Part shown: one piece after another, positions 1 to 64,000 of the stretch
Layout: every line of letters begins with the position of its first letter
Position numbering within the stretch: the stretch's first letter is position 1
NCBI GenBank assembly: GCA_038893495.1
Contig: JAWARJ010000001.1
Location: 1,849,824-1,913,823 of the forward strand
Length of the DNA stretch: 64,000 nucleotides
Reading direction: 5' to 3'
From: Thermoproteus sp.
GTDB lineage: Archaea > Thermoproteota > Thermoprotei > Thermoproteales > Thermoproteaceae
Notes under the pieces: model-generated
Database searches by the model: none
Told to the model about the DNA's origin: nothing
Seen by the model: the letters and a program-made list of their open reading frames with translations, nothing else
Translations under genes and position numbers: made by a program

Positions 1-78
1 TATGTCGATAGTTCTAGAACGCCATTTGTCGTTGTAGACATATTCATCGAACGGTAGGTTTTTCTCTTCAAGGGACAT
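1..78 (-). CDS. N-terminal fragment of an unidentified protein (runs off left edge)
   Basis: On the minus strand an ATG at 78 opens a frame that stays open to the window edge (26 codons), beginning MSLEEKNLPFDEYVYNDKWR. An A/T-rich TATA-like element at about 91-108 lies 20-30 nt upstream, as for the other leaderless genes here. The opening resembles the N-terminus of AMP-forming acyl/acetyl-CoA synthetases, but 26 residues are too few to name it. That it is a real gene is fairly likely; its function is open. Confidence 0.5.
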   Translation of the reverse strand, partial: MSLEEKNLPFDEYVYNDKWRSRTIDI

Positions 79-281
79 AAAAATGCAAATGTTTTATGAC
101 TTATAAGTATTTCTTCAAATATTTATCTAAAGAAGTAATATTTCAATTTAAGCAAATTCTAGATAATTATACGAGAGCTCTTTTAGATCCATATGGGAAT
201 AGATACATAAATATACCAATATCTCTCTATAAAGTTCTCTTTAAAATCTTAATTTTATATAATTATAAATACGTCAGTTAT

Positions 282-1484
282 TTAATCGTGAGATGGCGCA
301 ATCTGGGTGGGCTTAGCGCCTAGCGACTCCCTAATGTATTTATCTCTATTCTTCTCGTAGTCGTCTGCATTATAGGCGGCTACTTTCGCCAATATCTTCG
401 GCAAGGTGGTATACTCCATCTCTTCGGGCGGGAGACGGTGAGGCTGGAATGGGCCCATCCTGCGGATATAGTCTGTTATTTGTGCTGCGAGCTGGCGGCT
501 GTAGTCGAAGGCGGGGTCGTCGAAGAGGTCCACAGGGCCTTCTAGATATCCATCATGTAGTTGCCAGCCCAACGCGCCGACTTTAGGCGGCCCATCGAAG
601 CGGGTCATACGGGCGCCTACCGCCACTCTCTTCTCGACGTCTATCTGGTAGAAGCGCATTGGCATCAACGGCCCCGCGTGGCTTCCTCTCATCCAGCCGT
701 GGACCAAGTGGGGGTATGCGAAGGCCTCTAGGACCTCGCCGACGGCCGGCATGCCATGTTGAGCTCTAACTATCGCGACGGGGTCGTCTTTACCCACGTA
801 ACGGCCGGCGATTAGGTTGAGCCTCTCCACGCTCACGGCGGCGGCTGGCGCCCCGTCGGATTTCCTATAGACCCTCCTGACTATATAGCGGCCTGTAGTC
901 CCTATTAGGCCCAACAACGAATATATATCCTCAGGGGACTTCAATAAATAGACCTTATGCTCGTAGACGTCTAGCACCTCGAAGAGAAAGCCTTCATGCA
1001 TCGCCGGGTCTATTACGAGACCCGCCGTATTGAACGGATCTGCAAATATCTTATACATGGGCAGGTTGAAGGCGCCGGGCTCGGTCTTGTCGGCTGCAAA
1101 TGTAATTACAGGCTCGGACGGCCTCTCGTCTATCTCCATCTCGGCCACCTGGGGGCCCATGCCCCTCACGTTGCCCGAAAATGTGTCTTTGAGCAGATCC
1201 TGCCCGGCGCCGTATAGCCTATAGTGTTTTGCCACCTTCTCGGTGACCTCTTTAAATATCTCCCAAGCAAGCCCGTGTATATCGGGGCTGTTTTCGCCCC
1301 TGGTATGAGTCATCAGCAACGATATGTCGTCTCCGACGTTATACACGAAGTAGTCTATCAATAAACCTCGTTTTTGCGCCTCTTTTAACCTCTCGGCGGC
1401 AAATTCCAACATTTTTGGGTGGACCCAAGCGTGGCCAGGCCACCCGCCGACATCCGCCTTGATTATACTTATGGTAACCCGCAT
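282..1484 (-). CDS. fbp: Bifunctional fructose-1,6-bisphosphate aldolase/phosphatase
   Basis: Gluconeogenic enzyme that condenses glyceraldehyde-3-phosphate with dihydroxyacetone phosphate and then dephosphorylates the fructose bisphosphate to fructose-6-phosphate; cytoplasmic, Mg-dependent. The 400-residue protein has the family length and landmarks: Asp11 and His18 near the N-terminus, Asp52-Asp53 (VGDD), the TFAADK segment with Asp132/Lys133, and GRYVGKDDP, which places Tyr229 and Lys232 at the known aldol and Schiff-base positions of the Thermoproteus neutrophilus enzyme. A TATA box (1502-1514) sits about 26 nt before the ATG. Monocistronic. It is the archaeal one-enzyme route from triose phosphates to F6P. 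Confidence 0.97.
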   Translation of the reverse strand: MRVTISIIKADVGGWPGHAWVHPKMLEFAAERLKEAQKRGLLIDYFVYNVGDDISLLMTHTRGENSPDIHGLAWEIFKEVTEKVAKHYRLYGAGQDLLKDTFSGNVRGMGPQVAEMEIDERPSEPVITFAADKTEPGAFNLPMYKIFADPFNTAGLVIDPAMHEGFLFEVLDVYEHKVYLLKSPEDIYSLLGLIGTTGRYIVRRVYRKSDGAPAAAVSVERLNLIAGRYVGKDDPVAIVRAQHGMPAVGEVLEAFAYPHLVHGWMRGSHAGPLMPMRFYQIDVEKRVAVGARMTRFDGPPKVGALGWQLHDGYLEGPVDLFDDPAFDYSRQLAAQITDYIRRMGPFQPHRLPPEEMEYTTLPKILAKVAAYNADDYEKNRDKYIRESLGAKPTQIAPSHD

Positions 1485-1804
1485 GGGACCCCTTGCTCGA
1501 TGCCTTATAAAAATTTTGGTAGTATTATTATAGTTAACTCATATTAGTTCACCTATTTTGAAATTACACCTATTAAGTTATAAGGGCCTTGAAATATACT
1601 CGAATATAAAGATAACGCACATGGAGCACCCTAGGTCTGCTGGGACTTCTATTTCTATAAAATACGACATTTCTCTATATGTTTATGGAGAATTCCCTTG
1701 GTCTTTATGATTTATAATTATCGTTCAATAACTTTTTCTCTTGATAATCTTCAATAAATCTTTTCGAGTAATAAAATTTTTAAAAGAAGAACGTAAAGAG
1801 ATAC
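1485..1804. other. 320-nt A/T-rich intergenic region
   Basis: Separates the divergent fbp and acetyltransferase genes. It holds the fbp TATA box (1502-1514, minus) and the acetyltransferase TATA box (about 1769-1785, plus). Between them the DNA is very A/T-rich, with no tRNA or box C/D pattern that I can see; the only candidate is the weak 29-codon frame at 1621-1710. Confidence 0.7.
1621..1710 (+). CDS. Possible leaderless micro-ORF (29 aa), weak
   Basis: An ATG at 1621 opens a 29-residue frame (starts MEHPRSAGTS, ends YGEFPWSL) preceded by TATA-like AATATA elements at 1593-1597 and 1604-1609. The spacing of the first suits a leaderless start, but the flank is so A/T-rich that such elements are expected by chance. 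No family is recognised and it could be untranslated DNA. Confidence 0.15.
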   Translation: MEHPRSAGTSISIKYDISLYVYGEFPWSL

Positions 1805-2293
1805 GTGAATCTCGACTACTACGAAATAACGGGCCTCTACAACGAGGTCGCTCGTTTTTATGCCATGGTAGGCGACGAGAGCAGATATCTGCGCTTCCTC
1901 TCGATAGTGAGGGACCCGGCGGCCGTATATGAGCGTATATGGTCCTGCGGCGGCAGGACCTTTCTAGTCGTAGAGAAGAAGCGGCCTGTGGCCCTAGTGG
2001 ACGTAACTCCATGCGGCAAAGAGGAGGTCGAGGCGGCTATTGTTGTCGTCGACTCTCTTCAAGGTAGGGGCTACGGGACGAAGATAGCTGAGATATTCGC
2101 CGCGTTGCTCCCAAGGATAGGCTACGACAAGGTGAGGGCAGAAATACATAGGGAGAACATAAAGGCGTTGGCCATAGCTAGGAGGCTGGGCGCCGACGTT
2201 AACTGCACAGACGTTATGTGTACTGTAAGGCTTGAGCTTGGACGTAGAAAGGGGACCACACAGCCAATCGTCGCGCTGGCGGCTACGCCCTAA
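1805..2293 (+). CDS. GNAT-family N-acetyltransferase
   Basis: A 162-residue acetyl-CoA-dependent acetyltransferase of unknown substrate. The GNAT signature is the acetyl-CoA pyrophosphate-binding loop SLQGRGYGTKIAEI (about residues 82-95, Q-x-x-G-x-G type), followed by VRAEIHRENIKALAIARRLG, the usual second motif with Asn and a Gly ending. It begins at a GTG (1805) with a TATA element centred about 26 nt upstream (AAAATTTTTAAAAG). The gene ends inside the 3' end of convergent fumB (11-nt overlap). It could modify a small molecule or a protein N-terminus; the sequence does not say. Confidence 0.8.
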   Translation: MNLDYYEITGLYNEVARFYAMVGDESRYLRFLSIVRDPAAVYERIWSCGGRTFLVVEKKRPVALVDVTPCGKEEVEAAIVVVDSLQGRGYGTKIAEIFAALLPRIGYDKVRAEIHRENIKALAIARRLGADVNCTDVMCTVRLELGRRKGTTQPIVALAATP

Positions 2294-2894
2294 AGACTTC
2301 TTTTAGCTCCTCGGCGAGCTCCGGTATTTTTGCTCTCATCTTCTCCCTAGCTTCGTCGTAGAAGTTATAGCCTGTGGGGTCTATCATCACGGTCAACGGG
2401 CCGAAGTCCTCAACCTCCAGGACCCACATGGCTTCGGCCATGCCTAAATCCAGCCAATGTACGTCTACTACCCTCTTGATGGCCTTAGCCGCCAAGACGC
2501 CGGCGCCGCCAGTGAAGATGGCATATGCCGCTTTATGCCTCCTCATGGCCTCGGCGGTCTTCTTCCCCATGCCGCCCTTCCCTATAATTAATTTAACCCC
2601 CAGTTTTTCTATCACGTCGGCCTCGAAGACCTCCATCCTAGCAGACGTAGTGGGCCCCATCGCTATGATCCGCCAGGTCTCGCCCTCCTTTTTGGCCACA
2701 GGACCTGCATGATATATCACGCCGCCCTTCAGGTCAACGGGCAACTGCCTGCCCTCTCTTAAGTATTCGAGCATTCTGGCGTGAGCCGCATCGCGCGCAC
2801 TGACTATAATCCCTGATACGTAGAGCGTATCGCCGACCCTAAGCTTCTCCACATCTTCGTCCCTCAGGGGAGTCTTAAGCTTGTATATGGCCAT
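2283..2894 (-). CDS. fumB: Class I fumarate hydratase, beta subunit
   Basis: C-terminal-type subunit of the two-subunit, Fe-S class I fumarase that interconverts fumarate and L-malate in the citric acid cycle. It carries the family segments AGPVAKK, MGPTTSARMEVFEADVIEKL, IGKGGMG and the TGGAGVLAAKAIK/W-x-D-L-G-M-AEA/MWVLEVEDFGPL series. I take the ATG at 2894 (MAIYKLKTPL) rather than the upstream one at 2915, because a TATA box (CCTAAATT, 2914-2924 on minus) would fall on the longer start. The alpha subunit is the divergently transcribed neighbour at 3002, so both halves of the enzyme come from one intergenic promoter region rather than one operon. Confidence 0.93.
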   Translation of the reverse strand: MAIYKLKTPLRDEDVEKLRVGDTLYVSGIIVSARDAAHARMLEYLREGRQLPVDLKGGVIYHAGPVAKKEGETWRIIAMGPTTSARMEVFEADVIEKLGVKLIIGKGGMGKKTAEAMRRHKAAYAIFTGGAGVLAAKAIKRVVDVHWLDLGMAEAMWVLEVEDFGPLTVMIDPTGYNFYDEAREKMRAKIPELAEELKEVFRA

Positions 2895-3001
2895 ATGACT
2901 CACCCCTCTGGACAATTTAGGTTTTCTTATCGCTTTCTGGCTAAAGGCGTTAAGAACTACTTCAATTGGTAATATTTTTCTATGTTCAATCCAGTAGTGC
3001 T
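2895..3001. promoter_or_regulatory. Divergent promoter region for fumarase subunits
   Basis: The 107-nt gap between fumB (minus) and fumA (plus) contains one TATA-like box per direction: CCTAAATT at 2914-2924 for fumB and TAATATTTTT at about 2971-2981 for fumA. Each is about 26 nt from the start codon chosen. This would allow joint control of two subunits that must be made in equal amounts. Confidence 0.6.
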
Positions 3002-3874
3002 ATGAATCTCGAGGAGGTCGTCTTGAAGGCCGCGAGGGAGGCGATAATTAAGGCCAGCATCTCGCCCGCCGTAGATGTCGTTGGGGCTTTGAGGAGAGCC
3101 CAAGAGGCTGAGACGTCTGAGGCTGCCAAAGTGCAGTTAGGCGCGATATTGAAGAATATAGAGCTGGCTGTAGGCTCTACGTCTGCTGTATGCCAAGATA
3201 CGGGAGTCCCCACGTTTTTCGTGAAGCTAGGAGACGGATTTCCTATTAGGAGTAAAGTGTTCTCTATACTTACAGAGGCCGTGAGGCAGGTCACCAAAGA
3301 GTTGCCGCTGAGGCCCAATACGGCGGATCCTTTCACCGAGAAGAATCCAGGCGATAATACGGGGGTCGGCGTCCCCATTTTCGACGTGGAGCTATTCGAC
3401 GGGGACTACCTACAATTCACCTACGTGCCTAAGGGAGGCGGCTCCGAGCTACCGGGGAAGGCCATGGTCTTGCCGCCTGGCGTGGCCTTTAGAGAACTGC
3501 CGAAAATAGTCCTTGAGGCCGTCGTGGACGCAGGCCCCATGCCTTGTCCCCCTGTGATAGTCGGCATAGGCATAGGGCCTACTCTCGACGCCGCGGCCAA
3601 GCTGGCCAAAAAGGCGGCCACGCTCAGACCTGTAGGGTCGAGGAATCAGAACCCCGAAGTGGCCAAGATGGAGGAGGCCCTCCTGAAGGCCATAAACAAG
3701 TTGGGCCTCGGCGCTCACGGCGTTGGGGGCAACGTAACCGCGTTGGACGTCCACATAGAATACGCCTATAGGCATCCTGCCACCTTCGCGCTCGCCGTTA
3801 TGTTCAGCTGTTGGGCCACTAGGAGGGCCACCGCTACGGTCTGGCCCGACGGGAGGTATGAGGTGAAGGCCTAG
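3002..3874 (+). CDS. fumA: Class I fumarate hydratase, alpha subunit
   Basis: Catalytic, iron-sulfur-bearing subunit of class I fumarase. Three cysteines expected to hold the 4Fe-4S cluster are visible: in VCQDTGVP, in GPMPCPPVIVG and in MFSCWATRRA. GSRNQNPEVAKMEE and GLGAHGVGG are further family signatures. The ATG at 3002 (MNLEEVVLKAA) fits the TATA box 26 nt upstream; an in-frame ATG at 2966 would lie in the promoter. 290 residues, normal for the separate alpha subunit. Partner fumB is divergent at 2894. Confidence 0.93.
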   Translation: MNLEEVVLKAAREAIIKASISPAVDVVGALRRAQEAETSEAAKVQLGAILKNIELAVGSTSAVCQDTGVPTFFVKLGDGFPIRSKVFSILTEAVRQVTKELPLRPNTADPFTEKNPGDNTGVGVPIFDVELFDGDYLQFTYVPKGGGSELPGKAMVLPPGVAFRELPKIVLEAVVDAGPMPCPPVIVGIGIGPTLDAAAKLAKKAATLRPVGSRNQNPEVAKMEEALLKAINKLGLGAHGVGGNVTALDVHIEYAYRHPATFALAVMFSCWATRRATATVWPDGRYEVKA

Positions 3875-3876
3875 TC

Positions 3877-4083
3877 CTATAGGCCGTTCAACTCGGCTCT
3901 CCGCCTCCTGTAGTACATTTCAAGCCACCTCCTGGCGGTCCCGTTGAAATAGAGGTCCAGGGCCTCCCTTATGGCCTCGCCCCTAGAGACGAAAATGCCC
4001 TTGGTGATTAGGAGGTCTATCTTCTTCACGGTCGCCTCCGACAGCCTGAAGGTAGTCGCTTTGAGCTTCTTCCTCTTGCCCAC
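3877..4083 (-). CDS. Ribbon-helix-helix (CopG-like) DNA-binding protein
   Basis: A small basic protein with the ribbon-helix-helix plan: a strand (KLKATTFRLSEATVKKID), a turn, then the VSRGEAIREALDLYF helix typical of archaeal CopG/NikR-N-like regulators. The frame opens at a TTG (4095), but a GTG at 4083 is better placed relative to the TATA-like CCTAATTTACT at 4101-4111. Basic C-terminal tail (ARRWLEMYYRRRRAE). It is close behind fumA, convergent, and upstream of the MoaD/AOR genes; its target, perhaps its own promoter, is unknown. Confidence 0.75.
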   Translation of the reverse strand: MGKRKKLKATTFRLSEATVKKIDLLITKGIFVSRGEAIREALDLYFNGTARRWLEMYYRRRRAELNGL

Positions 4084-4125
4084 GAGGAAGGCCAATAATT
4101 AGTAAATTAGGTTTACGTTAGTCTT

Positions 4126-4407
4126 TCAGCCGCCCCCCACTGGCGGCATAAATACAACCTCGTCGCCGTCTTTCAGCCTAGTGGCCATGCCGGCCAGATA
4201 GTCTATGGCCCTTCCATTCACAAGCACGTTATACTCGTCCTTGAGCCTATCCCCGTCTAATATCTCTCTCGAGAGCCTCCCCCCATGTCTTTCGTCCAGT
4301 ACCTTTATCAAGTCGAGCACAGTCGCTCCGTCGGGGACCTCTACGGCCTCCTTCATGGTGCCAATTAGGTCATATAGAGTAGCTAGGTACCTCACTTTTA
4401 TAATCAT
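4126..4407 (-). CDS. MoaD/ThiS-family ubiquitin-like sulfur carrier protein
   Basis: 93-residue beta-grasp protein ending in the diagnostic Gly-Gly(-Gly) tail (MPPVGGG) that is adenylated and thiocarboxylated to carry sulfur for molybdopterin/tungstopterin assembly. The core DGATVLDLIKVL and NGRAIDYLAG...LKDGDEVVF match MoaD. It lies 30 nt downstream of the aldehyde:ferredoxin oxidoreductase gene in the same direction, pointing to tungstopterin supply for that enzyme. A second MoaD-like gene lies on the other side (6332-6616); the two are clearly paralogous. Confidence 0.88.
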   Translation of the reverse strand: MIIKVRYLATLYDLIGTMKEAVEVPDGATVLDLIKVLDERHGGRLSREILDGDRLKDEYNVLVNGRAIDYLAGMATRLKDGDEVVFMPPVGGG

Positions 4408-4437
4408 AGAGAAAAATCGTTTGGCTTCTTAAAAAGC

Positions 4438-6282
4438 TTACAGCAGATACTGGAATTCCTCCAGGCCTAGCCTCTTTAAAGTATCGTAGGTGGGCTTTCC
4501 GTCGACCCAGCCCCTCAGCTTGTGGTATATCTTTATGCCCTCGTCGAACATCTTCGCCGACGAGTGGCCCTTGGCGGGCCCACTGGGTAGCGGGTTCCTG
4601 AAGTGCGGATTCAACTCGTCTTTGACCCATCTGCCCTCCTTCACGTGGAACAGCCTCTCCACATTGAATATGCGCTCGCCTATGGTCAACATGTCCTCAG
4701 GCGTTACGTCCCACTCGTAGGCGAGGTTGAAGAGGTAGGCCAGGTCCTTCTCGAAGATGCCCTCATGGTCAAGGGTGGCGAATTTGCAATAGGTGACCGA
4801 GTCCGTTAGGGCCATGAGGTGCTGGGCGTATATGACTATACGGGCTTGTTTCTCTATACATTCGGGCGTCTCGCACAGTGGGTCGACCTTCTCGGGCACG
4901 CCTAACACCTCCCAGGTGGGGCTGTAGGCCTCTAGGTGGTCGCCTCCGCGGTTGGCCGTGAAGTAGCTCAACGAGAAGCCCTTTAGGGCCCTGGGGTCGT
5001 AGGCGGGGAGCCCCTGCCCTCTAGATCCTCTGAAGACCGAGGGGTCTCCGTACTTCAGGGCCAGCCTGTAGTCGCCTTCGGCGAGGTCGTCGCCGATGTC
5101 GCTCCTATTGGCCATCCTTATGACTAAGTCCACCAACGCCCCTGCGTCGCCCCAATTCACGTCCAGCTTTAGTTTGCCCTTACGGGCCAGCTCTATGGCG
5201 GCGGCCAACGTGTTGCCCAGCGATATCGTGTCGAAGCCCAGCTCGTTGGCCAGCTTCTGTAGCCGTAAGTCGGCCTCGGGGTCGAAGAGGCCGATGTTGC
5301 CGCCTAAGCTCCAAGTGTTCTCATATTCATATTTGGCCTTCCCGACGAACTTGAAGGGCCCGCTTTTGACCATGACGTGTTGCGTACAGGCTATGGGACA
5401 CATCATACACGCGTGGGTTTCCACCACGTAGTTCTTCTTTATGTATTCGCCAGTGAGCTTGTCGGCCTCCTCGGCGTATCCAGTCTCGAAGTTCCTTATT
5501 GGGTAGCCGCCCAGGCTGTTTATTACTGCCGTGAGCAAATTAGTGCCGTATATGTGTAGCGCCTTGGCGGTGGGGCCTGACATCAAGCGTTGCGCCAACT
5601 TGGTGGACTCCGCTATGAATTTGGCTCTGTCCTTTACGTCTCGCAACAGGTCGCGGGTGCCCCACACCAAAATGCCTTTCAACTTCTTGGACCCCATGAC
5701 GGCGCCGACGCCTCCCCTCCCGGCGAAGCGCTCGTAGTCCGACATCCTGATGCCTGCAATTCTAGAAAGGTTCTCCCCGGCGGGGCCTATGACGGCGACA
5801 CCTGCGGCCTTCTCCTCCTCAGGGAATCCGTTCTCCCTAAGTATGGCCTTTATGGTTGCGCCCGTCCATTTGCCCCATAGATGTTTGGCAGGCTTTATGA
5901 CGACGTCGCCCTCCTTGACCACTACGTAGACTGGATCCTCTGCGGCGCCCTCTATTATAAGCCCGTCGTAGCCAGACTTCCTGAGCCAATAGGCGAAGTT
6001 CCCGCCAGCATTCGCGTGGGTTATAGATCCCGTGAGCGGCGATTTGGTGACCACGGTGACTCTGCTCGTGGAGAGATTGACCATGGCCGAGAGGGGCCCG
6101 GCGAATATGTAGAGCCTATTGCTCGGCGAGAAGGGGTCTATCCCCTTGGGTATCTCCTTTAGCGCTAGATACGAGCCGAGGCCCCTGCCGCCTAGGAACT
6201 TCTTAAGGACGTCGTCCTTATAGACCTCTTCGGTCACTTTCTCTGTAGATAAATCTATTCTGGCCACCCTAAATATTGCCAT
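4438..6282 (-). CDS. aor: Tungsten aldehyde:ferredoxin oxidoreductase
   Basis: Oxidises aldehydes to carboxylic acids with ferredoxin as acceptor, using tungsten-bispterin and one 4Fe-4S cluster. The 614-residue protein has family length. N-terminal AOR domain: GGRGLGSYLA, SPLTGSITHANAGG, RFAGRGGVGAVMGSKKLKG. Cluster cysteines: CMMCPIAC (C-x2-C-x3-C) plus the distal Cys in DSVTYCKFA, with the Asp usual near the pterin. A TATA box at about 6304-6320 lies 26 nt before the ATG, so it has its own promoter despite the MoaD-like gene 49 nt upstream. Which paralog (general AOR or a narrower aldehyde type) cannot be told by eye. Confidence 0.95.
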   Translation of the reverse strand: MAIFRVARIDLSTEKVTEEVYKDDVLKKFLGGRGLGSYLALKEIPKGIDPFSPSNRLYIFAGPLSAMVNLSTSRVTVVTKSPLTGSITHANAGGNFAYWLRKSGYDGLIIEGAAEDPVYVVVKEGDVVIKPAKHLWGKWTGATIKAILRENGFPEEEKAAGVAVIGPAGENLSRIAGIRMSDYERFAGRGGVGAVMGSKKLKGILVWGTRDLLRDVKDRAKFIAESTKLAQRLMSGPTAKALHIYGTNLLTAVINSLGGYPIRNFETGYAEEADKLTGEYIKKNYVVETHACMMCPIACTQHVMVKSGPFKFVGKAKYEYENTWSLGGNIGLFDPEADLRLQKLANELGFDTISLGNTLAAAIELARKGKLKLDVNWGDAGALVDLVIRMANRSDIGDDLAEGDYRLALKYGDPSVFRGSRGQGLPAYDPRALKGFSLSYFTANRGGDHLEAYSPTWEVLGVPEKVDPLCETPECIEKQARIVIYAQHLMALTDSVTYCKFATLDHEGIFEKDLAYLFNLAYEWDVTPEDMLTIGERIFNVERLFHVKEGRWVKDELNPHFRNPLPSGPAKGHSSAKMFDEGIKIYHKLRGWVDGKPTYDTLKRLGLEEFQYLL

Positions 6283-6331
6283 GTCTAACTCACTATAGAC
6301 GTTAATAAGTATTTTTATCTAGAGATAAATA

Positions 6332-6616
6332 TTAGCCCCCAAATGGTGATACTATTAGGATCTTGTCGCCGTCTTTCAGCCGCGTCTTGAGGCCGTCCAA
6401 GAAGTCTATGGACCTCCCATTTACTAATATATCGTGCATCTTTATTAATTTATCTCCATTTAATATTTTATTTCTAAAGCCAGGATACAATCTATTTAGT
6501 ATATCTACGACGTCTCCCACGGTGGAGCCCTCCTCTAGGTTTAAATCAAGTGAGATTTGGTCTATCGAATCCAGACCGAAATAAAGCGGCGCCATTATCC
6601 TCACGTTGACCTTCAT
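6332..6616 (-). CDS. MoaD/ThiS-family ubiquitin-like sulfur carrier protein (second copy)
   Basis: A 94-residue beta-grasp protein ending in SPFGG, with EGSTVGDVVDIL and NGRSIDFLDGLKTRLKDGDKI aligned to the other copy at 4126-4407. I start at ATG 6616 (MKVNVRIMAPLYFGL); an in-frame ATG at 6685 would overlap the divergent ilvC start and the TATA region. It is noticeably richer in A/T than its neighbours. Upstream of, and in the same direction as, the aldehyde oxidoreductase. The two copies probably serve pterin synthesis or related sulfur-carrier jobs. Confidence 0.85.
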   Translation of the reverse strand: MKVNVRIMAPLYFGLDSIDQISLDLNLEEGSTVGDVVDILNRLYPGFRNKILNGDKLIKMHDILVNGRSIDFLDGLKTRLKDGDKILIVSPFGG

Positions 6617-6683
6617 GTCATGTAGGCCTCCCGGTTTTTTAGGCATGACGCCCACATTTAAAAGGAGGCCGCCACGAAGGCCC

Positions 6684-7670
6684 ATGAGGATCTTCAGAGA
6701 GGGAAAGGCCGACTTGCTTAAGGGGAGGGGCGTGGCAGTCGTGGGCTACGGCAATGTGGGCAGATCTCTCGCGCTGAACCTAAGGGACTCTGGCGTGTCC
6801 GTCCTCGTGGGCGATGTGTTGGGGAGCGAATATGCCAGGAGAGCCAAAGCCGACGGCTTTGAGGTCCGACCTATACCGGAGGTGGCGGAGCTGGGAGACG
6901 TAGTCATCTTGGCTCTGCCCGACGACGTAGCGCCTGAGGTATATAGGACCGAGGTAGTGCCGGGCCTTCATTCGGGCAAGGTCTTGGTGTTGACTAGCGG
7001 GCTTCCGGCGGCGTTCGGCATGATAGAAGTCCCTAAGGAACTTGACGTGGTGCTCTTCGTGCCCAAGGCGCCGGGCCCCGCCATACGCGATAGATATCTT
7101 CAAGGCAAGGGCTTCGTGGCCGTCGTCGGCGTGATCGAAGACGCCTCGGGCAACGCGTTAGAGGAGGCCCTGGCAGTCGCAACGGCTACGGGGACCTTCA
7201 AACAAGGCGGATTTGCCGTGGAGGCCTCGCCGAGAGACGAGGCGGTCGCAGACCTCCTGGGAGAGCAGGTGCTAAAGGCGGCGTTGTTGGCCGCCGTGGA
7301 GGTCGCGTTTGATTTGATGGTCGAAGCCGGAGTGCCGCCCGAACTAGCGGCTCTTGAGCTCTATGGCTCTGGCGAGCTGGCGGAGCTCGCTAGGCTTATA
7401 GCGCTGGTCGGGCCCTACGGCGCGTTGAGGCTTCAATCTCCTGTAGACGCCTACGGCCAGTTGGTCAGACTGGCCGGATATAAGGCGGCGTTGAGGCGGA
7501 TTGCGGCGAGGGCCGTCGAGGAGGTCCTCAACGGCGATTTTCAACGCGACGTAATGCTCGAGAGGAGTTCTGGATACATCAAATTCAACACCATGTGGAG
7601 GAGGGCCCTGTCGGGGAGGCTAGCCCAAGTCGACGCAAAGTTGAGGGAGGCCTTGCGTCAAGGCCCGTAG
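6684..7670 (+). CDS. ilvC: Ketol-acid reductoisomerase
   Basis: NADPH/NADH-dependent Mg enzyme of branched-chain amino acid synthesis that isomerises and reduces acetolactate. Rossmann motif GYGNVGRSLALNLRDSGVSV (about residues 21-40), VLALPDDVAPEVY, VPKAPGPAIRDRY, and the C-terminal metal-binding knot starting DEAVADLLGEQVLKAA. Start at ATG 6684 (MRIFREGKADLLKG) is 26 nt after CATTTAAAAGG; upstream in-frame ATGs run through the promoter. 328 residues fits class I KARI. No other ilv gene is adjacent. The Asp-x-x-x-Glu of many KARIs is changed (DEAVADLLGEQ), worth checking by alignment. Confidence 0.9.
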   Translation: MRIFREGKADLLKGRGVAVVGYGNVGRSLALNLRDSGVSVLVGDVLGSEYARRAKADGFEVRPIPEVAELGDVVILALPDDVAPEVYRTEVVPGLHSGKVLVLTSGLPAAFGMIEVPKELDVVLFVPKAPGPAIRDRYLQGKGFVAVVGVIEDASGNALEEALAVATATGTFKQGGFAVEASPRDEAVADLLGEQVLKAALLAAVEVAFDLMVEAGVPPELAALELYGSGELAELARLIALVGPYGALRLQSPVDAYGQLVRLAGYKAALRRIAARAVEEVLNGDFQRDVMLERSSGYIKFNTMWRRALSGRLAQVDAKLREALRQGP

Positions 7671-8032
7671 TAGAAACAAGGAGACGTCAGTCCCCCCTCG
7701 CAGACTTCGACCCAAGTGGCTCCGAGAGATCTAGCTATATGTCTCGCCAGACATTCGCCGGTCACCCCATGGGGCCCACAGGGGACTTCATAATAGGGCT
7801 CCGGCGCCGACTCCTCCCGACTCGATTTGAGGTATTTGCCGTTCATCTCCGCGAGGAGGGCATTAAGTCTCTGCTGGAGCTCGTCGGCGTCTACTACGTA
7901 ATCCACGTCGTCGGGGCCGCAGACAGCCACTCTAATCGTGTAGTCGTGTCCATGTAGGGAGCCCATTACGGGCGAGAAAGAGGGCTTGTGGGCGACCGCT
8001 ATAGAGCCCCTGGCCACTACGCATAGGCGCAT
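7658..8032 (-). CDS. 6-pyruvoyl-tetrahydropterin synthase/QueD-like protein
   Basis: Small T-fold enzyme likely acting on dihydroneopterin triphosphate in the archaeosine precursor (preQ0) or pterin route. Zinc ligands are visible: His in VAHKPSF and the H-x-H pair in SLHGHDYT; VTGECLARHIARSL matches the family Glu region. 124 residues from ATG 8032 (MRLCVVARGS). The 3' end overlaps ilvC by 13 nt (convergent). It is divergent from the Fe-S-loop gene at 8097. Archaeal PTPS homologs have several specificities, so I do not assign the exact reaction. Confidence 0.78.
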   Translation of the reverse strand: MRLCVVARGSIAVAHKPSFSPVMGSLHGHDYTIRVAVCGPDDVDYVVDADELQQRLNALLAEMNGKYLKSSREESAPEPYYEVPCGPHGVTGECLARHIARSLGATWVEVCEGGLTSPCFYYGP

Positions 8033-8096
8033 ATACGGCTGGAGGCTGGAGGTTAAGAGGTTATCGCGCCTCAAAATTATTTATCGGAAATATTTT

Positions 8097-8993
8097 GTGG
8101 ACGTCATAATCGATGTCGATAAGGCGCAAGCGGTCGCCGACGTAATAAAGACGTTGAGACTCGAGAGGGATAGATATCTAGATGGGAGGTTCTACCCGCC
8201 TCCCGACGACCCTAGGGAGAGCCAACTGGCCTATTTCGTCTCGATGGTGGCTGTTGACCACAGGACCTCGACGCCGTTGGGCCCCTTCGAGGGCTATATA
8301 GACGGCGAGTTCTTCCATGGGGCCGACGCGCTCTGGAGGCTCGGCAGGAAGGCCTACGACGACGGGCTCTTTAAGGCCGAGAGGCTGGCCGAGCTTACGC
8401 CAAAAGACGCCGAGCGTCTATTCTCGATAGGCGGCAAGAGGGTGTGGGACTTCAACGTTCGCCTTCTCCTCTTGAGGGATCTGGGCCGTAAGGCGTTGCT
8501 GGCCGGCGGATTCGAGGCGTTGGTGCCGAACAGCATAGCCCAGCTGGCCGAGAGGTTACGACATATAAGGGCTTACGAGGACCCCGTGAGGAAGAAAGTC
8601 TTGCTCCTCGCGAAGTTCCTAGACGGGCGTGGGCTTGTGAAGTTCACAGACCCCGAGAACTTCGACGTGCCTGTAGATAACCATCTCTCCAGAATTGCAT
8701 ATAGGTTGGGCATAGTCGATGTGGACTATAGAATCCTCTTCTCGGAGGTGGAGCTCGATAGAGAGGAGGACGTCGAGGTGAGAAATAAAGTCAAACTAGC
8801 TTGGAGACTTGTCGCTAAGTTCTCCGGTGTTGACCCGTTCACTCTAGACGACTTCTTGTGGTCTTTCGGCAGGCGGATCTGCGTTAGGGAGGCCCCCAAG
8901 TGCGGCCAATGCCCGTTTAAGGCAGTCTGCAAGGCTCACGCGCTCGGCTCCTACCCGCCTGAACACGCCCACACGCTCACTTGGTACTATTAA
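8097..8993 (+). CDS. HhH-GPD-like protein with endonuclease III-type Fe-S cluster loop
   Basis: The C-terminus (about residues 262-278 of 298) contains CVREAPKCGQCPFKAVC, an exact C-x6-C-x2-C-x5-C pattern like the 4Fe-4S loop of endonuclease III/MutY glycosylases. Upstream helical segments (SIGGKRVWDFNVRLLLL, VPVDNHLSRIAYRLG) suggest a helical glycosylase-like fold, and VPVDNHLSRIA could supply the catalytic Asp. I use the GTG at 8097, about 20-26 nt after AAAATTATTTAT (8072-8083); a longer frame from ATG 7986 would cover the divergent PTPS-like start. It is not a standard Nth: no clear LPGVG hairpin. It could be a DNA glycosylase, or a nucleoside-salvage relative of the same fold. Confidence 0.65.
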   Translation: MDVIIDVDKAQAVADVIKTLRLERDRYLDGRFYPPPDDPRESQLAYFVSMVAVDHRTSTPLGPFEGYIDGEFFHGADALWRLGRKAYDDGLFKAERLAELTPKDAERLFSIGGKRVWDFNVRLLLLRDLGRKALLAGGFEALVPNSIAQLAERLRHIRAYEDPVRKKVLLLAKFLDGRGLVKFTDPENFDVPVDNHLSRIAYRLGIVDVDYRILFSEVELDREEDVEVRNKVKLAWRLVAKFSGVDPFTLDDFLWSFGRRICVREAPKCGQCPFKAVCKAHALGSYPPEHAHTLTWYY

Positions 8994-9012
8994 TACCAGC
9001 TCCATCTCACCT

Positions 9013-9966
9013 ATGGAGATCAGGGCGGTCGCGCTCAACATTAATTGGAACTTCGACCCCGAGAGAGTTGTTAAGTTCTTGGAGGGGGCGAAGAGGCTCG
9101 GCCCATTGACCATAAGAGTTTCGGTCAAGACGCCACCCAAAACGGGCTTATTACAGACGATAAAGGCGCTGGAGGAGCTCGGCGTGGAATATATAGCTAT
9201 AGGCCTCTACGAGGGCGAAGACCTTGAAGACTTAGTGAGGACCTACGGGATCTTCGCGGCTGTGGCGTCTATAGACCGCTATTTGGAGTTCCTTAAGGAG
9301 ATAGACAGGAGGGGGGAGCCGCAACTAGCTAGAAACGTGGCGCTCCTACTGGGTGGCCACGTCTACGACAGCCCTTACTACCCCGCCACGATTGTGAAGT
9401 CGGAGGGCATCTCCCTCTCGTTGTTGTACCCAGATGACGTCAACTCCCTTGCGGATATATCGAACATCCTCAAGATGGCCGAGGACGTCGGCAAGACTTT
9501 CGCCGTATCGATAGGAGAACCCTTTTTGGGCATAGACGGTAGCCTCTCGCCGTGGGGCGAGAAATCGGTCGCCAAGGCCATAAGGCGGATCTTCGGCGTT
9601 GAGGTGGGGCGGTGGGGGACTCATTACTCCATCCGTGCGCTCAACGAGGCGATATGGTCTTCGGGGGTCAAGTTGTTGGGATTCAGCGAGGTGATGTTGC
9701 CTCTAGCTGAGGACGAAGAGCTAAAGAGGCTAGTCGAAAGGGGGACTTTAGACCTCTACAAGCTGGTCTCATATGCCTCTACCTGCGTCGCGGGGCTGGA
9801 CATGGTGCCGATAGAGACGGACTTGGAGACCTTGAAGAAAATCCTACTCGACCTAGAGGCCATCGCAAAGACCAAAGGGAGGCCTGTAGGAGTTAGAGTC
9901 TTCCCAGCATCGGGCCAGTACTTCGATGTGCCGGGATTCGGCAAGACGCCCGTCTTAAGGCCCTGA
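9013..9966 (+). CDS. DUF711-family protein
   Basis: 317-residue protein resembling the DUF711 (UPF0210) family, for which no reaction is established. Seen: the N-terminal LNINWNFDPERVVKFLEGAK, central SIGEPFLGIDGSLSPWGEKSVA, and C-terminal LYKLVSYASTCVAGLDMVPI. The family is thought to have a glycyl-radical-enzyme-like or TIM-type barrel; I infer nothing beyond that. It follows the Fe-S-loop gene by 19 nt without an obvious TATA box and precedes the binding-protein gene by 1 nt, so the three probably form one transcript. Confidence 0.6.
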   Translation: MEIRAVALNINWNFDPERVVKFLEGAKRLGPLTIRVSVKTPPKTGLLQTIKALEELGVEYIAIGLYEGEDLEDLVRTYGIFAAVASIDRYLEFLKEIDRRGEPQLARNVALLLGGHVYDSPYYPATIVKSEGISLSLLYPDDVNSLADISNILKMAEDVGKTFAVSIGEPFLGIDGSLSPWGEKSVAKAIRRIFGVEVGRWGTHYSIRALNEAIWSSGVKLLGFSEVMLPLAEDEELKRLVERGTLDLYKLVSYASTCVAGLDMVPIETDLETLKKILLDLEAIAKTKGRPVGVRVFPASGQYFDVPGFGKTPVLRP

Positions 9967-9967
9967 C

Positions 9968-10822
9968 ATGCCGTGGCTCACGAGGCCCCTCGACTACACC
10001 CCGCGTAGAGTCGTCTCGTTGAACCCGTCCATAACGGAATTCCTCTACGTGGCGGGCCTCGGCGATAGGCTTGTGGGCAGGGACGTGTTCTCCTACCGCC
10101 CCCGCGAGGCCCTCAAGGTGCCGCATATGGCCTCTTTCATACACGCCGACATGGAGGCCGTAAGGGCCGCGAAGCCGGACCTCATAGTGGTTTACCACCC
10201 TGTGCAGAGGGATCTAATAGGCCCCCTCGACGAGATAGCGCCTGTAGCAGTCGTCGAGACCCCTACAAGCATAGACGACGTAGTTGGCAACTTCATGTTT
10301 GTTGCCCGCCTCCTCGACGCAGACGAGCAGGGCGAACACATATCGGGGATATACAGAGACCTCTTGAGGGGAGCCGCCGTGGCTCAAGACGCCTTGGTGG
10401 TCTTTCAACTGGGAGGCTACGACGTGGCTTGTCGCGAGTCGTTTACGGCATCTGCGCTTGAGGAGGCTGGCATTAAATATGTGAGGAGCCTCCACTGCGT
10501 CTACCACTTCTTAGGGCCGTTGGAACAAATAGTAGGGCTTGTGGAGAGGACAGACCCCGCGTTGATAATATACGAGGGCAAGACCAAAACGCCTAGGCTC
10601 GAGGAAGCCGCTTGGGTCCGTGCGGCTAAATGCAGGGCCTGTTCGAAGGGCGAGGTGTTAGTAGTCCCCAACGACACCTTGGCGCACTACGGGCCGAGCC
10701 TCCCCCTAGATGTGCAGATAATAAGGGAGGCCGTGGTTAAAGGCGTCAAAGTTGTGGCGAGCACCTCCAGCGTCTCGAGGCCGTCGCTCGGCGACAATTG
10801 GTACAGGCCCTATTTAAAGTAG
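9968..10822 (+). CDS. BtuF/FepB-like binding protein without signal peptide
   Basis: 284 residues of class III periplasmic-binding-protein type: PRRVVSLNPSITEFLYVAGLGDRLVG, then AVRAAKPDLIVV and a second lobe with VFQLGGYDVACRESFTASALEEAGIKYV. Such proteins normally bind cobalamin, cobinamide or ferric siderophores outside the cell. This one begins MPWLTRPLDYTPRR, with no signal sequence or membrane anchor, so it would stay in the cytoplasm unless the start is wrong. No ABC permease or ATPase is next to it. Cysteines at VRAAKCRACSKG may bind metal. Role unknown: a metal or corrinoid carrier is a guess. Confidence 0.7.
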   Translation: MPWLTRPLDYTPRRVVSLNPSITEFLYVAGLGDRLVGRDVFSYRPREALKVPHMASFIHADMEAVRAAKPDLIVVYHPVQRDLIGPLDEIAPVAVVETPTSIDDVVGNFMFVARLLDADEQGEHISGIYRDLLRGAAVAQDALVVFQLGGYDVACRESFTASALEEAGIKYVRSLHCVYHFLGPLEQIVGLVERTDPALIIYEGKTKTPRLEEAAWVRAAKCRACSKGEVLVVPNDTLAHYGPSLPLDVQIIREAVVKGVKVVASTSSVSRPSLGDNWYRPYLK

Positions 10823-10851
10823 ACTTATAAGCAGCCGCAAACCGCGCGGTT

Positions 10852-12246
10852 ATGTTGGCAGAACTCCTCGATAGGGGCGAGCTGGTCGTTTCTATTTACG
10901 GCCTCGGCTACGTGGGCCTCGCCCTGGCCGCCGCCTGGAGCCGCGCCGGGGCGAAAATAATCGGCGTTGACGTGGACCCCCAGAAGGTGGCCTCCCTCAG
11001 CAACGGCGTGGTGGAATACGTAGAGGACGACGTAAGGCGAGCCGTGGAGGGGGCCATTAAGGCCGGGAGGATGGAGGTGACGACAGACGGCGATGTGGCC
11101 TCCATAAAGAGCAAGGTCAAAATTGTAGCGGTGCCTGTACATCTCGTAGCGACTAGGCCCAGCATAGAGGTCGACTTCTCGGCCTTGATCTCAGCGGCGA
11201 GGGCCATAGCTCAGGGGCTGAAAAAGGAGGACTTGGTGATAGTGGAGTCCAGCGTGCCTCCAGGCACCACCGAAGAGGTGGTGAGGCCCGTCTTGGAGGA
11301 GTCCGGCCTCACGGCGGAAGAGGACTTCTACCTAGCCTACAGCCCCGAGCGCATAATGGTGGGACACGCCCTCAAGGACATAGAGGAGAACTACCCCAAG
11401 GTCGTAGCCGGCGTCGGCCCCAAGAGCGCCGAGGAGGCCGCCGCCCTCTATAGGAGGATAGCCAAGAGGGGCGTCATAAAGCTCTCATCAATAAGAGCCG
11501 CCGAGTTCGAGAAGCTACTAGAGGGCGTCTATAGGGACGTCAACATAGCGCTAGCCAACGAGATGGCCCGCCTCGCAAGCGCTCTGGGTATCCCCTTCGC
11601 GGAGGCCAGAGCCGCCGCTAACAGCCAGCCCTACAGCCACGTCCACAAGCCAGGCACAGGCGTCGGCGGGAGTTGCATCCCGGTATATCCATACTTCCTT
11701 ATATGGGTCGCCGAAAGGGCCGGCTTAGATCTGCCGCTCACAGCAATCGCCCGCGCCATAAACGAGGAGCAACCACGTAGAGTCGCCGAGGCGGCCATTA
11801 GGGCCATGATTAGAGAGGGGGTCAACCCCGTCGAGGCCAAAATAGCCGTTTTGGGCCTGGCCTTTAGGGGCGATGTGGACGACACGAGGCGTAGCCCCAC
11901 CTACGACGTAGTTGCCGCTCTGCTCGACTTCGGGATAAAGCCCGAAAATATAGTGGTCCACGACCCCTATGTCAAACAGGACCGCGCCTTGGAGAAGCTC
12001 GGAATCCGGCTTACGCCGAATCTAGACGAGGCCCTGGCGGGCGCCTCTCTGGCCATAATATCGACAGACCACAGCGCGTATAAGGTCAAGGCCAGCGAGC
12101 TCGTTAGGCGCATGAAAAGCCCCGTCGTTGTGGACGCCCGTGGGGTCGTAGAGGCCGACGTGCCTATATACTCAATAGACGGCGGCATGTGGCCCGTCGA
12201 GAGACGGGCTCACGTAGAGGCCGTTGAACATAAAAGGCGTTGTTAG
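10852..12246 (+). CDS. UDP-sugar (UDP-N-acetylmannosamine type) dehydrogenase
   Basis: NAD-dependent four-electron oxidation of a UDP-hexose(-NAc) to the uronic acid for cell-surface or N-glycan sugars. The 464-residue protein has the three-domain plan: NAD motif IYGLGYVGLALAAAWSRAG (about 15-33), a central helix domain with ESSVPPGTTEEVV and YSPERIMVGHAL, the catalytic Cys in GVGGSCIPVYPY, and the C-terminal UDP domain with VLGLAFRGDVDDTRRSP. It resembles WecC/UDP-ManNAc dehydrogenase more than UDP-glucose dehydrogenase. TATA CTTATAAG at 10824-10831 sits 26 nt before the ATG. No glycosyltransferase is adjacent. Confidence 0.88.
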   Translation: MLAELLDRGELVVSIYGLGYVGLALAAAWSRAGAKIIGVDVDPQKVASLSNGVVEYVEDDVRRAVEGAIKAGRMEVTTDGDVASIKSKVKIVAVPVHLVATRPSIEVDFSALISAARAIAQGLKKEDLVIVESSVPPGTTEEVVRPVLEESGLTAEEDFYLAYSPERIMVGHALKDIEENYPKVVAGVGPKSAEEAAALYRRIAKRGVIKLSSIRAAEFEKLLEGVYRDVNIALANEMARLASALGIPFAEARAAANSQPYSHVHKPGTGVGGSCIPVYPYFLIWVAERAGLDLPLTAIARAINEEQPRRVAEAAIRAMIREGVNPVEAKIAVLGLAFRGDVDDTRRSPTYDVVAALLDFGIKPENIVVHDPYVKQDRALEKLGIRLTPNLDEALAGASLAIISTDHSAYKVKASELVRRMKSPVVVDARGVVEADVPIYSIDGGMWPVERRAHVEAVEHKRRC

Positions 12247-13088
12247 CCTTTAACGCCACTCATAGTGTACATCCTAGTTAGGTATCTCTGGAATGCGAGG
12301 AACACCGCCATTATCGGTATCCCCATCAGCACAGCGAATGCGGCGAGGACATTATAGAGGGTAGACCTATTGGTAAATGATAGGTACCACATGCCCAACG
12401 TCAAGGTCCATAGGTCCTTGCTCGTAATGAACACATTTGCCATCGCATAGTCTGTATAGGCGCCCATGAATGCCAACAGCCCTATGAAGGCCAGGACCGG
12501 CTTGCTTAGAGGTAGTAATATCCTCATAAACGCGCCGAATCTAGAGAGGCCGTCTATCATAGCTGCCTCCTCATATTCCTTAGGTATTGAATCTACGAAC
12601 AATTTTACTAAATACGCCCCATAAATAGATGTGCCGCTAGAATATGCTATAATTAGTCCATAATATGTATTTATTAAATGGAGGGTGGAAAACATCAAAT
12701 ATAGAGGCAATACGGAAACCGTCATGGGGAAGAACGTCAAGACATATACAGTGATCATCAAGGCCCTCTTCCCCGGCACGTTTAGCCTGGAGAGGGCGGC
12801 GCCCGATATGAATGCCAGGAACACGGAAATCGCCACGGTGGCGCTGGCCATTATGAGGCTATTTCTCAACCACAAGAAGAACGGATTTTCGAAGAGGATG
12901 GCCCTATAGGCCTCCAGCGTCAAGCTCCTCGGTTGCGGTATTAGGCTGTTGACGCTTATAGATGCTATAGTCGCTATGTTGCTAAACGACGTTATTACAA
13001 TGTAGTATATCGGGAAGACCGCTATTATGGCCGATATCGCCAGAATGATGTAGGATACAGCCAACCTTACGACGTCCCAGAGCTTCAT
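12243..13088 (-). CDS. Sugar ABC transporter permease (MalG type)
   Basis: 281-residue inner-membrane permease with about six hydrophobic helices and the EAA loop EEAAMIDGLSRFGAFMRILLPLSKP, which docks the ATPase. Partner of the MalF-type gene at 13085 (4-nt overlap). Belongs to the carbohydrate uptake (CUT1) family. Ends 4 nt inside the convergent sugar-dehydrogenase gene. Probably imports maltodextrins released by the neighbouring GH57 enzyme (inference from context). Confidence 0.92.
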   Translation of the reverse strand: MKLWDVVRLAVSYIILAISAIIAVFPIYYIVITSFSNIATIASISVNSLIPQPRSLTLEAYRAILFENPFFLWLRNSLIMASATVAISVFLAFISGAALSRLNVPGKRALMITVYVLTFFPMTVSVLPLYLMFSTLHLINTYYGLIIAYSSGTSIYGAYLVKLFVDSIPKEYEEAAMIDGLSRFGAFMRILLPLSKPVLAFIGLLAFMGAYTDYAMANVFITSKDLWTLTLGMWYLSFTNRSTLYNVLAAFAVLMGIPIMAVFLAFQRYLTRMYTMSGVKG

Positions 13089-13966
13089 GTTATCGTCTCC
13101 AACACGCCTGAGAATTTGAGCATAACTACCGCCATTGCTATCAATATAGCCGCGTCAATCACCGAATAGACTGCCGCAAAGTTGTAGAGGCTGTTGTTAA
13201 ACGCCTCTTGGTAGGCGTAGACCACCAAGATGTTGGTCGCATTGCCGGGCCCTCCTGCAGTCAGTATGTAGATAGGGTAGAAGTTGTTCCATGTAAACAC
13301 GAAGCCGCCTATACCAACAAAGGCTATAGTCCTCCTCATTAGGGGGAAGGTTATGTACCTAAAGCGGGCGAGGCGGCTCGCGCCGTCTATTTGAGCTATG
13401 GAGTACAGCTCTTCGGGGATGCTCTGAAGTGCCGACAGGAAGACCGATGTGTAGTAGGGAAACGACAGCCATAGGTTGGTCAGTATCAACATGACCCAAG
13501 CCATGGGCACTATGTCGAACCAGTCTATGGGCTTGACGCCGAAGAGCGCCAATATCTTATTCACTATGCCATATTTCCAATTCCACATGCCTTGCCACAC
13601 TATTAGTGATATAAAGGCCGGAAAGGCCCAGGGAATCAACAAAAGTGAGAAGAATAGAGTCCTGCCCCTTATGTCCTTCTGGTTGAGTACTAATGCCAGG
13701 AGGAAGCCGACAGCCATCATCGGGATTAAACTACCTACAGTCCATATTGCAGTATTTAGCAGGATGGTCCAGAAGTCTTTGCCGGTTAATACTGTTATAT
13801 AATTAGAAAGACCAACCCATTGATATTTAAAGAAATGATATAAATTGAAATTAGTAAATGAAATATATATAGTATATGCAATTGGATATAGAGATAGAAA
13901 TGCTATTAAAACAACTACAGGAAGCAAATAGAGGTAATTAAAAAGAGCTGTCTTTTTTGAGGCCAT
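13085..13966 (-). CDS. Sugar ABC transporter permease (MalF type)
   Basis: 293 residues, six predicted membrane helices, with the EAA motif in EELYSIAQIDGASRLARFRYITFPLMRRT. The last codons overlap the MalG-type start, and its start overlaps the binding-protein stop by 1 nt, giving a tight operon binding protein-MalF-MalG. CUT1 family. The N-terminal coding segment (about 13800-13930) is unusually A/T-rich compared with the rest of the gene. Confidence 0.92.
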   Translation of the reverse strand: MASKKTALFNYLYLLPVVVLIAFLSLYPIAYTIYISFTNFNLYHFFKYQWVGLSNYITVLTGKDFWTILLNTAIWTVGSLIPMMAVGFLLALVLNQKDIRGRTLFFSLLLIPWAFPAFISLIVWQGMWNWKYGIVNKILALFGVKPIDWFDIVPMAWVMLILTNLWLSFPYYTSVFLSALQSIPEELYSIAQIDGASRLARFRYITFPLMRRTIAFVGIGGFVFTWNNFYPIYILTAGGPGNATNILVVYAYQEAFNNSLYNFAAVYSVIDAAILIAMAVVMLKFSGVLETIT

Positions 13967-15531
13967 TAGGAGGAAGACGGTAGCAGACCGGCCTGTTGCA
14001 TATTGGAGATCATACAGCTCTGCATCTCTTGGGCCGCCTGATCGGCGGTTATGGTCCTATTGGCGAAGAAGAGCGTGAAGTACTGGTGGAAACACGGCCA
14101 GTAGAAGCTCATCTGCGGTATGTTGGGGAACTTCTGGCCGTACTGCGCCTGTTCCAATATGCCCTTATACACATCGTTCATATAGGCCGGCTGCAAGGCC
14201 CCGGAGGTCAATAGCGACATGACGGAATTATAGGCGTCCTTTTGGGCCGGGAGGTCGCCAGCGTAGTTCCACAGATTCATCTCGGCCTCCTTGCTTGTGA
14301 CATAGGCCACAAAGGCCAGCGACGCATATATCTGTTGGGTGGAGGCACCGCTAGCTTGCGGGGAGGCGATGACCCAGCCCGTCGAGCCTATAAATGGCGC
14401 CGCCCTCTTGCCAGTAGCCGAAATTACGGGCAGAGGAGCAGCCCCCAGGTTGGGGCCTAGCGCCTGTTGGTATATCTTCAAGTCCCAAGGCCCGTCGAAT
14501 ATTATAGCGGTCATGTTCTGGGTGAATAGTTGTTGCTCTATGCTGGGAGTGACGCCCGGGGCGTTGTACTTCCAGACGTACGTCATGTTGTACCAGAAGT
14601 GCATGGCTTGGATCATGGCACTCGAGTTTAGATGGGGCATTCCGCTCTGGTCGAATATCTGCCCGCCGAATCCAGCGAACCACGCCGCGAACCTATAGCC
14701 CCACTCCTGGCCCGCTCCATATGCTATACACCAGACCTTATAGGTGCTGTTTATGTATTGACATAGCTGTAGGAGCTGGTTCGTATTGAGCTGATCCACG
14801 TTGACTCCGAACATCTTCTGGGTCAAAGTGTTGTTTAGGTACTTCTTGTTGTAGTACATGACTATGTAGTTGACGTTGTCCGGCAGGCCGTATATCGAGT
14901 TGCCCAACATGAAGTTCTGGACCGCAATTGGTATGTACGATGCAGATATGTCGGCGGGGTTGATGTACTGGCTTATATTGACCAACAAGCCGGCCGCAAA
15001 GAGCTTGCCGGCGTCGTCGCTTGTGTCTCTATACACATTAGGAGCCTGTCCAGCCTTAGCGGCGCTCACGAAGTTGGCCGTAGCTATAGATACGCCTGGC
15101 GTTACCTGGACTTTTATACAGGGATACGCTTGGGCGAAGGAGGCAAGAGTTGCGTTAAACGCCTTGTCCTCGGTGGGACCGTAGGTGTCCCAGACAGTTA
15201 TGGTGACAGTCTTGCCGCCGAGGAGTTGATTACAGACAAAGTTGGGGTTCAATAGAGAGCTGAGAGAGAATGGCGGAGCCGTAGAAGGCGGCGGCGCGGA
15301 TGTGGTCGTTGTGGTTGTCGTTGAGCTTGTCGAGGTAGTGGAGGGCGTGGTGGAGGACGGGACGCTGGTCGTAGAGGAGCTGGTTGTCGTCGACGATGTG
15401 AGGGAGGGCGTCGAGGTGGTTGCGGAGGGGGCCGACGGGGGCCTCATGGCGTAATATGCGGCCACTGCGATTATTATAATGACGACAACAACGGCAATAG
15501 CTATAGAGGTTGTTCTACCGATACCCTTCAT
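13966..15531 (-). CDS. Extracellular solute-binding protein of a sugar ABC transporter
   Basis: 521 residues. N-terminus: a basic MKGIGR followed by a hydrophobic anchor (TSIAIAVVVVIIIIAVAA), then a Ser/Thr/Pro linker of about 50 residues, as usual for membrane-tethered archaeal binding proteins, and then a MalE-like domain (VTITVWDTYGPTEDKAFNATL..., AIIFDGPWDL). It captures sugar at the cell surface and hands it to the two permeases downstream. TATA-like AGTTAAATAG (15551-15561) precedes the ATG by about 25 nt. The divergent neighbour is a secreted GH57 glycosidase, suggesting starch-type oligosaccharides as ligand. Confidence 0.92.
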   Translation of the reverse strand: MKGIGRTTSIAIAVVVVIIIIAVAAYYAMRPPSAPSATTSTPSLTSSTTTSSSTTSVPSSTTPSTTSTSSTTTTTTTSAPPPSTAPPFSLSSLLNPNFVCNQLLGGKTVTITVWDTYGPTEDKAFNATLASFAQAYPCIKVQVTPGVSIATANFVSAAKAGQAPNVYRDTSDDAGKLFAAGLLVNISQYINPADISASYIPIAVQNFMLGNSIYGLPDNVNYIVMYYNKKYLNNTLTQKMFGVNVDQLNTNQLLQLCQYINSTYKVWCIAYGAGQEWGYRFAAWFAGFGGQIFDQSGMPHLNSSAMIQAMHFWYNMTYVWKYNAPGVTPSIEQQLFTQNMTAIIFDGPWDLKIYQQALGPNLGAAPLPVISATGKRAAPFIGSTGWVIASPQASGASTQQIYASLAFVAYVTSKEAEMNLWNYAGDLPAQKDAYNSVMSLLTSGALQPAYMNDVYKGILEQAQYGQKFPNIPQMSFYWPCFHQYFTLFFANRTITADQAAQEMQSCMISNMQQAGLLPSSS

Positions 15532-15640
15532 GCTAGTACTATATTCTACTTCTATTTAACTATTGCTCCAATGCTCTGAGATCTCTTCCAGCCGACACGC
15601 GCTTTATCTACATTTATATATTTCAAGAACTATAATCGTC

Positions 15641-18289
15641 ATGAAGGTCTGGGCACTACTATTGTTAGCGGCGATGCCAGCGCTCGTCTGGAGCCAATAT
15701 CAAGTCGGCTTTTCGGTATCCTCCAGTGGGTATCTAACTGTATATATATCCGGAATTCCTTATGGACATAAAGTTGTGCTACATTGGGGACTAGAGCCCT
15801 ATCCGCAAGGCCCCTGGACTGTAATAAACGATACACAAATGTCGTGGAATGGCGCCAACTATAGCGCTACTATAGGGCCGTTTAGAAACGGCACTTGGGT
15901 CGCCTTTGTCTTCTACGACTCTACGGCCGGCATCTGGATAAACTACCAAGGGACCCCCTATTGGAATTGGAATGTCGAGATAAACCCGCCAAATGTCGGC
16001 GCTACTTCTGTAGAGGTTCTGCCTAACTGTAGCCTCCTAGTGACTGCCGTCGGCAGGGCTCCTGACATCTTCGTCATACACTACGGCTTGACCTCGGGCC
16101 CCCAGACCGGACTGCCTTGGGCCAATATCACAGATATGGAGATGTCGTACAACCCGCTGTGGGGCAACTACACAGTACTGTTGGGCCCCTTCAAGCCGGG
16201 CCAATGGGTCCAGTGGGTCTACCACGACGTCTCGACCGGGCTCTGGATCTTTAATAATGGAACAAACTTCGCGGCGCAGATAACCTGCGCGATGCTATCC
16301 CTATCGCCTACATATCCCTATGATAAGTACGTCTACACTGTAGGGGAAAATGCCCACGTGTCTCTAGGTTTGCAGAACCCCTCGGGGCCCCTAAACGTCT
16401 CTATAATCCTCTCGGTGGGGCCTAAGAGGATTGTAAGAAACGTCGTGCTTCAACGAGGGTTGAACCTAGTGAACTTCACCTTTAGGGTCGATTTGCCGCA
16501 AGGCATATATAAACCCTCCCTAATCGTAACGTCGGGCGGCTCCGCCCTGCTGAACGCCACACTTCCAGACTTCTATGTGCTTAATACTACAGGCAAGCCG
16601 CCCGTGAGTTTAGTCATAGTCTGGAATATGCACCAGCCGCTCTACGTAGAGCCTAACGGCACTTGGGCGATGCCGTGGGTCCCGCTACATACCGGCGAGG
16701 ACTTCAAGTGGGGAGGACAATACGTCGGCTCGTACGAATTACAGGCTATGTTGTTGAGTCAATTCGACGTAAATGTCTCTATAGACTTCACGCCGGTGTT
16801 GTTATACCAGTGGGAGGCCCTTCTGGCCGAAGGACCTGGCGAATTTAAGTACCTAGGCTACTATCCCGGCAATATAACCTACGACATAGAGGCGGCGAAC
16901 AGGACCTTGGCACTATACAGAAAACTAGTACAGGAAGGACGCGTTGAGGTCCTCACAGTGCCGTTCTATCACCCCCTCGAGGCCATTCTTTACGATAACG
17001 GATGGGACAGCGATATATTGGCGCAATTAATTATGGGCAAAAAGACCACCAAGGATGTATTCGGAGCAGATGCCTCCTGTGTCTGGACCCCCGAGATGGC
17101 ATTCAATATGGGCCTAGTACATTTATACCAAGAGGCAGGGCTTAACTGTACAATTCTCGACGCACAAGCCTTCTTGCCTTATGCGACATATGTAAACGGT
17201 TCTCAAGACCCCTACGTGCCGTATATTGTAGAAGACGACGAAGGCCACTACATATACGCACTCTTTAGGGATGATACGCTCTCCAACTTATTCTCATTTT
17301 ATCTATTCACTATATCCGATACAAATTTGGTAAAGCAACTACTAATACAATATCTCGCGAAAATATATATGAAGAAGCCAGGCGCCGTGGTGGTCGTAGC
17401 CCTCGACGGAGAGAATCCGCTCATATTTAACTCCATGACGGGGCCGAAGGACCTATATGCGATCTACCAGGCTCTGGCACAGTATTCCGGCGTCTGGCTG
17501 GTCACAGAGACCGTCTCGCAAGCCGTAGCCTCTCACGCCAAGTATACTGTCACCAACCTGCCCGAAAGCTCTTGGGCCCTGAACTTAAACAACTGGAACA
17601 ACGGATATCCCGGAAAAATAGCGATATGGCGGGCGGTCGGCCTGGCGAGAGAGTATCTGGTAGCCTACACTAAAGCCCTAGGCGAGTCCCCCTCACCTAT
17701 AGTCGAGTTGAATCCCGCCAACATACCCAACTCCACGGACGAGCTGGCCACTTTGTGGAACTACCTTTATATAGCCGAGGGCAGCGATTGGACTTGGCAG
17801 ACGGGACCTCCTAACTATGGACCAGCGTGGTTCAGCCTACAACCTTTGATATACACCAACGCAATACTTAACGTCATAAATAGCTCTCTAGATGAAATAA
17901 ACATAAAGATGGCATCTAGAGACAACGAGACTATGCTCCAAATAGAAAACGGCCTAGGCCGCTCGATACTAGTAGCCTTGGGCCTAAACGGCAAATGCGT
18001 TGAGGTGCGCCTAAAGCCGGGCCTCAACGAGGTGACTCTAAACGCCTCCCTGAATGGGCTTGTCGATCTATATCTGCCAGTTTCCCCAACAGATGTGCCC
18101 GGCTATATAACGAGACCGACCGACTGCGGCTTGAAGGTAAGGACTCTGTCGCCTGCATCTATGCCGATTAGTACCATCAGCATTGAGAAAAGCACGATGT
18201 CGCAGCCCCCGTCGAATGCGACTGTGGCAGTGATAGTAGCATTGGCACTAATTGTAGCAGTTGTGGCGATGCTATTTAGGAGGTCTTGA
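15641..18289 (+). CDS. Secreted, membrane-anchored GH57 glycosidase (amylopullulanase-like)
   Basis: 882 residues. Signal peptide MKVWALLLLAAMPALVWS; two consecutive, clearly duplicated beta modules (about 22-115 and 118-225, each with HxGL...GPW/LPW...GPF...W...WI), probably starch-binding; a third beta region; then the GH57 catalytic domain starting SLVIVWNMHQPLYVEP. The nucleophile Glu is expected in CVWTPEMAFN and the acid/base Asp in VVVALDGENPL. A hydrophobic helix near the end (TVAVIVALALIVAVVAMLF) followed by RRS anchors it outside the cell. Start ATG 15641 is 26 nt after CATTTATATA; the frame's upstream ATG lies in the promoter. It probably hydrolyses alpha-1,4/1,6 glucans for the divergent ABC importer. 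Overlaps convergent porG by 14 nt. Confidence 0.9.
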   Translation: MKVWALLLLAAMPALVWSQYQVGFSVSSSGYLTVYISGIPYGHKVVLHWGLEPYPQGPWTVINDTQMSWNGANYSATIGPFRNGTWVAFVFYDSTAGIWINYQGTPYWNWNVEINPPNVGATSVEVLPNCSLLVTAVGRAPDIFVIHYGLTSGPQTGLPWANITDMEMSYNPLWGNYTVLLGPFKPGQWVQWVYHDVSTGLWIFNNGTNFAAQITCAMLSLSPTYPYDKYVYTVGENAHVSLGLQNPSGPLNVSIILSVGPKRIVRNVVLQRGLNLVNFTFRVDLPQGIYKPSLIVTSGGSALLNATLPDFYVLNTTGKPPVSLVIVWNMHQPLYVEPNGTWAMPWVPLHTGEDFKWGGQYVGSYELQAMLLSQFDVNVSIDFTPVLLYQWEALLAEGPGEFKYLGYYPGNITYDIEAANRTLALYRKLVQEGRVEVLTVPFYHPLEAILYDNGWDSDILAQLIMGKKTTKDVFGADASCVWTPEMAFNMGLVHLYQEAGLNCTILDAQAFLPYATYVNGSQDPYVPYIVEDDEGHYIYALFRDDTLSNLFSFYLFTISDTNLVKQLLIQYLAKIYMKKPGAVVVVALDGENPLIFNSMTGPKDLYAIYQALAQYSGVWLVTETVSQAVASHAKYTVTNLPESSWALNLNNWNNGYPGKIAIWRAVGLAREYLVAYTKALGESPSPIVELNPANIPNSTDELATLWNYLYIAEGSDWTWQTGPPNYGPAWFSLQPLIYTNAILNVINSSLDEINIKMASRDNETMLQIENGLGRSILVALGLNGKCVEVRLKPGLNEVTLNASLNGLVDLYLPVSPTDVPGYITRPTDCGLKVRTLSPASMPISTISIEKSTMSQPPSNATVAVIVALALIVAVVAMLFRRS

Positions 18290-18821
18290 CGGCCCGTTTT
18301 AACATCAACTCGTAGGCCTCTTTTGCCGCTTCTATATTCGCCTTCACGGCTCTAGCCGGGACGAACTCCGGAATCGTCCTCACGATCCCCTCTATCGTCA
18401 CGACGCCACTGACGGCCGCAAAGGCGCTGGCCATGATCATATTGACTAGAGGCCACCCGGCCGCCACGAGGCCATGTTTTAGAGCTATGGAAGTGGCGTC
18501 TATGGCGATATACCAAGGCGCCTCCTCCTTCGTGTTGACTATATACACCGCGTTGGGCTTCCCGTAAGCCTTGACGTTTGTTTGAGATATAATACGGCCA
18601 TCTAGCACCACCACATAGTCGCCGGCCGTCACGGCCGAGTGGACCTCGACGGGCTTGTCGTCTATACGCAAGTAGGCGCGGACTATGGCGCCTCTGCGCT
18701 CCGCGCCGAATTCCGGTATGGCCTGCCCGAACTTCCCCTCTATTGTGGCCACGCGGGCGAGGAGTTGCGCGGCCGTCACTGCGCCCATGCCGCCCCTCCC
18801 GAAGAAGACCACCTCAATCAC
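18276..18821 (-). CDS. porG: Pyruvate (2-oxoacid):ferredoxin oxidoreductase, gamma subunit
   Basis: 181-residue gamma subunit of the four-subunit enzyme that splits pyruvate to acetyl-CoA and CO2 and reduces ferredoxin. Family signatures: VVFFGRGGMGAVTAAQLLA at the N-terminus and FGQAIPEFGAERRGAIVRAYLRI. It stands alone on the minus strand, divergent from porDAB (19062-21378), with 240 nt between. TATA TAAATTTTATAAAG at about 18841-18855 precedes the ATG by 26 nt. Splitting gamma off from delta-alpha-beta is unusual, since many archaea have porGDAB in one operon. Confidence 0.93.
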   Translation of the reverse strand: MIEVVFFGRGGMGAVTAAQLLARVATIEGKFGQAIPEFGAERRGAIVRAYLRIDDKPVEVHSAVTAGDYVVVLDGRIISQTNVKAYGKPNAVYIVNTKEEAPWYIAIDATSIALKHGLVAAGWPLVNMIMASAFAAVSGVVTIEGIVRTIPEFVPARAVKANIEAAKEAYELMLKRAVKTS

Positions 18822-19061
18822 GTCACAACGAGAGATCTACCTTTATAAAATTTATAGCCCTATATAGCTAGCAGATCGAAGCCTTACTCTGCTCTCAAAA
18901 AAAAAAAAATAAGTTAGAATGGAAAAAACTTAAAATGGACTCATTTGAGGAAATAGTACATTAAGCCGCCTTTATTGATGGATATCCATCATGTAAATTC
19001 GATATGCCCATCTCTATATTACTATATATAAAACATAAATACTAGAGACGATCTAACCTCC

Positions 19062-19325
19062 GTGGAGACCGCTCTCCTCCCCATATCGAGACCGGCGTTG
19101 GGCTCAGGCGGCATAACGGGCACGTGGCGCACCTTAAAGCCTGTCGTGAACTTGGCTAAATGTATAGACTGCGGCATATGTTGGCTGTACTGCCCCGAGT
19201 CGGTAATAGACTGGGAAAAGGGCCAGAAGATAAAGATAGACTACACCTATTGTAAAGGTTGCGGCATATGCGCCCACGAGTGTCCCACTAAGGCGATAGA
19301 GATGGTGCCGGAGACCGGCCTATGA
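19062..19325 (+). CDS. porD: Pyruvate:ferredoxin oxidoreductase, delta (ferredoxin-type) subunit
   Basis: 87 residues with two 4Fe-4S motifs, CIDCGICWLYCPE and CKGCGICAHECPT (C-x2-C-x2-C-x3-C-P each), carrying electrons from the catalytic core. GTG start at 19062 is about 26-35 nt after TATATATAAAAC (19024-19035). Stop overlaps the porA ATG (ATGA type). Confidence 0.94.
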   Translation: METALLPISRPALGSGGITGTWRTLKPVVNLAKCIDCGICWLYCPESVIDWEKGQKIKIDYTYCKGCGICAHECPTKAIEMVPETGL

Positions 19326-20473
19326 GAGCGCTTACTACAACCAAGACCGCACTTACCGGAAACTACGCAGTGGCTCACGCCGTCAAGATGGCGAGGCCCC
19401 ACGTGATTTCAGCATATCCCATAACGCCCCAGACCACCATAGTGGAGAAGCTCTCCGAATTTATAGCCAAAGGCGAGCTCAAGGCCAGCTTCATAAATGT
19501 AGAGTCTGAATTCTCGGCGCTAGCCGTCGTATATGGAGCGGCCATGGCGGGCGCCCGCGCGTTTACGGCCACCAGTAGCCACGGGCTGTTCTACATGTAC
19601 GAAATGTTGTGGTGGGCCGCCGCTAGCCGCGCCCCAATAGTGATGGCGGTGGTAACTAGGACTCTAGGTCCGCCTTGGAATATCCACGACGAACACAACG
19701 ACATATTGGCCATAAGGGATTCGGGCTGGGCTGTGGCCATGGCGTCCACCGTACAGGAGGCCTTCGACCTGACCGTACAGGCCTTTAGGCTGGCTGAGAG
19801 CGCCTATGTGCCTGTCGCCGTAGGTCTTGACGGATTTGTGTTGAGCCATACGGTCGAGACCATAGAGTTGCCGCCGCAAGAGGTTGTCGATAAATTCCTG
19901 CCTCCCAGAAATCCGGACCTACCGTTGAGGCTCAGGCCGGGCGAACCCATAACTATGGGCAACATACCTTCAGACGATAGGATACATGCAGAACATTTGA
20001 AGAACATATATAGGGCGCACCAGGAGGCTAAAAGGGCCATATACTCAATGGACGTAGAATACGGCAAACTGACCGGACGCGAATACGGCGGGATGGTCGA
20101 AAAGTACGAGCTTGACGGAGCTAAGTTCGCAGTGGTCTGTATGGGCGCTTGGTGCGGAGACGCCAAGGAGGCCGTAAGGGCTCTGAGGCGCGAGGGGGTG
20201 CCTATAGGCTTGATGAGGTTGAGGTTCGTGAGGCCTTTCCCCGACGAGGAGGTCGAAGCCCTCGCCGGGCTCGACAGAGTCGTCGTGTTTGATCGCGACA
20301 TAACGCCGGCGGGCGGCATATTGGGCAGAGAGGTGGCGTCGGTGTTGGGGCGCGATAAGGTCACCAACGTACTGGCGGGACTGGCGGGAGTCGATTTCAA
20401 GGCCGAAGACTTCCGCAAAGCCATTAAACACGCAATAGAGAGAGAATATAGGGACTGGATCGTGGCGCTATGA
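19322..20473 (+). CDS. porA: Pyruvate:ferredoxin oxidoreductase, alpha subunit
   Basis: 383-residue alpha subunit: substrate-binding part of the thiamine-diphosphate core (SAYPITPQTTIVEKLSEF, VESEFSALAVVYGAAMAGAR, TSSHGLFYMYEMLWWAAASR). Middle gene of porDAB, overlapping both neighbours by 4 nt. The sequence does not show whether pyruvate or another 2-oxoacid is preferred; four-subunit architecture favours pyruvate. Confidence 0.94.
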   Translation: MRALTTTKTALTGNYAVAHAVKMARPHVISAYPITPQTTIVEKLSEFIAKGELKASFINVESEFSALAVVYGAAMAGARAFTATSSHGLFYMYEMLWWAAASRAPIVMAVVTRTLGPPWNIHDEHNDILAIRDSGWAVAMASTVQEAFDLTVQAFRLAESAYVPVAVGLDGFVLSHTVETIELPPQEVVDKFLPPRNPDLPLRLRPGEPITMGNIPSDDRIHAEHLKNIYRAHQEAKRAIYSMDVEYGKLTGREYGGMVEKYELDGAKFAVVCMGAWCGDAKEAVRALRREGVPIGLMRLRFVRPFPDEEVEALAGLDRVVVFDRDITPAGGILGREVASVLGRDKVTNVLAGLAGVDFKAEDFRKAIKHAIEREYRDWIVAL

Positions 20474-21378
20474 GCATCAGAATAGACCTCCTGCCCAAAA
20501 AGAAGTACATACTGCCGGGCAACTCCGCATGTGCTGGTTGCGGCATGATGATAGGGTGGAAGATCTTAGGCATGGCTCTAGGAGAGGATGCCGTGATATC
20601 AATACCTGCAAGCTGCGCCGCCGTCGTGCAAGGCCTCGGGCCTAAAAGCGGCATAAACATGCCAATTCTAAACGTCCCGTTCGCATCGGCCGCGTCAGTC
20701 GCCACGGGGATATCCGAGGCATTTAAACAGCTAGGCGTAAAGGGCCACTCTGTCGTCTGGGCCGGCGACGGGGGGACTGCGGACATAGGCTTCGCCGCGG
20801 TGAGCGCAGCCGCCGAGAGGAACAGCGATGTGCTCTACATAATGTACGACAACGAGGCCTATATGAACACGGGCATACAGAGGAGTAGCGAGACCCCCAA
20901 AGGCGCTTGGACCACGACGACCCCTACGGGCAAGAAGGAGTCCAAAAAGGACATAGCGCTTATACTATTGGCCCACGATGTGCCCTACGTCGCCACCGCC
21001 AATATAGCGTACCCCCAGGACTTCTACCGCAAGATAAAGAGGGCCTCCGAGATAAGGGGCTTCAAATTCATCCACCTATTCGCGCCGTGTCCCCCCGGCT
21101 GGCTGTTCGACCCGTCGCTCACTGTAGAGGTGGCCAGGAAGGCCGTGGAGACGGGCGCGTTCATTCTCTGGGAGTACGACCACGGCGAGTTTAAATTTAA
21201 CCCGCCGAGCTCCGCCCTGGTGGACAAAAGCAGGAGGAAGCCGTTAATTGAGTACTTGAAGCTACAGGGGAGGTACGCCCATCTGACCGAGGAACAAATA
21301 AAGCAGATGGAGGAGGAGATAGATAGGAAGTGGCAGTTCCTGTTGAGATTCGCACAGGCTACACGTAGAACTCAATAG
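20470..21378 (+). CDS. porB: Pyruvate:ferredoxin oxidoreductase, beta subunit
   Basis: 302-residue beta subunit that binds thiamine diphosphate and the proximal 4Fe-4S cluster. The TPP/Mg motif GDGGTADIGFAAVSAAAERN continues to MYDNEAYMNTG; cluster cysteines are expected at SACAGCGMM, IPASCAAV and APCPPGW. Last gene of porDAB; its 3' end overlaps the convergent hypothetical gene by 20 nt. Confidence 0.94.
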   Translation: MSIRIDLLPKKKYILPGNSACAGCGMMIGWKILGMALGEDAVISIPASCAAVVQGLGPKSGINMPILNVPFASAASVATGISEAFKQLGVKGHSVVWAGDGGTADIGFAAVSAAAERNSDVLYIMYDNEAYMNTGIQRSSETPKGAWTTTTPTGKKESKKDIALILLAHDVPYVATANIAYPQDFYRKIKRASEIRGFKFIHLFAPCPPGWLFDPSLTVEVARKAVETGAFILWEYDHGEFKFNPPSSALVDKSRRKPLIEYLKLQGRYAHLTEEQIKQMEEEIDRKWQFLLRFAQATRRTQ

Positions 21379-21862
21379 TTTCCCTACCCCCAACCTTGAC
21401 TCCAGCGGGCACCTTAACCGAGACCATATTGCCCTCTATCCGCACATCACCCGCCATCTGTGCGCGTACGACCCTGCCGGGAAGCCACCAGAGGAACTCA
21501 TAGGGATATTCGGCGACCTCCTCCTCATATATGTCCTCGTAGACGTTCAGCCCTTCGCGTAACTCGCCCTTAAATCTTATTAGGAATGTTATATATACAT
21601 AATTTATTGTAATTAGACCTATATCTATATGGACTACCCTAGCCTCAACTCTCTTCCCATTTATAGAAATTACCTCCTCATCCAGAAACTCCTGCATATT
21701 GGCTCTAATAGTTTCGAGTTCCCTCCGCAACGCGCCCCTCGAAAGTCCGGCATAATATGCCTTAGGGTCGTAATAGTAAAAGATCATGTACTGAGAGACA
21801 GACCCCAGGGGGTCCATATTGAAGAAGGCCCTCGCGAAGATGGGCCTCACCTCTTCTGACAT
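21359..21862 (-). CDS. Conserved-looking hypothetical protein
   Basis: 167 residues, not recognised. Acidic, mixed alpha/beta in appearance, no signal peptide or clear membrane helix; a run of Tyr (QYMIFYYYDPKAYYAGL) near residue 30 and a beta-rich C-terminus (VRIEGNMVSVKVPAGVKVGGRETIEFYV). Codon use matches neighbours and an A/T-rich element lies about 20 nt before the ATG, so it is probably expressed. Convergent with porB, divergent from the EF-Tu domain-2-like gene. Confidence 0.6.
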   Translation of the reverse strand: MSEEVRPIFARAFFNMDPLGSVSQYMIFYYYDPKAYYAGLSRGALRRELETIRANMQEFLDEEVISINGKRVEARVVHIDIGLITINYVYITFLIRFKGELREGLNVYEDIYEEEVAEYPYEFLWWLPGRVVRAQMAGDVRIEGNMVSVKVPAGVKVGGRETIEFYV

Positions 21863-21948
21863 GGACGGTAATGCCTCCTCTATTTTATTAGATTAGTTTG
21901 GGGTTGGGATGGCAGTGAGAGTTTTTATGGGGGAGCTTTTTGCCACTG

Positions 21949-22788
21949 GTGCTAAGAGGCTCCATATCCGTTGTGCTCTCAGACAACATGGAGAAGGCAC
22001 TGGAGGTAGCGGGCAGGCTGGGCAAAAAGGAGGAAGAAAAAATGTACTACAGACATAGGGACGGCATGTTAAGGACCGTATTGACGCCCGATGGACTCCT
22101 CGAGGCGGCTGAATTCATAACGCTCTCTACCTACTACTACCTGTATATAACAGGCGCCAACTCCAACTCCGCCGAATTGGCGCTACTGGCTAAAGCCTCG
22201 GGCCTTAGAGGCGTCGTCCTCGCTGACGACGTAGAGACTTTCCGTAAATATTTCGGCGAGCTGGGCTTGGAGCTGGGCGAACTGGAGGAGGTCGATATAA
22301 CGCCGGAGGACATGGGCTACGTCTATATAGAGAAGGCCTTCAACGTAAGGGGCGTCGGCCCCGTGGCTATAGGATTCGCCTTTACGCACTTAGGCGTCCA
22401 CGACAGGCTGGTGGCTCTGCCCAGCGGAATTGAGGTAGACGTAAAGAGCATACAGGTGCTGGACGAAGACCAGAAAGAGGTGGGGCCAGGCACCCGCGTT
22501 GGGATCGCACTGAGGGGCATAGAGGTCGACGTACTTAAAGAGTCCTACATTTTAGTCAAGAGAGATATACCCCTCACAGACAGATATAGGATTGTAAAGT
22601 TCAGATGGGCCTCAGAAGCCGAAAAGGCCCACGTATTTATAGGTGGAATTAAGGCCATAGCCACAATAAACGGGCAAGAAGCCGTCCTCGACAAGAAGGT
22701 CCCCGCTACCCTAAAGAGGGGCGTAGTCGTAAACGTAAACGCGAAGCCCAAGACCTCTAAAACCTACGGCTATGTCTATAAAGATTGA
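21949..22788 (+). CDS. EF-Tu domain 2-like protein without GTPase domain
   Basis: 279 residues. The C-terminal two thirds look like EF-Tu/IF2-type beta-barrel domains (VRGVGPVAIGFAFTHLGVHDRLVALPSGIEVDVKSIQVLDEDQKEVGPGTRVGIALRGIE...VLVKRDIPL), as in SelB-like or eIF2-gamma proteins, but there is no P-loop, DxxG or NKxD: the N-terminal segment (TYYYLYITGANSNSAELALLAKASGLRGVVL) is short and lacks GTP-binding motifs. I start at GTG 21949, 26 nt after TTTTTATGG; the frame also has an upstream TTG at 21940. It may bind tRNA or a ribosomal site without GTP control. Exact role unknown. Confidence 0.6.
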   Translation: MLRGSISVVLSDNMEKALEVAGRLGKKEEEKMYYRHRDGMLRTVLTPDGLLEAAEFITLSTYYYLYITGANSNSAELALLAKASGLRGVVLADDVETFRKYFGELGLELGELEEVDITPEDMGYVYIEKAFNVRGVGPVAIGFAFTHLGVHDRLVALPSGIEVDVKSIQVLDEDQKEVGPGTRVGIALRGIEVDVLKESYILVKRDIPLTDRYRIVKFRWASEAEKAHVFIGGIKAIATINGQEAVLDKKVPATLKRGVVVNVNAKPKTSKTYGYVYKD

Positions 22789-22792
22789 CATA

Positions 22793-22895
22793 AGCCCCGG
22801 CCGGGATTCGAACCCGGGACCTCCTCATTACCAGTGACTGGCGGCGGGCCTTCTAGATTGCCCGCTGGCGCTCCACCAGGCTGAGCTACCGGGGC
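22793..22895 (-). tRNA. tRNA-Thr(GGU) with an internal intron
   Basis: Acceptor stem GCCCCGG/CCGGGGC, D arm GCUC..GAGC, variable loop AGGUC and T arm CCGGG-UUCGAAU-CCCGG are all clear, with discriminator U73 and no encoded CCA. The anticodon arm folds only if 29 nt (22838-22866) are removed after nt 28: the result is CCUCA-CUGGUAA-UGAGG with loop C32 U33 GGU A37 A38. Anticodon GGU reads Thr ACC/ACU codons; U73 suits archaeal tRNA-Thr. TATA-like ACTTTAAAATC (22917-22927) about 26 nt upstream overlaps the vapC stop. The intron position is inferred from the fold. Confidence 0.93.
22838..22866 (-). other. Predicted noncanonical tRNA intron (29 nt)
   Basis: Lies in the 5' side of the anticodon stem, between mature nt 28 and 29, not at the usual 37/38 site. 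It contains its own hairpin GCGGGC-(10 nt)-GCCCGC, and GCCAG occurs both at the 5' boundary and at the 3' end. A perfect bulge-helix-bulge is not evident by eye, so the boundaries could be off, but no other single excision gives a five-pair anticodon stem. Confidence 0.7.
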
Positions 22896-22918
22896 TGTCC
22901 CACACGATCTCCCCGATT

Positions 22919-23338
22919 TTAAAGTTTTTCTTGGCTTCTATATTCCCGTATATGTCTCGCCTTGTGGTGCCGTAGCAGTTTTTCGTCTGCGGTATAGAAC
23001 GGCGCATCTAGCTCCTCTGCTAGAACTAAATACGCCGCGTCGTAGACGGTTACGCCGAGCTTAAAGGACTCCTCAAGTACGCGCGGGAGGTCGGGCTCTA
23101 CGACCTCGACGCCAGTTTCTCGAAGCAACCTCATGGCCTCTACTGCCCTCTCGGCCTTCATGAGCCCCCTCACGGCGTACTTCCTGAGGGCGCTGGCTAC
23201 TTCTAGCCAGAGGCAGGGCGGGGCGACCGCCGAGATTTCACCTCGTAGGTGGTCGTCGCGGAGCGCCCTAGCCTCTACATGGTGGGGCTCTGGGACGGCC
23301 CACTTGACCACTACTGAGGCGTCAATTACGACTTTCAC
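22919..23338 (-). CDS. vapC: PIN-domain ribonuclease toxin (VapC)
   Basis: 139-residue PIN nuclease: Asp in VVIDASVVVKW (residue 6), Glu in CLWLEVASALRK, Asp in VTVYDAAYLVLAEEL and TADEKLLR, the usual acidic metal-binding set. Second gene of a toxin-antitoxin pair; its ATG lies inside the 3' end of vapB (17-nt overlap), typical of translational coupling. It ends over the tRNA-Thr promoter. Confidence 0.9.
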   Translation of the reverse strand: MKVVIDASVVVKWAVPEPHHVEARALRDDHLRGEISAVAPPCLWLEVASALRKYAVRGLMKAERAVEAMRLLRETGVEVVEPDLPRVLEESFKLGVTVYDAAYLVLAEELDAPFYTADEKLLRHHKARHIREYRSQEKL

Positions 23339-23549
23339 GTTCTTCCCTTATCCATATAGTGGAGTAGTCTTCGCCTATAGCGCCCAGCTCTTTAGATATC
23401 CCGTCTAGCGCCTCGGCGAGCCGCCTCGCCTTTTCCTCCCTTACGCGTCGTTGTAGATATTCCCTGATCTCTTCTGCGTAATTTATGCCGAGCCTTTCGA
23501 GCTCCTCCTTCAGCTTTTTGGGTATCCTGACGCCTATTACTATACTCAC
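23322..23549 (-). CDS. vapB: VapB-type antitoxin
   Basis: 75 residues: a short beta strand (SIVIGVRIPKKLKEELERLGI) and helical region resembling archaeal CopG/VapB antitoxins, then a charged tail expected to wrap VapC. Expected to neutralise VapC and repress its own promoter. A TATA-like CCTTTTATGTT lies about 20-27 nt before the start. Confidence 0.8.
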   Translation of the reverse strand: MSIVIGVRIPKKLKEELERLGINYAEEIREYLQRRVREEKARRLAEALDGISKELGAIGEDYSTIWIREERESRN

Positions 23550-23581
23550 GTTAGACAGATATAGTTAACATAAAAGGTTAA

Positions 23582-24817
23582 CTATTCCAGAACTACGTTT
23601 CCGCCTTTAAGCACTCCGTAGTTGCTCACTATCCAGCGGTTCTTTATCTGTCTAGTTATCACAGCCTTAGCGCCTTGATCTGCAGCGACTGCCTTCCTCA
23701 AGGCTATTGAAACGACGTCCTTCTTGACGGACTGGACCACTCCGAACACTGTGGCCGGCCCTATGGACACCAGCACGACCTCGTTGGGCTTCATGGGCTC
23801 GGCCTTCTCGCCGAATCTAGGGAGCTCCTTCACCTCCAGCTCTAATGAGGTCCATACCGGCGGGAGGGCACCTGGCTTGCCCACTATGGAGCCAGCGAGA
23901 GCGTCGGCCTTGGTCAATGCAGGGTCTAGGGTGGTCATCAAGCCCACCAAGCCGCCGGGCCTCGCCTCCTCTGCCTTCTCACCGCCGTATTCAATCCCCA
24001 CCACTTTAGTCAAGAGCGGCTGATAGGGCGATTTGCCCTTTTCGACCTTGAGCCCCGGCCTTATTTCTATCTCGTCGCCGAGCCTTATGGCGCCTTGCAA
24101 CATGGTGCCGCCCAACACGCCCCCCCTGAGCTTATCCGCCGGAGTTCCCGGCGGGTTTACGTTGAAGCTTCTGAGGACCGCCATGCGGGCCGGCTTGGAG
24201 AGGTCTGGCTCCCTTTTAGGCGTCACTTTGGCTATATACGACGCCAAGACGTCTATGTTCACCTTGTGGAGTGCGGAGACCGGCACTATGGGCGAGTTTT
24301 GGGCCCAGGTGCCCGACAGGAATTTCTTGATCTGGCCGTAGTTCTCCACGGCCTTTTCTTTAGGCACCAAGTCTATTTTGTTCTGGGCGACTACCATATT
24401 TCTGACTCCTATAATGTCGAGCACCGCGAAATGTTCTGCCGTCTGCGGCTGGGGCACGGGCATTGTGGCGTCTATCACCATTAGGGCGGCGTCCACCGCG
24501 GCGGCGCCGGACACCATAGTGGCTATCAACACCTCGTGGCCCGGCACGTCGACTATGGATATCTTGCGTAGGAGCTTGGGCTCAGACCCGTCGGGACATT
24601 TGCCGTTGTTTAGGAGGCCGTCGGAGAGCGGGTACTCGGAGCCGGGACAGTCGTAGACGCCTATCTGCGTATAGCCCAGTTTTATCGTCATTGCTTTCTT
24701 CACCTCTTCGCTGTGGCGGGCCACCCAGACGCCTGATAGGGCGTAGACGACACTGGTCTTCCCGGCATCCACATGACCTGCAGTCGAGATTATGCCGTCA
24801 GGATACACAAAGCCCAT
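23582..24817 (-). CDS. Translation initiation factor aIF2, gamma subunit
   Basis: 411-residue GTPase that brings Met-tRNAi to the small ribosomal subunit. G1 is GHVDAGKTS (position usually His is Ala), G3 DVPGHE, G4 NKID; domains II and III follow (PGLKVEKG..., LGGTMLQGAIRLGDEIEIRPG). The zinc-knuckle region is degenerate: only two cysteines (DCPGSE and GKCPDG) where many homologs have four. TATA at about 24836-24850 lies 26 nt before the ATG. Monocistronic. Confidence 0.95.
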   Translation of the reverse strand: MGFVYPDGIISTAGHVDAGKTSVVYALSGVWVARHSEEVKKAMTIKLGYTQIGVYDCPGSEYPLSDGLLNNGKCPDGSEPKLLRKISIVDVPGHEVLIATMVSGAAAVDAALMVIDATMPVPQPQTAEHFAVLDIIGVRNMVVAQNKIDLVPKEKAVENYGQIKKFLSGTWAQNSPIVPVSALHKVNIDVLASYIAKVTPKREPDLSKPARMAVLRSFNVNPPGTPADKLRGGVLGGTMLQGAIRLGDEIEIRPGLKVEKGKSPYQPLLTKVVGIEYGGEKAEEARPGGLVGLMTTLDPALTKADALAGSIVGKPGALPPVWTSLELEVKELPRFGEKAEPMKPNEVVLVSIGPATVFGVVQSVKKDVVSIALRKAVAADQGAKAVITRQIKNRWIVSNYGVLKGGNVVLE

Positions 24818-24860
24818 GTAAACCCCGAATCACTTAGGGTTTATATTGCTTCCGACACGT

Positions 24861-25793
24861 TCAACCGAGGCCAGCGCTGTAGCGTATTCTCGGATCTATA
24901 ACCACTAATATTACATCTACCATAAAATTAAATATTAATATAAACGATATAATAAAGAAATATATGCCTTCTAATAGCATATAATCATAATTTGTAATAG
25001 CATTATATAACAAAACACCAACACCGGGATATCCCACCACAGCCTCGAGGACTAAATTACCCGATGCTATTAGGCCGAGAGATAGGGCGAGGTTTACCAG
25101 TTGTGGCTGTTTCGAGTTGTCATATATATGTCTCCACAAAATGGATTTACTCAAGCCGAGAGACTCTTCGTAAGTCACATAGCCGCTCCGTAATTCGGCG
25201 ATTATGTTCTCCCGCATGCTTAAAGCCCACGTCCCCGTCATCGCGGTTACCAATGTCATTAGGGGAAGTGCTAGGTGTCTCAGAAAGTCCAGTATGTAGT
25301 ACTTCGTGAACGACGGCAACGCCGAATATATGACGCCGGAAGAAGGGAAGAGCCTTAATTCCGACGAGAATACTTCGACAAACAGCATGGCAAGCCAGAA
25401 ATAGGGGACGCTACTCAGGGCGTAGAGGATCGGCACGACGGCCATTTCGGTGCGAGAACCCGCCTTAAACATGGCCAGATACGCCCCCAGCTTGTTCCCT
25501 AAATGCCACGAGATTAAAATCGCGGGGACGAGCAGTATCACGTCGTACTGCAGAGCTTTAAGCACCAAATCTAAGACGGGCGTCCCGTAGAGCCAAAGCG
25601 AGACGCCTAAATTTAGATGTAAAAGCCCCCAGAGGAAGTAGAGGTATTGTTCGTAGAGGGGACGCGGAGGGCCGGCGCTTCGTACCGGAATTATGGGCGC
25701 GAGCCGCGTCGCTAAGAAGTCTATAGATATCGCGACGAACCACATAGCCAGATATTGAGCCGCACGACTTACCAAAAACCTAGTTGCCGACAC
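24861..25793 (-). CDS. DppB/OppB-like ABC transporter permease (orphan)
   Basis: 310 residues, about six membrane helices, with the peptide/nickel permease features MSMRENIIAELRSGYVTYEESLGLSKSILWRHI region and VVGYPGVGVLLYNAI. GTG start at 25793. No partner permease (DppC), ATPases or binding protein are adjacent, which is odd for this family. The 3' part (24900-25020) is very A/T-rich. Shares its promoter element with divergent hsp20. It may work with a transporter encoded elsewhere. Confidence 0.83.
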   Translation of the reverse strand: MSATRFLVSRAAQYLAMWFVAISIDFLATRLAPIIPVRSAGPPRPLYEQYLYFLWGLLHLNLGVSLWLYGTPVLDLVLKALQYDVILLVPAILISWHLGNKLGAYLAMFKAGSRTEMAVVPILYALSSVPYFWLAMLFVEVFSSELRLFPSSGVIYSALPSFTKYYILDFLRHLALPLMTLVTAMTGTWALSMRENIIAELRSGYVTYEESLGLSKSILWRHIYDNSKQPQLVNLALSLGLIASGNLVLEAVVGYPGVGVLLYNAITNYDYMLLEGIYFFIISFILIFNFMVDVILVVIDPRIRYSAGLG

Positions 25794-25813
25794 ATGTCAT
25801 AGCTTCAATAAGG

Positions 25814-25824
25814 CTTTTATATAT
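25814..25824. promoter_or_regulatory. Single TATA element between two leaderless genes
   Basis: CTTTTATATAT lies in the 47-nt gap between the permease start (25793, minus) and hsp20 (25841, plus), about 24 nt from each. I see no second TATA box, so it may drive both directions. Confidence 0.55.
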
Positions 25825-25840
25825 GCCCGCAGGGCTTCCC

Positions 25841-26233
25841 ATGGGCGAAGACATTATCAATGAAATCAGACGAACTTTCGACGAGCTGTCCAAAGCCGTC
25901 CAAAAGACCGTAGAGGAGGTAGTAAAGACTACTACTAGCACTGTTAGAAAGATGACGGTAGAACAGGGCGTGAACATCAAGGAGCAGGGCGACGACGCGA
26001 TAATTGAGATCGACATGCCGGGCCTGGAGCCGAGCGACATCTCCATTTACATCTCGCGCGACGGAGACTACATCAGAGCCGAGGGGGCGCGGGGCGATAG
26101 GAAGTACTCCAAGAGGGTTTACCTGCCATTTAAGATAGAGCCGTCGACGGCAAAGGCGTCCTATAAAAACGGAGTCTTAGTGATCACCGCCAAAAAGACG
26201 AAGCCACAGGAGATACAGGTCAGGATCGAATAG
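25841..26233 (+). CDS. hsp20: Small heat shock protein (Hsp20 family)
   Basis: 130 residues with an N-terminal helical arm and an alpha-crystallin domain (VNIKEQGDDAIIEIDMPGLEPSDISIYISRDGDYIRAEG ... YKNGVLVITAKK). The start is ATG 25841 (MGEDIINEIRRTF), about 24 nt after the TATA element; a longer frame from 25784 would run through the promoter. It forms oligomers that hold unfolded proteins. Its 3' end overlaps the convergent SPOUT gene by 14 nt. Confidence 0.92.
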   Translation: MGEDIINEIRRTFDELSKAVQKTVEEVVKTTTSTVRKMTVEQGVNIKEQGDDAIIEIDMPGLEPSDISIYISRDGDYIRAEGARGDRKYSKRVYLPFKIEPSTAKASYKNGVLVITAKKTKPQEIQVRIE

Positions 26234-26669
26234 CCTCTCCTTTTTTCTTAAGCCTGTACAGTGCAATGGCTAACTGCCCGACCGAGCCCACATCCTCCTC
26301 TACGGCATAGGCGAGCCGAGCCCCCTTGGGAAGTTCCCGCTGAGTTATGGGCAGGTCCGATCCGCTGACCACAAACACAAGCCGCACGTCGGGCAGGTCG
26401 CCGAGTGGCTCGACCCCCTTATCCTGTTTAGTTAGGGCTATAACTAAGTCAGGCCTCAAGGCCTCATTTAGGTCATTCAGGTCATTGAACACCAGAACCT
26501 CACCGCCTACCTTAAAGGCATACTTGAAGAGATCACCTATTTGCTGCGCAGCAGAGCCGAATACCCTCACGGCCGCCAGGCGCCTAACGCCGAAGCCAAA
26601 GGTCACCCTTGCGAATTCAAGAAGCCTTGGTAGGCTCGATATGTTGTACACAGCCACCGTCACGTCCAC
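26220..26669 (-). CDS. SPOUT-superfamily protein (COG4080-like)
   Basis: 149 residues resembling an archaeal group annotated as SpoU-like RNA methylase or, misleadingly, as RecB-family nuclease. The sequence shows VAVYNISSLPRLLEFARVTFGFGV, GSAAQQIGD, and the knot-like C-terminus VFVVSGSDLPITQRELPKGARLAYAVEEDVGSVGQLAIALYRL, as in SPOUT methyltransferases that use S-adenosylmethionine. The RNA substrate is unknown. TATA CTATTTAAAT (26688-26697) precedes the ATG. Confidence 0.65.
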   Translation of the reverse strand: MDVTVAVYNISSLPRLLEFARVTFGFGVRRLAAVRVFGSAAQQIGDLFKYAFKVGGEVLVFNDLNDLNEALRPDLVIALTKQDKGVEPLGDLPDVRLVFVVSGSDLPITQRELPKGARLAYAVEEDVGSVGQLAIALYRLKKKGEAIRS

Positions 26670-26717
26670 GACGCCCTATACACGTCCCTATTTAAATGAG
26701 CATGCCGAACTGTCCAC

Positions 26718-26722
26718 AAAAA
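26718..26722 (-). terminator. T-run after the 29-aa micro-ORF
   Basis: On the minus strand CCCCTTTTTG follows the TAA of the micro-ORF by 6 nt, a short T-run of the kind that ends crenarchaeal transcripts. Confidence 0.5.
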
Positions 26723-26728
26723 GGGGAT

Positions 26729-26818
26729 TTAGAAGATACCGCTCTCGACGAACCTCAACACCGTAACCTTCTTTCCACTCTCCTTCTTCTCTTCTTCCTT
26801 CTTTTTGTCGTCTACCAT
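26729..26818 (-). CDS. Leaderless Lys/Glu-rich micro-ORF (29 aa)
   Basis: ATG at 26818 opens a 29-codon frame starting MVDDKKKEEEKKESGKK and ending VTVLRFVESGIF. A strong TATA-like AAAAGATATATTGTATA (26835-26850) is centred 26 nt upstream, and a T-run follows the stop. So a stand-alone tiny transcript is well supported by flanking signals, although no family is recognised. The first half is nearly all Lys, Glu and Asp, the second half hydrophobic/beta-like. The alternative is a non-coding purine-rich RNA. A 16-aa frame of like composition is at 51007-51057. Confidence 0.5.
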   Translation of the reverse strand: MVDDKKKEEEKKESGKKVTVLRFVESGIF

Positions 26819-26852
26819 GAGGCAACATCTCCTATACAATATATCTTTTGCG

Positions 26853-27098
26853 TTATATTTGGCGCGTCTTGGCGGCTATGCAGTTCATATCGTCGTCGCA
26901 TTCGACTAGGTATACGCCGGACTTAGTCCTTAAAACGGCTCTTCTAAACTTCGGCACCTCTTCCGACAGCTCATACGCATTGCCGCATATCGAGAGGAGG
27001 CCGCCCTCTATCTTGAAGGAGAAGGCGTCGCCGCAGGGCGTGAGTTCTTGCGCCTCTATTATTGCGCTGTCCCTGACGTATATGAGCCTCAGGATCAT
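26853..27098 (-). CDS. Small hypothetical protein
   Basis: 81 residues, beta-rich, three cysteines (LTPCGDAF, LSICGNAY, DMNCIAA); not recognised. Overlaps the upstream nucleoside phosphorylase gene by 4 nt in the same direction, so it is probably co-translated with it. No signal peptide or membrane helix. Confidence 0.6.
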   Translation of the reverse strand: MILRLIYVRDSAIIEAQELTPCGDAFSFKIEGGLLSICGNAYELSEEVPKFRRAVLRTKSGVYLVECDDDMNCIAAKTRQI

Positions 27099-27874
27099 TT
27101 CGAGTCGCCCTCTGAGATTATCCTCACGGCCTCGTTGGCTACCTTGATGGCGTCTTCGACTCCCGCCTCGGCCACGAATTCGTCGGTCTCCCTATTGGCG
27201 ATGACCGCATAGATGCCGCCGGCTCTAGCCCCATAGATCGAGGCCAAAGTGAAGATAGTGGCTGTCTCCATTTCGAAGCTGAGCACGTTTAGGGCCCTCA
27301 AGGTCTCCACAAGCCCTTTGGCCCACGGGGGCATATAGCCTTTATGTCCAGGCCTCTCTTGGCCTACATAGAACGAGTCTGTCGACGCCACGATGCCTAC
27401 GTGGTGCCTCACGCCGAGCTCTTCCGCGGCCTCTATTAGGGCGTTTAAGACCGCCCAGTGGGCCGCCGCGGGATATTCGGGTGGGGCATACCACCGGCTT
27501 GCGCCGTCCCATCTGACGGCGGCCCACGCTATTATGAGGTCTCCTATCTTTATGTCTCTACGCAGGGCGCCAGTAGTGCCCACCCTTATGAACGTGTCGG
27601 CGCCTACAGCCAGCAATTCTTCTACGGCGATCGCAGTCGAGCCGGAGCCTATCCCAGTGGATGTGGCCGCTATGGGCGTGCCTTTATATCTGCCGACATA
27701 CGTCACGAACTCTCGATTCCTGGCGATCTCGCGGCTTTCGTCCCAATATGCGGCTATTTTAGGGACTCTTCCGGGGTCCCCTGGAAGCAACACGTAACGG
27801 GGGACCGAGCCGGGCTCGAGCATTATGTGGTACGCCTTACCGCCCACAACAGGCCTCTTGGCGGAACTCGCCAT
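27095..27874 (-). CDS. Purine/uridine nucleoside phosphorylase
   Basis: 259 residues of the PNP/UDP family, which split nucleosides with phosphate to base and (deoxy)ribose-1-phosphate. Phosphate-binding LLPGDPGRVPKIA, TGIGSGSTAIAVEELLAVGADTFIRVGTTGAL and the ribose-binding FEMETATIF are clear. It is nearest uridine phosphorylase-type homologs, but archaeal members often act on several nucleosides. Likely has its own A/T-rich promoter (about 27889-27898). Confidence 0.9.
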   Translation of the reverse strand: MASSAKRPVVGGKAYHIMLEPGSVPRYVLLPGDPGRVPKIAAYWDESREIARNREFVTYVGRYKGTPIAATSTGIGSGSTAIAVEELLAVGADTFIRVGTTGALRRDIKIGDLIIAWAAVRWDGASRWYAPPEYPAAAHWAVLNALIEAAEELGVRHHVGIVASTDSFYVGQERPGHKGYMPPWAKGLVETLRALNVLSFEMETATIFTLASIYGARAGGIYAVIANRETDEFVAEAGVEDAIKVANEAVRIISEGDSK

Positions 27875-27893
27875 GGAGGAGCTGGCGCTCTTT

Positions 27894-28136
27894 TTAATGT
27901 TCTTTATGCCTCACCGCCCTGAAGATGTTGGCCAACGACAATACGGCAGATACGGCGTTGAGAGTTGTAAATACCGCGTCCCTCTCGTAGGCCGCATATG
28001 CCGTAAGCACCGCGCTACCAAGGAAATACACGACGGTTAGATCTAACGGCGGCGGGGGCGACCGCCTGGCTATAGTTAAGGCCCATCCTCCAGCTATCAA
28101 GAGGAGGCCGACGACCCCGAGGATCTGGACTATCAT
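27894..28136 (-). CDS. Small membrane protein (three helices)
   Basis: 80 residues with hydrophobic helices at about 2-22, 34-50 and 56-72, and a short basic loop (ARRSPPPPLDL). The pattern YFLGSAVLTAYAAYERDAVFTTLNAVSAVLSLANIFRA resembles the small three-helix proteins related to the LAB-N/PQ-loop group. Overlaps the mevalonate kinase stop by 4 nt; possibly a lipid-linked role, not shown by sequence. Confidence 0.7.
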   Translation of the reverse strand: MIVQILGVVGLLLIAGGWALTIARRSPPPPLDLTVVYFLGSAVLTAYAAYERDAVFTTLNAVSAVLSLANIFRAVRHKEH

Positions 28137-29077
28137 ATCGCCCTTGCGCCTAAGGCGTCCACTTCGACCTCGACGTGCGGGACCTCCAAGGCCGTCAGCG
28201 CCTCCTTTAGCTCTTCTTTCCTTTTAGGTAGAAGTACCACCACGCCGCCTCGGCCGGCGCCGCTTATCTTTCCGCCGTATATATACGGCCTTAAGTGCCT
28301 CAGTAGGACCACCACGTCGTGCCCGACGACGCCTAGGGCTCCGAGAAGCCAGTTGTTTATCTCCATGAGCTCTCCTACACACGTCAGGTCGTTCGAGATG
28401 AGACAGCCCTCAGCCTCGTCTACCACCGACGCAATTGCGTCCATTACGGCCTCTACTGAGCGGCGCCGTGCCCTCAAGGCCCTCACATCGGCCACAATGT
28501 CTTTAGTGAGGCCTCGTCTGGGGAGTAAAGCCAGCACTAACTCCCTCAACGGGGTGTCGAGTAGGCGGTACCTGAAGGGACTCGGCTCTATCCTCACCAC
28601 GCCCCCTATGGCCGACACGGCCGTGTCCATAGGCGAGGCGGCGCCCTGTACGTCTAGCTCCACCTTATGGGCGAGGCCGGCGAGCTCCTCGCGGCTTATA
28701 TTAACGCCCAGACATTCGGCATACGCCTTCAATAAGGCTACGGAGACCGAGGCCGAAGTCGCGGCGCCTATGCTCGGCGGGAAGTCGCTTTGTATGTTAA
28801 AAACTGCGTTCAGCTTACCGAAAGAGGACTCGGCCCTCTGGAGGGCGGCGAGCACATACGAGAGGTATGTCTCGTGGCCTCTAGCCGATGCGGAGTTGGA
28901 GCCGGGTATATACTCCAAGTCGACATACGCCTTGCCGGTCCTAATGACCGTCTTGTCGCTCTTCTCGCAGGAGACCGACACGCCTCTATTGACGGCCGCG
29001 GCTATGGCGGGCCTGCCATAAACCACTGCATGTTCTCCGAATAGCTTAACTACTCCAGGAGCGAAGACTCTAGTCAC
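28133..29077 (-). CDS. mvk: Mevalonate kinase
   Basis: GHMP kinase that phosphorylates mevalonate on the way to isoprenoid lipids. 314 residues with FAPGVVKLFGEHAVVYG at the N-terminus, the ATP loop PPSIGAATSASVSVALLKA, and C-terminal KISGAGRGGVVVLL. GTG start at 29077, 1 nt after the L10 stop; TATTTTAAAG just upstream is inside the L10 gene, so it may have both its own promoter and read-through from the ribosomal operon. Confidence 0.93.
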   Translation of the reverse strand: MTRVFAPGVVKLFGEHAVVYGRPAIAAAVNRGVSVSCEKSDKTVIRTGKAYVDLEYIPGSNSASARGHETYLSYVLAALQRAESSFGKLNAVFNIQSDFPPSIGAATSASVSVALLKAYAECLGVNISREELAGLAHKVELDVQGAASPMDTAVSAIGGVVRIEPSPFRYRLLDTPLRELVLALLPRRGLTKDIVADVRALRARRRSVEAVMDAIASVVDEAEGCLISNDLTCVGELMEINNWLLGALGVVGHDVVVLLRHLRPYIYGGKISGAGRGGVVVLLPKRKEELKEALTALEVPHVEVEVDALGARAI

Positions 29078-29078
29078 T

Positions 29079-30110
29079 TTAAAATAGAGCGGCCAGCCCG
29101 CTCGCTATGTCCTCCTCGCTCGGTCCCTTCTCCCCTCCTTCCTCTGCCGGCTTCTCTTCTTGCTTCTTCTCCTCTACTTTCTGTTCCGTCTGTTGAGCCT
29201 GCTGTACCTGTAGGCCTAGGTCCGGCGCCTTAGGCGCAATGAGGGCGGCCAGCACGGTTGCCTCCGCCGAAGCCCTCGCGAGCAGTATGGGCAATGTCTC
29301 CCTCGTGACTACGCCCAGACGGGCCGCCAGAGCCAATGCGCGGGCCTGCGCGTTCGGCAACACGACGGCGAGCACCTCCGGCGTCGGGTAGACCACATTG
29401 AGCGCCAAATTGCGCGCAGCCGTTACAGCTTGTTGCACCATGTCGGCATATTTCTTCGGCTCTACGACTATTTCATCTATCTTGACGAACCTGCGGCCTC
29501 TCCATATCACGCCGAGGAGTTTCAACTTCTCGTATATGGGCTCGACGCCCAACACCCTAAGTATGTCGGCGATCTCATCGGTAATTTGTTGTCCGGCCTT
29601 CACTACAGGGCTGTCCTTCGCTATCCATATCTTGCCCTCTTGAACCCTAGTGGGTATTTTCAATTTGCCGAACTTGCTCAATATGGGGCCCGGCGACAGG
29701 TTGGTCGGGCCTGCGGGGGCTATTATGTCGTAGGGCGCCACGTCGCCTCCACGCGCCTTCCTCCTGACAGCCTTCGCCTCAACTATCTTGACGAATATCG
29801 CTGGATTTTCGTTGGTGAATATGTAGGCCCTTTCGCCTACGAGCTCCTTATCGACATCTGGAGGCAAGTCGCCGTAGGCCCTCCGCAGGGCTATCCTCAT
29901 TAGATTGTGTTTGGCGACCTTTATCACTCCGACGCCTCGTAGCCTAAAACGGTATTCATGTAGTATCCTGGCGGAGAGGTTGTGGAGGTCGAAGAGGAAT
30001 ATATAATTGTATTGTTTTGCTAACTGCTCCAATTCGGAGACTATCCTTACTTTCTTCTGGGGGTAAGGCCTCTCGCGCGTATATGCCCTCTTGCCTAACT
30101 GCAAGGCCAT
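29079..30110 (-). CDS. rplP0: Ribosomal protein L10 (P0)
   Basis: Stalk base protein that binds 23S rRNA and the P1 dimers. 343 residues; ends with an Ala/Glu/Lys/Gln-rich hinge and the conserved acidic tail (GPSEEDIASGLAALF). Start ATG 30110 (MALQLGKRAY) chosen over the frame start at 30125. Third gene of L11-L1-L10. Confidence 0.95.
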   Translation of the reverse strand: MALQLGKRAYTRERPYPQKKVRIVSELEQLAKQYNYIFLFDLHNLSARILHEYRFRLRGVGVIKVAKHNLMRIALRRAYGDLPPDVDKELVGERAYIFTNENPAIFVKIVEAKAVRRKARGGDVAPYDIIAPAGPTNLSPGPILSKFGKLKIPTRVQEGKIWIAKDSPVVKAGQQITDEIADILRVLGVEPIYEKLKLLGVIWRGRRFVKIDEIVVEPKKYADMVQQAVTAARNLALNVVYPTPEVLAVVLPNAQARALALAARLGVVTRETLPILLARASAEATVLAALIAPKAPDLGLQVQQAQQTEQKVEEKKQEEKPAEEGGEKGPSEEDIASGLAALF

Positions 30111-30158
30111 CGCCCGAACCCCCACAAGGCCTTTTTATGTTTTATGCGTCCTAGACGC

Positions 30159-30833
30159 CTATCTGGCGGCGAACAACTCGTCTTTTAGCGATACAGGAGG
30201 CCCCATGGTCTTTTTGATGTAGATACGGGCCACATGTTGCTTCAACGGAAACTTAGAGTTAAGCTCCTCCAACACAGCCATTATGTTTAATGCTATTTCT
30301 TCGGGCTTCTGGGCCTCAGAGCCCACTCTCAGTTTTACCACAGGCTCGTTCCTCAATCTGAGCCTCACGCTCCTTTTAAGCCTATCCACTACGGACTTCA
30401 CGTCGACGTTCGGAGGTACTACCTCCGGCATCTTGCCCCTAGGGCCAAATATAAAGCCGAGCACACGGCCTATTAGGGGCATTAAGTCCGGCGACGATAT
30501 GAAGTAGTCGTATCTCTTCGCCAACTTCCTAATCTCGCGTTTTTTGCCGGCCAGAGCCTCTATTTGGTCTCTCGTGATGATCGCATCAACTCCCGCGTTT
30601 TTAGCGGCGACTTCAAATGCGCCCGCCGCAAATGCGGCTATCTTGTTCATTTTGGGCGGATGGGGCAGGGGGACATTTATACTTATACGGTTCTCGGGCT
30701 TATTCAGGTCTATATCCCTCAAGACTACAATTAGATCTACGCTCTCCGTAAATTTATGCTTCTTGCCCTTAGATATGGCCTCCCTTATGGCGTTGACCAA
30801 CACGTCTTGTCTTATCAAGGCGGCTACGCTCAT
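30159..30833 (-). CDS. rpl1: Ribosomal protein L1
   Basis: 224 residues, two-domain L1 of the L1 stalk. [28 protein letters not shown] and [13 protein letters not shown] are diagnostic. In other archaea L1 also represses its own operon by binding the mRNA; no such site was looked for here. Overlaps L11 by 4 nt. Confidence 0.96.
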
Positions 30834-31336
30834 GGCCTCAACTGTTCCTCAGCTTTATGAATTATATCGTCGTACGTCCCGCCGTCCACAGCTTTCATGA
30901 CTTCCGCCGCAGGCTTGCCGTCGACTGTGATGCCCATGGCCTTACAGGTGCTCAGCACCTGCTTCACGGCCGACTTGAGGCTTTTAGACTTAAGCTCTGG
31001 GTATTTAGCCACAGCTATCTGGACTATCTTCTCAAAGGGCAGGTCGCCTATCGTCTCCTTGGCCGCGTCGTGGGGACCGGAGTCCTTGCCTAAAAGCCTC
31101 AACAATAGATCCCCTAAGGGGGGTAGCTTCACGAGCACAGAGAACTCCTTTGTGACCTCTTCGACCTCCAGCTCGACTTTAGATATGGGGAAGCCGGCGT
31201 ATTTCTTCAAGGCCTCTTGTACCTTTTGCGCCACGGTATTGGGGTCCAGCCCTGCGTTCTTAACGGCGTCTTGGAACTGCGGATTGGGGGCGAACTTCCC
31301 GCCTTGAAGCGGTACGTTTATCACGCGTTTTGCCAC
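30830..31336 (-). CDS. rpl11: Ribosomal protein L11
   Basis: 168 residues. GTPase-associated-centre protein. [40 protein letters not shown] shows the L11 N-domain, [20 protein letters not shown] the rRNA-binding C-domain. First of L11-L1-L10, 35 nt after spt5. Confidence 0.95.
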
Positions 31337-31371
31337 GCGCCGGTCTTAAGCCAACTATTTAATTTTTGTCG

Positions 31372-31836
31372 TTATCTGCCCGCCTTCCTTACGACCTTGA
31401 CCTCGCTGGCCTTTAAGTCCAGCGGCATGGGGAACGGCGAGTCGAGAAGCTCAACTCTAACCACGCCCTTCTCCCTATCCACAGAGACCACCCTGCCCCT
31501 ACTGCCCTTCAACACATCTGCGAGTATCTCCACCTCGTCGTTTACGTCTATATCTATTGCGGGCTTCTTGGGCTCTATGTACTTCACAATCTCCTCGAGG
31601 TTAGTCTTGCCCTTTAGGACCCCCTTTACATGCTTCACGCCGTAGGCCACCCTATAGACCACAGCCAGCGACTCTGCCTCCATGAATATCACGCCAAAAG
31701 GCTCCTTAGGGACTAGAATCGAATAGACCGGCTGCTTCCCCGACTCGCTACGCAACTTGAGGACCATAGTTACGTTATATTCCTGCCTCCCCACAACACT
31801 GATGGAATATATGGGGCACTGTTGGGACGACATCAT
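31372..31836 (-). CDS. spt5: Transcription elongation factor Spt5 (NusG)
   Basis: 154 residues: NGN domain (YSISVVGRQEYNVTMVLKLR ... VAYGVKHVKGVLKG) and a KOW domain (VEILADVLKGSRGRVVSVDREKGVVRVEL). Clamps RNA polymerase during elongation. Sits after secE with a 4-nt overlap and before L11, the standard archaeal order. Confidence 0.93.
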   Translation of the reverse strand: MMSSQQCPIYSISVVGRQEYNVTMVLKLRSESGKQPVYSILVPKEPFGVIFMEAESLAVVYRVAYGVKHVKGVLKGKTNLEEIVKYIEPKKPAIDIDVNDEVEILADVLKGSRGRVVSVDREKGVVRVELLDSPFPMPLDLKASEVKVVRKAGR

Positions 31837-32132
31837 CCTAACTTTATCACGACGTAAATTAATGCCGCGAATATCACAACTAGGCTCGAGATGACCGCCA
31901 CAGCCTCTTGCGTCTGCGACAAGGCATATGCGGCCAGGCTGGACCCGCTCAGATACGCCGTCATGTACACATTAGCTATGTAAAATACAAATTGGAGGAC
32001 CCCCGCCGCAAACGCCAAGAACAACAAGAACTTAACCACTAGGTTGAACTCCTTGTCCGACGGCTTCTCGGATATAGATATAACCCACCTGACGTCCCTA
32101 AGGAACTCTCTAATTTTTTCGTCGAGAGCCAC
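31833..32132 (-). CDS. secE: SecE-like preprotein translocase subunit with two membrane helices
   Basis: 99 residues. The N-terminal amphipathic region (EKIREFLRDVRWVISISEKPSDKEFNLVVKFLLFL) fits SecE/Sec61-gamma, with the usual charged loop before a helix. Then a second hydrophobic helix (AVAVISSLVVIFAALIYVVIKLG) follows a 25-residue loop; most archaeal SecE proteins are about 60 residues with one helix. Position between ftsY and spt5 supports the call. Confidence 0.85.
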   Translation of the reverse strand: MALDEKIREFLRDVRWVISISEKPSDKEFNLVVKFLLFLAFAAGVLQFVFYIANVYMTAYLSGSSLAAYALSQTQEAVAVISSLVVIFAALIYVVIKLG

Positions 32133-32172
32133 GCCACGTGATGTAAGTGCTATAAAAAGCTCTCCGCCGAGA

Positions 32173-33093
32173 CTAGCCGACTAGTTGTAGTATGTATTCC
32201 TCCTTCTTGAACTTGACGAGATCTTCGTAGCGCTGGCCAATTCCGAGGAAATAGATAGGCCTCTTGAGCACGTAAAGGAAGGTGAGGATAGAGCCGCCCT
32301 TAGGGTACGAGTCGACTTTAGTCGCAATGGTGCCGTCTATCCTAACGTACTTGCTGTAATATCTCGCAATCTCTAACGCCTCGTTGCCGAGCTGAGCGTC
32401 AAAGACGAAAATTGAAAAGTGGGGCTCGGCTACGCGCTGGATCTTCGAGAGCTCCTCCATTAGGTTCTTGTCGGTGTGCATCCTCCCCGCCGTATCGATT
32501 AACACCAGGGGGATCCCCTTAGATCTGGCATGTTGAATCGCGTCGTAAGCCACCGAAGCGGGGTCGGAGCCGTATTTGCCCCCTATGACCCTCAGGCCGA
32601 GCCTCCTTCCATGTTCCTCTAGTTGTTCGCGCGCCCCAGCCCTGAAGGTGTCGGCGGCCGCTAACACGCTCTGTATGCCCTTAGACTTAAAGAGGAGTGC
32701 TATTTTAGCAAGGGTGGTCGTCTTGCCGTAGCCGTTGGGGCCTAGAAACATCAAAACAACGGGCCTCGTCTCCTCCAGCGTCTTGACCACTTCCGCCTCG
32801 AAATCCACGTCGGGTACATCCGAGACTATGGAGAGGAGGGCGTCGACCACCGCCTTCTTGACCGCCGACTCTCTATCGCCGAATCTGGGTACCTTGAGGC
32901 CTACCAGCTTGGCGCGAAGCGCCGACGTTATGGCGTCGACGACGTCTACAGCCACATCGCTTTCCACTAAGTCTAGGTACAAATCGTCTATCAGTTCCGA
33001 TACCTCCTTCTCGCTCAGCGTGTCTTCCTTGATAGCGGAAGTCAGAGAATTTACAAATTTAGAGAAGGTCTTTCTAAGTTTGTCGAACATCAA
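32173..33093 (-). CDS. ftsY: Signal recognition particle receptor FtsY
   Basis: 306-residue SRP receptor GTPase: short N domain, then G domain with GPNGYGKTTTLAKIA, DTFRAGAREQLEEH, DTAGRMHTDKNLMEEL and GGSILTFLYVLKRPIYFLGIGQRYEDL. P-loop is GPNGYGKTT where GxNGxGKTT is expected, so intact. Overlaps prefoldin by 4 nt. Confidence 0.96.
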   Translation of the reverse strand: MMFDKLRKTFSKFVNSLTSAIKEDTLSEKEVSELIDDLYLDLVESDVAVDVVDAITSALRAKLVGLKVPRFGDRESAVKKAVVDALLSIVSDVPDVDFEAEVVKTLEETRPVVLMFLGPNGYGKTTTLAKIALLFKSKGIQSVLAAADTFRAGAREQLEEHGRRLGLRVIGGKYGSDPASVAYDAIQHARSKGIPLVLIDTAGRMHTDKNLMEELSKIQRVAEPHFSIFVFDAQLGNEALEIARYYSKYVRIDGTIATKVDSYPKGGSILTFLYVLKRPIYFLGIGQRYEDLVKFKKEEYILQLVG

Positions 33094-33503
33094 CTAATAA
33101 CGCCTAGTTGCTCCAAGACGTCGCGTATTTGGGCCGCCCTCTCGCCGAGCTTGGCGAGATTAGACTCTAGGTTGTTCTTCACGTTGTTGAGCTCCTCTAG
33201 CCTCTCGTTGAGGATGCGCTCGGCGTTCTGTCTATCCAGAAAGGCGTAGTAGCTGGCGCCTAGAGGCGTCAAGACCTCGGACTGGTCTACCGACGCCTTT
33301 AAATAGACGCCGGCGCCTATATGGACGTAGCGCTCGGCCTCTTGGCCTAACGACTTCAACCCGTCGAGCGCAGTCCTGAGCTCCTCTATCGAGTCGTTTA
33401 CGAGAGAGAGCTGGGCCTGGAGGCTCGCTATAAGTTCCGACAGTAATTGATATTCGTCTACAAGCCGCGCTACGTCCTCTCTAGTGATGGTTCTGGCCGA
33501 CAT
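33090..33503 (-). CDS. pfdA: Prefoldin alpha subunit
   Basis: 137 residues with two long coiled coils joined by the beta hairpin VHIGAGVYLKASVDQSEVLTPLGASYYAF. It forms the hexameric chaperone with beta subunits and hands unfolded proteins to the thermosome. Overlaps LX by 1 nt and ftsY by 4 nt. Confidence 0.93.
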   Translation of the reverse strand: MSARTITREDVARLVDEYQLLSELIASLQAQLSLVNDSIEELRTALDGLKSLGQEAERYVHIGAGVYLKASVDQSEVLTPLGASYYAFLDRQNAERILNERLEELNNVKNNLESNLAKLGERAAQIRDVLEQLGVIS

Positions 33504-33751
33504 TAGTACGTCACAAGTCTGTCTATATATGCGAACGCCTTTATGTTGTCGGGGGCCTTGTCGAGAGGCGCCTCTTCGACCTTCTCTATCTGTATTTGAT
33601 ATCGCTTCGCCTTGTGGCGGCTTCCGATAAGTTCGTACGCTTTCTCCACGGCGTCTCTAGGCTTTACGGCGCGCACATATAGCTTGAACTTCATGGTCCC
33701 GCTCTGTAGCTTAGCCCTACCCGATATTAAGTACACCTTTATCTCAGCCAC
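33503..33751 (-). CDS. rplX: Ribosomal protein L18Ae (LX)
   Basis: 82 residues; the archaeal LX protein related to eukaryotic L20/L18a (KVYLISGRAKLQSGTMKFKLYVRAVKPRDAVEKAYELIGSRHKAKR). Lies between aIF6 and prefoldin, the usual place. Confidence 0.92.
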   Translation of the reverse strand: MAEIKVYLISGRAKLQSGTMKFKLYVRAVKPRDAVEKAYELIGSRHKAKRYQIQIEKVEEAPLDKAPDNIKAFAYIDRLVTY

Positions 33752-33785
33752 GCTGAGGGAAGAAAACCCGCTATAAAGTTTTCCG

Positions 33786-34451
33786 CTACTTGAATAGTGT
33801 CGACAATATGCGCATTATTTCGGCTCCGGTGGTCTCCCAACCCACCAGAGCGCCATTGTCGTTAGCCACCATGCCGCCCCTCAGAAACGAACGGCCTCTA
33901 TTCACGGTCCCGACGTCTGCATGTACGCCTAGATATCTCTCCAGTTTCTTCAAGTCGCTATCTGTGGCGTCTGGAGCTACGAGCACTCCGCGGGAGTTCG
34001 CAACCGCGATGGATCCCACCAGCGGGGACCCCGCTAGGGAGTCCACAAAGACCTCTACGCCCAGCACGTCCCCCACAATTTTTCTATTCTCGGGCTCCAG
34101 TATGGGCGAAACTACGGCGGCTTTATTGTTGGCTACTATCAGATTCGCTATGGCCGTATATTTAGTCTGCAGGACGCCCAAATTGAGGCCTAGCCCCTTC
34201 AATATGTTTATCTCCTCCTCAAGGGCTATGTTGGGCACCAATATGCCGTTGTCGTTCATCACTACAAATATCCCCAAGAGGGGGGACTTCGCGACGGTTG
34301 TCCTGACCACAGCGCCGCCGAGGACGTTTTTAACCTCATCGTCTATCTTCTCGGGGACGTCCGGCGGCACCAAGGCCATTTTGTTGTTGGCCACGATGTA
34401 GACGCCCACCGACGAGGAGCCGAACACCTTAACTGGAACGACGTCGGCCAT
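33786..34451 (-). CDS. eif6: Translation factor aIF6
   Basis: 221-residue anti-association factor that binds the large subunit. Its five-fold pentein repeat shows as recurring N-N/D-x-G/A-x-x-V/L-P/A segments (VANNKMALVPPDV, MNDNGILVPNIA, VANNKAAVVSPI, VANSRGVLVAPDA, VANDNGALVGWET). First gene of the long minus-strand operon; TATA GCTTATATAAACC at 34467-34480. Confidence 0.95.
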   Translation of the reverse strand: MADVVPVKVFGSSSVGVYIVANNKMALVPPDVPEKIDDEVKNVLGGAVVRTTVAKSPLLGIFVVMNDNGILVPNIALEEEINILKGLGLNLGVLQTKYTAIANLIVANNKAAVVSPILEPENRKIVGDVLGVEVFVDSLAGSPLVGSIAVANSRGVLVAPDATDSDLKKLERYLGVHADVGTVNRGRSFLRGGMVANDNGALVGWETTGAEIMRILSTLFK

Positions 34452-34524
34452 GACTATACATATTCCGGTTTATATAAGCGATCTGCGGGGTCAACATATA
34501 AAAACCAAGGGGCGTTTTGGTGCC

Positions 34525-34868
34525 ATGAGCGATTGGGCCGTCCTCACCATAATCTTCTTGTTGATTTTAGGTCTGACCCTACTGGCCGTATACGCTATAT
34601 ACCTCATAGCCCCCCAAGCGCCCACTGAAGCCAAAAGGCGGAGATATGAGGCGGGCAACCCGCCCCAAGGCGAGGCGAAGTCGCGTCTGGCCATGCAGTA
34701 TTTCGGCTATGTGTTGATGTTGGTGACGCTTGAGCCGTTGATCGCAGTCCCCATAGTGTATTTCGCCATAAGTCCCTCCTACGCGTCCGCCATATATCTG
34801 CTAGTTGTCGTCGTGCTGATAGTACTGGCGGCGATATACGCCTACGCGCATAGCAGAGATATAAAGAA

Positions 34869-34884
<16 letters not shown>
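34525..34884 (+). CDS. nuoA: NuoA-like subunit of respiratory complex I (isolated gene)
   Basis: 119 residues, three membrane helices, with the signature loop RRYEAGNPPQGEAKSRLAMQYFGYVL; the helix after it has LEP where many homologs have an Asp/Glu-containing FDVE-like sequence. The start at ATG 34525 is 26 nt after ATATAAAAAC. No other nuo gene is next to it, so it would have to join subunits encoded elsewhere. Overlaps the next gene by 16 nt. Confidence 0.85.
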
Positions 34885-37378
<2,494 letters not shown>

Positions 37379-37400
37379 ACGAGGCAACAGCTACTTATAA

Positions 37401-37457
37401 GTCTTCAGTTCTTAAAGGAATCTTCACCTGTCTAGGGGGTGAAGCCTCATCACAAAC
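37401..37457 (-). ncRNA. Box C/D guide sRNA with two 16S rRNA guides
   Basis: Read on the minus strand: GUUU stem, box C GUGAUGA (37447-37453), 12-nt guide GGCUUCACCCCC, D' UAGA, 4-nt spacer, C' UGAAGA, 12-nt guide UUCCUUUAAGAA, box D CUGA (37405-37408), AGAC stem; GUUU pairs with AGAC. Total 57 nt with ideal spacing. The D guide complements CUUAAAGGAA of the conserved 16S segment near E. coli position 915, and the D' guide complements GGGGUGAAGUC (one G-U) near 1490. The fifth-nucleotide rule predicts 2'-O-methylation at positions equivalent to U912 and G1489 (E. coli numbers). A/T-rich CAAATTTTTAAG (37473-37484) upstream could be its promoter. rRNA sequences are from memory, so a check against the host 16S is needed. 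Confidence 0.85.
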
Positions 37458-37622
37458 GCTAGGGGGCCTTCACTTAAAAATTTGTTTATGGGATCAAGTC
37501 GCCTATCCGCGGAGGCTACACGCACGTCTAGGCCTCGTCGATCTCGACGAGGCAGCCGTACGTCAAACCATAGGTCTTGCGTTCCTCCGAAAACTTTAAA
37601 AGTAGGCCGGTCGTTGACGGCG

Positions 37623-37787
37623 ATGGGCAAAGTCAGACCGCCTAAAGAGAGGAAATTCGGGAGGGGGGCTCTTAGATGTCAGAGGTGCGGCACGAGAGAG
37701 GCGATAATTCGTAAATATGGCTTGATGCTTTGTAGGAGGTGTTTCCGCGAGGTCGCCGAGGAGTTGGGGTTTAGGCGGTACTACTAA
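37623..37787 (+). CDS. rps14: Ribosomal protein S14 (zinc type)
   Basis: 54 residues with zinc pairs CQRC and CRRC. ATG 37623 is 26 nt after ACTTTAAAAGT; the longer frame from 37482 is upstream DNA. Followed by S8. In many archaea L5 precedes S14; here the upstream neighbour is an sRNA and pyrG. Confidence 0.96.
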
Positions 37788-37816
37788 ATTTAAATAGGGT
37801 GTCTTAAAGCGTCAAC

Positions 37817-38203
37817 ATGCTCGACGTGCTCTCCAACGCGCTCGTCTCGATAAAAAACGCCGAGGCTGTGGGCAAGAGCCAAGTGACAATATGGCCGGTG
37901 AGCAAATTAGTCTATTATGTATTGAGGGTGCTTCAGAGACATGGCTATGTGGGCGAGATCGAATATATAGACGACGGGAGGGGAGGGAAGTATATAGTGA
38001 AGCTTTTAGGTAAAATAAACGACATAGGGCCGATAAAGCCGAGATATTCAGTCAAATGGAGAGAGATATCGGAGTGGGAGCAGAAATTCCTTCCGGCTAG
38101 ACAGATAGGCATCTTGGTGATATCTACGCCTCAAGGCGTCATGTCGCACGTAGAAGCCAAGGAGAAGAGGACTGGAGGGGTCCTCCTCGCCTACGTCTAC
38201 TGA
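37817..38203 (+). CDS. rps8: Ribosomal protein S8
   Basis: 128 residues; binds the central domain of 16S r[24 protein letters not shown] at the start and [26 protein letters not shown] at the end are diagnostic. It has its own TATA (AATTTAAATAG, about 37786-37797). L6, the usual next gene, is missing here. Confidence 0.96.
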
Positions 38204-38694
38204 CAGGGATTTTCGAGGGGAAGGACCAGAGGGCCTATCGCCCTGTAGGCTCCTCTTAGATATGCGAGGGCGGTCAAGGCGGCCGCCACCGCGTCCAAGT
38301 GGTCTCTAGTGGGCGGCTTGTACCTCTCGGTAAGTTCTTCCGGCTTTAGCCCCATGGCCTTTATGGACGTCCTTGGATGTACCTCTATAGCGTTTCCCAA
38401 CATTTGGGCCAGCCTAATCCCCCTTTCGGTCAGCGCGGCCATGGGGCCCAGCAACGGGGGCAGGAGCCTGTAGCCTAACCTCCTGAGCTCCCTCTCCACG
38501 TCTCTAAGCCATTTCCCCTCCTCCGGCTTAGACAGAGGGGCGTCTATGGCGACTACGAGAGGCCTATACGACGACAGCACCTCAACTATGTCCTCCAGCT
38601 CCAAAGCTGAGAGATATGCGACGACGCTACATCCGTCCATTACGGCAATCGCGCTAGGTCTCGTCACCGCCAGATCAACGCCAGCGACCCGCAT
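38197..38694 (-). CDS. DUF429-like predicted RNase H-fold protein
   Basis: 165 residues with an RNase H/RuvC-like opening ([19 protein letters not shown]), a second acidic position in VVAIDAPLS, and a C-terminal [17 protein letters not shown] acidic helix, as in DUF429 predicted nucleases. The three Asp residues suggest two-metal hydrolysis. Function unknown. Divergent from the recombinase, convergent with S8 (7-nt overlap). Confidence 0.65.
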
Positions 38695-38713
38695 GCGTAA
38701 TACAGAACAGTAG

Positions 38714-38725
38714 TGAAAAATATCT
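38714..38725. promoter_or_regulatory. Single TATA element between DUF429-like and recombinase genes
   Basis: GAAAAATATCTC in the 47-nt gap between starts at 38694 (minus) and 38742 (plus), about 23-25 nt from each; no other TATA-like sequence is in the gap. Confidence 0.5.
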
Positions 38726-38741
38726 CTCCGCCTCAGCTAGA

Positions 38742-39503
38742 GTGATCCCGGCTGTCGCCTACATCCGCGTCTCCACTGAGGAGCAAGATCCCGAAAACCA
38801 GAAGGCGTATCTAGAGAAGTGGGCCCCCGCACACGGGCTCTCCATATTGCGCCACTACGTCGACGCTGGGGTGTCGGGCGCCACGGAGCCCTGGTCGAGG
38901 CCGGCCTTCAGGAGGCTCATGGAGGAAGTCTCGTCTCTAGAGCCCAGGCCGAAGGTTCTATTGGTCTACGAGGTGTCTAGGCTCGTGAGGTCCTTCCAGG
39001 AGCTGTTTCAACTGTTGGACGTAGTTGAGAACAAGCTGGGTCTCGTGGTGGTCTCGGCCTCGGAGCGGGAGCAGGCGCTACAGACTCTCGATGGGGTCTA
39101 CCGCCAGTTCCTCCGCGCGGTCTTGGCCTTTGTGGCGACCATGGAGAGGGAGTTCATTAGGCAGAGGACTAAGGCCGCCCTGGAGAGGGCCAAGGCCGCC
39201 GGCCGGATAAAAAATGTAGCCGAAAGGTTGCCGCCAGACGTCGTCGAGAAGATAGTCCAGATGAGGGCCGCAGGGGCGTCGTTGAGAGAAATCGGAAGGG
39301 CCTTCGGCCTCTCCACATATGAAGTCAGGAGGGTCCTATCTGCCGCTGGCGCCTACAGGCCCACAGACCACACCTGCCCCCGTTGCTTCTCGCGCCTAAA
39401 GGTAGTAGAGAGGAGCGTGAAGATCGACGGAGGTGTCTACAAGGTGGTAGAGCGGCTTTATTGCCCCAACTGCGGCTACGAGGAGGTGGCAGAACGTACC
39501 TAG
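38742..39503 (+). CDS. Serine recombinase (resolvase family) with zinc ribbon
   Basis: 253 residues. N-terminal resolvase domain with the catalytic Ser in YIRVSTEEQDPENQ and Arg/Glu residues in YEVSRLVRSFQELF and MEREFIRQRTKAAL; helix-turn-helix around RAAGASLREIGRAFGLSTYEVRRVL (about 182-206); C-terminal zinc ribbon CPRC...CPNC. It cuts and rejoins DNA via a 5'-phosphoserine link. GTG start 24 nt after the TATA element. No transposon ends or TnpB gene are nearby, so it could be domesticated, or the trace of an integrated element. Confidence 0.87.
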   Translation: MIPAVAYIRVSTEEQDPENQKAYLEKWAPAHGLSILRHYVDAGVSGATEPWSRPAFRRLMEEVSSLEPRPKVLLVYEVSRLVRSFQELFQLLDVVENKLGLVVVSASEREQALQTLDGVYRQFLRAVLAFVATMEREFIRQRTKAALERAKAAGRIKNVAERLPPDVVEKIVQMRAAGASLREIGRAFGLSTYEVRRVLSAAGAYRPTDHTCPRCFSRLKVVERSVKIDGGVYKVVERLYCPNCGYEEVAERT

Positions 39504-40042
39504 CAGATCTTCTCTATGTATTTACTGATGTCGTGTCCCCTCTTTTTGAACTCGCGCAGATCCTCCCAACGGCTCCAGGGATAGGAGATCCAGACCCATT
39601 CGGCGACTTTCTCCACATAATAATCCGGCGCGAAGCTACTAGTGGACTTCACGTGCAACACAGCAGTTTTGACTTCAGAGACCCCCATGACGTTTAGCAG
39701 ATCTACAATTAGTTTTAGAGTGGCGCCCGTGTCTGCGACCTCATCGACCACCAACACCTTCTTACCGCCTATTACGCTGGGCTCTACGCCGTGGTATAAA
39801 ATGGGCCTTTCGGCTCTCCGCTCGGCGACTGCCCAGTACTTCACGGCCGCGGTGACTATATTGTCGACGTCCAGCACGTCGCTAATTATCCTCGCGGGCA
39901 CCAAGCCGCCGCGAGATATAGCCAGTATAATCTCCGGCTTAAAGCCGCTTTCAAGTATCTTTCTCCCCAAGGCCTCCGACATCCCTATGGCCTCGGGCCA
40001 AGATATGAAGCGGACCTTGATCCCGCCCACCTCAACATCCAT
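39500..40042 (-). CDS. Purine phosphoribosyltransferase
   Basis: 180 residues with the type I PRTase fingerprint VLVVDEVADTGATLKLIVDLL and the PPi loop ISRGGLVPARI. It transfers phosphoribose from PRPP to a purine base (hypoxanthine/xanthine-type most likely; not adenine APRT-like). TATA CGTTATAAAGCC (40061-40072). Overlaps the recombinase end by 4 nt, convergent. Confidence 0.85.
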   Translation of the reverse strand: MDVEVGGIKVRFISWPEAIGMSEALGRKILESGFKPEIILAISRGGLVPARIISDVLDVDNIVTAAVKYWAVAERRAERPILYHGVEPSVIGGKKVLVVDEVADTGATLKLIVDLLNVMGVSEVKTAVLHVKSTSSFAPDYYVEKVAEWVWISYPWSRWEDLREFKKRGHDISKYIEKIC

Positions 40043-40106
40043 AGGGTGTTTAACTCAAGGCTTTATAACGTATGGAGAGCTTAAATACCCCATTTCTCTT
40101 AAGGGC

Positions 40107-40619
40107 GTGTCGCGTCCCAGGAGAGAGCTGCCGGCAGAGCTGGAGGCCGCGTTAAGGCTGAGACTAAAAATGGAAAGGAAAATGCCGGAGTTCGTCAGAA
40201 TAGACCAATGGCGTTATGTAAGGATAGAAGATTCTGGCTGGAGGAAGCCGCGAAGTCTCGACAACAAGATTAGACAACAGAGGAAGGGATATCCGCCCAA
40301 GGTCAAGACGGGCTATAGGAAGCCGGCAATTGCGAGGGGCCTACATCCAAGCGGTTTCGTTGAGGCTTTAGTATATAGGCCGGAAGACCTAGACGCATTA
40401 GACCCCAAAGTCCACGCCGTGAGGATAGCGAGTAGCGTAGGCCTCAAGAAGAGGTTGGAGATATTGAAGAAGGCGGAGGAGAAGGGCTTTTACGTCTTGA
40501 ACCCCGGGAAGAAGGCACTAGAGTCCTTGAAGCGCACAGAGGCGACAGCTCAACAGCAAACGACAGAACAAAAAGCGGAGCAAAAAGAGGGAGAAAAGGA
40601 TAAAACTAGTGCCCAGTAG
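40107..40619 (+). CDS. rpl32e: Ribosomal protein L32e
   Basis: 170 residues. Core MPEFVRIDQWRYVRIEDSGWRKPRSLDNKIRQQRKG is diagnostic. Ends in a 35-residue Gln/Glu/Lys-rich tail (about residues 136-170). GTG 40107 is 26 nt after CTTAAATAC; the longer frame from 39642 overlaps the PRTase gene. First of L32e-L19e-L18. Confidence 0.94.
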   Translation: MSRPRRELPAELEAALRLRLKMERKMPEFVRIDQWRYVRIEDSGWRKPRSLDNKIRQQRKGYPPKVKTGYRKPAIARGLHPSGFVEALVYRPEDLDALDPKVHAVRIASSVGLKKRLEILKKAEEKGFYVLNPGKKALESLKRTEATAQQQTTEQKAEQKEGEKDKTSAQ

Positions 40620-40625
40620 GGGGTC

Positions 40626-41069
40626 ATGGTCGACGTCAAGAGGCTAGCCGCCGAGATTCTCGGCGTAGGCGAGAGCAGAGTGAAGATATCGCCTGAGGCG
40701 CAAGATAGGGCCGCCGAGGCTGTCACTAGGGAGGACGTAAAGGCCCTAATAGCTGAGGGGCTCATTTGGGCTGAGCATAAGAGGGGCGTCAGCAGAGGGC
40801 GGTGGAGAGAAAAACACGCCAAGAAGAAGGCGGGGCGCAGGAGAGGCCACGGTAGCAAGAAGGGACCTAGGGCCGACGAGGAGGAAATCTGGAAGAACAA
40901 AGTGAGGGCTCTGAGACGCTTCCTAAATACGCTCAAGAGGAGAGGCCTCATCGAGCCCGCCACGTGGCGCATGCTCTATAGGATGGTTAAGGGCAATTAT
41001 TTCCGCGACTTGAGACACCTAAAGACCTACATAAACGAACACAACTTAGCAAAGGAGAAGGTTAGGTAG
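40626..41069 (+). CDS. rpl19e: Ribosomal protein L19e
   Basis: 147 residues, strongly basic; the typical KRGVSRGRWREKHAKKKAGRRRGHGSKKG stretch bridges to the small subunit. Between L32e (6-nt gap) and L18 (3-nt gap). Confidence 0.96.
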   Translation: MVDVKRLAAEILGVGESRVKISPEAQDRAAEAVTREDVKALIAEGLIWAEHKRGVSRGRWREKHAKKKAGRRRGHGSKKGPRADEEEIWKNKVRALRRFLNTLKRRGLIEPATWRMLYRMVKGNYFRDLRHLKTYINEHNLAKEKVR

Positions 41070-41072
41070 GAT

Positions 41073-41684
41073 ATGGCGAGGACTGGCAGATACAAAGTGC
41101 CGTTTAGGAGGCGCCGCATGGGCGTCACTAATTATCGCAAGCGGAGGAAGATGATAAAGAGCAGGCTCCCGAGGCTTGTGGTGCGCAAGACCAATAAACA
41201 CATAATCGCCCAGATAGTAGTCGCGAAGCCGCAGGGAGATGAGACCGTGGTGGGGCTCGACACTAGATATCTGGCAAAATTCGGATGGAAGGGAGATGAG
41301 AACAACACCAGCGCTGCCTACCTGCTGGGACTCGCCTTAGGCTATAAGGCCCTGGCCAAGGGAGTTAAGCGGGCTATATTGGATATAGGCCTACATAGGC
41401 CCGTCCCACAATCTAGAGTCTTCGCGGTGCTTAAGGGCGCGCTCGACGCGGGGCTCGAGGTGCCTCACGACGAGGAGATACTGCCCGAAGACGAGAGAAT
41501 TTCGGGCTCGCACATAGCCGAATACGCAAAGGAGTTGAGGTCCAGTAATGAAGAGGAATACAAGAGGCGCTTCTCTAGATACCTTGCGCGGGGCCTGGCG
41601 CCTGAAGACTTGCCGAAACATTTCGAGGAGGTTAAAAACAAAATAATAGAAAGCCTTTCTAAACTCCTCAAGGTAGAGGCCTAA
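41073..41684 (+). CDS. rpl18: Ribosomal protein L18
   Basis: 203 residues; binds 5S r[44 protein letters not shown] and [15 protein letters not shown] are diagnostic. In most archaea S5-L30-L15 follow; here the cluster stops and SQR follows. Confidence 0.96.
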
Positions 41685-41747
41685 ACATAAAGATACATTC
41701 TCATAAACGAGAAAGCAATACTTAAATATAAACGCGACGAGGCCCCC

Positions 41748-42917
41748 ATGCCCAAAAAAGTATTGATTCTAGGCGGAGGCGTCGGCGGCGTCGTGGCGGC
41801 TAAGAGGATAGCTGAAAGGACGCGCGGCCGCGCCGACGTTGAGGTGACGCTCATAAGCGACACAGACTACTACTTGTTGCCTCCCCTCCTGGTGAATATA
41901 GCGCTCAGCGACATATCGCCGCAACAAGCCATGTTGCCCCTCTCTAGGTTTTCATATCGCGGCGTCAAGACCGTCAAGGCCGTCGTGAAGAAGGTAGACC
42001 CCGACAATAGGACCGTCGAGACGGACCAGGGCAAGTTCCAGTACGACTACCTGATCGCGAGTCTGGGCGTCGACTTCGACTTCAAGACTTACAATCTGGA
42101 GGCGGGGTTCCATAACTATACGCTCGACGGAGCGCTTAAATTTAAAGACAGCTTGGCTAACTTCAGGGGTGGAAGCGTTGTGATCTACGTCCCCGAGCCT
42201 GTCTATAGGTGCGGCGTCTATCCCTTCGAGATAGCAGGGCAACTAGACGCCATATTCAGAAAGAGGGGCATAAGGAACAAGGTCGACATAACCTTGATAC
42301 ATCCCTTCAGGCGCCCAATAGAGCCCCTAGGCCCCGAGGCCGTTAAGATAACTGAAGAAACCTTCGCCGCAAAGGGGATAAAATACATCGGCGGAGTGAC
42401 CCAGCCGGGCCCTGTCGACGACAAGACAAAGACTGTGACTATAGGCGGCGAGAAGATAAAATACGACCTGCTGGTCGTGGTGCCCCCCGCAAGGCTCCCC
42501 AAGCCCTTCGATGGCACCCCTCTAGCGGCCAGCTTCCCCAACGGCGTGTGGACCCCCATCAACGTACTTACGGGGAGGAGCGTCAAGTACGACGACGTGT
42601 ACCTCCCCGGCGAGCACTCAATGCCGGCGATAGGGCTCCCCACGGCCGGCGTGCCTGTACACTTCACGGCCATGACCAGCGCTAATATGGTAGCAGGCGA
42701 GATCTTGGGCGAGCCGGTAGATCCGGCTCAGATAAACGCGATGACATGCGCCATGGACTACGGAGAATTTGGCATGATGTTTAACTGCGACATAAAACTG
42801 GACTTAACAAACAACAAGGCGGCGTGGATGGGGAGCTGCTACAGCATTCTGAAGTCGCCTCTAGGTAAGTTAATAAAAGACCTGTTCTACAAAACATGGC
42901 TGGCAACTACGATATGA
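41748..42917 (+). CDS. sqr: Sulfide:quinone oxidoreductase-like flavoprotein
   Basis: 389 residues, FAD-dependent pyridine nucleotide-disulfide fold: GGGVGGVVAAKRIAE at the N-terminus, SLGVDF, then Cys in PVYRCGVYPFEIAGQ (typical SQR position) and others in MTCAMDYGEFGMMFNCDI near the end. Oxidises sulfide and passes electrons to quinone at the membrane. TATA CTTAAATATAAA (41718-41730). Coupled to a DUF1641 gene by ATGA overlap, the standard SQR neighbour. Confidence 0.85.
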   Translation: MPKKVLILGGGVGGVVAAKRIAERTRGRADVEVTLISDTDYYLLPPLLVNIALSDISPQQAMLPLSRFSYRGVKTVKAVVKKVDPDNRTVETDQGKFQYDYLIASLGVDFDFKTYNLEAGFHNYTLDGALKFKDSLANFRGGSVVIYVPEPVYRCGVYPFEIAGQLDAIFRKRGIRNKVDITLIHPFRRPIEPLGPEAVKITEETFAAKGIKYIGGVTQPGPVDDKTKTVTIGGEKIKYDLLVVVPPARLPKPFDGTPLAASFPNGVWTPINVLTGRSVKYDDVYLPGEHSMPAIGLPTAGVPVHFTAMTSANMVAGEILGEPVDPAQINAMTCAMDYGEFGMMFNCDIKLDLTNNKAAWMGSCYSILKSPLGKLIKDLFYKTWLATTI

Positions 42918-43375
42918 GCACCCAAATCACGCCCCAAGCCGAACAGAAGCTCGCCGAGCTGTTGAAGACTCTAGCAGAGAACGCCGACGAGCTACAAAAA
43001 CTCGTAGAACAACTAATAGAGCTAAAGAGGACTGGAGTTCTCGACGCATTGATGATAGTAGTAAACCGCTTCGAAGAGCTCATACACTATCTCTTCCAAG
43101 ACCCAGCGGTATTCCGCCTCCTATCCATCGGCGTAGACGGCACATTGGGGGCCATGTCGAAGCTGGAGACACCCGATATACTCAACATAAAGGCGACAAT
43201 GCAAGAGCTGTTAGTCAGACTGGGCAAAAACGCCACCCCGGACGCCATAGTGAACCCCAAGCCGGTCAAGGGCATTTGGGGCCTGCTTAACGCTCTAAAC
43301 GACCCAGACGTGCAGAGAGGGCTCGGCGTAGCCTTTGAACTGCTAAGGATATTAGGGAGACAGCCACAACGCTAA
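42914..43375 (+). CDS. DUF1641 protein, SQR partner
   Basis: 153 residues from ATG 42914 (ATGA overlap with the SQR stop). Helical, with LQKLVEQLIELKRTGVLDALMIVVNRFEELIHYLFQDP and GIWGLLNALNDPDVQRGLGVAFELLRILG, the DUF1641 pattern. Commonly linked to SQR genes and thought to help membrane or complex attachment; not proven. Confidence 0.85.
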   Translation: MSTQITPQAEQKLAELLKTLAENADELQKLVEQLIELKRTGVLDALMIVVNRFEELIHYLFQDPAVFRLLSIGVDGTLGAMSKLETPDILNIKATMQELLVRLGKNATPDAIVNPKPVKGIWGLLNALNDPDVQRGLGVAFELLRILGRQPQR

Positions 43376-43484
43376 ACCCCTTTCATTTTCGGCTTCTTGT
43401 AGACGATAGTCAGCCCTGGCCACTCCAGCAAGCCTTGCTTTTAGGTTGTGTTCATCATTTATTTTCATGTCCTTATTAGGCTTA

Positions 43485-43533
43485 ATGAAGATGCTGGACG
43501 CGGCCGAACGGTGAAGAGGCGTGAAAGGGCTGA
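43485..43533 (+). ncRNA. Candidate box C/D guide sRNA
   Basis: Reads AUGAAGA (C, one mismatch from RUGAUGA), 12-nt guide UGCUGGACGCGG, CCGA (D' variant), ACGG spacer, UGAAGA (C'), 12-nt guide GGCGUGAAAGGG, CUGA (D), then a T-run at 43534-43539. The spacing is identical to the stronger sRNA at 37401. Against: the terminal stem is poor, D' is imperfect, I know no rRNA target, and the T-run doubles as the TATA box of the next gene. Confidence 0.4.
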
Positions 43534-43558
43534 TTTTTTATATGGGCGCTAACATTTC

Positions 43559-44065
43559 ATGAAGGTCGCAGTTTCTGGACGGCCGGGCTCCGGCAAGACG
43601 ACTCTAGCCCTTAAGGTAGTGGATATAGCGAAAAGGGCTGGCGTTAGGGTTGGCGGATTTATAACGCTTGAAGTCAGAGAGGGAGGGGCGAGGGTCGGAT
43701 TTGACGTCATGACTATTCCCGACGGGCAGAAGGCGCCACTGGCGCGGGTCGGCGTCGGCGCGCCTAGAGTGGGCAAATACGTGGTGAATCTGGGGGCCTG
43801 TTCTCTCATGTTGTCTGCGTTGAAGGTCGCCGATGTGGATCTGTTGGTGGTCGATGAGATAGGGCCCATGGAGTCTAAATGCCCGGACTTCCTCGACGAG
43901 GTCAGATCTGCGCTTTTGCGGGCTTCAAAGGCTCTGGCGGTCTTCCATTTGAGTCTAGTGGAGACTGCTAGACAGTGGGGGTTCAAGGTAGTTATGATCT
44001 CTCAGGAGAGTAGAGACCAGGCCCTCCGAGAGGTCCTCTCGGCTCTTGGATTTCGAAATGTTTAA
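43559..44065 (+). CDS. THEP1-type nucleoside triphosphatase
   Basis: 168 residues. P-loop GRPGSGKTTLALKVVD at the start and Walker B VDLLVVDEIGPMESKCP. The family hydrolyses NTPs in vitro and may be an RNA/DNA-linked kinase or NTPase. TATA TTTTTTATATG (43534-43544). The 3' end overlaps the PadR-like gene by 8 nt. Confidence 0.87.
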   Translation: MKVAVSGRPGSGKTTLALKVVDIAKRAGVRVGGFITLEVREGGARVGFDVMTIPDGQKAPLARVGVGAPRVGKYVVNLGACSLMLSALKVADVDLLVVDEIGPMESKCPDFLDEVRSALLRASKALAVFHLSLVETARQWGFKVVMISQESRDQALREVLSALGFRNV

Positions 44066-44531
44066 ATTTTTCGATAACGGTTTCGAGGTGGATCGTTGGC
44101 ATAGAGCTTGGATATGGGGGGAGAGGGCGCCGTTTTTCATGCGGAGAAGGGGGCTGCGCCATATAATTCTATATATCTTGGCGTCGCGGAGCCCTCTGAC
44201 GGGCTCCCAAATCGCGGAGGAGATAGAGCGCATGACGTGGGGCTTCTGGCGCCCCTCGCCTGGCTCCATATACCCCGCCTTGGCACAGCTGGAGGCTGAG
44301 GGCTTGATACGCGTCGCCAAGACGGACGGGCCTAAGAAGTACTACGAGCTTACCGAAGAGGGCAGGAGGCTGTTGGGCATCGGCGCCGACTACATTAAGG
44401 AAGCTGTTCTCGCCTTTGAGAATTTATATAACTTCTTATTGGATAACCTAGATAAATTAGATGAAGAGAGTAAAAATATTCTTATTAAAATAGCAAATGA
44501 GCTACTTAAAAACTTAGGGAAGAATACATGA
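44058..44531 (+). CDS. PadR-family transcription regulator
   Basis: 157 residues: winged helix GLRHIILYILASRSPLTGSQIAEEIERM...PSPGSIYPALAQLEAEGLIRVAK...KYYELTEEGRRLLG and a C-terminal dimer helix. Start ATG 44058 (MFKFFDNGFEVDRW); a TTG at 44046 is also possible. The C-terminal 100 nt is A/T-rich. Overlaps the HypE-like gene by 4 nt and may control this operon. Confidence 0.87.
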   Translation: MFKFFDNGFEVDRWHRAWIWGERAPFFMRRRGLRHIILYILASRSPLTGSQIAEEIERMTWGFWRPSPGSIYPALAQLEAEGLIRVAKTDGPKKYYELTEEGRRLLGIGADYIKEAVLAFENLYNFLLDNLDKLDEESKNILIKIANELLKNLGKNT

Positions 44532-45520
44532 AAGTCGGCAAGTTGCCTATAGAGCTGGCTTCTAAGTATATCTGGCCTAGAACTGGCTCCTACGACCCCT
44601 CGGTGTTGTTGGGGCCTCGGCTCGGAGAGGATGCAGCGATAATAAGGGCCGATAGGCGCTATTTGGCGGTACATACGGACCCCATCTCGGGCTCCGTCGA
44701 GCTGTTGGGCTGGCTTGCAGTCCACGTGGTTTCGAACGATCTAGCCACTAGGGGGATAAAACCGCGGTGGTTGCTACCCACTATATTCCTGCCTCCTGAC
44801 GCCGACGAGGAAGTGCTCGACAAAATAACCAGACAGATAGACGAGGCCGCTAGAGAGCTCGGCGCGACTGTCGTGGGGGGCCATACGGAGGTCACTACGG
44901 CCGTGGAGAGGCCGCTGGTTGTTATGACCGCCATAGGCGACGGCGATAGGTACGTAGCCACTGAGGGGGCGAGGCCGGGCGACGTAGTGATAATGACTAA
45001 AAGCGCCGCCCTCGAAGCCGCCGCCATATTGGCGACCGACTTCAGAGAACGCCTCAAGGCCTCGGGCGTGCCTGACGACGTTATAAATAAAGCTGCCAGC
45101 TTTATAAGACAAGTCTCGGTGGTGAGGGAAGCCCTCCTCATATCGGATCTGGCCACCTCTATGCACGACCCTACAGAGGGCGGAGTTCTGGCGGGACTCG
45201 CCGAGATGGCGTACGCCTCCAATACGACTATAAGAGTCGTTTTGAGCTCCATAAGGGTCTCTAGGGAGGCGGCCATGTTGTGTTCGGCTGTGGGGCTAGA
45301 TCCGCTCTCTACCTTGAGCTCCGGGGCGTTGTTGGCCGCCGTGCCTCGCGATAGGGCCGACGAAGCGCTTAGACGCATAAGGGGCTTGGGTGTTGAGGCG
45401 GATATAATCGGCGAGGTCGTCCAGAGAGGGGCCCATCTGGTCGAGGCGGGTTCTTTGACGATAGATACGCCCTATGTTAGAGATCATTTCTTCGAATTGT
45501 TGTCAGCCGGCAGGTCATAG
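44528..45520 (+). CDS. HypE/AIR synthase-like ATP-binding protein
   Basis: 330 residues of the PurM/HypE/ThiL/SelD fold: GEDAAIIRADRRYLAVHTDP, NDLATRGIKPRWLL, VGGHTEVTT, DPTEGGVLAGLAEMA. HypE of hydrogenase maturation ends with a Cys (PRxC); this protein ends LLSAGRS, so it cannot do that reaction. No hydrogenase gene is here. The reaction is probably another ATP-dependent dehydration or phosphorylation. Confidence 0.75.
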   Translation: MKVGKLPIELASKYIWPRTGSYDPSVLLGPRLGEDAAIIRADRRYLAVHTDPISGSVELLGWLAVHVVSNDLATRGIKPRWLLPTIFLPPDADEEVLDKITRQIDEAARELGATVVGGHTEVTTAVERPLVVMTAIGDGDRYVATEGARPGDVVIMTKSAALEAAAILATDFRERLKASGVPDDVINKAASFIRQVSVVREALLISDLATSMHDPTEGGVLAGLAEMAYASNTTIRVVLSSIRVSREAAMLCSAVGLDPLSTLSSGALLAAVPRDRADEALRRIRGLGVEADIIGEVVQRGAHLVEAGSLTIDTPYVRDHFFELLSAGRS

Positions 45521-45552
45521 ATCATCGTTCTCTGGCCTGCGTGGTGACATCA

Positions 45553-45975
45553 CTATGACGTCTTTTTCGCAACCTCTAAAGCTTTATCCGCATGTTGGTC
45601 GGCGTTCTTAAGGCCTTTTATTACCTCCACTACAAGGCCCGACTTGAGGACATAGGTCACTCTTTCAGCGGACCCCGAAGGCCTCAATATGCCCAGAGTC
45701 CTGGCGAGTGCGCCGCCCCTATCGCTTAAAAGTTTGAACTTCAAACCATACCTCTCGGCGAATTTCCTTAAAGTATCTACATCGTCGACCGAGACCCCGA
45801 ACACCTCAAATCCGGCTTTCTTGAATTCCTCATAGAGCTCATTGAACTTAATCGCCTCTCTGGTGCAACCTGATGTGAAGGCCTTTGGGAAGAAATAAAC
45901 TACGGCCTTCTCGTAACGTTTTGGGTTTATGACCTCCCCCGTATGGGCTTGGAGCTCTACCTCTGGGAACTCCAT
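45553..45975 (-). CDS. bcp: Peroxiredoxin (Bcp/PrxQ type)
   Basis: 140 residues. Thiol peroxidase: the peroxidatic Cys in FFPKAFTSGCTREAIKFNE; no second conserved Cys five residues on, so it would be a one-Cys form or use an outside thiol. Shares one promoter gap with the divergent CinA gene. Confidence 0.9.
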   Translation of the reverse strand: MEFPEVELQAHTGEVINPKRYEKAVVYFFPKAFTSGCTREAIKFNELYEEFKKAGFEVFGVSVDDVDTLRKFAERYGLKFKLLSDRGGALARTLGILRPSGSAERVTYVLKSGLVVEVIKGLKNADQHADKALEVAKKTS

Positions 45976-45988
45976 GAAGTCTAGTCGA

Positions 45989-46002
45989 GTTTACTTTTTA
46001 AG
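45989..46002. promoter_or_regulatory. Single TATA element between bcp and cinA
   Basis: GTTTACTTTTTAAG lies in the 46-nt gap between starts at 45975 (minus) and 46022 (plus), about 21 and 26 nt away; no second element is visible. Confidence 0.5.
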
Positions 46003-46021
46003 TCGCGCCGATGTGTAACGT

Positions 46022-46813
46022 ATGCCTTCTGCATGGATCATCTCTGTGGGGAACGAGCTGTTGATAGGACGTGTCGTGAACACCAACGCGGCGTGGCTGG
46101 CCAAGAAATTGACATATCTGGGGTATCAAGTCAGGAGGATTGTCGTAGTGCCCGACGAGGAGGATGAAATAGTGGCCGTGTTCAAAGAGGCCTTGGAGAA
46201 GGCGGAATTGGTCGTATCCACAGGGGGGCTCGGCCCCACGCCTGACGATATAACAAATCTGGCGGCAGCCAAAGCCCTTGGAGTAGAGGTCGAGCTCGAC
46301 GAGACGGCGCGTAGATGGGTAATGGAGAAATATAGACAGAGGGGGTACCAGACGACTCCTGAGCGCCTAAAGATGGCCTATTTGCCCAAAGGCGCGAGGC
46401 CTCTATATAATTCCGTCGGCGTGGCTCCAGGCATATGGGTTGAGCGCAACGGAAGGGTCCTCGTGTTGCTTCCAGGCGTCCCGAAGGAGATGGAAGCCAT
46501 ATTTGAGGAGCAAGTAGAGCCTTTGTTGAGGGAGAGGGGGCCTCGTCTTTGTTTCGCCGAAGATTCGTTTTACCTAAGCGGCGTCCCTGAGGCCGATTTG
46601 GCGCCGTTAATAAGAGAGGCCTTGAAGCTAGACAGTAGGATCTACGTGAAGAGCCACCCCAAGGGACACGAGGCGGGCGCCCCTCTAGAGGAGCTACACA
46701 TATACGGTAGCGCCGAGACTTGCGACGAGGCGAAGAGTCTAGTCTCAAAGGTCCGCGAGTTCCTCGTAGGGGAGCTAAAGGCCAGATTCCCCCAAGCTAA
46801 AATAAATAAGTAG
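46022..46813 (+). CDS. cinA: CinA-family molybdopterin-binding-like protein
   Basis: 263 residues: MoaB/CinA N-domain with VGNELLIGRVVNTNAAWLAKKLTYLGYQV, STGGLGPTPDDITNLAAAKALG, and VLLPGVPKEMEAIFEEQVEPLL. Lacks the C-terminal nicotinamide-nucleotide amidase domain of bacterial CinA. Probably a pyrophosphatase on nucleotide-like substrates or pterin-linked; the family's archaeal role is uncertain. Confidence 0.85.
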   Translation: MPSAWIISVGNELLIGRVVNTNAAWLAKKLTYLGYQVRRIVVVPDEEDEIVAVFKEALEKAELVVSTGGLGPTPDDITNLAAAKALGVEVELDETARRWVMEKYRQRGYQTTPERLKMAYLPKGARPLYNSVGVAPGIWVERNGRVLVLLPGVPKEMEAIFEEQVEPLLRERGPRLCFAEDSFYLSGVPEADLAPLIREALKLDSRIYVKSHPKGHEAGAPLEELHIYGSAETCDEAKSLVSKVREFLVGELKARFPQAKINK

Positions 46814-46832
46814 TTACGTGTAGTTGGCGGCA

Positions 46833-47768
46833 ATGCTTAAAGTTGCCGTAGTTGGGATTGGCGGGTGGGGGAAGAACCACGTGAGAGTCTTGAAGTTGTT
46901 GGCCGCAGAGGGCTTTGTGGATGAGCTGTACGTAGTCGATATAGACGAAAACAAACTCAAATGGGCCCAGAAGGTGTATGGAGCCAGCCCGTTGAGGACT
47001 TTAGACGAAGTTGTTAAGGCCGATGTGGACGCCGCGATAATCGCAACTCCGACTAAAATGCACTATGAACACGCCTTGAGGCTACTATCGGCGGGCATAT
47101 CGTTATTGGTGGAGAAGCCGTTCACAGAGAACTACATGCAGGCGATTGAGCTGTTGGATAGGTCTAGAGGCGTCGTGATAACCACGGGCTACGTCTTGCG
47201 TTTCCACCCAGCCGTTAAGTACCTAAGAGAGAACCTCAATAGGCTAGGCGGAACTGTATCTATATACAGCAGGCGGACTTCGCCGAAACCTCAAAGAGTC
47301 GGCGATGTCGGCGTTATTAAAGACCTCGCAATTCACGACTTCGATCTCGCTCTCTATGTCGCCTCCAGCAGGGCCTCTGTCGTCTCCGCCTACGGCTTTG
47401 TGGAGGACGGCAATGTGGTCCACGCCCAGATATTTGCAAGGGGGAAGGGACTTTCGTCTTTCTACGAGGCCAGCTGGACTCCGTCGTATAAATTCAGAAG
47501 GTTCGAAATAGTGGGCACAGACGGCATGGCCAGTATAGATTTCTCTACAGACACCTTGACTTTCTTCGGTAGAGATGCCACTTGGAGCCCGAAGCTCGCC
47601 GGAGAGGAGCCACTGTTGTTACAAGATAGGGAGTTCTTAAAGGCTGTGGCCGGCCAGGGAGGCTCTGTAGTCCCCAGGGAGGATATAATCTATTCCGTAA
47701 AGCTCTGCGACGCGGCAGAAATATCTATAAAGACGGGGAGAGAAGTATACTTAGACGACTTGAAATAA
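46833..47768 (+). CDS. Gfo/Idh/MocA-family oxidoreductase
   Basis: 311 residues. NAD(P)-binding VVGIGGWGKNHVRVLKLL, AAIIATPTKMHYEHALRLLSAGISLLVEKPFTENYMQA with the conserved EKP. Reduces or oxidises a sugar or nucleotide sugar. ATG 46833 sits 26 nt after AATAAATAAG; the frame also has an upstream TTG (46824). Confidence 0.9.
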   Translation: MLKVAVVGIGGWGKNHVRVLKLLAAEGFVDELYVVDIDENKLKWAQKVYGASPLRTLDEVVKADVDAAIIATPTKMHYEHALRLLSAGISLLVEKPFTENYMQAIELLDRSRGVVITTGYVLRFHPAVKYLRENLNRLGGTVSIYSRRTSPKPQRVGDVGVIKDLAIHDFDLALYVASSRASVVSAYGFVEDGNVVHAQIFARGKGLSSFYEASWTPSYKFRRFEIVGTDGMASIDFSTDTLTFFGRDATWSPKLAGEEPLLLQDREFLKAVAGQGGSVVPREDIIYSVKLCDAAEISIKTGREVYLDDLK

Positions 47769-47808
47769 TTTATTTGACATCCAAATAAATATCAACAATT
47801 CTCCCGAT

Positions 47809-48330
47809 ATGATCGGCGAGGAGCTGACACTAGAAGAGCTACCGTACAGCGCCCCCGAGCTCGCCATGGCTATGTCCAACGTATTGGCTGGGAGACGAGT
47901 GTATATAACCGGCTGGGGCAAAACCGCACTGTTAAGAGCCCTGGCCACATCTCTATATAAGGCCGGCTTAAATCCACTCTATGTAAAGCTTGAATGGATA
48001 AAATATAATTGGGGAGTCAAAGAATATATAGAACATTATTATGATAAACACTACAAGATAACTGGCTACCCCGCGCCTAGGGAGTTCGACGTGTCTCTCA
48101 TAGACGACGCAGAACTGGCGGCGCAGTATCCCAACGCATATGCGAAAATTCTGGTAGAGCTTAAAGACAAGGCTAAAGCCATAGCTACCCGCGACGAGGC
48201 GTATTACTATCTGGAGCAAATATTCGGCGATGGGATACACATAAGGCTGGAGGGCACAAAAAACGCCAGAATTAAACTTCCCCTAGGCCTAGCTTCAATA
48301 GGCCGCATGGTGGAGATAGAGATAATTTAG
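47809..48330 (+). CDS. Hypothetical protein
   Basis: 173 residues, not recognised. A degenerate P-loop-like stretch, VYITGWGKTALLRALATSLYKAG (residues about 30-52), lacks the first Gly of Walker A, and no Walker B is clear; the rest is charged and contains many Tyr. Convergent with the next hypothetical (4-nt overlap). Probably restricted to near relatives. Confidence 0.55.
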   Translation: MIGEELTLEELPYSAPELAMAMSNVLAGRRVYITGWGKTALLRALATSLYKAGLNPLYVKLEWIKYNWGVKEYIEHYYDKHYKITGYPAPREFDVSLIDDAELAAQYPNAYAKILVELKDKAKAIATRDEAYYYLEQIFGDGIHIRLEGTKNARIKLPLGLASIGRMVEIEII

Positions 48331-48785
48331 ACGAAGGCGGCGTATCTCACAAGCGCTGGGAGGGGGGCTCTCCTCACAATTACTATATCCTTAAAACCTT
48401 GTTTATTAAATACTGCCACTCTAACTAGGTTATTAATTCCATTCACATGTATATTAACTATATGTCCATTTTCTACTTCTTCGACATTCCCATCAATTTG
48501 GTTCGATGAGAGGTCCGGCAACAAGACCTTTTTTGACTCCCTAAACAGGTCCGAATCCAGCCTGATGGCCCACAGCTTCTCGACAACCACCCTGCCGTAT
48601 TTCATATCTGAAATCATATTTTCCAGCTTCCTCACGTCGTAGTCGAGAACTGTCGATAGGTATAATATCTCGTTTCTAGCAAAGAACTTGTGGGTAGGCA
48701 CTTCGAAAGATATGACCTCCTTGCCTTCGACTACCTCTCTAAACATGCGGCTCATTCTGACGTACTCAATCGGGAGGGTAGACAC
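48327..48785 (-). CDS. Hypothetical protein
   Basis: 152 residues, not recognised. Mixed alpha/beta, with basic segments (VRKLENMISDMKYGRVVVEKLW) and a beta-rich C-half ending LPALVRYAAFV. Part of its coding region (about 48400-48500) is more A/T-rich than its neighbours. Convergent with the gene at 47809. Confidence 0.55.
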   Translation of the reverse strand: MSTLPIEYVRMSRMFREVVEGKEVISFEVPTHKFFARNEILYLSTVLDYDVRKLENMISDMKYGRVVVEKLWAIRLDSDLFRESKKVLLPDLSSNQIDGNVEEVENGHIVNIHVNGINNLVRVAVFNKQGFKDIVIVRRAPLPALVRYAAFV

Positions 48786-48813
48786 GACGTAGCGGATGTA
48801 CCAATTTAAAAAC

Positions 48814-49311
48814 CTAGACGGCTAGGGGAAATAACAGCCCCACTAGGAGCCCCACCAGCGCCGAGGCTCCTATCATGGCTAGCCATTCAGCGAATTCGGC
48901 GGGCGATCTGGCCAACATCAACGCGAACCCTACTATTGCGGCTACAAGCGCGTAGAGGCCGAGGGGAGGCCTTATGGACGCCGGCACCAATATGGAGGAG
49001 GCGCCCGCGAACGACGCCGAGAACATATAGGCCGCAGAACGTAGAGAGCCCAAAAGCGCACGTCTATGTACTAAACTTTTCAGGATTTTGCCAGTAGATT
49101 TGAGCGACACCTTGTACTCTAGGTCCCTCAAATCTGCCCTCTGGTGGGAATACTCGGCTACAAAACTCGTAAGTCCGTTTATTGTCGCCACTACTATCGC
49201 TATAGATATAGCGTCGATAAGAGTTATTGTGCGGCCTCTGATCAATACGCCGGACGTAAGGCCTATGGCCGTTATAACTCCGTCGAGAAGGCCAAGGACT
49301 ATATATCTCAT
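48814..49311 (-). CDS. VIT/CCC1-like membrane protein
   Basis: 165 residues, about five membrane helices. YIVLGLLDGVITAIGLTSGVLI matches the first helix of vacuolar iron transporter-like proteins (D-G-x-x-T-x-x-x-G/x), and VATINGLTSFVAEYSHQRADL and the C-terminal ASALVGLLVGLLFP follow. Probably moves a divalent metal; direction unknown. Overlaps DUF211 by 4 nt. Confidence 0.7.
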   Translation of the reverse strand: MRYIVLGLLDGVITAIGLTSGVLIRGRTITLIDAISIAIVVATINGLTSFVAEYSHQRADLRDLEYKVSLKSTGKILKSLVHRRALLGSLRSAAYMFSASFAGASSILVPASIRPPLGLYALVAAIVGFALMLARSPAEFAEWLAMIGASALVGLLVGLLFPLAV

Positions 49312-49604
49312 CTATTTGCGTCTGTTGTCTGCGGGATGTATTCCCCCACGACCACTTCGTCCAGCGAATGGACGACGCCTCCGACCCTCTCTATGGCCTC
49401 TTGGACCTCCTTCACGTCTATGCCTTCGCCCTCTATTACTATCATCAAGCCCAAGACGTCGACGTCTACATCGTCGACCGTGACTCTTACAGCCTTAACT
49501 CCTCGCACTTCATATAGCGATTTGGCTACGTCAACTATCGAGATGTCTTTTGTGGGTATAGCCGCGTCGATTACAATGCGCCTAACGGGTAAATCCACGG
49601 ACAT
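49308..49604 (-). CDS. DUF211 protein
   Basis: 98 residues. RIVIDAAIPTKDISIVDVAKSLYEVRGVKAVRVTVDDVDVDVLGLMIVIEGEGIDVKEVQEAIERVGGVVHSLDEVVVG is the full DUF211 pattern, a ferredoxin-like fold found in archaea. Role unknown. Overlaps the VIT-like gene by 4 nt and follows cbf5 by 1 nt, so it probably shares the L14e-Cbf5 transcript. Confidence 0.8.
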   Translation of the reverse strand: MSVDLPVRRIVIDAAIPTKDISIVDVAKSLYEVRGVKAVRVTVDDVDVDVLGLMIVIEGEGIDVKEVQEAIERVGGVVHSLDEVVVGEYIPQTTDANR

Positions 49605-49605
49605 A

Positions 49606-50607
49606 TCACCTATTTTGTTTAATTGTTTTTCTCTCCCTCCAGACGGCTGGATAGGTGCCCGGCCTCATGAGCACCCTGTCGGTCCTCGCCACGAGTCCTT
49701 TAGACATAGATTTCAACTCTTCGCTCGAGACGAGGGCGCGACCTACGGCGATCAGTTCGTTCTTCAATGTGAAGTAGGCGACGAGGTCACCCTTGTTGAA
49801 GGGCACTTCGAACTTCACGACCCCCGGCGCGGCGAGGGGGGCGCCGTGACATATGGCATCTACAGCTCCGTCTTTGACCCAGATCTTAGCTATGCCTCTC
49901 GCTATTTCCTCTATGGGCCGCACTACCTGCCGTATTGCCGTGTCGTCTCCATAGTTTTTCCAGATATATACAGCATCTGCCACGTCTTGTAGCGTAACTG
50001 CCTCACGTTCGTCGAAACAACCCACAGCGATCCTCCTGAGCTCCCTCATGTTAGCACTCACGCCTAGGACCTCGCCTATATCATGTATCAACTTCCTCGC
50101 ATAGGTCCCAGCCTCTACGTGCATTTTCAATATCGCATATCTCCCATCTAGCTCCACCAGCTCTAGGGAATACACGTGGCGTGTGCGCAACTGCCTCTTT
50201 ACGGCAGATCTGAGAGGGGGACGTTGATATATCTCGCCTGTGAATTGCCTCAACACCGCCCTAAGCGCCTCCTCGTTGACATCCCCGTGGAACTTTGCGA
50301 CTGCTATATACACCTTATCGGCCCTAGAGAGCGCTATGAGAGCCTTTGTGCCCTCGGCGACTGCGATGGGCAACACGCCGGAGACATTGGGGTCTAAGGT
50401 GCCCGAGTGGCCCGCGACGTCGACCCCCAAGATTTTTTTCAGCCAAGCCACGGTCTCGTGGCTCGACGGGCCCCTGGGCTTGTCCAGAATGACCAAGGAA
50501 TACCTTATATGTTCTTCTACAGTCCTCTTGTCGGGCGGCTTGCCCCACTGTGGATTAGTTTCTTCCTTCGGCTCTTTTACGTATATTTCTCTCGAACAAA
50601 TCGACAC
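49606..50607 (-). CDS. cbf5: H/ACA pseudouridine synthase Cbf5
   Basis: 333 residues; makes pseudouridine in rRNA with H/ACA guide RNAs, Nop10, Gar1 and L7Ae, and may modify tRNA U55 alone. TruB-type catalytic Asp in [34 protein letters not shown], and a C-terminal PUA domain from [28 protein letters not shown] start 1 nt after the L14e stop. Confidence 0.95.
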
Positions 50608-50608
50608 A

Positions 50609-50914
50609 TCAAAGCTCCGACAAAACGCCCTCGAATTTAGGCTTTACTCTCTCCTTCATATATTGCGTCAAGCCGGCCGCCTCTATGGCCTTCACGACGT
50701 CCTCGTCGCCGGCTCCGCGTTTTATGTCCACCTTTTTGTCGGTTGGCTCTATATGGTTTATATTGACGCGTCTCCTTTTGACTCCCGTAAGGCTTTTAGG
50801 CCCCGTTATTACTACATAGTTGTCGTCTATTATGTCAACTACAACCGCCTTTCTGCCGGCCTCCCTGCCCAGAACCTTGACTACCACTCTTCCTATATCG
50901 ACCACCTTAGGCAT
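50609..50914 (-). CDS. rpl14e: Ribosomal protein L14e
   Basis: 101 residues. KOW-like: [38 protein letters not shown]. First of L14e-cbf5-DUF211-VIT; TATA ATTTTTATAAATCG at about 50933-50948. Confidence 0.93.
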
Positions 50915-50959
50915 GGATTAGGCCGAGAATCTCGATTTATAAAAATTGATATGGGGCCC

Positions 50960-50982
50960 AAAAGAGGCGAAAAAGAGAAAAA
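50960..50982 (-). terminator. T-runs after the 16-aa micro-ORF
   Basis: On the minus strand three T-runs (50978-50982, 50970-50974, 50960-50963) follow the micro-ORF stop and precede the L14e TATA box, suiting termination of a tiny separate transcript. Confidence 0.5.
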
Positions 50983-51006
50983 GTACGGTTTGGTTACGTC
51001 GCAGTC

Positions 51007-51057
51007 TTATTTCTTCTGTTGTTGTTGCTCCTTCTTCTCCTCTTTCTTCTTTGGCAT
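51007..51057 (-). CDS. Leaderless Lys/Glu/Gln-rich micro-ORF (16 aa)
   Basis: ATG 51057 encodes MPKKKEEKKEQQQQKK then TAA. A clean TATA-like ACTTTAAATC (51078-51087) is centred 26 nt before the ATG, and several T-runs follow the stop. So promoter, start, frame and end all fit within about 110 nt. Composition resembles the tails of L32e and L10 here and the first half of the micro-ORF at 26729. No function known; it may be a micropeptide or a small RNA. Confidence 0.5.
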   Translation of the reverse strand: MPKKKEEKKEQQQQKK

Positions 51058-51369
51058 GATCTTAAGGTGTTATCCTTGATTTAAAGTTTTCTCTAATTAA
51101 TTAGAAAGATTGTTTTCTTTAAGTAGTGAGCGTTCATAAAACTTAAAAAGTAAGTACTATACTCAAAGAAAATAAAAAGGCTCTATTGTGAGCAATTAAA
51201 CCTTGATGTTATTTTAATTACTTATATCAATATTCTATTTTTCAAATATCTATAATCAATATGCCGCCATATATAGGTCCCCCTATCCTCTTGTTCACAG
51301 GACAAATACCGCCTCTAAATTGGTCTTTACGGTGGGTTAATATTTAAACCGACAGCCGACTACCCTCAA
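51058..51369. other. 312-nt A/T-rich intergenic region
   Basis: Between the micro-ORF and the YkgJ-like gene. It holds the micro-ORF TATA box (51078-51087) and the TATA box of the YkgJ-like gene (TTAATATTTAAA, about 51339-51350). The centre is rich in A and T with no frame, tRNA or box C/D pattern I can support. Confidence 0.7.
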
Positions 51370-51786
51370 ATGCCCTTCGAATGTCCTATTGGGTGTCCCG
51401 CGGATTGTTGCTACTTCGAAACCGAGGAACAGACGCCCACGGTATTTCACGAGGAGATGTTGAGACTCTCTCAAGAGGCCTCTAAAAGAGGTCTCGAAGT
51501 TAAGTTTAAAGAGCTGGGTGAGATTAACGGTGTTAAAATATATAGGTGGATTATAACTGGTTGGTGCCCTTTTTTCGACAAGAAAAGTAGAAGATGCACT
51601 ATACATGAAAGGAAACCGCTAGCATGCAAAATGTTTCCATTAATATTAGATGTAAAAAGTGGTAATATATATCTATCTGAAAATTGTATATGGGTCAAAC
51701 AGAACGGGCCAAGGCCTCTAGATGACTTCCCAAATGAAAAGAAGGCACTTATGAAGGTAGCCCTTAGGCTGAAGCTAATCAAATGA
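51370..51786 (+). CDS. YkgJ-like cysteine-cluster protein
   Basis: 138 residues of the YkgJ/UPF0153 Fe- or Zn-binding family. Cysteines in CPIGCPADCCYF, GWCPFFDKKSRRCTIHERKPLACKMFPL and SENCIWVKQ. ATG about 26 nt after TATTTAAA. Overlaps the next gene by 4 nt; the three genes to 53281 form one tight operon. Confidence 0.83.
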   Translation: MPFECPIGCPADCCYFETEEQTPTVFHEEMLRLSQEASKRGLEVKFKELGEINGVKIYRWIITGWCPFFDKKSRRCTIHERKPLACKMFPLILDVKSGNIYLSENCIWVKQNGPRPLDDFPNEKKALMKVALRLKLIK

Positions 51787-52703
51787 TCGAGTTCGTACTG
51801 AAGGGCTCAGAGTTGGGAGACTTAGAGGCTCTAGGCATGGCATATGGACTCTCGATGACTTTCAGAAGGGCTTTAGTCGTTGGCAAGTTGAAGAAAAAAT
51901 GGCTCGATGTAGTTGTAACTCTCGGCGTCTGGGGGGCTCTATTGGTATCGCCATGTCCCGACGGCCTACCGTGTCTGGACAATTTAGAGAAGGCGATCGT
52001 CCTCTCTGAGACAAGACAGATGCCGGTTGGATATAGCGGAGAGCCGCCACAAACGCGACAATATAGAGTCTCGACCTTCAATAGGAACTACTTGAAGCCC
52101 AGACGGTGGGTCTCGTGTAGAGGAGAAGATAAGAAGTACTTACCGCTGTTTGCCTGCATCTACAATCTACTAAAATTACGTCACGATGTCCCGATTGTCG
52201 TCTCAGATGTCTGTATCAGCCCCCAAACGGAAGAGAGACCAGACTTCCAGGTGTTGCCTACTAGAATAATGCCGATGACTCTAGCAGATGTTGTGGACAT
52301 AGCCGCGCCGCCAATTCCCTCTACTTCTATCGCTAAAGGCATATTGTTAGGCGGATATAAGGCAGGGCCTGTAATAGCCATATCTACGAGAGATGACCCG
52401 CAATTAATAGAGATGGGCGGCTATTTGGTGAACCTCGACGCTCCTGGAAATCCCTGCGAAGTCTTCAAAAAGGGCTCTGTGGGCTACGACCCGACGCTCT
52501 TCTTCGGCGATTTGGTCGTAGAGCCTGAGCTCTGTGATAAGTGCGGCGATTGCTTTATGGCCGACTGCGGCGCGCTTTCTATGGCCGAAGGCGGTATCCC
52601 CAAGATATTAGATGTGTGCGTTAAATGTGGCGCTTGTGCGCTCTTATGTACCAGAGGGGCTATCAGAAAGATAAATGACGTCTTTAAGATTTATCTGAAA
52701 TGA
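51783..52703 (+). CDS. Uncharacterised Fe-S protein with C-terminal ferredoxin domain
   Basis: 306 residues. The C-terminus has two cluster motifs: CDKCGDCFMADC (C-x2-C-x2-C-x4-C) and CVKCGACALLC (C-x2-C-x2-C-x3-C), probably two 4Fe-4S clusters. The N-terminal 220 residues are not recognised but contain further Cys (CPDGLPC, SCRGED, SDVCISPQ). No P-loop or radical-SAM CxxxCxxC. It overlaps both operon neighbours by 4 nt, suggesting a complex with the YkgJ-like and DUF99 proteins. It may be an electron carrier or a sulfur/selenium-handling protein, not known. Confidence 0.65.
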   Translation: MIEFVLKGSELGDLEALGMAYGLSMTFRRALVVGKLKKKWLDVVVTLGVWGALLVSPCPDGLPCLDNLEKAIVLSETRQMPVGYSGEPPQTRQYRVSTFNRNYLKPRRWVSCRGEDKKYLPLFACIYNLLKLRHDVPIVVSDVCISPQTEERPDFQVLPTRIMPMTLADVVDIAAPPIPSTSIAKGILLGGYKAGPVIAISTRDDPQLIEMGGYLVNLDAPGNPCEVFKKGSVGYDPTLFFGDLVVEPELCDKCGDCFMADCGALSMAEGGIPKILDVCVKCGACALLCTRGAIRKINDVFKIYLK

Positions 52704-53281
52704 GTTGGCTACAAAAAGACTTTAGGGTAATTGGCATAGCTGAGAGCTTCAAGCTTGAGGAGGGCCGCTCCATATATGCGGGAGTTCTAATGCGTAGAGA
52801 CGGCTATGTGGAGGCGGCGGCTTATAGCATGGCTAAATTGGGGGGAACTGACGGCACTGAGGCCGCGTTAATTATAGCGAAAAGCCTCAAGAGGCCCGAT
52901 GTACATATGATAATGCTTGATGGATGTATAGTATCTTTTTATAACTGGATCGACGGGGAGGTCTTGTGGAACGAAACTGGATTGCCCACTGCGTGTTATA
53001 TATTCGAAAGGCCTGAGGGAGACGTAGAGGCCGCCTTGAGGAAGTTATTCCCTTCAGACTGGCAGGACAGATTGGCGCATATCTCTCGATTGGGCAGACC
53101 TGTAGAGTATATATATCCCGATGGAGGGCGCATATACATAAGAGCCTGGGGCCTAGCCCCAAAAGACGCATATAGGGCCGCATTGCTGACTAGGAGATAC
53201 GGCAGGAGGCCCGAGCCTTTAAGAGTCGCGCGTATTCTCGCCGGGGCAGCCAGGGAATTCCTCGCTTTTCGCCATCTTTAA
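52700..53281 (+). CDS. DUF99 (endonuclease V-related) protein
   Basis: 193 residues with FRVIGIAESFKLEEG...YAGVLMRRDGYVEAAAY and LDGCIVSFYNWID, the DUF99 archaeal pattern distantly related to endonuclease V. Whether it cuts DNA or RNA is unknown. Last gene of the operon. Confidence 0.75.
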   Translation: MSWLQKDFRVIGIAESFKLEEGRSIYAGVLMRRDGYVEAAAYSMAKLGGTDGTEAALIIAKSLKRPDVHMIMLDGCIVSFYNWIDGEVLWNETGLPTACYIFERPEGDVEAALRKLFPSDWQDRLAHISRLGRPVEYIYPDGGRIYIRAWGLAPKDAYRAALLTRRYGRRPEPLRVARILAGAAREFLAFRHL

Positions 53282-53482
53282 ACGTCTCTAAAAGAACAAA
53301 CGAGGCTATCCAATATCTTATAAGGGTTATTGCTTTTCTGTAATTCCTTAATCAGTTTATATGATTTTATTAAAGAAAAAACAGAGGCTATCCTTTTTAT
53401 TTAGTATCTAATAGTAACAATAAAAAATATCCAGCGTTCTATTTTGCACGAAAAGCTTATAAATATCTATTTTTGTATTGGC

Positions 53483-53650
53483 ATGCCGCAGAAGTTGAAG
53501 TTCTACGACATTAAGGCTAAGCAGGCGTTCGAGACGGATAAGTATGAGACTGTTGAGAAGAATACTGCTAGAGGCCCCATGATATTTGCAGTAGCCACCT
53601 CGCCCTACACCGGCATAAAAGTCTGGAGACTAATAGGCAAGAAGAAATAA
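53483..53650 (+). CDS. CC1-type crenarchaeal chromatin protein
   Basis: 55 residues, basic: QKLKFYDIKAKQAFETDKY and the ARGPMIFAVATSPYTGIKVWRL segment match CC1, a DNA-binding protein described in Pyrobaculum and Thermoproteus relatives that binds single- and double-stranded DNA. ATG 53483 is 26 nt after CTTATAAATATC; the frame's ATG at 53444 is upstream DNA. Stands alone before S7. Confidence 0.8.
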   Translation: MPQKLKFYDIKAKQAFETDKYETVEKNTARGPMIFAVATSPYTGIKVWRLIGKKK

Positions 53651-53719
53651 GCAAGACCCAAAAACAAACCCCTTTTTCTACGTTTTAAGGTTTAAATACG
53701 GCCTCCAGTTTTCCCTCTC

Positions 53720-54397
53720 ATGTCTTCGCCATCAATATTCGGCGAACAGTTGCCTAAAGGCGCGAAGGTGGAATACGTCGAAGATGTACCCATAGTAGAG
53801 GAGTGTCCGCGCTCCATAAGGACCTACGACGGCAATCAGATATTGCTCTTCGGCAAATGGCCCTACGAGGACGTGGTGGTGCGAGATCCAGGCCTTAGGC
53901 GTTATATATGTTTGAAGCCAGTATTCCTGCCCCATACAGAGGGTAGATTTCAGAATAGGCGATTTGGGAAGACCCAAATACCTATAGTCGAGCGCCTTAT
54001 AAACTTGATGATGAGGCCAGGACGTAATGCAGGCAAGAAACATAAAGCTTATAATATAGTTAAAAGAGCATTTGAAATAATATACTATAAAACTGGTAAA
54101 AATCCACTTCAAGTATATATAGACGCCATAATTAATGCGGCCCCGCGCGAAGAAATTACGCGTATAATTATGGGAGGGATAGCCTACTCCGTTTCTGTAG
54201 ACGTATCGCCTCAGCGCAGGCTCGACTTGGCGATACATTGGATGGCCGAAGGCGCGCGTTCATGTTCCTTCAACAACCCCAAGCCCATAGAGGAGTGTCT
54301 AGCTGAAGAGATCATAGCCGCGGCGTCTAACGATCCCAAGAGCTATGCAATAAGACACAAAGACGAGTTGGAGCGCCTAGCCGCCGCGTCGAGGTAA
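53720..54397 (+). CDS. rps7: Ribosomal protein S7
   Basis: 225 residues; small-subunit head protein. [40 protein letters not shown] is diagnostic; [23 protein letters not shown] follows. Separate from EF-Tu/EF-2 genes. Confidence 0.96.
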
Positions 54398-54444
54398 TAC
54401 CGGACGGCGGACTTTTCGATTTATTAACCTCTCTCTAAACACAC

Positions 54445-55431
54445 ATGGCCATTGGCGAGCTCTTTTGGTTTGAGAAGTATAGGCCTAGGTCTTTTGAGGA
54501 GGTCGTGGACCTCGAGGAGGTTAAGGCTAGGCTTTTGGAGTTCGTTAAGGCGGGCAACATGCCGCATTTGCTTTTCTATGGGCCTCCTGGCACCGGCAAG
54601 ACAACTATGGCTTTGGTCCTCGCGAGGGAGTTGTACGGCGAGGCTTGGCGTGAAAACGTTTTGGAGCTAAATGCCTCCGACGAGAGAGGCATAAACGTAA
54701 TTAGGGAGAGGGTAAAGGAATTCGCGCGGACCGCGCCCGTGGGCAAAGCCCCATTCAAGTTGGTAATACTAGACGAAGCAGACAACATGACAAGCGACGC
54801 ACAACAGGCACTGAGGAGAATAATGGAAATGTACGCAAACACCACAAGATTCATACTACTAGCAAACTACGTATCGAGAATAATAGATCCGATACTCTCT
54901 AGGTGCGCCGTCTTTAGGTTCCCCCCTATGCCGAAAGAATTAATGGCGAAAAGGCTCGCCTATATAGCCAAACAGGAGGGTGTGGAGCTGACCGACGATG
55001 GAGTGGATGCTATCTACGAGATATCTCAAGGCGATATGAGGAGGGCCATAAATTTGCTCCAAATGGCCGCGGCGGCGGCACGTATAGTCAACAGGGAGAG
55101 CGTAGCAGCCGTGGCCTCGGCGGCAAGGCCCAGCGAAGTCCTCGATGTGTTCAACACGGCGCTTTCTGGCGACGTAGAGAAGGCTAGGGAGAAACTAAGA
55201 GATCTCATGTACATAAGGGGGATAGCTGGAGTTGATTTCCTCAAGGCGTTACAACGAGAGCTACCGCGAATGCAACTAGACGAGGACGTAAAGGCGTCAA
55301 TAGCGGAACTACTCGCAGATGTGGACTACAGACTTGCAGAGGGCTCCGACGAGGAGCTACAACTCACGTATATGTTAGTTAAATTGGCCTCTATAGGCGC
55401 TAAGAGCAAGCCAGCAGTCAAGAAGAAGTAA
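54445..55431 (+). CDS. rfcS: Replication factor C small subunit
   Basis: 328 residues of AAA+ clamp loader: [73 protein letters not shown] (SRC arginine finger). Loads the PCNA ring on DNA. Its TGA touches the rfcL ATG. Confidence 0.96.
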
Positions 55432-56693
55432 TGTTGCCTTGGGTGGAGAAGTATAGGCCTAGAAGCTTCAGGGAGGTAGTAAACCAAGAGGAGGCCAAAT
55501 ACTCATTGGCGTCATGGATATGTTCTAGGTTTAGAGCTCCTGAGCAGTTCTGTAGGACTTGGGCTAAAAGCAAAGACAAACAAATAGCTGAGGCCAAGGC
55601 GGTCCTTCTGGCAGGTCCTCCTGGCGTCGGGAAGACGACTTTAGTCCACGCTTTGGCCAACGAGATAAACTACGAACTGATAGAGCTGAATGCGAGTGAT
55701 GTGAGGACGTCGACTAGAATAAAGGAGGTGGTAGGTAGGGGGTTGAGGGAGGGCTCTCTATTCGGCTATTCTGGGAGGCTTGTGCTTTTCGATGAGGTGG
55801 ACGGCCTCAACCCGAAGGAGGACCTCGGCGGCCTCAATACAATAGTCGACATGATAGAGACCGCTAGGGTGCCCATAGTCATGACAGCCAACAACCCGTG
55901 GGATCAGAGGCTCCGACCGCTTAGGGATATAAGCCTGGTGGTCAATCTCAGAAGGCTGGACGAAGACGACGTAGTTGAAGTCCTGAGGAGGATATGTGAG
56001 TCCGAGAAGATTAAATGTGAGGAAGATGCTCTACGCTCGTTGGCGCGCTCCTCTAATGGAGACCTCAGAGCGGCGATAAACGATTTGCAGTTATTCTCGG
56101 AGGGGAAGAGGGCGGTGACCGTAGACGATTTGAAGAGGATAGGGGAGAGAAATCCACAACTCTCTATGTTTGAGGTGCTGGATAGGGTCTTTAGAGCCAA
56201 TTGGTTCGACGATGCGAGGGCTATATCGTTCATGCCGTCTTTCGACTGGGAGCAGTTCTTCGCATGGGCCTCCGAAAACGTGCCGCACGTATATAAGGAT
56301 CCCACCGCGGCGGCGATGGCGCTTGACAGATTGAGCAAGGCCGACATAATTCTGGCGAGGATTAAAAAGACGGGCGAGTGGGAGTTAATGCCCTACATGA
56401 CCGAGTTGATGCTGGCCGGCATCGCGTTGGTGCCAGGCAAACCGAGACTGCCTAGGTTCTTCAAATACCAATTCCCCCAACGCATCCTGTTGCTGGCGCG
56501 CTCGCGTGAGGTTAGAAGGAGGAGGACCCTCGTGGTTCAATACCTAGCGCGGGAATTACATCTATCAAGTAGTTATGTATCTTCTGAACTTCTTAACGTA
56601 ATTTCCATTATAGCTAAAAAGGATGAGAAAATATTAGAACATCTAAGTAGAGCCTTATCTATATCTCTCACCGATATAAAGAACATCATTTAG
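55431..56693 (+). CDS. rfcL: Replication factor C large subunit
   Basis: 420 residues: [53 protein letters not shown]; long C-terminal helical region. ATG overlaps the rfcS stop by 1 nt. The 3' end overlaps the convergent ArsR-like gene by 8 nt. Confidence 0.96.
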   Translation: MLPWVEKYRPRSFREVVNQEEAKYSLASWICSRFRAPEQFCRTWAKSKDKQIAEAKAVLLAGPPGVGKTTLVHALANEINYELIELNASDVRTSTRIKEVVGRGLREGSLFGYSGRLVLFDEVDGLNPKEDLGGLNTIVDMIETARVPIVMTANNPWDQRLRPLRDISLVVNLRRLDEDDVVEVLRRICESEKIKCEEDALRSLARSSNGDLRAAINDLQLFSEGKRAVTVDDLKRIGERNPQLSMFEVLDRVFRANWFDDARAISFMPSFDWEQFFAWASENVPHVYKDPTAAAMALDRLSKADIILARIKKTGEWELMPYMTELMLAGIALVPGKPRLPRFFKYQFPQRILLLARSREVRRRRTLVVQYLARELHLSSSYVSSELLNVISIIAKKDEKILEHLSRALSISLTDIKNII

Positions 56694-56949
56694 AGGCTAG
56701 ATCCGAGAGTATTCGGCCCAACTCCAATATCTTCGGCTCTCTCCTCAACGAGACCAGCCTTATTCTGCCTATCCTGTGCTCCTCCACTATGCCGGCCTCT
56801 TTTAGTATCTTCAAGTGGCCCTCTAATTGGGAGTAATTTAGGCCCAGTCTTCTAGCCAGGTCGGTAGTATTGATCTCCGAGACTCTATATAGCTCCCTTA
56901 TGATTTTTATGCGGGCCTTGGCCCCCAGCACGAAGTCTATATCCGTCAT
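56686..56949 (-). CDS. ArsR-type winged-helix protein
   Basis: 87 residues: LYRVSEINTTDLARRLGLNYSQLEGHLKILKEAGIVEEHRIGRIRLVSLRREPKILELGRIL, a winged-helix DNA-binding domain. Overlaps the cdc6 stop by 4 nt, hence probably translated together with the initiator; it may be a regulator of it. Confidence 0.85.
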   Translation of the reverse strand: MTDIDFVLGAKARIKIIRELYRVSEINTTDLARRLGLNYSQLEGHLKILKEAGIVEEHRIGRIRLVSLRREPKILELGRILSDLASK

Positions 56950-58103
56950 CTCAGCTCGTCTGCGGCCATTGACATGACTGCCTTCTCCAAGGCGTCAAGA
57001 GGCTCTGTGCCTATGGAAATTAATGTAGTCCTGCCGCGTAGACCTTCGCCTTTCTTATTGGGCCGAGTCTCTATTATCCCCTTGGCCCTCAACTCCCCCA
57101 GATAGGTCCAAAGCTGGCTGTGGGTTCTAGGCTTCTGGCCGAATTCTTCACATATCATCTTATACATATCTTCCACCTCGCCGAAGGTCGCATAGGACTT
57201 GCTCCCCTTAAGCGTCCTCACTATCGCGAGCAGTAACAGCTTGGCGTGTAGCGGAAGCCCCTTTATGATGTCTGACGATATGCCCAGAAGGACTTCCTTG
57301 CTGGCCCGCCTTACGTGCTCCGGCGTAATTCTGCTGGCGCCGTCACCTTCGGCGTTGTTGGCGGCCCTATAGAGTATATCTATGGCAACTCTGGCGTCGC
57401 CTCTATTTTCAAGTCCCTCCTCCGCGCCGGTTATATCCGCTATCATGTCCAGTATCTCCTCGTCGTAGGACCCCGGCGCGAGTGCTATCTCTGCCCTCTG
57501 CCGCAATATATCGAAGATCTGGTCTCTATTATATGGCGGAAATCTGACAATAGGCTTTCCCAATATGCCACGCGTCGAGGGGTCCAGCGCGTCTATGAAG
57601 TCGACTGTATGGCTGACTAAAATCAAGCCGAGCCTGTGGGTGCCCAATTTGTCCGTCTCCAAGCCCATACGGATAAATGTAGATACGGCCTCCGGCGCCA
57701 AATTGAAGACGTCGTCAAGCGCTATAATCGCATATATGTCCTTATCTTTCATTTGCTCTAAGAACACATTGACTAGCTCGTCCTTACTGAGGCCCCTCTT
57801 GGGCACAACAATACCTAGTTGCTGGGCGAGGTTATGGACTATTGCCGTAAACGTCCTATTTATAAAACAGGAGACATAGGCGAACCTCACAGGAGGAGAT
57901 AAAGAGCTCCCAAAAGACCTCAGAGTGACCGTCTTCCCGCTCCCTTGCCTGCCCACTAGGACCGCCCTTGGGTAAAAGGAACCTGGGCTGTCCAGGAAGT
58001 TCCGCATATATGTAGTTAGTTGTTTCAGCTGCTCTTCGCGATGGGGCAGGCTGGGCGGGATAAAATCCGGGCTGAAGGCCTCGCCCCTGATGATAATCCT
58101 CAT
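56946..58103 (-). CDS. cdc6: Orc1/Cdc6 replication initiator
   Basis: 385 residues. AAA+ ATPase with VGRQGSGKTVTLRSFG, IIALDDVFNLAPEAVS and the sensor region, then a C-terminal winged helix (LRAKGIIETRPNKKGEGLRGRTTLI) that binds origin DNA. Monocistronic with the ArsR-like gene. Upstream DNA may hold an origin. Confidence 0.95.
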   Translation of the reverse strand: MRIIIRGEAFSPDFIPPSLPHREEQLKQLTTYMRNFLDSPGSFYPRAVLVGRQGSGKTVTLRSFGSSLSPPVRFAYVSCFINRTFTAIVHNLAQQLGIVVPKRGLSKDELVNVFLEQMKDKDIYAIIALDDVFNLAPEAVSTFIRMGLETDKLGTHRLGLILVSHTVDFIDALDPSTRGILGKPIVRFPPYNRDQIFDILRQRAEIALAPGSYDEEILDMIADITGAEEGLENRGDARVAIDILYRAANNAEGDGASRITPEHVRRASKEVLLGISSDIIKGLPLHAKLLLLAIVRTLKGSKSYATFGEVEDMYKMICEEFGQKPRTHSQLWTYLGELRAKGIIETRPNKKGEGLRGRTTLISIGTEPLDALEKAVMSMAADELR

Positions 58104-58222
58104 CGGACTTAATACACGCCGGGGTTAATAAAATTTTCAGATAACTACTCTCTTGAGAAAACTACTAAACTAAAAGTTCAAATTAACTCTACGAAATTTT
58201 TAATACACTTGAAGTCAATTGC
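58104..58222. other. A/T-rich gap upstream of cdc6, possible replication origin
   Basis: 119 nt, strongly A/T-rich, divergent promoters at both ends (TAATAAAATTTT for cdc6; AAATTTTTAATAC for the gene at 58223). A direct repeat AACTACT occurs twice (about 58143 and 58160). Being next to an initiator gene suggests an origin, but I find no clear G-rich ORB repeat. Confidence 0.3.
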
Positions 58223-58639
58223 ATGAAGTCCGGCATCGACATGTGTTTTGAGTCCATATTGGTGAGGTCTGCGGCACCTCTCAGCCATGACGCATTGGCC
58301 TCCATGGGACGCCGAGCCTTAGTGGTCGCCGTGAGGCCCGACGCCGTGAGGGATTGGAGATATTTACTCCAAGCTACGGCCTACGCATATGCCTATAAGA
58401 AGCCAGCTAGAGATTGGAAGATCTCGACTCTGATGTATTTAACGACTAGTGATAGTATCAACGAGGCTTTGGCCAAGACCTCCCCCGTAGGGCTGAAAGA
58501 GTATGTAATTGCCGTATATGGCAGATGTGAAGACGTGAAGGAAGAACTAAAAGAGCTACCCGGCGGCGAGCCCTTTTACCCCGAGGGCGAATACGACCCC
58601 TGGGCTATAACTCGATATGCACTTGATAGATTGACTTGA
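58223..58639 (+). CDS. Cgi121-like KEOPS subunit candidate
   Basis: 138 residues. LLQATAYAYAYKKPARDWKISTLMYLTTSDSINEALAKTSPVGLKEYVIAVYG resembles Cgi121, which brings tRNA to the KEOPS complex for t6A modification (A...k...s...l.yLt...sI.eA). No other KEOPS genes are near. ATG is about 26 nt after AAATTTTTAATAC. Confidence 0.5.
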   Translation: MKSGIDMCFESILVRSAAPLSHDALASMGRRALVVAVRPDAVRDWRYLLQATAYAYAYKKPARDWKISTLMYLTTSDSINEALAKTSPVGLKEYVIAVYGRCEDVKEELKELPGGEPFYPEGEYDPWAITRYALDRLT

Positions 58640-58678
58640 CGTTTAGGCCGTAAGACTCAATCCGTCGAATCTATAAAA

Positions 58679-59191
58679 ATGTCGCATATTTGCCTAGTGT
58701 TCTACGAAATAGCCCTGATAGTCGCCTTGGCGATATCTATCCACCTATTGTGGCCTCACATAACTGGGCGGGGGGCTGGATACGGCACTTCCGACATAAA
58801 GGCGGCCGAAAAGGCGATAAGAGCTGTAGGGGTTAAGGGCAAGGTATTTTACGAATTGGGATGTGGGTACGGGGCCGTGTTGAGATTAGCGTACCGGGAG
58901 GGGGCAGTCGTAGTGGGCGTGGAGATAGACCCCATAAGGGCTTTGATCTGCAAGCTTAGATGTTGGAGGTGCCGAATTATACTTGGAGATATGTTCAAAG
59001 TGCCTCTAAGAGACGCTGATATAGTCTATATATTTCAATGGCCCTCTGTTAATGAAAAACTATCGAAAAAATTTAATGAAGAACTTAAAAGAGATGCAAT
59101 AGTCATTTCATACTACTGGGAGGTACCTAACATGGAACTTATATATTTAGATGAAAAGGCCAAAATATATGTATATAGGCCTAAAACTTGA
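58679..59191 (+). CDS. Membrane-anchored SAM-dependent methyltransferase
   Basis: 170 residues. N-terminal hydrophobic helix (about 6-26), then a class I methyltransferase fold: VKGKVFYELGCGYGAVLRLAYREGAVVVGVEIDP, DMFKVPLRDADIVYIFQWPS. The arrangement resembles the membrane-bound lysine methyltransferases of the ATP-synthase-c/ANTKMT group; substrate unknown. The coding 3' end is A/T-rich. Confidence 0.75.
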   Translation: MSHICLVFYEIALIVALAISIHLLWPHITGRGAGYGTSDIKAAEKAIRAVGVKGKVFYELGCGYGAVLRLAYREGAVVVGVEIDPIRALICKLRCWRCRIILGDMFKVPLRDADIVYIFQWPSVNEKLSKKFNEELKRDAIVISYYWEVPNMELIYLDEKAKIYVYRPKT

Positions 59192-59474
59192 CAAAAACAT
59201 AAGGACCTACCTTCCTACTACCGGGTCTGTCAGGCGCGCCAGCCCCCATGAAGACCGCGTCGTACATCTCTACTCTCTTTATTAGCTTCTTGAAATAGCT
59301 CATAGATAGGCATCTGTCCAGAATAGTTCTATCGCTAAACTCGACAAAGAATAGCCCCGGATATATGGGGACGCAGTTCACCGCAACATCGCCGTTACCG
59401 TAGAGGCAGTCACATAGATCGCGCGCCACAGTCGCCTCCTTGCCGCCTAGAGTAGTGGCGAGGATCACCGCCAC
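59181..59474 (-). CDS. Hypothetical protein, possible THUMP-like
   Basis: 97 residues from GTG 59474 (MAVILATTLGGKEATVARDL). VAVNCVPIYPGLFFVEFSDRTILDRCLSMSYFKKLIKRV recalls THUMP RNA-binding domains of tRNA-modifying enzymes; weak. The longer frame from 59555 crosses the divergent trpE start. Ends inside the methyltransferase 3' end (11 nt, convergent). Confidence 0.5.
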   Translation of the reverse strand: MAVILATTLGGKEATVARDLCDCLYGNGDVAVNCVPIYPGLFFVEFSDRTILDRCLSMSYFKKLIKRVEMYDAVFMGAGAPDRPGSRKVGPYVFVKF

Positions 59475-59489
59475 AAAACGTTTTATAGC

Positions 59490-59503
59490 CCCAATTTTAT
59501 TTA
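59490..59503. promoter_or_regulatory. TATA element between THUMP-like gene and trpE
   Basis: CCAATTTTATTTA lies about 22 nt from the start at 59474 (minus) and 23 nt from trpE (59519, plus). Confidence 0.45.
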
Positions 59504-59518
59504 CGTAATGTCGTCGGG

Positions 59519-60778
59519 GTGGAAAAGATACCTCTCTCCGAGCTACCACAAGCACAGGAACTAGCGCAATACCTATATAGATCCGGAGAGGACTTCGTAG
59601 CCCTGTTGGAATCAGGCCCTGGCTTTCCGGATAGAGCTAGATACACCATAGTTGCCTGGGGCGTCAAGAGGGCCTATGAGACCTCAATAAACATATATGA
59701 GAGCCTACAGAAAATTTACAATGGTTTAGACCGGCGCGGAGGGCCCTTCGGAGGTGAAGTAGCGATTGGATTTATATCATATGATGTTGTCGTCGAGATA
59801 GAGCCTGTGTTGTCCAAAACCGTAAGGATAGATGGCGAGACGCCAAGGGCGTTGTTCGTCGTGCCGGAAAACATAGTCGTATACGACAATCTACTCAAAA
59901 GGGCTTATGTGTTCGGCGGGGTGCCTCACATCTCGGAGATGCCGCCTAAAAGCTCCCCTCGAATGGGGAAGTTATTGTACAGGACCGACGAGGCGGCCTT
60001 CAAGTCGGCGGTCTCCGAGGCCTTGAGGCGCATTAGAGACGGCGAGATATTCCAGGTGGTGTTATCTAGACGGGAGGTGTTCGAGCTCGACGGCGACCTC
60101 TTCGAGGTGTATAGGAGGTTGGCAACCTTAAATCCATCTCCATATATGTTCTTCTTTAAATTTAAGGACTTAGCTCTAATAGGAACGTCACCAGAACTTT
60201 TGGTAAAAGTCGATGGGGATATCGTAGAGACACATCCGATAGCTGGAACTAGGCCTAGGGGACGTACAGAACGCGAAGATCTACTGCTCGAAGACGACAT
60301 GCTCTCCGATGAGAAGGAGCTGGCGGAACACATGATGTTAGTGGATTTAGCTAGAAACGACATAGGGAGAGTCGCGAGGTTCGGGACCGTTAAGGTGCAG
60401 GAGCTTATGGCCGTCGAGAAGTACAGCCATGTACAACATATCGTGTCTAAAGTATCCGGCGTCTTGGACCCACGGTACAACTTCATAGACGCCGTATGGG
60501 CCCTTCACCCCGCAGGAACGGTGTCGGGCGCTCCTAAGGTCAGAGCCATGGAGATAATTGGGGAGCTAGAGGACTTGCCGAGAGGGCCCTACGCGGGTGG
60601 CTTCGGCATGATGACGCCCAGAGGGGGCGAGTTGGCCATTATAATAAGGACATTGATAGCGAGGGGAAGCGAGGCGAGGATACAGGCCGGTGCCGGCGTC
60701 GTTTACGACTCGACTCCCGAGAGGGAATACAAAGAGACTGAGTACAAACTGGCCCATTTGAGGTCCATATGGACTTGA
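59519..60778 (+). CDS. trpE: Anthranilate synthase component I
   Basis: 419 residues. Chorismate to anthranilate with ammonia from Trp[87 protein letters not shown] and [18 protein letters not shown] are all present. GTG start; overlaps trpG by 10 nt. First of trpEGC. Confidence 0.95.
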
Positions 60779-61347
60779 CGTTAATTATCGACAATTACGA
60801 TTCGTTTACATACAACATAGCTCAGTACATAGGCGAATTGGGCTCGCGGCCCTTAGTGGTACGCAACGACGAAATATCGCTCTCGGCCATAGAGAGGATA
60901 AGGCCCGACAGAATAATCATATCGCCAGGCCCCGGCCATCCCGAAAATCCCCGCGATGTCGGCATCTCTAGAGAGGTAGTGAGGCAGTTCGCGGGGAGGA
61001 CTCCTATTTTGGGCGTATGTCTAGGCCATCAGATAATAGGATCTGTCTTCGGGGCTAAAATAAGACATGCGAGGACGATAAAACACGGCAAGACGAGCCC
61101 CATAAGACATATGGGGGGACCGCTCTACTCCGGAGTGCCGGAGGTCTTTAGAGGTATGAGATACCACAGCCTAGTGGTGGATGAAGTCCCCTCGACGCTG
61201 GTAGTGGAGGCTTTGGCGCTAGACGACGGCGAGATCATGGGGATACGGCACGTCGAGTACGACGTATTTGGGGTCCAGTTCCACCCTGAATCTATAGGCA
61301 CAGAGTTCGGCAAGAAGATATTAAAGAATTTCCTGGACAAAATATGA
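60769..61347 (+). CDS. trpG: Anthranilate synthase component II (glutamine amidotransferase)
   Basis: 192 residues. Class I amidotransferase: [18 protein letters not shown], nucleophile Cys in [28 protein letters not shown] (His, Glu triad). Supplies NH3 to TrpE. Overlaps trpC by 4 nt. Confidence 0.95.
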
Positions 61348-62069
61348 ATTTTTTAGAAGAAGTAAAAAGGTCTCTACAATACAGAAGAGAAAAAGCACCG
61401 CCGAGAGATGTCCCCATAGAGGACTTCAGAAGGGCGTTGGGCGAGTTCGGCATAATAGCCGAATATAAAAGGGCGTCGCCGAGCGGCGTGATCAGAACCG
61501 ACTTGAGGCCGTGGCAATACTTCGAGGAGCTGGCTCCTCACGTCAGTGCGTTCTCCGTGTTGACAGAGCCCTTCTGGTTTCTAGGCGACTACCGTTTTGT
61601 GCCCATAGCAAAGAGATACAAGCCCGTGCTCGCCAAAGACTTCATACTCTATAAGGAGCAAATAGATGTAGCTTACGGCTACGGCGCCGACTCGGTCTTA
61701 ATAATATCCGAATTCGTCGACGACGTGATAGAGCTAGCGGAATACGCCAAAAGGCTGAATTTGACCCCGTTGATAGAAGTTGGAAGTCTAGACGCTGCGC
61801 TTAAGGTGATAGAGCTGGGCGACTACCTGTTGGGCATCAATGCGCGCGACTTGAAGACGCTCGAAGTGTCTTTCAATAAGGCGCTCGAAATAGCTAAGGC
61901 GGTCGCCAACAGGGCTGAGTTCATCATAGAGAGCGGGATAAATAAGCCCGAGCAGGTACTCGCCGCATGTAACGTCGGAGCCCGTGGCGTACTGATCGGG
62001 ACCGCCCTAATGAGACAACCCAGCCTTGCGGCGGAAATAAGGGCGGCGCTGAAAAAATGCGTTACCTAA
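61344..62069 (+). CDS. trpC: Indole-3-glycerol phosphate synthase
   Basis: 241 residues, TIM barrel: [72 protein letters not shown]. Ends in the 3' end of the convergent ThermoDBP-like gene (8-nt overlap). Completes trpEGC; trpABDF are elsewhere. Confidence 0.95.
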
Positions 62070-62517
62070 TTGCGTTGAGGAGCTCCTCGAGCCTCTGCCT
62101 CAACTCCTGAATTGTAGATCTACATTCCTTCAGCTCGTTTTGAAGCTCTACTAGTTTAGTATTGGAGACGAACCACTCGACTATAGGCTCCCCAAAGCTC
62201 AACTTCCCGCCCTCAACCTTGGCCTCAACAGATATTCTGATTATATCCAGTTTGCCTACGCCCATCTTAGTCAGCTTTTCGTACAGAGCTTTATTCAGCT
62301 CGGCGACCGCCCTCAATATCTCCTCCTGCTTTACCATGTTCTTAAACGCGGCGAAAGTGGCTCTGCGGAGCTTGTCAGCATATCGAGCGGCCACTATGAC
62401 TCCAGTACGTATCTCGACGACATTTCCGCCCTTGACTAATACTCCGCCATAAAGCGCCGATTGCTCTTCAGCTTTCTCTAGGTCTCTTTCTATGTTTTCA
62501 ACAGGTTTCCAGCTCAT
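62062..62517 (-). CDS. ThermoDBP-like single-strand DNA-binding protein (DUF2258)
   Basis: 151 residues: an N-terminal domain (WKPVENIERDLEKAEEQSALYGGVLV...RTGVIVAARYADKLRRATFAAF...), then a C-terminal coiled coil ([31 protein letters not shown]), as in ThermoDBP of Thermoproteales, which replaces the canonical OB-fold SSB in this order. I identified it from memory of the family's layout; sequence similarity should be checked. Divergent from the thiamine-binding-like gene. Confidence 0.65.
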   Translation of the reverse strand: MSWKPVENIERDLEKAEEQSALYGGVLVKGGNVVEIRTGVIVAARYADKLRRATFAAFKNMVKQEEILRAVAELNKALYEKLTKMGVGKLDIIRISVEAKVEGGKLSFGEPIVEWFVSNTKLVELQNELKECRSTIQELRQRLEELLNAIR

Positions 62518-62583
62518 GATATTAATGTACCCCTTAATATATTTATCTTAAACGTTAAAAAGGGGATTTTATCGTCTTAATCC

Positions 62584-62889
62584 ATGGCGAAGATGGTGGT
62601 AAGCCTTTCCGTAACTCCTCTAGGCACAGGCTCAACGCACCTCTCGGCCTACGTCAGAGCCGCCACAGAAGTCTTAAGGGAAATGGGCATCAAGTACAGA
62701 ACGGGGGCCGGATTCACCGATATAGAACTCGACGACTATTCCACCCTAGCTGAAATCTTGAAGAAAATAGAGGAGAAGCTGACGGCCATGGGCGTAAGGC
62801 GTGTTGACTTCATAATTAAAATAGATAGGCGGATGGACGAAGAGCTCAGTATAGAGGGAAAAATATCGAAAGTCGAAAGGCGCCCGTAA
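62584..62889 (+). CDS. MTH1187/YkoF-family thiamine-binding-like protein
   Basis: 101 residues. VVSLSVTPLGTGSTHLSAYVRAATEVLREMGIKYRTGAGFTDIELDDYSTLAEILKKIEEKLTAMGVRRVDFIIKID is the DUF77/MTH1187 fold, which binds thiamine-like ligands in some members. Ends 44 nt inside the 3' end of cobS (convergent). Confidence 0.85.
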   Translation: MAKMVVSLSVTPLGTGSTHLSAYVRAATEVLREMGIKYRTGAGFTDIELDDYSTLAEILKKIEEKLTAMGVRRVDFIIKIDRRMDEELSIEGKISKVERRP

Positions 62890-63520
62890 AGACCAGAAAC
62901 GCAGTCCTACTTATTTCTAGCAAATAGCCCAATACGTCGCCGTTGGCGCCGCCGAGATGTTTATACGCTATATAGTACAACAGAAAAGACGAGAACAAGG
63001 CCAACAACGCTGATGGGTACAACAAAATCGTTATAGCCAACGCCGGCAGGACTAAAGGCCATTTGCCCGCAGAAGAACGGATAAAAGAAGAGCCGAGGCC
63101 CTCCTTGAACGGCCGCGAGAAGCCTGCTAGTAAAACAACAAGCGACTTCGAGAAGATCTCTCCCAATAGTAGTTGCCATGGGCTTTTTAGGTACGCCGTG
63201 GAGAGAAGGACTGAAGCCACAACGGCGAAAATTCCGGCAGTACCTCTCCGAGGGTCTTCCAGTACGGCCCTGGCCTTCTCCCTATCTCTAACCATTAGGG
63301 CATCGGCGGTATCGGCCAGACCATCCAGATGGTTCAAGCCGGTCAGTAGGAGTAAGATCAAATACGAGACGAGGGGCCCCATCGCCGTGAAGGCCAAGGC
63401 GGAGATTCCACCCACTATGGGCGCCACCACATAGGGCAGAGCCCAGGCGCAGGAAAAGTCTAGATCGGCCTTGGCTGGCACCACCGTGAAGAAGGCGATC
63501 AGCGATTTGAGGCAACGCAT
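62846..63520 (-). CDS. cobS: Cobalamin synthase (adenosylcobinamide-GDP ribazoletransferase)
   Basis: 224 residues, several membrane helices: LIAFFTVVPAKADL, GLNHLDGLADTADALMVRDREKARAVLEDPRRGTAGIF holds the Asp-rich active site. Joins alpha-ribazole to cobinamide-GDP. Overlaps the upstream CobC-like gene by 22 nt. Confidence 0.92.
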   Translation of the reverse strand: MRCLKSLIAFFTVVPAKADLDFSCAWALPYVVAPIVGGISALAFTAMGPLVSYLILLLLTGLNHLDGLADTADALMVRDREKARAVLEDPRRGTAGIFAVVASVLLSTAYLKSPWQLLLGEIFSKSLVVLLAGFSRPFKEGLGSSFIRSSAGKWPLVLPALAITILLYPSALLALFSSFLLYYIAYKHLGGANGDVLGYLLEISRTAFLVFTGAFRLSIFFPLY

Positions 63521-64000
63521 AGGGCCTTTATCAATATGTCGTTTTCCTCCCTCCCCTTTATCGACACCCTAGAGAGGCCGGCCAGGCCCAAATCGTCGAG
63601 AGGCCTTATTTTGACCACGTCTGTTCTGCCTCTAATTATAAAGAAGTGCAACGGCGATTTAAACACATCTACACATTTAGAGAGCGCGTCTTGCACTCTA
63701 GGGCTCTCCGCCGACACGTATTCTCGCGTAGCCGCTCTATGGCCCCTCAACGCCTCAGAGCCTATATGATACACGGCGTAGTCCGCTATGGAGTTAACCC
63801 GCCAGGGCGGCTTCAAGTCCGGATCTATATCGCCCAAAATCGCGCCGAGCCTCAAGCCAGGAACTGCTAATATCTTGCCATAAGACTTGACTACCAACAC
63901 GTCAGGAGCCGCCGATTCCTCCTCTACAAAATCCAAAAAGGATTCATCTACAATCAGGCTCGCACCCCGCAGAGACAGAGCTCTATTTAGCTCTAATACT
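63499..64000 (-). CDS. PLP aminotransferase-fold protein, CobD/HisC-like (5' end off window)
   Basis: The frame runs on beyond position 64000 (…LNRALSLRGASLIVDESFLDF). The PLP lysine is in VVKSYGKILAVPGLRLGAILGD, and VKIRPLDDLGLAGLSRVSIK resembles the C-terminal substrate-binding part of histidinol-phosphate aminotransferase. Next to cobS, so threonine-phosphate decarboxylase (aminopropanol arm of cobalamin) is the likelier role, inferred from context. Confidence 0.75.
   Translation of the reverse strand, partial: VLELNRALSLRGASLIVDESFLDFVEEESAAPDVLVVKSYGKILAVPGLRLGAILGDIDPDLKPPWRVNSIADYAVYHIGSEALRGHRAATREYVSAESPRVQDALSKCVDVFKSPLHFFIIRGRTDVVKIRPLDDLGLAGLSRVSIKGREENDILIKALCVASNR

What the first reader, a model, noticed from the sequence alone, without database searches (positions are those of the whole stretch)
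37401..37457. Textbook 57-nt box C/D sRNA guiding two methylations of 16S rRNA
On the minus strand between pyrG and rps14: box C, 12-nt guide, D', 4-nt spacer, C', 12-nt guide, box D, flanked by a 4-bp stem, with every spacing ideal. Both guides match universally conserved 16S segments (around E. coli 912 and 1489). Two independent matches make chance very unlikely. It is too short for ORF-based annotation and would be missed by many pipelines.
Basis: partly seen in the sequence, partly recalled or inferred. Interest (0 to 1): 0.85.

Follow-up and report, generated by a model that had tools for sequence, protein, structure and literature searches.

The report
Conserved C/D-box guide RNA for 16S

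Summary
On the minus strand, 37457..37401, lies a complete archaeal box C/D sRNA: C GUGAUGA, 12-nt guide, D' UAGA, 3-nt spacer, C' GUGAAGA, 12-nt guide, D CUGA. It is the only strict-pattern hit in the window, against 0 expected. The host is a Thermoproteus-type archaeon. A sequence model finds the same sRNA in 33 genomes of two families, with guides, boxes and a TATA-like element about 25 nt upstream conserved. The host has fibrillarin, Nop5 and L7Ae genes.

The D guide pairs with CUUAAAGGAA of the host 16S, targeting U912 (E. coli numbering). The host 16S has a second match, AGGGGUGAAGCU, targeting G942, 31 nt from U912. All 30 parsed homologs keep the base that pairs properly only at 942, and in the sister family the 1489 site carries a mismatch while the guide is unchanged. 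Dennis et al. 2015 list Pca sR56 (U894; G925 and G1358) and Tte sR46 (G924), which match this family in spacing and D'-box shift. It is a new ortholog of an apparently published sRNA.

The parts
37401..37457 (-). box C/D sRNA (57 nt including 4-nt flanks)
37447..37453 (-). box C GUGAUGA
   Evidence: conserved
37435..37446 (-). D' guide GGCUUCACCCCC; best-supported target 16S G942 (E. coli numbering), possible second target G1489
37431..37434 (-). box D' UAGA (homologs NNGA)
37421..37427 (-). box C' GUGAAGA
37409..37420 (-). D guide UUCCUUUAAGAA; target 16S CUUAAAGGAA, 2'-O-methylation predicted at U912
37405..37408 (-). box D CUGA
   Evidence: conserved
37473..37483 (-). TATA-like element AAATTTTTAAG, probably the sRNA's own promoter
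   Evidence: TATA-like start 21-30 nt upstream of box C in 22 of 30 homologs, 11 in the next bin upstream, 1-5 in the others
37313..37373 (-). second conserved C/D-like sRNA in tandem, between this sRNA and pyrG; D' guide antisense to a tRNA T-arm (neighbour, not part of the first sRNA)
35658..37277 (-). pyrG (CTP synthase), downstream neighbour on the same strand
37623..37787 (+). rps14 (ribosomal protein S14), divergent neighbour

Best explanation
It is a dual-guide archaeal box C/D sRNA gene, probably with its own promoter. Its transcript assembles with L7Ae, Nop5 and fibrillarin; the D guide directs 2'-O-methylation of 16S U912 (helix 27 region) and the D' guide of 16S G942 (helix 29 region), 31 nt away. 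It is the ortholog of Pyrobaculum calidifontis sR56 and Thermoproteus tenax sR46. Shown: anatomy, conservation, complementarity in the host 16S, presence of the machinery genes. Inferred: transcription in this host, methylation at these two nucleotides, any effect on rRNA folding.
For: Strict C/D pattern unique in the window with 0 expected by chance. Sequence-model hits at E of 1e-9 or better in 33 genomes of two families. All 30 parsed homologs keep CUUUAA in the D guide and GCUUCACC in the D' guide. Nine-position core at 942: 248 of 270 cells Watson-Crick, 15 mismatched; at 1489: 202 and 38 (for f2 genomes whose 16S was not recovered, the 1489 sequence was taken from the ten f2 genomes where it was read). 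Guide position 11 is G in 30 of 30: a Watson-Crick pair at 942 but always a wobble at 1489. In the f2 family 16S has C at 1490, yet the guide keeps A. TATA-like box 21-30 nt upstream in 22 of 30. Fibrillarin, Nop and L7Ae genes present. Dennis 2015 Table 3: Pca sR56 D target U894, D' target G925 (31 apart, as here) and Tte sR46 D' target G924; the homolog in the genome of T. tenax size has its D' box one nt later, which predicts exactly one nt less.
Against: No expression or methylation data for this host. In the host itself the D' guide pairs better with 1489 (12 of 12, -24.5 kcal/mol) than with 942 (11 of 12, -21.6). The D guide pairs at only 10 positions. Box D' is non-canonical. The link to sR56/sR46 rests on target positions and genome sizes, since the supplementary sequences could not be read; Tte sR46 is printed with D targets U547 and 984, and I take 984 to be a slip for 894.
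Confidence: 0.85

Rival explanations
1. One reading: the same sRNA, but the D' guide targets 16S G1489 (helix 44, decoding region) rather than G942, linking helix 27 and helix 44.
For: In the host the D' guide pairs 12 of 12 with GGGGGUGAAGUC including one G-U, better by about 3 kcal/mol than at 942. Dual guides with one linked and one distant target are reported in PMC4644070.
Against: Guide position 11 is G in 30 of 30 homologs although A would pair properly with U1495. f2 genomes have C1490 and keep the mismatching A. Pca sR56 is published with G925 and G1358, not with the 1489 equivalent. Most Pyrobaculum rRNA dual guides hit sites within 100 nt of each other (PMC7994747).
Confidence: 0.12
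2. The D' guide serves both G942 and G1489 in Thermoproteus species.
For: Both sites pair at 11 or more positions in the three congeners that carry GGCUUCACCCCC. Two-target guides are described in PMC4644070.
Against: Only the 942 pairing is kept across the family; the 1489 match could be a by-product of two similar 16S segments sharing GGGGUGAAG.
Confidence: 0.25
3. The sequence is a hairpin (terminator or pyrG leader element) rather than a C/D sRNA: CUUCACC and GGUGAAG form a 7-bp stem.
For: The single-strand fold shows that stem (z -1.83).
Against: Only 10 of 30 homologs keep even the 6-bp core, because box C' varies while the guide stays fixed. In f2 genomes the neighbouring genes tested were not found nearby but the sRNA is kept.
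Confidence: 0.02
4. Chance resemblance or a decayed pseudogene.
For: One D' box variant and two mismatches next to box D.
Against: Conservation from box C to box D in 33 genomes with variable flanks, and the same variation (NNGA, positions 1-2) in homologs.
Confidence: 0.01

Closest known systems
Pyrobaculum calidifontis sR56 (Dennis et al. 2015, PMC4644070 Table 3)
   Same: D target U894 and D' target G925 in their alignment numbering, 31 nt apart like the U912 and G942 equivalents in the host; the genome of matching size (G009) holds a clear homolog
   Different: Pca sR56 is also assigned a distant D' target G1358, which the host guide fits poorly; sequence not compared letter by letter because the supplement was not available
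Thermoproteus tenax sR46 (same table)
   Same: D' target G924, as predicted from the G002 homolog whose D' box lies one nt later; same genus and same pyrG-rps14 neighbourhood
   Different: Printed D targets U547 and 984; U547 corresponds to the other CUUAAAG in 16S, 984 is probably a slip for 894
Rfam snoPyro_CD (RF00095) and sR5 (RF01304)
   Same: General C/D box layout over the whole length, 53-58 positions
   Different: 16.0 and 13.8 bits against gathering scores of 45 and 40; not members
Thermofilaceae-type sRNAs in G071, G078, G079
   Same: D guide with CCUUUAAG, target U912
   Different: A different D' guide (GGCCGUACUC in G071 and G079), complementary to 16S near position 890, the other strand of helix 27

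Membership tests
archaeal box C/D sRNA | Box C RUGAUGA and box D CUGA near the ends | tested here: met
archaeal box C/D sRNA | Internal C' and D' boxes with short, fixed spacing | tested here: met
   C' GUGAAGA; D' UAGA (keeps GA); D'-C' spacer 3 nt, 3-4 nt in homologs
archaeal box C/D sRNA | Guides of about 12 nt complementary to rRNA in N+5 register | tested here: met
   U912 by the D guide (10 pairs), G942 by the D' guide (11 pairs)
archaeal box C/D sRNA | Host encodes L7Ae, Nop5 and fibrillarin | tested here: met
archaeal box C/D sRNA | Stable RNA bound by the sRNP proteins | not testable with these tools
   needs RNA-seq or co-precipitation
Pca sR56 / Tte sR46 family | Homologous to the window sRNA in both guides, end to end, in those two species | tested here: met
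   Homologs in genomes whose sizes fit P. calidifontis and T. tenax; those names are inferred from remembered sizes, only the P. oguniense size was confirmed from a paper
Pca sR56 / Tte sR46 family | Same published target positions | tested here: met
   31-nt spacing equals 925-894; G924 for T. tenax follows from its shifted D' box; the D target 984 printed for Tte sR46 does not fit unless it is a slip for 894
Pca sR56 / Tte sR46 family | Identity of the homologs with the published sRNA sequences | not testable with these tools
   supplementary files of PMC4644070 not available
   mismatch at 1490 in the f2 family and wobble at 1495 in 30 of 30

The most novel reading that the evidence does not exclude
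In Thermoproteus the D' guide has gained a second, distant target at G1489 in helix 44 while keeping G942, so that one sRNA bridges helix 27, helix 29 and the decoding-site strand of helix 44 during 16S folding. Across the class the U912 guide is kept while its partner guide is exchanged (942 in two families, near 890 in Thermofilaceae-type genomes).
Probability: 0.2. Interest if true: 0.4.

Novelty: new member of a known kind. Interest (0 to 1): 0.22.

Why it matters
It adds one well-supported RNA gene, easily missed by protein-based annotation, to a hyperthermophile genome, and shows that naming a guide's target from the best single-genome match can mislead: comparing homologs moves the D' target from the decoding helix to a site next to U912. 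The U912 guide appears old in this class, with the partner guide replaceable. None of this changes the understanding of C/D sRNAs.

Tried and rejected
Rfam at gathering score finds nothing here; sub-threshold hits are to other C/D families. Plasmid records gave no match. The pyrG scan of named genomes returned no close relatives, probably because near genomes are left out, so host naming rests on genome sizes and kinship. The hairpin reading was rejected on homologs. A bacterial-type promoter and terminator scan is not suited to archaea and found nothing. The 2018 Pyrobaculum catalogue (PMC6009581) is not held. A partly similar group of f2 sRNAs (L019, L023, L028) shares box C and the start of the D' guide but has another D guide; not pursued.

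Full report
What is there. On the minus strand, 37457..37401, the window reads GTTT GTGATGA GGCTTCACCCCC TAGA CAG GTGAAGA TTCCTTTAAGAA CTGA AGAC. This is box C, D' guide, D', spacer, C', D guide, D. A strict C/D pattern finds this site alone in the window on both strands, and none in 40 Markov-shuffled windows. With shuffled guides, 4 of 300 (D') and 0 of 300 (D) reach the observed pairing with host 16S.

Host and surroundings. The window lies in a single contig of 1,995,394 bases. The sRNA ends 123 bases upstream of pyrG on the same strand and lies opposite rps14. pyrG, the sRNA, rps14 and rps8 are together in the congeners G002, G003 and G004; in G005 the rps14-rps8 side is found and pyrG is not within the stretch read. 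In Pyrobaculum-type genomes the sRNA lies next to a resolvase and/or phosphoribosyltransferase gene, often with pyrG nearby, and in G011 directly upstream of pyrG.

Conservation. BLAST matches in relatives mostly run from box C to box D and stop there. A sequence-only model built from 13 homologs hits 33 genomes at E of 1e-9 or better, all in families f1 and f2, out of 81 genomes of the class. Thirty were parsed in full. Box D' always ends in GA; C' fits RUGRNGA in all but one (AUGAUGU in G010). The end stem is not conserved. A TATA-like element starts 21-30 nt upstream of box C in 22 of 30 genomes, with 11 in the next bin upstream and 1-5 in the others, so the gene probably has its own promoter. 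That is a minority arrangement for archaeal C/D sRNAs according to PMC7994747.

Targets. Numbering was checked on E. coli rrsB. The D guide pairs with CUUAAAGGAA and places the methyl group at U912 by the N+5 rule. For the D' guide the host 16S offers two places: AGGGGUGAAGCU (G942; 10 Watson-Crick pairs and one G-U, position 1 mismatched) and GGGGGUGAAGUC (G1489; 11 Watson-Crick pairs and one G-U). On the host alone 1489 looks better by about 3 kcal/mol. Across homologs it does not: guide position 11 is G in 30 of 30, which pairs properly with C948 but only wobbles with U1495, and A never occurs. In the f2 family 16S reads GGCGAAGUC, with C1490, in all ten genomes where it was read, but the guide keeps A at that position, a mismatch at 1489 and a pair at 942. 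Guide position 12 is A in 8 genomes, fitting the 942 site.

Published relatives. Table 3 of Dennis et al. 2015 (PMC4644070) lists Pca sR56 with D target U894 and D' targets G925 and G1358, and Tte sR46 with D' target G924. In Thermoproteales 16S the U912 and G942 equivalents are 31 nt apart, as are 894 and 925. The homolog in the genome of T. tenax size has its D' box one position later, which moves the target one nt upstream, to 924. The printed D targets of Tte sR46, U547 and 984, fit if 984 is a slip for 894: the D guide core CUUUAAG also matches a second CUUAAAG 345 nt upstream of U912. I therefore regard the family as already published from RNA-seq, with the caveat that the sequences themselves were not compared.

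Partner exchange. Three genomes of family f5 carry a C/D sRNA with the U912 guide but another D' guide, in two of them complementary to 16S near position 890 (complement read by eye from the host 16S).

Machinery. Fibrillarin and Nop5 genes lie side by side in the host, and two L7Ae-family genes are present.

What is not shown. Neither transcription nor methylation in this host was tested. Whether G1489 is an additional target in Thermoproteus remains open.

Noticed in passing
window 37373..37313, minus strand: A second conserved C/D-like sRNA in tandem, between the first sRNA and pyrG. Its D' guide UUGAACCCACGC is antisense to GCGUGGGUUCAA, which falls in three tRNA-Leu genes of the host. Its C'-D interval is long and GC-rich (ends UGGCGGGCG-CUGA) in Thermoproteus and Pyrobaculum alike, while the f2 homolog L183 has an ordinary short one; the interval folds no better than shuffles.
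   Followed up: partly
G071, G078, G079 (L168-L170): Thermofilaceae-type sRNAs keep the U912 guide with a different D' guide, in two of them aimed at the other strand of 16S helix 27.
   Followed up: partly
L019, L023, L028: f2 genomes carry a partly similar sRNA with the same box C and D'-guide start but another D guide (GACUCCAAU).
   Followed up: no
G000:C1 ends (L003, L004): About 117 bases of 16S are repeated at both ends of the host contig, probably an untrimmed circular overlap that splits the 16S gene.
   Followed up: partly
window 43485..43533, plus strand: Second hit of a loose C/D pattern (0 expected): ATGAAGATGCTGGACGCGGCCGAACGGTGAAGAGGCGTGAAAGGGCTGA; conservation and targets not tested.
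   Followed up: no
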